A DNA stretch of 19,086 nt from an uncultured Chloroflexota bacterium (GTDB taxonomy: Bacteria > Chloroflexota > Anaerolineae > Anaerolineales > Anaerolineaceae), in assembly GCA_902795255.1 (NCBI GenBank), contig CADBKS010000051.1, positions 1 through 19,086 on the forward strand, given 5' to 3'. The translations under genes and the position numbers were made by a program. The notes below the pieces were generated by a model. That model was not told the origin of the DNA. It saw nothing but the letters and a program-made list of their open reading frames with translations, and did no database searches. Position 1 is the stretch's first letter. Every line of letters begins with the position of its first letter. Below are positions 1 to 19,086 of the stretch, one piece after another.

Positions 1-2507
1 AGACCGTTGACGGAGGAATCCTTGGTCATGGAGATCTTCGCGGTGGTGCTGTTGGACCAGGTCACTTTTGCACCGGAAGGAGTGCTGAGCGGCATGAAGT
101 AAACCTTGGAAATAGTGGAACCCCACAGGTATGTTTTGTTGTATAAGATATACGAGTTCGCGACTACTTCATAGAGTTTGCCGTTGGTGAGACCGCTTTT
201 CGTCCATAAAGCAGAATCGGTGCCGGTGATGTATTTGGTGTCGACCCGTTTGCCGCCCGAAGCTTCGCGGATGAACAGACGTGTGCCGTCCGAATAAGAA
301 ACTGGTATGCCGTTGATCGTCACGGCTTTGTTTTTTGGCGATGCAGTTACACCGATAACTGAACGCAGCGGAGTGGCGTATTTTGTGACCGTGTTGGTCT
401 TATACGGAGAGGTTTGTGTGATCTGAAGCTTATAAATTCTGCCGGGCTCCAGTTTTGAATTCTGCAGGGAGATTTTCCAATATTTGCCGGTAGGATCTTC
501 AGTCGGAACGATCGTTACATTTGACAGAGTCTTTTTGTTCGTCTTTACATCGACCGCAGTAACAGTGTATTTGGGGTTTGAACTGTTGATCGGGCTGATT
601 GGGACTTTGACCAGAACACCGTCGGAGTAGCCGATGACCCAGCGGTTGGCAATGTGAAGAAATTTGGAAGTGCCTGCAAAATTGAGAATTTTCTTCTGCG
701 CGATCGGTTCTGTATAATAGCTTACACAGCCCCTCGGATACGTGCCGGAGTCATTCCAGGACGCACAGCGGTATTTCGTCGAAACGGAACTGATGTTCCG
801 CAGCATGGACTTGTATTCATCCGTGGTCCGCAGCGGAAAAGCCTGCCGCAGGATCGCCATCGCTCCGCTGACCATCGGCGCCGCCTGCGACGTGCCGTCC
901 ATGATCACATACTGATCCCAGTACCCGGCGGAATAGATCTGCTCGCCCGGGGCAAGGATATCCAGCAGATATTTGCCGCCGGATGAATATGAACTGTGAT
1001 TGGAAAAATTGCTGATCAGGATCTGGGGATAGTTGACCGCCACGGACCCGACGGAATATGCCTCCTGCAGGCAGGCCGGATATTCAACTTTATCATCGAA
1101 ACCGTCATTCCCGGAAGAGAAAACCGCGATGATATCCGACTCAAGCAGCTTCTTCAGATAGCTGTTGATGACCATGAGCCCTTCATCGCTGCTGTCGCAG
1201 AAGCTGCTGAACCCGTCCAGTTTGCCGGCGGAATTCGGGGCCAGCAGACCCTGGCTGAGGTTCACCGCGCTGATGAGCGGTTTCCCCGCGGATTTGAATT
1301 CTTTCTGTTTGGTGATCAGCCACTGGAACATATCCGGGATATCTCCCATGTTGGGTCCGGGTTCGCAGTAATAATAACCGTCCGATCCCAGTTCGCAGAA
1401 CTGCTGCGCGTTGCAGATGGAAACGATCTGCGCCTGCGGTGCGATCCCGTCGCGGCCGGCGGCGATGCCGGTTACATTGGATCCGTGATCAATGATCTGC
1501 CAATTAAGCAGGGCACCGTCCGGCTCGGAGGAATTCCCCGTGCAGACCGGCTGATAGAAAAATGTATCGTCCACATAGTAGTCCATGGTGAAGCAGGCTT
1601 CTGCCGCGACCCTGCCTTTGAACTGTTCATGATTTTTGTTGATGCCGGTGTCGATCACCGCGACCGCGGTACCCTTTCCTTTCAGGCCCAGATCATGCGC
1701 GGAACTGATCGAACTGATATTATTGAGGAAACCGTGCCCTTTATCCAGATTGAGGGCTTTTGGAGAAGAAACCGAAGTGCTCCGGTCTTCATACCGCATC
1801 ACGGGTATTTCGATCAGGCGGATCAGGTCTTCATTGCCCGCCGCAAATGCCAGGATCTGCGGGAGCGTCCCGCGCATGGATACGGCATTCAGGTCCGGCA
1901 GCGGGGATGCCTTGATCATGCCGAGTTCCAGTGCGCGGCGGCTTTCGGCTTCTTCACTTCCGTCGGTGACGTCAGCGGTCACGGCAAAGATCCGCTTCTG
2001 CAGGCCTTCAAACGCCGGGTCCGTGTAGGTCCCCGCTTTGAGGAAATCCAGATAGCGCTTCATCACGGGAGCGCTGAACTTCGCAAGGTCTTTTTCGGCA
2101 ATAACGATCCGTTCAGCCCCGGACTTCAGTGCGGAGGCGTCCTTTGCCTCCTGCCCGCGGACGGTCACGCGGCATTCCGCCCAGACCGCGCCGTCATGGG
2201 TCTCGACCAGCAGCCGGGTGCTGCCGGGACGCAGCCCGGTGACGGAAAAGTTCTGTTTGTCCGCATGGATGACCGTTTCGTCCGCGTACCATTGGAGCAG
2301 GACCGCGGAAGCGTCCTCCGGTTCCAGCACCAGCGGAAATACATATGTCTCCCCGACTTCGAGTTCCAGTTCGTCGGTGCCGAGAACGATGCGGTCTGCC
2401 GAGACCGCGGGCCGGATCCTGGAACTGTCAATTTCTTTTGCTTCTGCCGGCAGGACCGCCATCATGCAGCACAGAAAGACAAGAATGAGTTTTACGAGTC
2501 TGCGCAT
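1..2507 (-). CDS. Secreted subtilisin-like (S8) serine protease, C-terminus cut by window edge
   Basis: This gene encodes an exported serine endopeptidase of the subtilase (S8) family; 835 codons are visible and the frame is still open at base 1. The ATG at 2507 follows a GAGGAGG ribosome site. Residues 1-23 form a signal peptide (basic start, hydrophobic core, AEA before Lys). Residues about 38-116 look like a bacterial Ig-like Big_2 domain, and about 130-265 is a probable pro-region. The catalytic triad is visible as VIDTG (Asp286), DHGSNVTG (His341) and GTSQAAP (Ser540), with the oxyanion Asn467 in SSGNDG. The Asp-His spacing of 55 residues is longer than in subtilisin and contains a two-Cys insertion. 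From about residue 590 on, beta-rich FN3-like segments follow. It is transcribed divergently from the secreted FN3-like protein. The family call is secure; substrate and anchoring are unknown because the C-terminus is missing. Confidence 0.93.
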   Translation of the reverse strand, partial: MRRLVKLILVFLCCMMAVLPAEAKEIDSSRIRPAVSADRIVLGTDELELEVGETYVFPLVLEPEDASAVLLQWYADETVIHADKQNFSVTGLRPGSTRLLVETHDGAVWAECRVTVRGQEAKDASALKSGAERIVIAEKDLAKFSAPVMKRYLDFLKAGTYTDPAFEGLQKRIFAVTADVTDGSEEAESRRALELGMIKASPLPDLNAVSMRGTLPQILAFAAGNEDLIRLIEIPVMRYEDRSTSVSSPKALNLDKGHGFLNNISSISSAHDLGLKGKGTAVAVIDTGINKNHEQFKGRVAAEACFTMDYYVDDTFFYQPVCTGNSSEPDGALLNWQIIDHGSNVTGIAAGRDGIAPQAQIVSICNAQQFCELGSDGYYYCEPGPNMGDIPDMFQWLITKQKEFKSAGKPLISAVNLSQGLLAPNSAGKLDGFSSFCDSSDEGLMVINSYLKKLLESDIIAVFSSGNDGFDDKVEYPACLQEAYSVGSVAVNYPQILISNFSNHSSYSSGGKYLLDILAPGEQIYSAGYWDQYVIMDGTSQAAPMVSGAMAILRQAFPLRTTDEYKSMLRNISSVSTKYRCASWNDSGTYPRGCVSYYTEPIAQKKILNFAGTSKFLHIANRWVIGYSDGVLVKVPISPINSSNPKYTVTAVDVKTNKKTLSNVTIVPTEDPTGKYWKISLQNSKLEPGRIYKLQITQTSPYKTNTVTKYATPLRSVIGVTASPKNKAVTINGIPVSYSDGTRLFIREASGGKRVDTKYITGTDSALWTKSGLTNGKLYEVVANSYILYNKTYLWGSTISKVYFMPLSTPSGAKVTWSNSTTAKISMTKDSSVNG

Positions 2508-2579
2508 ACGATACCTCCTCTGTCGCAAGGACTATACTGGTAGGGCTGCAGGTTTTATGCCAGTGAATACTTATGCGAA

Positions 2580-2599
2580 TCCGCGGAAAATACCGCGGA
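2580..2599. repeat. Inverted repeat in the divergent intergenic region
   Basis: TCCGCGG (2580-2586) and CCGCGGA (2593-2599) form a perfect 7-bp stem with a 6-base A/T loop. It lies between the protease and FN3-protein genes and has no T-run on either strand, so it is not an intrinsic terminator. It could be a regulator site or an untranslated-leader hairpin of the protease mRNA. Confidence 0.5.
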
Positions 2600-2618
2600 C
2601 CGGGACGGAATCGCGGCA

Positions 2619-2642
2619 GGGAATGTATAGGGAATGTATAAT
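2619..2642 (+). promoter_or_regulatory. Tandem 11-bp direct repeat running into a -10-like TATAAT
   Basis: GGGAATGTATA occurs twice back to back (2619-2629 and 2630-2640). The second copy runs into TATAAT at 2637-2642, about 60 bases upstream of the start of the secreted FN3-like protein. No good -35 hexamer lies 17 bases upstream, so activation by a factor bound to the repeats is possible. A second TATAAT at 2682-2687 sits too close to the ribosome site to be the likely start. Promoter function is inferred. Confidence 0.4.
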
Positions 2643-2703
2643 TATTGTGTTCCTGAAACTTTATCGGAATTGATTCCGTTCTATAATAGACAAAGGAGGA
2701 ATT

Positions 2704-4668
2704 ATGGACCTGAAAAGAATTTTCTTACTGACTGTCATGATCTGCGCCGTGCTTTTCGGCAGCGGCGTGTATTCGTCCGAAGCCGTTTCCGGCAGCGGAC
2801 TTTTGGATCCCGATCGGATCCCGGCACCGGCTGAACTGCCTGCCGAACCTGTAAAAAATGAAGGGGACGTCTCCCTTTCGAATGCCATGTTTGTCATTTC
2901 CGAGGGTGCGGACGGCCTGACAAAACCGAGCCAGGACGACGGGATGCGCTTCATCGAACCGCCGGAAGTCCTTCACGGCGGGGAGACCGGCGTGTCCGGT
3001 TTGAATCCCGGAAACAATGGCATTGAGGATCCGGGTTTCCGTTATGTGGAACCGCCGTGGTTCCTTGAAAACCCCGATTCGGATTTCTTTGAACTGACCC
3101 AGCCGGAGTACGGCAAGACCGTGACGAAGAAACCGGTCACCTTCCGCTGGTCATACGGCCGGAGCTCCGATGACTGGGACCTGGATGTTAATTTTGAACT
3201 GACTGTCACCATCTCAAGAAACGGCTCGACCGATGAATATACCTTCAATGTGCCCGGTACTTCCTGCTCCAAGGGTGTGTGCAGCTGCAAGGTCAATGCG
3301 GAACTTGGCAATAAAAACGCGACCGTGACCTGGTATGTGACCGCATATGTGACGGTCGGCAGCCATGTGGAGACGATTATCTCGCAGGGCTCCAATTTCA
3401 ATCTGAAGTTCAGCTCCCCGGCTCCGACGCCCAAACCGAGCTACCGGCCGGAAGAACCGATCCTGAAGGAGCCGAACGCGACGCTCTACAGCCGTGATAT
3501 GGGGTTTTACTGGTACCCGTCCGCAAATGCCGAATATTACGCCATTGACTGGTGGAATGACCGGGGCAACAGCGGTACGCTGCACCAGAATCAGACCGAT
3601 TCGACCTGCAAGCTGAACCTCTGCATCGTCAAGACGACCCTGCCTTCTGAAGGCAATTACAGCTGGCAGGTCACTGCGAGCAACGCCTACGGGTCCACGG
3701 TCTCTGAGACGTGGAGCTTCAGGGTCGTTTCTTCACAGCTCCGGGCTCCGTCACCGTATATGCCGAGCGGTTCGATCACCACACAGTCCAATATTCCCTT
3801 TGAATGGGAGAATATTGAAAGCGGTGTCACGCAGTATCGGATCCAGGTCGTGGATAAATACACCGGCAGCGCACGGCTGGATTCCTGTTTCAATGTGAAC
3901 GGGATGTACAAGGGCAACGGCGTGTGCTATCAGGTGACGGATCTCTCCCTTCCCACCGGCTATTACAGCTGGCGTGTGAAGGCGAAAAACAGCACTGCCG
4001 AGTCTCAGTGGTCCGCCTGGCTGGATTTCTATGTCTACGGGGCCGGATATGTCACTCCTTCCGTCAACACTGTTCCGACACCGGTCTATCCGGTCTCTGT
4101 GATCAGTGAGGTGAACCCGCATTATGAGTGGAAATCAGTGACCGGTGCGGGGTATTACCAGCTGAACCTCTATGATGCCTCCGGAAAGAGCCTGATGGAC
4201 GTGACGGTTCCTTCATCCTACTGCTCCTCCGGGACCTGTTCCTATACGCCGAATGCCTCCCTTACCGGGAACAGTACCTACCGCTGGATCGTTTCCGCCT
4301 ACGGGAGCAATGGCAGCTACTGGGGATACGCGGAAGCATCCTTTACGGTCGGTGTGATCACGCTGCAGCAGGGGATCGTCTTTATCACGCCGGAAAACAA
4401 CGGCTATCTGGATCCGAATACGCACAAGATCATCTGGTCCGATCTGGGTGCCGGTGTGAGTATCTTCCGTATTGAGATCAAAAATGCGTCGGGTTCCCCC
4501 ATGCTTCAGGCGGATCTGACCCGTGAGAACGCGCTGTGCGACGGGATCACCTGCTCCATTCAGTTCAGGACGATCCCCTCAGGGAAGAACTATAAGCTGA
4601 CCGTGACGCCATATTCGGGAACGGCATCCGCGGGAACCCCCGCCGAGCTGACCTTCAGCGTCCAGTAA
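2704..4668 (+). CDS. Secreted protein with FN3/Ig-like repeats, each carrying a close Cys pair
   Basis: This is a 654-aa exported protein of unknown function. The ATG is preceded by AAAGGAGG at ideal spacing. Residues 1 to about 27 are a signal peptide. A low-complexity N-terminal region holds two related motifs, RFIEPP (82-87) and RYVEPP (113-118). From about residue 130 to the end there are five beta-sandwich-like repeats of 93-114 residues. Each has a short Cys pair (C188/C193/C195, C302/C307, C395/C408, C507/C512, C612/C617) followed by a Y/W-S-W-x-V strand typical of FN3-like folds. A Pro-rich linker (239-255) separates the first two repeats. No C-terminal sorting signal or membrane segment is visible. 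It is divergent from the protease and ends at a terminator. An adhesin or polysaccharide-binding role is plausible but not shown. Confidence 0.85.
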   Translation: MDLKRIFLLTVMICAVLFGSGVYSSEAVSGSGLLDPDRIPAPAELPAEPVKNEGDVSLSNAMFVISEGADGLTKPSQDDGMRFIEPPEVLHGGETGVSGLNPGNNGIEDPGFRYVEPPWFLENPDSDFFELTQPEYGKTVTKKPVTFRWSYGRSSDDWDLDVNFELTVTISRNGSTDEYTFNVPGTSCSKGVCSCKVNAELGNKNATVTWYVTAYVTVGSHVETIISQGSNFNLKFSSPAPTPKPSYRPEEPILKEPNATLYSRDMGFYWYPSANAEYYAIDWWNDRGNSGTLHQNQTDSTCKLNLCIVKTTLPSEGNYSWQVTASNAYGSTVSETWSFRVVSSQLRAPSPYMPSGSITTQSNIPFEWENIESGVTQYRIQVVDKYTGSARLDSCFNVNGMYKGNGVCYQVTDLSLPTGYYSWRVKAKNSTAESQWSAWLDFYVYGAGYVTPSVNTVPTPVYPVSVISEVNPHYEWKSVTGAGYYQLNLYDASGKSLMDVTVPSSYCSSGTCSYTPNASLTGNSTYRWIVSAYGSNGSYWGYAEASFTVGVITLQQGIVFITPENNGYLDPNTHKIIWSDLGAGVSIFRIEIKNASGSPMLQADLTRENALCDGITCSIQFRTIPSGKNYKLTVTPYSGTASAGTPAELTFSVQ

Positions 4669-4691
4669 ACAAATCTGCATAAAACCAAAAG

Positions 4692-4720
4692 GACGGACCC
4701 GTAACCGGGCCCGTCTTTTT
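4692..4720 (+). terminator. Intrinsic terminator after the secreted FN3-like protein gene
   Basis: GACGGACCCG and CGGGCCCGTC pair (one A/C mismatch) around the loop TAAC, followed by TTTTT. It starts 24 bases after the stop codon at 4668. Confidence 0.85.
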
Positions 4721-4732
4721 ATTATAGAAGAG

Positions 4733-4756
4733 AAAAAAAAACTGCCTGGCAGGCAG
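4733..4756 (-). terminator. Intrinsic terminator of the ftsZ operon
   Basis: Read on the minus strand, CTGCC and GGCAG pair around a 5-base loop (4742-4756) and are followed directly by nine T (4741-4733). The stem is short but the T-run is strong. It faces the plus-strand terminator at 4692-4720, so the two convergent operons are separated by a terminator pair. Confidence 0.65.
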
Positions 4757-4850
4757 AGCCGGAAATCTTCTCCTAAAAGGGTTTCTGCCATTATGATGAA
4801 TAAAGAGCCCGGAATATGGAAATAAATCCGGCGCCTCCCGTTAAACGAGC

Positions 4851-4876
4851 GTGCCGGAAAGGGAGCTTTCCGGCAC
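4851..4876 (-). terminator. Strong 11-bp hairpin just downstream of the ftsZ operon
   Basis: GTGCCGGAAAG (4851-4861) and CTTTCCGGCAC (4866-4876) form a perfect 11-bp stem with a 4-base loop. It lies 26 bases past the stop of the small ORF. Neither side has a proper T-run, only GTTT. It may stabilise the mRNA 3' end or act with the downstream terminator at 4733-4756. Confidence 0.5.
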
Positions 4877-4902
4877 GTTTGTAAGGAGTCGATATGAAAC
4901 GT

Positions 4903-5118
4903 CTATCTTGAGCCTGACACCGAACGGATTCCGCCTTGCGGATCTGCTTTGACACGCAGCTGCATGGGGAGAGAGAGACCGTCGGCCGTCTTCTCATTTT
5001 TCTCATAAATCAGGAGCAGTTCGCCCTTGGCGTTTTCGGAGACTTTCGGTTTCACGCCTTTGTAGAACGGATAGTTTTTGTAGACTTCCCGGTTTACTGT
5101 GTCAACGATACTGCTCAT
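4903..5118 (-). CDS. Small protein of unknown function, last gene of the ftsZ operon
   Basis: This is a 71-residue protein starting MSSIVDTVNREV. An in-frame ATG lies four codons earlier at 5130, but the later start at 5118 has GGAG six bases upstream while 5130 has no clear ribosome site. The protein is basic and soluble, with no signal or membrane segment. An N-terminal amphipathic helix is followed by a YxGxKPKV segment and alternating hydrophobic strands (ELLLIYE, PMQLRVKAD), and it ends in SGSR. It begins 14 bases after the ftsZ stop on the same strand, so it is surely co-transcribed. I do not recognise a named family. The clean ribosome site, codon use and tight spacing argue that it is real. 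Confidence 0.7.
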   Translation of the reverse strand: MSSIVDTVNREVYKNYPFYKGVKPKVSENAKGELLLIYEKNEKTADGLSLPMQLRVKADPQGGIRSVSGSR

Positions 5119-5132
5119 CGCTTTCTCCATTC

Positions 5133-6476
5133 TTACATGCGGCGGCGCAGGAAGGTGGGTGTGTCGAGATCGACGGTTTCCAGTCCGCTGCGTTTTTCGG
5201 AGATATTTCTAGATGTAGATTCGATGCCGCTGAGTCCGAGCGGTTCCATGATGGTGTCAAACGCGGCATTGGCTGCCGGTGACGGGGTGTAGCTCGGGGT
5301 ATCAAGCGGTTCGGTCGGGATGATCCGTTCGGAAGCGGTCTTGTAAGAGACGGTTTCCGGAACACTGTAGGCCATCGCCGGTTCAGGTTCCCGTTCCGGT
5401 TCCGCAGGTGCGGGGGCGGCTGCCTGAAGGTGTTCATTATAGACACCGGCGTTCACGGATTCGCTGCGGCCTGCTGCCTGGGCGACGGTTTCGGCTTTCA
5501 GCGGTGTGGAGGCGATGCCGGTGATGATCAGGATGATCTGGACTTCGTCCTTCATGTTCGGATCCACGATCTGACCGGGGATAATCTCCGCGCTGTTCCC
5601 GGAGAACTGCTGCAGGTGTGAGAGCCCTTCCATGACTTCGCCGAAGGAAAGGTCTTCACCGCCGGTGAAGTTGGCGATGATGCCGGTGGCATTTTCGATC
5701 GGAAGGTGCTCAAGGAGCGGGTGGTTCAGTGCCTGGTAGAGCGCTGTGGCGACTTTGTCCTCACCCTTGCCGTAACCGATGGAAAGGAGCGAGCCGCCGC
5801 CGTTTGCCATCATGTGGCGGATGTGGGAAAAGTCCACGTTGATCTCACCGGTGCCGGAAAGCAGCTGGGTGATGCCCATGATCCCCTGGCGGAGAACGTC
5901 GTCCGCATAAGCGAAGGCTTCACGCAGGGTGATGTTGGACGGGGAGACCTTCAGAAGCTGGTCGTTCGGGATGGTGATGAGTGTATCGCAGTGCATCGCG
6001 AGTTTGGAAAGGCGGCTGCGGGCGTTGGTGATGCGGCGGCCGGCTTCGAAGGAAAACGGGGTGCTGACGACTGCGATGGTGATGGCGCCGAGTTCGCGGG
6101 CGATCTGCGCGGCAACGCTGATCGATCCGGATCCGGTGCCGCCGCCCATGCCGGCGGTGAGAAATACGATATCTGCGCCGCTGAGTGCTTCGCGCAGTAC
6201 ATCTTCAGATTCCATGGCGGCTTTTTCGCCGACTTCCGGCCTGCCGCCGGAACCCAGCCCGTTGGTAAGCTGCGGGCCCATCAGGATCTTCGTGTTGGCA
6301 TTGCAGCGCTGCAGTGCCTGCAGATCCGTATTGGCGGCAATGAACTCAACGTCGTCCACGCCGTAACCCATTGACAGCATCCGATCGACTGCATTGCAGC
6401 CGCCGCCGCCCAAACCGATGACTTTCATGACCGGTTTGTTATAAACAATATCCTGCTGATCGTAATAATTTTCCAT
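5133..6476 (-). CDS. ftsZ: Cell division GTPase FtsZ
   Basis: FtsZ is the tubulin-like GTPase that polymerises into the Z-ring at midcell. The 447-aa protein shows the nucleotide-binding GLGGGGCNAVDRM near the N-terminus, AANTDLQAL at 48-56, the tubulin signature GGGTGSG at 111-117, PFSFEAGRR at 140-148, and the T7 synergy loop GEINVDF with Asp215. A variable linker rich in Pro, Ala and Glu (about 325-430) leads to the conserved C-terminal peptide DTPTFLRRRM, the expected docking site for membrane tethers. The ATG at 6476 has GAGAGAGG just upstream; an in-frame TTG at 6491 overlaps the previous stop and is less likely. The neighbours are not ftsA/ftsQ or mur genes, so this copy lies outside a classical dcw cluster. 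Its C-terminal GTPase half looks Chloroflexota-like. Confidence 0.97.
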   Translation of the reverse strand: MENYYDQQDIVYNKPVMKVIGLGGGGCNAVDRMLSMGYGVDDVEFIAANTDLQALQRCNANTKILMGPQLTNGLGSGGRPEVGEKAAMESEDVLREALSGADIVFLTAGMGGGTGSGSISVAAQIARELGAITIAVVSTPFSFEAGRRITNARSRLSKLAMHCDTLITIPNDQLLKVSPSNITLREAFAYADDVLRQGIMGITQLLSGTGEINVDFSHIRHMMANGGGSLLSIGYGKGEDKVATALYQALNHPLLEHLPIENATGIIANFTGGEDLSFGEVMEGLSHLQQFSGNSAEIIPGQIVDPNMKDEVQIILIITGIASTPLKAETVAQAAGRSESVNAGVYNEHLQAAAPAPAEPEREPEPAMAYSVPETVSYKTASERIIPTEPLDTPSYTPSPAANAAFDTIMEPLGLSGIESTSRNISEKRSGLETVDLDTPTFLRRRM

Positions 6477-6487
6477 AGGGCCCTCTC

Positions 6488-7858
6488 TCAATCTCCCTGG
6501 TTTTGCAGGCTGACGGTCTGTATTGTACAGCCCCTGTCCCGCAGCTGACGAAGCATGTAGGCCGGGTAAAGAGCCTGGTCGTCGATCATGATGACATTTT
6601 TAGACGCCAATGCTTCGTTCAAATCGTTTCCGGAAGCACAGTTGTGAAGTTTGATATACTGCCGGATCACATTCAGTTGTTCTTCGGTGAACAGGCTGTT
6701 CACCTCCGGAAGGAGAAAATATTCCTTCAGGCTCTCCCCCTGAAACAGAATTTTTCCCAACTGTTTGAATATAGTTGCAAGATTCGTGCCAACTCTTTTT
6801 ATTATCGAAAAGAAATTAAAATTTCTTAAGGATCGGTATTTTTCCCGCAGACCCTGCAGAAGGTCCGTGCGGGGCTCCGGTGTGAGTTTCGGTTCGGTCC
6901 CGAACAGATTGCCGGAGATGCCTTTTTCCGGGACCGCTGACTGGCTCAGCGATTCGGTGGAAGGCAGTTTGTAGACGCAGCAGGAGAGAATATAGGAGGG
7001 AACCTTTCCCTCGCCCTTGAGATTGACTTCCTGGAGCAGGTTCAGAATATTCAGGTACTGCTGCTTGGATTCTTTTGTCACAACGTCGAAAATGCCGGCA
7101 TTCGCGTCCCACATTCCCGCATTCATCAGGAGCAGCGGTACGCTTTTGCCGATCTCCTTCTTCAGGATCTCCTCATACCAGCTGTAAAGGTAAAAGCCGC
7201 GGTGGTCCACCTGGGCGTCTGCGTAGGGTACGGATGCCGGATATGCGGACGGACCTGCCTCGTTCCATGTGATCGGGTGCCGGTTCAGGCAGGCGGATGC
7301 GGAAAACACCATGTTCGAAAGCATGGATTCGCTGCATTCTTTGCGGATCATTTTGATGGCTGTGCGCAGAAATGCCAGATCCCAGTAGTCGCCTCCCGGT
7401 TCCAGAAGCGGGAAGAGCGGGATCACCTTTTCGCGGATGCAGACATTCGCGTAATCGGCATAGCGGCGGACGAAGCGCCGGACCAGATCCGGTTTGATCC
7501 AGTCTTCGGGTGCCCAGGAGCTTTTCATGTTCGGGCGGTTGAAGAACTGTACCATATGGATCCCGATGCTGTGGAAATAAGCCATCCGCTGCTGGAAGAT
7601 CGGCAGCGCGGAAGGCTCTGAAATGGAATCATTCAGAACAACGATCGGCTCAATGCGCGCTTCGCGAAGGCGGATGATGAAGTTTTCGGGGATCTCTCCG
7701 GTTTCGGGAGCATAGATGACCAGCCAGCTGGTGCCGGCGGCCTGGAGTTTCGGAAGCCAGTAATCAAGGCTCGGGTCGTCAAAATGACCGGAATCCTTAT
7801 AATAGTGAAATCCGAGCTTTTTCGATTTTCTGTTTGCTGAAAAGCCGTATGCTTCCAT
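6488..7858 (-). CDS. TIM-barrel-like, glycosidase-related protein of unknown function
   Basis: This is a 456-aa cytoplasmic protein without signal peptide or membrane segments. Residues about 10-290 have the alternating strand/helix pattern and wording of a glycoside-hydrolase-like (beta/alpha)8 barrel: GFHYYKD at the start, WLVIYAP, PIVVLND, MVQFFNRPN, VIPLFPLLEPGGDY, VPLLLMNAGMWD. Glu/Asp residues at strand ends could be catalytic, but no specific GH family signature is clear, so it may be a non-enzymatic sugar-binding barrel. Residues about 295-456 form a separate, mostly helical region. The start at 7858 is chosen because GAGAGAGGAGAG lies directly upstream and the predicted transcript start (about 7871) excludes the earlier ATG at 7879. 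Its stop lies 11 bases before the ftsZ ATG, so it is translated from the same mRNA. Confidence 0.7.
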   Translation of the reverse strand: MEAYGFSANRKSKKLGFHYYKDSGHFDDPSLDYWLPKLQAAGTSWLVIYAPETGEIPENFIIRLREARIEPIVVLNDSISEPSALPIFQQRMAYFHSIGIHMVQFFNRPNMKSSWAPEDWIKPDLVRRFVRRYADYANVCIREKVIPLFPLLEPGGDYWDLAFLRTAIKMIRKECSESMLSNMVFSASACLNRHPITWNEAGPSAYPASVPYADAQVDHRGFYLYSWYEEILKKEIGKSVPLLLMNAGMWDANAGIFDVVTKESKQQYLNILNLLQEVNLKGEGKVPSYILSCCVYKLPSTESLSQSAVPEKGISGNLFGTEPKLTPEPRTDLLQGLREKYRSLRNFNFFSIIKRVGTNLATIFKQLGKILFQGESLKEYFLLPEVNSLFTEEQLNVIRQYIKLHNCASGNDLNEALASKNVIMIDDQALYPAYMLRQLRDRGCTIQTVSLQNQGD

Positions 7859-7877
7859 CTCTCCTCTCTCTCTAACC

Positions 7878-7906
7878 ATTTAATGGTGTTGCAATAAATA
7901 TGCCAA
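7878..7906 (-). promoter_or_regulatory. Candidate sigma70-type promoter of the ftsZ operon
   Basis: On the minus strand TTGGCA (7906-7901) and TTAAAT (7883-7878) are separated by exactly 17 bases. Predicted transcription would begin near 7871, giving a 13-base leader with the ribosome site. The -10 has two mismatches to consensus, so this is a moderate call. Confidence 0.45.
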
Positions 7907-7937
7907 AGTTACAGGCGTTCTTAAAATTCTGCAGCTG

Positions 7938-7960
7938 TCGCTCACCGAAACGGTAAGCGA
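7938..7960. repeat. Hairpin in the divergent region between the ftsZ operon and the YidC-fusion gene
   Basis: TCGCT-ACCG pairs with CGGT-AGCGA around an AAA loop, with one C/A mismatch in the stem. The surrounding 7884-8102 stretch holds no convincing gene. The hairpin could be part of a 5' leader or a regulator site; no function can be assigned. Confidence 0.35.
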
Positions 7961-8102
7961 TGCTCCGAATGCCGTGATCTTCAGCGGGAAGGCGGGAGCT
8001 GTTCTTATGAGGCAGCACGTGACCGGCTCTGCGGATCTGTCCCGACGCGAAAAATAACACGCAGGGACGTAAGGATTCGCAGGGTTCCGGCTGCAATTCA
8101 GT

Positions 8103-8108
8103 TATAAT
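8103..8108 (+). promoter_or_regulatory. -10 box (TATAAT) upstream of the YidC-fusion gene
   Basis: A perfect TATAAT lies 46 bases before the TTG start, giving a leader of about 40 nt. The -35 region is poor: TTCGCA at 8076-8081 is 21 bases away. It is the best promoter candidate for the 8155-13458 operon. Confidence 0.45.
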
Positions 8109-8154
8109 CAATGCTGGGCTGTTTTCGGCGTTTCAGCCCTGAAGGAGCGTTGTT

Positions 8155-10230
8155 TTGGAAATCATCAATACTGTTTTGGGAAAACCGCTGGGTTGGATCA
8201 TGTATTTCTGCTATAACCTGGTTCAGAATTACGGTGCGACCATCATCCTGTTTACACTGATCTCAAAGATCATCCTGCTGCCGATCTCGCTGATGGTCCA
8301 GAAAAATTCCATCAAAATGGTGAAGCTTCAGCCGGAGATCGATGAGATCAAAAAACTGTATGCCGGAGATAAGGAGCGGATCGGGGAAGAGCAGTATAAG
8401 CTTTTTGAGCGTGAAGGCTATAATCCGGGTATCGGCTGCCTGCCGACTTTTATTCAGATCCCCATCGTTCTCGGGCTGATCCAGGTGATCTATCACCCGC
8501 TGCAGCACCTTTTCCATGTTTCTAAGGATGCAGCCGCCTCGCTGATCGAACTGGCCGGGAAGACACTCGGAACAGAGATCACCGGGAACTCCGCGGAACT
8601 GAAAGTGATCGAAGCCATCCAGAACGGCGGGTTTGCGGAAGCTGCCGAAAACTCCGGACTGCTTGCAGCCTCAACACTTGAAAAGATCAAAGCGATGCAG
8701 CTTGACTTTTTCGGGATCCGCCTGTCGGAGATCCCATCCCTGAAGCAGCCCGGGATCCTTCTCCTGATCCCCGTTATTTCCGGGCTGAGTGCGCTTGCGC
8801 TTTGCCTTTATCAGGACCGTGCCAATGTTCTGCAGCGCGAACAGGGTAAGCTCCAGCAGTGGGGGATGACGATCTTCCTTGTCCTGTTCTCGCTTTATTT
8901 CACATTTCTCGTCCCGGCAGGGATCGGCCTTTACTGGATCTGTTCCAACCTGATGGCGATCGTGCAGCTGATGATCCTGAATAAGATCTACGCTCCGGAA
9001 AAATATATCGATTACACGGCCCGCAATGCTCAAAAGGCTCAGGAAGCCGACAACAGCGAAGAGGCTGTTGCCCGCAGAGAAGCGGAGCGAAAGCTTCAGC
9101 TTCGGGAACGTGATGACATTGACCGCTTTTACAACACCCCGAACAAGCTGGTGATGTTCTATTCCGAAAAGAGCGGCTTCTACAACTATTTCGCCGAGAT
9201 CATCGAATATCTCCTGAAGCATACGAAAATCGTGATCCATTATGTGACGGGGGATCCGAATGACGCCGTGTTTCAGACAAATGAGCCGAACCTGGTCCCT
9301 TATTATGTCAGTGACCGGAGCCTGGGGACGTTCTTTGCGCAGCTGGATGTCCCGATCGTTGTAATGACGATGCCCGATTTGCAGACCTATCACATCAAAC
9401 GTTCGGTCGTCCGCAGGGATATTGAGTACATTTATGTGTTCCACGCGCTGATGAGCACCACGATGGCATACCGCAAAGCGGCTTTCGACCATTTCGATAC
9501 GATTTTCTGCGTCGGTCCGTACCAGATCCGTGAGATCCGGGAAAATGAAAAGAAATACGGGCTGAAACCGAAGAACCTGATCGAACACGGTTACGCCCAG
9601 CTGGACCGGCTGCTCCGTGAGCATGAGAACCTGCCGGAAAGCGATCATGAGCATCCGATGATCCTGATCGCCCCTTCCCACCAGCCCGGGAACATCATGG
9701 AAAGCTGCATCGATCAGATCATTGACCGGCTGTATGACGCCGGATATAAGGTGGTCGTCCGTCCGCATCCGCAGTTCGTCAAACGCAATCCGGAGTTTAT
9801 GCCGGCACTGGAAGCCCGTTATGCGGAAAAGACCGGCGACCGGCTGGTATTCGAAACCAATTTCTCTTCCCATGCTTCGATCTATTCGGCAGATCTGCTG
9901 ATCACGGACTGGTCCGGGACGGCATTTGAATATACCTATGTTACAAAACGGCCGACGCTGTTCATCAATACGCCGATGAAGGTCATCAATCCGGAATATG
10001 ACCAGTATGAAAATAAGCCGATGGAGATCACCTTCAGAAAGACCTGCGGGATCTCGATCGATCCGGAAGAAGTGGAAAATATCGCGGACCACGTGGCTGA
10101 GGTATTCCGCCATTCGGATGACTACAGGCAGACGATCGAATCCTTTATGAAGGAAAATGTGTACAATATCGGCCGCAGCGGCCAGAACGGCGCGAAATAT
10201 ATCGTATCCAGACTGATCCGTAAATCCTGA
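8155..10230 (+). CDS. YidC/Oxa1 membrane insertase fused to a CDP-glycerol glycerophosphotransferase-like domain
   Basis: This 691-aa protein joins two known domains. Residues 1 to about 285 are a Gram-positive-type YidC/Oxa1 core without a P1 domain. It shows the first membrane segment with Lys38 in place of the usual groove Arg, then SLMVQKNSIKMVKLQPEI, YNPGIGCLPTFIQIPI at 89-104, and C-terminal segments ending VPAGIGLYWICSNL. Residues 286-325 are a charged, probably coiled linker. Residues about 330-690 match the CDP-glycerol:poly(glycerophosphate) glycerophosphotransferase (TagF-like) family: FHALMSTT (His430), IAPSHQPGN (His509), VVRPHPQ (Arg536/His538) and ITDWSGTAFEY (Asp585). The start is TTG with GAAGGAG seven bases upstream. 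It is first in the surface-polymer operon and is not next to rnpA/rpmH, so it is probably not the housekeeping YidC. Domain calls are strong; the combined function is inference. Confidence 0.88.
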   Translation: MEIINTVLGKPLGWIMYFCYNLVQNYGATIILFTLISKIILLPISLMVQKNSIKMVKLQPEIDEIKKLYAGDKERIGEEQYKLFEREGYNPGIGCLPTFIQIPIVLGLIQVIYHPLQHLFHVSKDAAASLIELAGKTLGTEITGNSAELKVIEAIQNGGFAEAAENSGLLAASTLEKIKAMQLDFFGIRLSEIPSLKQPGILLLIPVISGLSALALCLYQDRANVLQREQGKLQQWGMTIFLVLFSLYFTFLVPAGIGLYWICSNLMAIVQLMILNKIYAPEKYIDYTARNAQKAQEADNSEEAVARREAERKLQLRERDDIDRFYNTPNKLVMFYSEKSGFYNYFAEIIEYLLKHTKIVIHYVTGDPNDAVFQTNEPNLVPYYVSDRSLGTFFAQLDVPIVVMTMPDLQTYHIKRSVVRRDIEYIYVFHALMSTTMAYRKAAFDHFDTIFCVGPYQIREIRENEKKYGLKPKNLIEHGYAQLDRLLREHENLPESDHEHPMILIAPSHQPGNIMESCIDQIIDRLYDAGYKVVVRPHPQFVKRNPEFMPALEARYAEKTGDRLVFETNFSSHASIYSADLLITDWSGTAFEYTYVTKRPTLFINTPMKVINPEYDQYENKPMEITFRKTCGISIDPEEVENIADHVAEVFRHSDDYRQTIESFMKENVYNIGRSGQNGAKYIVSRLIRKS

Positions 10231-10275
10231 CCCGCCGGCCGGGATCAGATGGATACCTGATTTGGAAGGAATAAA

Positions 10276-10533
10276 ATGAATTTTCTTGCAGTACTGTTTT
10301 TTGTGTGTTGTTTTGTGATGTTCGGCTCTTTTGCCCCCGCATCCGCGTATATTGATCCGGCAACGACTTCTTATGTGCTTGAACTGGTCGTGGGCGCCGT
10401 GGTCGTCGGCGGTGCCGCCCTGGGCTATTACTGGCGGAAGCTGCGCAAAAAGGTCAGCAAAACGGAGGAAAAAGAAACCGGTGTTTCTGTGGAAGAGCAG
10501 CTTTCCGGTCTTGACGATGAGGATGAAGACTGA
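10276..10533 (+). CDS. Small exported membrane protein with AYIDPA motif
   Basis: This is an 85-aa protein behind an AAGGA ribosome site. Residues 1-24 form a signal peptide (hydrophobic core, then APASA). The predicted mature end begins AYIDPATTSY and is followed by a second hydrophobic segment (about 33-51), a basic stop-transfer stretch (RKLRKK) and an acidic tail ending DDEDED. Similar YIDP-x-x-x-S small membrane proteins are, from memory, often found next to surface polysaccharide or sulfatase-like genes; no function is established. Its stop overlaps the start of the downstream LtaS-like gene by 11 bases, which points to translational coupling and a possible complex. It lies 45 bases after the YidC-fusion gene. 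Confidence 0.78.
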   Translation: MNFLAVLFFVCCFVMFGSFAPASAYIDPATTSYVLELVVGAVVVGGAALGYYWRKLRKKVSKTEEKETGVSVEEQLSGLDDEDED

Positions 10534-12307
10534 GAAAATGAGCCGGGAGCTTTCGTTTTCCGCAAAATTGAAAAAGTTGTTCGCAGGCAGGCGCCCCTTT
10601 GGCAGGCGTCTGCTTCTTGCTTTATTTCCGGCGCTTTCGCTCAGTTTCACACTGTTTTTCTTCGGTCCGCTGGACCTGAGCTGCATCAGCCGGAGCTATA
10701 TCTCCTGGTCACCGCTGTCGATCCTGCCGATAACCGCGGCCGTAATGGGCGCGGTCTTCGCGGTCCTGCTGCTGGCTGCGGCTGTTCCGGGCGGTCATAT
10801 CCATGCTTTTCTTGTCTCGGTTTACACCGGGCTTTCCGCTGCCTTTTACCTGCAGGGCGCGCTGCTGAATTCCAACCTCGGGACGATGGACGGGCATACG
10901 GTCAACTGGCCGAGTTTCAGCACCAAAATGCTTTTGAATCTCGCGGTCTGGTGTGTTATCCTGCTGGTGCCGCATCTGATCCACTATTTCAACAACCGTG
11001 TCTGGCGGGGAGCCGTCATGCTGGTCTGTTCCGCGCTGGTGCTGATGCAGGGCGTCTCCCTTGGCGTCAAGCTTGCCGACCAGGCTGCGTATGACAGGAG
11101 CCGTCCCGAAAGCTACTACATTTCCAACGAAAACATCCTGAATGTCGGAACGAAAAACAATGTCGCGGTTTTTCTTCTGGATACAGTCAGTGATAAAGAC
11201 ATTACGGCGATGCTGGAAAAGTACCCGGATTCGCTGAACCTTTTCCACGACTTTGTGAGATATGAAAACGCGAACTCGCATTATATGTTTACGGTGCCGT
11301 CTCTGGTCAATCTGCTGACGGGCCGTGAATGGGACTGCGAGCATGAAACCGTCGCGGATTATATGGAGCAGGCATGGAAATCGGAGCGGGCGGCTGCGTT
11401 TTACCGTGAGCTGGCTGACCGCGGGTATGTGCGGAATATCTACATGCTGCTCCCCGAAGCGGCATCGGATCCGTCTGTGCTGCTGGATGCCTTTTCAACA
11501 CTGAAGCTTGCGAATAAGGATACGAAAATCGACCGGAGCGCTTTTGTAAAACTGATCAAGCTCTCCTTTTACCGCTATTTTCCGATGATGATGAAGCCCT
11601 TTTTTGTGATCTATACTTCGGATATCAGCAACCTTGTCACGCGGAACGATGCCATGACCAGTGAGTGGGACTTCGTCACCAGAATGAATGAAGCTCCGCT
11701 TGCTGCCGGCAGTTACGAAAATGCCTTTTTCTTCTATTATCTGCAGGGTTCTCACCTGCCGTACCGTCTGGATGATCGCGGACGCATGATCAACAGCAAT
11801 CTGGCGCCGGAGTATTTCACCAATTACTCGGAGAAGGAAGATCAGCTGGCGGGTTTCTTCTATCTGATCGGGGACTATATCCGGCAGCTGAAGGAAATGG
11901 GTCTTTACGATCAGACCGGGATCATTATCCTGGCGGATCACGGCAATAACCAGGACCGTGACGCGGACCATCAGCCGATCTACCTTGTAAAAATGCCCGG
12001 AGAAAAACGGGATGCGATTGAGATCCGTTCCGCTCCTGTCACGATCCAGGACAGCTTTCAGGCGGATGTGATGGCTATGGTCGGAAATACCGGCTTCGAA
12101 TGGGGAATCCCCTCCGCTCAGGTTCCCGACGAACCTGCGGAACGCTGGACCCGTGTGTATGCCAAGGATGAGGATTATCCGCTGCTGAGGAACAAGTATT
12201 ACAATGTGATGCGGGAATACCGCTACACCGGTGACGGTGACTGGCTGATCGAAAGATGGCGTGAAGGCGTTTTCGAAACGGTCCCGATGATCGACAGCTA
12301 TTATTAG
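10523..12307 (+). CDS. Membrane-anchored sulfatase/LtaS-like phosphotransferase
   Basis: This is a 594-aa protein of the alkaline-phosphatase superfamily. Members such as LtaS, phosphoglycerol transferase I and phosphoethanolamine transferases move a phospho-head-group from lipid to a surface polymer. About five membrane segments (residues 22-195) precede an extracytoplasmic catalytic domain. Candidate metal and active-site residues are visible: Asp220 in VFLLDT, nucleophile Thr257 in MFTVPSLVNLLTG, His411 in GSHLPY, and Asp472-His473 in LADHGNN. The chosen ATG at 10523 overlaps the small AYIDPA gene by 11 bases; ATG 10538 is an alternative start. The frame extends open to 10331 but that part lies inside the small gene. 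The substrate could be a phosphoglycerol, phosphoethanolamine or phosphonate group; a true sulfatase is less likely because no Cys/Ser-x-Pro-x-Arg motif is seen. Confidence 0.85.
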   Translation: MKTEKMSRELSFSAKLKKLFAGRRPFGRRLLLALFPALSLSFTLFFFGPLDLSCISRSYISWSPLSILPITAAVMGAVFAVLLLAAAVPGGHIHAFLVSVYTGLSAAFYLQGALLNSNLGTMDGHTVNWPSFSTKMLLNLAVWCVILLVPHLIHYFNNRVWRGAVMLVCSALVLMQGVSLGVKLADQAAYDRSRPESYYISNENILNVGTKNNVAVFLLDTVSDKDITAMLEKYPDSLNLFHDFVRYENANSHYMFTVPSLVNLLTGREWDCEHETVADYMEQAWKSERAAAFYRELADRGYVRNIYMLLPEAASDPSVLLDAFSTLKLANKDTKIDRSAFVKLIKLSFYRYFPMMMKPFFVIYTSDISNLVTRNDAMTSEWDFVTRMNEAPLAAGSYENAFFFYYLQGSHLPYRLDDRGRMINSNLAPEYFTNYSEKEDQLAGFFYLIGDYIRQLKEMGLYDQTGIIILADHGNNQDRDADHQPIYLVKMPGEKRDAIEIRSAPVTIQDSFQADVMAMVGNTGFEWGIPSAQVPDEPAERWTRVYAKDEDYPLLRNKYYNVMREYRYTGDGDWLIERWREGVFETVPMIDSYY

Positions 12308-12318
12308 AATGAGGAAAA

Positions 12319-13458
12319 ATGGATTCTTCTGTATTTATCTCTTTGCTGAATGAGAAACTGGGCATCCGGTTTTATGCGGGTGTTCCGGATTCACTGCTGA
12401 AGAGCCTGTGCAATACCCTGTATGAAAAGTGTGCAGGACAGGGCAATTTTTATGTCTGCGCGGATGAAGGCGCCGCGGCGGCACTGTGCGCCGGACATTT
12501 TCTGGCTTCAGGGAACCCCGGCATGGTCTATATGCAGAACAGCGGGATCGGCAACGCTGTAAACCCGATCGCATCCCTGCTCGACCGGCGGGTCTATGGG
12601 ATCCCTGTCCTGTTTGTGATCGGCTGGCGCGGTGAGCCCGGGGTAAAAGATGAACCGCAGCATGTTTTCCAGGGGGAGATCACCTGCGAGCTGATGGATA
12701 CCCTGCAGATCCCGTATTTTGTGCTGACAGCCGATATGACGGAAAATGATGTGGCTGAACGGCTCTCCGGATTCGCAGCCCTTTTTGCGGAGGGAAAATG
12801 CGCCGCTGTCATCGTGAAAAAGGGCGCCCTGACCGGCGGAAGTGAGCTCCGGTTCAGCAATGACAATCTGATGAAGCGGGAAGACGCGGTGCGGATCATC
12901 GCTCATTCAGCGGATGACCGGGCTGTGTTTGTTTCGACAACGGGGAAAACATCCCGCGAGCTGTTTGAGATCCGCGCTGCTGACGGCAGCGGACATCAGC
13001 GTGATTTTCTGACCGTCGGCTCCATGGGACATGCGGACATGATCGCGCTCGGGATCGCGCTGGAAAAGCCGGACCGTTCCGTTTACTGCCTGGATGGAGA
13101 CGGTGCTGCCCTGATGCATCTGGGCAGCCTGTTCCAGATCGGTGCGGTCGGCCCGAAGAACCTGATCCATGTCGTTTTCAATAATGAAGCGCATGAGAGT
13201 GTCGGCGGGATGCCGGTGACGAATACTGCTGTCCGTTTCGCACAGACCGCGCTGGATGCGGGATACCGTCAGAGCTTTTTTGTCCGTACCGAAGAAGAAC
13301 TCCGGCAGGCCCTTGGCAAAGCCGCGGACGGACCGAAACCCTGCCTGATCGAAGCGGCCTGCGCGGTCGGTTCACGTCCGGATCTGGGACGCCCGACGAC
13401 CACACCGCAGCAGAACCGTGATGACTTGATGTGCTGGCTGAATATAACCGAAGGCTGA
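12319..13458 (+). CDS. aepY: Phosphonopyruvate decarboxylase (ThDP-dependent)
   Basis: This 379-aa enzyme decarboxylates 3-phosphonopyruvate to phosphonoacetaldehyde, the step that pulls C-P bond formation forward in phosphonate (for example 2-aminoethylphosphonate) biosynthesis. The PYR half carries the catalytic Glu50 in CADEGAAAA, then YMQNSGIGNAVNP and IGWRGEPGVKDEPQH, which are hallmark stretches of this family. The PP half has the ThDP/Mg motif GDG (260-262) to NN (288-289) and HESVGG. The length is normal. GAGG lies four bases before the ATG, and the gap from the LtaS-like gene is only 11 bases, so it is in the same operon. The related sulfopyruvate decarboxylase is the main alternative. 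The partners PEP mutase and AEP transaminase are not in the window. Confidence 0.9.
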   Translation: MDSSVFISLLNEKLGIRFYAGVPDSLLKSLCNTLYEKCAGQGNFYVCADEGAAAALCAGHFLASGNPGMVYMQNSGIGNAVNPIASLLDRRVYGIPVLFVIGWRGEPGVKDEPQHVFQGEITCELMDTLQIPYFVLTADMTENDVAERLSGFAALFAEGKCAAVIVKKGALTGGSELRFSNDNLMKREDAVRIIAHSADDRAVFVSTTGKTSRELFEIRAADGSGHQRDFLTVGSMGHADMIALGIALEKPDRSVYCLDGDGAALMHLGSLFQIGAVGPKNLIHVVFNNEAHESVGGMPVTNTAVRFAQTALDAGYRQSFFVRTEEELRQALGKAADGPKPCLIEAACAVGSRPDLGRPTTTPQQNRDDLMCWLNITEG

Positions 13459-13483
13459 AGCCGTTCGGTCTGCTGAAATCCAG

Positions 13484-13515
13484 GATCGGAACCGGATACG
13501 GTTCCGGTCTTTTTT
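13484..13515 (+). terminator. Intrinsic terminator of the surface-polymer operon
   Basis: GATCGGAACC and GGTTCCGGTC form a 10-bp stem (one G/T wobble) with a 6-base loop, followed by six T. It starts 26 bases after the decarboxylase stop. Confidence 0.92.
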
Positions 13516-13545
13516 ATTTATGTGTGAAAATCAGAAATCGGGGGC

Positions 13546-14118
13546 TCAGGAGCGGAACTGCCGCCATCCGCTGATCTCATCTTCCAGGGTGTTTGCCGCG
13601 GGCTCATCGGTCTGCTCTTCTTCTGCCGGCTGAGGCTCTTCCCGGAGCGGATCCGGATTGCGGAGCGACCAGTTCCGCCAGTGCAATACCGAAACAGCGG
13701 TTCCGGCCGCCGCGGGGATCAGAAAAATACCCGCGTATGCCGGGAGCAGCACTTCCAGCGTGTCCCGGTCAAACTCGAAGAGAATGATCACCAGTATGAT
13801 GACGACCAGCAGCAGTGCGGTGCAGTAAGCCATCAGAACGATTTTTTTCTTCCGGATGATCCGGAAAAGCAGTGCCGCGGCCAGTGTACACAGGACCGCC
13901 GGGATGAGAATGTCCAGCAGGTTTTTCCAAACCCTTGACAGGCTCGGAAAAGCAGACTCAAAAAGGATCGTGATGCGGTTGCTGACCGCGAAATTCAGGA
14001 AAAGGATCCCGATCGCAAGAAAGAATGAATACATCAGGTCCATGCTCTGCAGTCTGCCGTCCTTTGTGAAAAGGAACATGTGTTTCCAGGTCGTTTGCTG
14101 ATTCTTTTCTTTCTTCAT
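13546..14118 (-). CDS. Four-TM membrane protein of unknown function
   Basis: This is a 190-aa protein with a basic cytoplasmic N-terminus (MKKEKNQQ), four clear hydrophobic segments at about 26-47, 64-85, 90-113 and 120-145, and an acidic Pro/Glu-rich tail. The ATG at 14118 is preferred because AGAGGA lies just upstream; the frame stays open to 14160 but that part runs through the terminator hairpin. I do not recognise the family. It is the last minus-strand gene of the ABC importer locus, separated from the binding-protein gene by a terminator, so it is probably expressed by read-through at a lower level. A link to the transporter is possible but unsupported. Confidence 0.75.
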   Translation of the reverse strand: MKKEKNQQTTWKHMFLFTKDGRLQSMDLMYSFFLAIGILFLNFAVSNRITILFESAFPSLSRVWKNLLDILIPAVLCTLAAALLFRIIRKKKIVLMAYCTALLLVVIILVIILFEFDRDTLEVLLPAYAGIFLIPAAAGTAVSVLHWRNWSLRNPDPLREEPQPAEEEQTDEPAANTLEDEISGWRQFRS

Positions 14119-14130
14119 GGGTCCTCTTTG

Positions 14131-14163
14131 AAAAAATCCGGCGCGGGGAGATCCCCGCACCGG
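14131..14163 (-). terminator. Terminator between the binding-protein gene and the four-TM protein gene
   Basis: Minus-strand reading gives CCGG-GCGGGG pairing with CCCCGC-CCGG (one mismatch), then ATTTTTT. It lies 25 bases after the binding-protein stop and before the ribosome site of the next gene, so it may act as a partial terminator. Confidence 0.8.
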
Positions 14164-14188
14164 ACAGTCCGTTGATTCGGGAATGAAC

Positions 14189-15379
14189 TTATTTCAGTTC
14201 CTCTGCATAGTAGTTGTAGAAGTCCTGAACGTCCAGGTAATTATAATTCACAAATTCCAGATCGCACGGGAGGGCTTTGATATCTTCAAAGCTGTACTGG
14301 TTCCATTCCATCGCGTCCACGCTCTTGCGGACAGGATAGCAGCCCATGCGTTTGACCCAGGCATCGTAGCCGGCACCCTTGCCGTCTTCGCCGCCGAGAA
14401 CATACATGGCATACAGGCGGGCCGCTGCCGGGTTATCGGTCTTGGAGAAGATGTAGATGAATTTCGGTTTGCCGACGCCGTTGAAGCTCATTGTGCGGAC
14501 GGTATCGACGGTCTCACCGAGGTCGAGGGCATCCCCGTGCTTCAGGCTGGAGGAGAAGCCGATGACCGGGTTCTCAGCGGTGGATTCGTTGACTGCGGCG
14601 ATGACTTCATCCCCGTCGTCGATCTCAATGTGGTTGGTCTGCAGGAAGCGGTACAGCCATTCATAACCGGCGTTGTTCGGTTCGACATCGAAATCATCCG
14701 GGTAGGTGTATTCAATATCGGTGCCGTACTTCTGGCGGTATTCTTCTTCAAGCAGGTCGGAGTGCTGGACCAGGCTGGTGATCATGGAGGAGAAGGTGAG
14801 GTTGGAAACCGGATGCGCGACCAGCGTGTAAACAGAGGTCCCGTCTTCCTTCATCTCAACAAGATCCCACCAGCTGGTGATCGGGCAGCCATCCGGGAAG
14901 GCAGTTGTGTTGTAGTACCACACATCCACTTCCAAGGTGATCGGCAGGCCGAATTTGGTGTATTCGGGCAGCAGGTCGCCTTCAAAGGCATCCGGGAAAT
15001 AAGCAAAAACATAACCTTTGTTGTACCAGTCAAGGTAAATGTTGCCGGTCGCATCGCTGTTGATGATGACGTCAACATACGGGGAGCCTTCGTATTCAAG
15101 CGGAATCTTTTCTTCGATGGCGTTGGCCTTGATCTTGGTCCCTTCGGCCATGATGCCGGGATAATCTTCCATGAATTTGGCAACGGAACCGCTGTTGGAA
15201 TAAGCGACCAGCGTCTTGCCCGCTTCGGCTTCTTTCAGGGCTTCCTGATAGAGTTCATCCATGGTCATATGGATGTAATCGCTCTCGTCTCTTACAACGA
15301 GAGATTCCTGGGCGCTGACAGCAGCGGCCAGCCCGAGCGCCATCGTGAGCGCGAGAACAACCAGCAAAAGTTTCTTCAT
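14189..15379 (-). CDS. ABC importer extracellular solute-binding protein (Fbp/AEP/spermidine class)
   Basis: This 396-aa protein captures the substrate for the importer encoded upstream. The start at 15379 has AAAGGAG six bases before ATG; earlier in-frame ATGs lack this. Residues 1-23 form a signal peptide ending VSA before Gln-Glu, with no lipobox Cys. The mature part begins with TLVAYSNSG, typical of the first lobe strand of FbpA-like proteins, and has the hinge-region VWYYNTTAF followed by TSWWDL, as in iron, phosphonate and polyamine binders of this class. The pair of Tyr could bind a metal but also occurs in non-iron members. Absence of a lipobox is unusual for a monoderm host. The substrate is undetermined. 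Confidence 0.88.
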   Translation of the reverse strand: MKKLLLVVLALTMALGLAAAVSAQESLVVRDESDYIHMTMDELYQEALKEAEAGKTLVAYSNSGSVAKFMEDYPGIMAEGTKIKANAIEEKIPLEYEGSPYVDVIINSDATGNIYLDWYNKGYVFAYFPDAFEGDLLPEYTKFGLPITLEVDVWYYNTTAFPDGCPITSWWDLVEMKEDGTSVYTLVAHPVSNLTFSSMITSLVQHSDLLEEEYRQKYGTDIEYTYPDDFDVEPNNAGYEWLYRFLQTNHIEIDDGDEVIAAVNESTAENPVIGFSSSLKHGDALDLGETVDTVRTMSFNGVGKPKFIYIFSKTDNPAAARLYAMYVLGGEDGKGAGYDAWVKRMGCYPVRKSVDAMEWNQYSFEDIKALPCDLEFVNYNYLDVQDFYNYYAEELK

Positions 15380-15447
15380 TTTTTTCTCCTTTACTTTATT
15401 TGCAACTCTTTTCATCAGAGTCTTTCACCCTATGATCTCCGCTTCTT

Positions 15448-17283
15448 TTATCCGAAGCTTTTTACGATATCTGCCTTGAACACGTATTTCGCAATCAGGT
15501 AGCAGACGGAAATCAGCAGAATCATGCAGACCGAGCTGGCTGCGGCCAGCTGATAGCACCCCATGCTGGTGTAGGAAAAGGTCAGGTAGGAAAGGGTCGT
15601 GTTTTTCTCATTGATCACCAGGGAGATCAGGTCGAATTCCTTGGCGATGCTGATAAATGAGAGGATGAACCCGGACATGAACCCGTTCTTTGCGATCGGG
15701 AAGATGATCTGAGCCATTCTCCGGAAGAATCCGGCCCCGTTGATGGACGCGGCTTCCTCCAGTTCCGTGCTGATCTGCAGCATTGTGGCGGAACCGGCTT
15801 TGCTGGCGTAGGGAAAATATTTCACGACACTGATCAGCAGGATCAGCAGGAAGGTCCCGTACAGAGACGGGATCAGCCCGCCCAGTTTCGGTTTGTTGAA
15901 CATTGCCACGTAGACCGCGGAGAATGCGACTGCCGGGATCAGATAGGGGATAAACACCAGCTGGTCGATCGTCCGGCCGTACCATTTGCCGCGCCCGCGG
16001 ACACTGATATAACCGAACAGCTGCCCCATAAAGGATGCGATCACCGCGCCCAGCACACCCAGCTTGACCGTGTTCATGATCGCCCGTGTAAATTTCGGGT
16101 TGCGCAGTACGCCCGGTTCGTAGTTGATGTACGGGTAGGATTCCTCTTCGGTCCCGATCCAGTTGTGGAGCGTGAGATTGTCCAGCGTGATGCCTTTGAC
16201 CGGGGAGATCTGGAAGCTTTCGATGATCAGACTGGTGATCGGAATGATCAGCGCGATCAGCAGGAAAATGCAGACCAGAAGGAACATCGGGATCCGCCAT
16301 TTGCCGAGCATCAGGTCAACGCTGCGTCCGCCCTTGCCGTTGATCGTGGAATAGGACTTCCGGGTGCCGATGAGTTTGTCATTGACAAAAATACAGCCGG
16401 CAGAAAGGAGGATCATCAGAATGGCGATCGCGTAGCCGACACCGGACATACCGGTGCTGATCTGGTCATGCAGACGGGTGGAAAGGGTATAGTATTTTAC
16501 CCGGGTCCCAAGGTAGGACGCGACAGAATAGCCGCCCATCGCCTTGCTGAGCGTCATGATCGTAGCGGAAAGGAATGCGGGCATGACCAGCGGCAGCGTG
16601 ATCTGCATGACGATCGTCTTTTTGCTCGCACCCTGGATCAGCGCCATTTCCTCAAGTTCAGAGTTGATCGTGCCCAGGGAGCCCGCGAGCATGATGTAGG
16701 TGAAAGCGTAATAGTGCAGTGCCAGAACACAGACCATCGCGAAGGGCCCGTATGCGATCCAGTCCGGAACATTCCAGCCGAAACCGTACAGAATACCGGG
16801 CGAGCCGCCGAGCGTGTTCCGGAAAATGGAAAGCCATGCCTGGGATTTGCACCAGGACGGCATCATATAAGCGATCATGATCAGGAAGGAAAGGATCTTT
16901 TTCCCCGGAATGTCGCTGCGGACGACCAGCCAGGCGAGGATCGCTCCGAGCGGGACCGCGACGAGACAGGCACAGACCGAAACGACAAGTGAATGCCCCA
17001 GCGGGATCCAGAACATGGATTTTGCCATCTTCCCGCTCAGCAGGTACTGCCAGTAATAAATGGACCAGGTCCCTTCTGCGACTTTTGCGCGGCGGGCCGC
17101 GGTCGCATCAAGGACCAGCGTCTGTTTGATCAGGGAGACCAGCGGGACAACGACGAGAACGACCAGTATGACCAGCGCGATCAGGGTGAGCAGATTGAAC
17201 GGATTGCAGAGGACGCTTTTGATCTGGTTCTTCAGCCGGACCGCGGGATCCCCTTTCTGAATGACCTTTTGGGTTTTACTCAT
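15448..17283 (-). CDS. ABC importer permease, two fused MetI-like domains (FbpB-like)
   Basis: This 611-aa inner-membrane subunit forms both halves of the transport channel. It has a basic cytoplasmic N-terminus and about 12 hydrophobic segments in two homologous halves. Each half ends with an EAA loop that contacts the ATPase: ELEEMALIQGASKKT in the first and ELEEAASINGAGFFRR in the second. Fusion of two permease domains in one chain is typical of the FbpB/ThiP-type transporters (iron, thiamine and related). The ATG follows GGAGG at good spacing. The gene lies 32 bases after the ATPase stop and 68 bases before the chosen binding-protein start, in the usual operon order. Confidence 0.93.
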   Translation of the reverse strand: MSKTQKVIQKGDPAVRLKNQIKSVLCNPFNLLTLIALVILVVLVVVPLVSLIKQTLVLDATAARRAKVAEGTWSIYYWQYLLSGKMAKSMFWIPLGHSLVVSVCACLVAVPLGAILAWLVVRSDIPGKKILSFLIMIAYMMPSWCKSQAWLSIFRNTLGGSPGILYGFGWNVPDWIAYGPFAMVCVLALHYYAFTYIMLAGSLGTINSELEEMALIQGASKKTIVMQITLPLVMPAFLSATIMTLSKAMGGYSVASYLGTRVKYYTLSTRLHDQISTGMSGVGYAIAILMILLSAGCIFVNDKLIGTRKSYSTINGKGGRSVDLMLGKWRIPMFLLVCIFLLIALIIPITSLIIESFQISPVKGITLDNLTLHNWIGTEEESYPYINYEPGVLRNPKFTRAIMNTVKLGVLGAVIASFMGQLFGYISVRGRGKWYGRTIDQLVFIPYLIPAVAFSAVYVAMFNKPKLGGLIPSLYGTFLLILLISVVKYFPYASKAGSATMLQISTELEEAASINGAGFFRRMAQIIFPIAKNGFMSGFILSFISIAKEFDLISLVINEKNTTLSYLTFSYTSMGCYQLAAASSVCMILLISVCYLIAKYVFKADIVKSFG

Positions 17284-17315
17284 GTTTACCTCCGTAAAAA
17301 CGATCAGCCCGAGAC

Positions 17316-18473
17316 TCAGTCTTCTGTCTCGTTCTTATCGCGGGCTTCTGCGTAACGGATCAGCCGGCCGGTCTGTTTGTTGAATACGTTCAGGCGTTTC
17401 GGATCCATCGTTACCCAGACTTTCTGGTTCATATCGTATTTCCGCAGGTCCACCTGCAGCGCAAGATACTGGGTTCCGTTAGTCTCGAGCGTCACGATCG
17501 TTTCAGCGCCGGCGGGCTGGCTGGCATAAACGGCCGCTTCGATGAATTCCGGAGATTTCGGATCCTTCGCGGTGATGTGGACCAGTTCCGGGCGGATGCC
17601 CAGGACGCAGTCAAATTCTTTACCCTGCGGGATCTCTTCTCCCGGTTTGATCGATTCCTTTTCAAAGGTGAAGGTCCCGAGAACGCCGGTGACTTTCAGC
17701 GTGTTCCCGTCATAAAAGCCTTTTCCGTCGATCATGTTGATGCGCGGGCTGCCGATAAAATCGGCGGTTTCCATATCGACCGGATTGGTGTAAAGCTCCT
17801 GCGGAGTAGCGATCTGGGCGATCTCCCCGGCACGGAACAGGGCGACTTTGGTGGACATCGTCATCGCTTCCAGCTGGTCATGGGTCACGTAAATGATCGT
17901 GGTGCCGGTTTCCATATGCAGGCGTTTCAGCTCGACGCGCATATCGATCCGCAGACGGGCATCCAGGTTGGAAAGCGGTTCATCCAGAAGCAGCAGTTTC
18001 GGATTGGAAGCGATCGCGCGCGCGATCGCCACACGCTGCTGCTGCCCGCCTGAAAGCTCGTTGGGGTAGCGGTCTTTGTACTGTTCGATCCGAAGGGTGC
18101 GGAGCGAATCCATGACCCGCTTGTCGATCTCTTCTTTGGAGAGTTTTTTGATTTTCAGTCCGAAGGCAATGTTCTGGTAGACAGTCATGTGTGGCCACAG
18201 GGCGTAGCTTTGGAAAACCAGGTTGAGTCCGCGCTTGCTCGGTTCTTCGAAAAACGCGTTCGGGGCGTCGATCATCTTTACCCCGTCGATCGTCATCGTG
18301 CCGTTCTGCGGTTTTTCCAGCCCGGAAATGACCCGCAGGGTGGTGGTCTTGCCGCAGCCGGAAGGCCCCAGCAGCGTCATAAAATCGCCGTCCTCGATCG
18401 TCAGATTGATATCCCTGAGAACGTGGCTGTCCCCATAGTACTTATCAATATGTTCCAAAACGATCCTGCTCAT
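17316..18473 (-). CDS. ABC importer ATPase with TOBE domain (FbpC/PotA/UgpC-like)
   Basis: This 385-aa ATPase powers the importer. Visible motifs are Walker A GPSGCGKTT (36-44), the Q-loop in FQSYALWPHMTV (Gln88), the signature LSGGQQQ (140-146), Walker B LLLLDEP (160-166) and the switch His in YVTHDQ near 200. After about residue 235 comes the TOBE/regulatory region with FIGSPRINM and LGIRPE, as in MalK/UgpC/PotA-type proteins. The start at 18473 is preferred because GAGGAG lies upstream and residues match the family start; the longer frame to 18665 runs through the promoter and operator. It is first in the operon. Confidence 0.94.
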   Translation of the reverse strand: MSRIVLEHIDKYYGDSHVLRDINLTIEDGDFMTLLGPSGCGKTTTLRVISGLEKPQNGTMTIDGVKMIDAPNAFFEEPSKRGLNLVFQSYALWPHMTVYQNIAFGLKIKKLSKEEIDKRVMDSLRTLRIEQYKDRYPNELSGGQQQRVAIARAIASNPKLLLLDEPLSNLDARLRIDMRVELKRLHMETGTTIIYVTHDQLEAMTMSTKVALFRAGEIAQIATPQELYTNPVDMETADFIGSPRINMIDGKGFYDGNTLKVTGVLGTFTFEKESIKPGEEIPQGKEFDCVLGIRPELVHITAKDPKSPEFIEAAVYASQPAGAETIVTLETNGTQYLALQVDLRKYDMNQKVWVTMDPKRLNVFNKQTGRLIRYAEARDKNETED

Positions 18474-18566
18474 AAAACATTCTCCTCGGTTTACCTTGCC
18501 GGCTTTTTTACCGTTGTTTTGCGGTCCTGCCCGGGCAATAATTTTGATAATGTATAAGGATTGGGA

Positions 18567-18580
18567 CGCAAACGTTTGCG
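18567..18580. promoter_or_regulatory. LacI/PurR-family operator (perfect palindrome)
   Basis: CGCAAACGTTTGCG is a perfect 14-bp palindrome with the central CG and flanking GCAAA/TTTGC typical of LacI-family sites; it closely resembles the PurR box. It sits about 7-20 bases downstream of the predicted transcription start of the ABC operon, an ideal position for repression. No LacI-family regulator gene is in the window. Confidence 0.8.
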
Positions 18581-18594
18581 AAACCTTACCGTAA

Positions 18595-18623
18595 ATTTTA
18601 TTATAGGGAAAAATGATTGTCAA
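18595..18623 (-). promoter_or_regulatory. Sigma70-type promoter of the ABC importer operon
   Basis: On the minus strand a consensus TTGACA (18623-18618) and TAAAAT (18600-18595) are 17 bases apart. An overlapping TATAAT at 18605-18600 has only a 12-base spacer, so TAAAAT is the better -10. Transcription would start near 18587, giving a leader of about 115 nt that includes the palindromic operator. Confidence 0.8.
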
Positions 18624-18714
18624 CTGTAATTCATCATGTGTTTTGTCATCTCTATTGTGTGACACGGATATGATTCTGCTGCCGGGACTGCCGGCGCACT
18701 TTTCCGATTCAGGC

Positions 18715-19086
18715 TATAATTACAATGGTGACCGGAAAAAGGTCCCAGAAGTAAATTACGGGGGAGTCTCATTCAGAGCTGCGGAGACATTATTAAATCT
18801 GTCGTTCCGGGTAGATTTTCCCGGCTGATAAAACAGGGCGCGGCAGGCTGCTTATGCAAAACATACGATCGGTCCGGACGCACCCTGCGAAGCACTCACT
18901 TCCGGCTGCCCTGTGCACATTAGAGTGAGCTCTATAACAGGTACCCGCCGCTAATTGCGGGTGAGTCTTATTATGAGCCGCGGATGTATAAATAAATGTG
19001 GCGTCTCAGGCTCAATAAACTTGGGGGCGAAGCTCCTGCTTCGAATACAATCGGGCGAAGCCCGTACCTTGCGAAGCAGGGGGGCA
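18715..19086. other. Non-coding region with multiple hairpins
   Basis: No credible gene is present. It opens with a TATAAT (18715-18720, plus strand) lacking a good -35. Hairpins include GTCTC/GAGAC (18766-18770/18784-18788), CCGGG/CCCGG (18807-18811/18820-18824), CACTC/GAGTG around 18894-18928, ACCCGC/GCGGGT (18943-18948/18957-18962) and TGAGCC/GGCTCA (18974-18979/19009-19014). It does not match tmRNA, RNase P, SRP RNA or the riboswitch cores I can recall. It could be a structured RNA, a leader for a gene beyond the edge, or remnant sequence. Confidence 0.45.
19027..19080. repeat. GCGAAGC mini-hairpin repeats and nested inverted repeat
   Basis: GCGAAGC occurs at 19027, 19055 and 19071, with a fourth copy at 18887. 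CCTGCTTCG (19035-19043) pairs perfectly with CGAAGCAGG (19072-19080), and a smaller hairpin CGGGCGAAGCCCG (19052-19064) is nested inside. GCGAAGC is known to form a very stable mini-hairpin. The structure continues to the window edge, so its full extent is unseen. Confidence 0.6.

Follow-up and report, generated by a model that had tools for sequence, protein, structure and literature searches.

A recurrent fusion of YidC with a TagF-type transferase is associated with phosphonate genes and has a re-partitioned counterpart

In the 19,086-nucleotide stretch of gut-bacterial DNA that we analysed (the window), a single stop-free frame at 8155..10230 (+) encodes a 691-aa protein in which the core of the membrane insertase YidC is followed by a TagF-type transferase. 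TagF itself is counted among the peripheral enzymes, and the locus raises the question of what a YidC fold does when it is joined to such a partner.

A continuous frame joins a YidC core to a TagF-type transferase

The gene begins with a TTG codon, seven bases downstream of a likely ribosome-binding site (AAGGAG, 8142..8147, +), and immediately 5' of that site lies a GGGCTG...CAGCCC inverted repeat (8116-8139), a possible hairpin. Residues 26-277 (8230..8985, +) form the YidC core, which has five hydrophobic segments, matches PF02096 (60KD_IMP) with 127 bits against a cut-off of 35 and is also over the cut-off of TIGR03592. The transferase domain, residues 329-666 (9139..10152, +), matches PF04464 (Glyphos_transf) with 37.3 bits against a cut-off of 22.1. 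A preliminary description of this DNA had claimed one continuous frame joining YidC to a TagF-like domain with His, RPHP and DWSG motifs, and this claim is borne out: both Pfam domains are over their cut-offs, and the motifs lie at H430 (9442..9444, +), residues 536-539 (9760..9771, +) and residues 585-588, with the Asp-Trp-Ser of the last (585-587) encoded at 9907..9915 (+). Across 34 aligned homologues H430, R536, H538, P539, D585, W586 and S587 are invariant and P537 is nearly so, and we take H430 and the RPHP residues to correspond to the catalytic residues of TagF. An AlphaFold2 model of the fusion (mean pLDDT 88.6, pTM 0.61) contains the helices of the YidC part, and TagF is the first structure matched with both Foldseek and VIA-align 2; profile ranking of the transferase domain places TarL first. 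The Foldseek matches include YidC structures from B. halodurans and E. coli, and the VIA-align list holds no YidC entry because the transferase domain fills it. The fusion resembles the YidC/Oxa1/Alb3 family in its PF02096 and TIGR03592 matches, its five hydrophobic segments, its groove Lys/Arg and the fold of the B. halodurans and E. coli proteins, and it resembles TagF/TarL and their PF04464 kin, including C. difficile CD0244, in its PF04464 match over the cut-off, its invariant His and RPHP residues and the first rank of the TagF fold.

The groove position equivalent to E. coli YidC R366, an equivalence counted by hand along the alignment, is occupied in the window protein by K38 (8266..8268, +), and of the 120 homologues listed, 116 have Lys there and 4 have Arg. 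The preliminary description had remarked that Lys replaces the usual Arg here with the charge kept, which is correct, but the replacement is not unusual. In 30 stand-alone YidCs from the fetched loci, largely drawn from genomes found with the fusion alignment and in many cases picked up by similarity to the fusion, the residue is Lys in 21, Arg in 6, Glu in 1 and Asn in 1, with one sequence cut short; Lys is therefore ordinary among the stand-alone YidCs of these hosts, and we ruled out that it is special in the fusion.

Of 7996 candidates scored in a homologue search with the fusion, 2963 proteins reached E <= 0.001. The same two-domain order, which the preliminary description had proposed to look for in other genomes, is recurrent: for all 120 homologues listed out of the 2963 the alignment covers at least 97% of the query, and rather than existing as two separate genes, 103 of the 120 carry both Pfam tags, the other 17 being tagged with PF02096 alone. 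The closest genome loci belong to uncultured Chloroflexota (L001, 84%; L002, 83%) and to Flexilinea (L003, 75%), followed by Clostridia; one further locus, L008, is assigned by its record to Kiritimatiellae. Named isolates with the fusion among the listed homologues include Clostridium aminobutyricum and Christensenellaceae bacterium NSJ-44. Window-type fusions, which we call type A, form one clade in the transferase tree (57 rows, SH-aLRT 94) and in the YidC tree (59 rows, SH-aLRT 100), both of which came from quick searches and have long branches, with two short transferase rows left out. That the titled relatives are mostly metagenome assemblies could be taken to favor an assembly artefact or pseudo-fusion, but the shared domain order of the listed homologues, seven of which are on contigs >100 kb, and the single clade in both domain trees led us to reject this reading, to which we assign almost no probability. 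The fusion is a genuine, recurrent two-domain protein.

Searches of overlapping genome sets with a 34-row alignment (A1) found the fusion in at least 39 of 196 genomes of the family of G004 (split in two pieces on two contigs in G522 and partial in G564), at least 10 of 250 in the family of G010 (two of them partial), at least 4 of 291 in the class of G010, at least 3 of 121 in the family of G001 and at least 1 of 151 in the phylum of G001; these counts are lower bounds because in many genomes the best few candidates alone were scored. A separate YidC is present besides the fusion in nine of the ten genomes behind L001-L010, and the tenth, G004, gave one match only. In the genomes of three Chloroflexota relatives (L018-L020) the separate YidC lies, by eye, between a yidD-like and a jag-like gene.

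Partner genes and the phosphonate neighborhood

We compared the neighbors of the fusion in 59 type A loci, comprising the window, L001-L003, L005-L010 and L141-L189, with L004, a duplicate of L147, left out; contig ends truncate a few of these loci, the frame of L178 is broken, and neighbor genes were taken from a longest-ORF caller. The comparison revealed an AP-superfamily partner, a phosphonate link and a reciprocal pair of YidC-AP and YIDP-transferase proteins, all absent from the preliminary description, and it upheld the statement there that the next gene encodes a tiny membrane protein. This gene (10276..10533, +) encodes 85 residues with a signal-peptide-like start, an Ala-Ser-Ala, the motif YIDP (residues 25-28; 10348..10359, +) immediately after the predicted signal-peptide cut, one more hydrophobic helix and a basic then acidic tail, and we refer to the protein as YIDP. 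It was found in 54 of the 59 loci by profile or, where the profile was silent, by motif (Tyr-Ile/Leu/Val-Asp-Pro or Tyr-Ile-Asp-Ile/Ala), the latter of which may add false cases; phmmer alone gives 47 of 59, with L004 removed. YIDP lies 3.7-6.5 kb from the fusion in L006, L008, L010 and L180, and neither profile nor motif found it near the fusion in L007, L145, L177, L185 and L188, three of which have a contig end close by. The motif stands either right after a signal-peptidase-like Ala-x-Ala or, in proteins lacking a signal peptide, close to the N-terminus, and, judged from sequence, both forms would put the Tyr end outside. Sixteen loci carry a signal peptidase I gene, which lies next to 16 of the 30 signal-bearing YIDP genes and to 0 of the 24 others; this distribution comes from few clades and from a signal-bearing class set by hand (Ala preceding the Tyr, with 20 or more residues ahead of the motif).

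The following gene (10538..12307, +) encodes a 589-aa AP-superfamily membrane protein with five N-terminal helices, identified from its relatives and its model and referred to here as AP. As listed, its ORF began at 10331, which made it too long and overlapped the small gene; that start was rejected and placed at 10538. In 49 of the 59 loci AP lies close to the fusion, with a gap of <1.2 kb in 47 and on the opposite strand in L009, and it was not found near the other 10 fusions; some of the loci without AP (10) or YIDP (5) are at contig ends. The AP model (pLDDT 89.6, pTM 0.75) consists of the five helices and an AP-type ectodomain and matches PbgA/YejM best, with EptA and many sulfatases also present among the matches. 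LtaS resembles AP in having five helices and an AP ectodomain, and it is absent from the best 50 structure matches of the model. Three residues, T252, D467 and H468, are invariant among 26 relatives. Sulfatases have Cys/Ser at the position of the Thr, and the window protein scores 16.0 bits against Pfam Sulfatase, under the cut-off of 25; on these two grounds we rejected AP as a true sulfatase, although some partners elsewhere pass the cut-off (e.g. L166, 29.0). A search of PDB sequences with one of the partner AP proteins gave a single weak match, to a sulfatase. The Thr is presumably a nucleophile, which points to phosphotransfer of the EptA/LtaS sort. AP is like EptA and PbgA/YejM in its helices, its ectodomain and its invariant Thr and Asp-His, and unlike them in that the window protein falls below the Sulfatase cut-off and accompanies YIDP and that, in the type B arrangement described below, AP is preceded by YidC. 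A second YidC-transferase copy, with two AP genes and YIDP alongside, lies in G006 (L200, 3797-9965), outside the 59 counted loci.

The gene run of the window continues with phosphonopyruvate decarboxylase (12319..13458, +; TIGR03297, 443 bits, cut-off 312.5), and no PEP mutase was found in the 19,086-nt window. Downstream, on the opposite strand, a binding-protein-like ORF, an ABC permease and an ATPase (14189..18665, -) are of doubtful membership in the system: the ATPase scores 357 bits with UgpC and 312 with PhnT2, the permease 87 with ModB and 80 with PhnU2, the binding-protein-like ORF has no NCBIfam match, and an assignment of these genes as a clear aminoethylphosphonate (AEP) transporter is not supported. 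Between these genes and the decarboxylase is a 204-aa protein (13546-14160, -) with hydrophobic stretches and a tetraspanin match below cut-off only. On the other side of the fusion the window contains an FtsZ gene (5133-6491, -; TIGR00065, 347.7 bits, over cut-off), whose neighbors, a 463-aa protein without a family match (6488-7879, -) and a 75-aa ORF (4903-5130, -), form no recognized division-gene arrangement, and a 654-aa protein (2704-4668, +) with a signal-like start, repeated Trp-containing segments seen by eye and no Pfam match.

In L001 and L002 the neighborhood includes a 670-aa protein, an Fe-alcohol dehydrogenase (Fe-ADH) and the decarboxylase, all in the same direction; the 670-aa protein of L001 carries NTP_transf_3, CTP_transf_like and PEP_mutase domains, and the dehydrogenase is probably a phosphonoacetaldehyde reductase. 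Across the 59 fusion loci, PEP mutase and phosphonopyruvate decarboxylase are each present in 9, Fe-ADH in 5, an AEP-transaminase cluster in 4 (with L185 over the TIGR03301 cut-off), a PhnS2-like binding protein in 12 and a winged-helix nucleotidyltransferase cluster in 21. At least one of PEP mutase, decarboxylase, AEP transaminase and PhnS2-like protein occurs in 23 loci, and no phosphonate gene was found in the stretch examined around the fusion in the other 36. For the transporter members tested, the best-scoring profiles are PhnS2, PhnU2 and PhnT2, all below cut-off. Beside the fusion in L171, L173 and L174 are a phosphoserine aminotransferase (tested in L171) and a SerA-like gene (by eye), and the donor there might derive from phosphoserine.

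Among the 196 genomes of the family of G004, a PhnS2-like protein is present in 23 of 39 fusion genomes versus 6 of 157 others (Fisher 2e-14), every such match lying under the curated cut-off (0 of 196 genomes over it), and PEP mutase is present in 8 of 39 versus 7 of 157 (Fisher 0.003); one or the other, PEP mutase or the AEP-type binding protein, occurs in 30 of 39 versus 13 of 157 (Fisher 2e-17), with shared descent ignored in all three tests. Nine of the 39 fusion genomes have neither. Of the 23 fusion genomes with the binding protein, 13 have it no more than 8 kb from the fusion, and for PEP mutase this holds in 2 of 8; no PEP mutase was found in the genome of the Flexilinea relative G003. 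These data show a firm association of the fusion with genes for phosphonate synthesis or AEP-type uptake (STATISTICALLY). Some fusion loci resemble the Pnt pathway as outlined in extracts of PMC6697681, in that PEP mutase is fused to PF12804 and/or PF01467 and accompanied by a decarboxylase and an AEP transaminase; in those extracts the later steps are called enigmatic and LicD-like or glycosyltransferases are placed near the loci, whereas in the fusion loci their place is taken by a TagF-type transferase together with an outer AP.

The four modules in a second partition

In a second arrangement, type B, the same four modules appear as a YIDP-transferase fusion beside a YidC-AP fusion. Four tandem YidC-AP proteins of ~920 residues are followed in G001 (L036) by a 412-residue YIDP helix-transferase protein; the stretch with the four tandem genes is 5586-17135 of L036 (G001:C16), and farther upstream are DltD- and MBOAT-like proteins (by eye). 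Ten stretches chosen for a free-standing transferase relative (L190-L199) all contain a YidC-AP protein, adjoining in nine and ~5 kb off in L198, and YIDP-transferase proteins were seen in L036 and in this set. In L192 two copies of the YidC-AP/YIDP-transferase pair flank PEP mutase, Fe-ADH-like and decarboxylase-like genes. Of 18 YidC-AP proteins, 17 are over the PF02096 cut-off (the exception is L037) and 11 over that of PF00884. All 59 type A loci have Lys (57) or Arg (2) in the groove; neither occurs there in any of the 18 YidC-AP proteins, which have Asn (15), Ser (2) or Gln (1). Type B forms a clade of its own, separate from type A, in both domain trees, in one of which the join between A and B may be false. 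Unlike other members of the YidC/Oxa1/Alb3 family, YidC is here joined to a transferase (type A) or to an AP enzyme (type B), co-occurs with a second YidC in nine of ten hosts tested and, in type B, is without the groove charge.

Type B was found in 15 of the 196 genomes of the family of G004, three of which have type A too, and by hand count a phosphonate marker is present in 4 of 12 genomes with type B alone versus 9 of 145 with neither type. The modules are also joined or separated in other ways. L179 has YIDP and AP in one 756-residue protein adjoining the YidC-transferase fusion. Fused YidC is absent from L014 (Pseudomaricurvus), where the transferase stands free and is accompanied by AP, YIDP, PEP mutase, Fe-ADH and a decarboxylase-like gene. 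Other free-standing transferase relatives occur in L012 and L013, from groundwater and marine assemblies, each with an adjoining nucleotidyltransferase-like gene (by eye).

Candidate roles of the fused YidC

The preliminary description had suggested that the YidC part could couple insertion of the small partner to polymer synthesis, which would make it an active insertase reserved for YIDP (or AP) that inserts its partner beside the transferase for in-place assembly. YIDP is short and has to send its N-terminus across the membrane, which we take to be the mark of a kind of YidC client, and its presence in 54 of 59 loci, the several copies without a signal peptide and the groove Lys/Arg in every type A locus speak for such coupling. 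The idea is weakened by L014, where the transferase is free and no YidC is fused but AP, YIDP and phosphonate genes are present, by type B, where the charge is lost while the partner retains YIDP, and by the separate YidC that nine of ten hosts own, and we consider it rather unlikely. A YidC domain that is a mere membrane anchor would be a simple gain for a peripheral transferase; however, 26 positions within residues 1-278, including Q101 and W261, are invariant in 34 homologues, which should be beyond the need of an anchor, and YidC is also joined to another enzyme, AP, as a separate clade, so that we regard a mere anchor as unlikely.

An ordinary teichoic-acid polymerase using CDP-glycerol or CDP-ribitol and carried on a YidC anchor would agree with the PF04464 match and with the first ranks of TagF by fold and TarL by profile. 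Against it, the annotated neighbor clusters carry phosphonate, nucleotidyltransferase and AEP-type uptake genes, and no CDP-glycerol or CDP-ribitol supply gene was recognized in the annotated part of these clusters. We judge it quite improbable, and the substrate assignment of the preliminary description, a teichoic-acid polymerase, is probably wrong. In contrast to TagF/TarL, the transferase is anchored by YidC or YIDP, and its neighbors suggest CMP-phosphonate or similar donors over CDP-glycerol; a donor of this class is the probable one.

The loci contain a transferase domain, a YidC core with its groove charge, the partners YIDP and AP and a re-partitioned version of the four modules. We propose, as a reading whose chances we hold to be even, that the fusion forms the inner half of a relay devoted to surface tailoring, which would carry CMP-activated phosphonate or phosphate groups from the cytosol to the surface. 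A small phosphonate (hydroxyethyl- or aminoethylphosphonate) or a phospho-alcohol would be activated with CTP, and the cytosolic TagF-type domain would take the group off CMP and place it on a lipid or a lipid-linked acceptor. The YidC fold, joined to the inner enzyme in type A and to the outer enzyme in type B, would then pass the loaded lipid or chain across the bilayer or present it, and outside, the AP-superfamily enzyme, with its Thr as nucleophile, would hand the group on to an acceptor at the surface. The two faces may be coupled by YIDP, which would have its Tyr end out and its tail in and which is joined to the transferase in type B. The role of the YidC fold as a lipid or polymer mover is the boldest part of this relay and is put forward tentatively. 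With the same reserve, the fold may have been repurposed twice, from insertase to lipid or polymer mover of a surface phosphonate machine, in type A by fusion to the inner CMP-phosphonate transferase and in type B, where the insertase charge is lost, by fusion to the outer AP transferase, YIDP linking the faces.

Single steps of the relay have precedents. PntC enzymes make CMP-AEP, and the activation of hydroxyethylphosphonate by Fom1 is cited, in the extracts of PMC6697681; for the TagF-like C. difficile CD0244, a transfer of phosphothreonine from CDP-threonine is proposed in part of PMC10714395. E. coli YidC scrambles lipids in vitro according to an excerpt of a preprint (PMC10491306), which reports scrambling for insertases generally and therefore does not single out a lipid-moving role for the fused YidC. 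No account of the YidC-transferase gene set or of its reciprocal version was found in searches of an open-access library, judged by titles and abstract starts of the papers listed. The component domains belong to known families, and the gene set would be a variant of CMP-dependent surface tailoring. For annotation, the database names noted among the listed homologues, membrane protein insertase YidC or YidC/Oxa1, cover YidC only, though the fusion carries a transferase as well. The extracts of PMC6697681 call it enigmatic how bacteria attach phosphonates to their surface once these have been activated with CMP, and the gene set supplies candidates for three steps of that attachment: the transfer, the membrane step and the outer step. 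If the proposal is true, it would bring the YidC fold into envelope chemistry and would make insertase lipid scrambling, as described in the excerpt of PMC10491306, physiologically testable.
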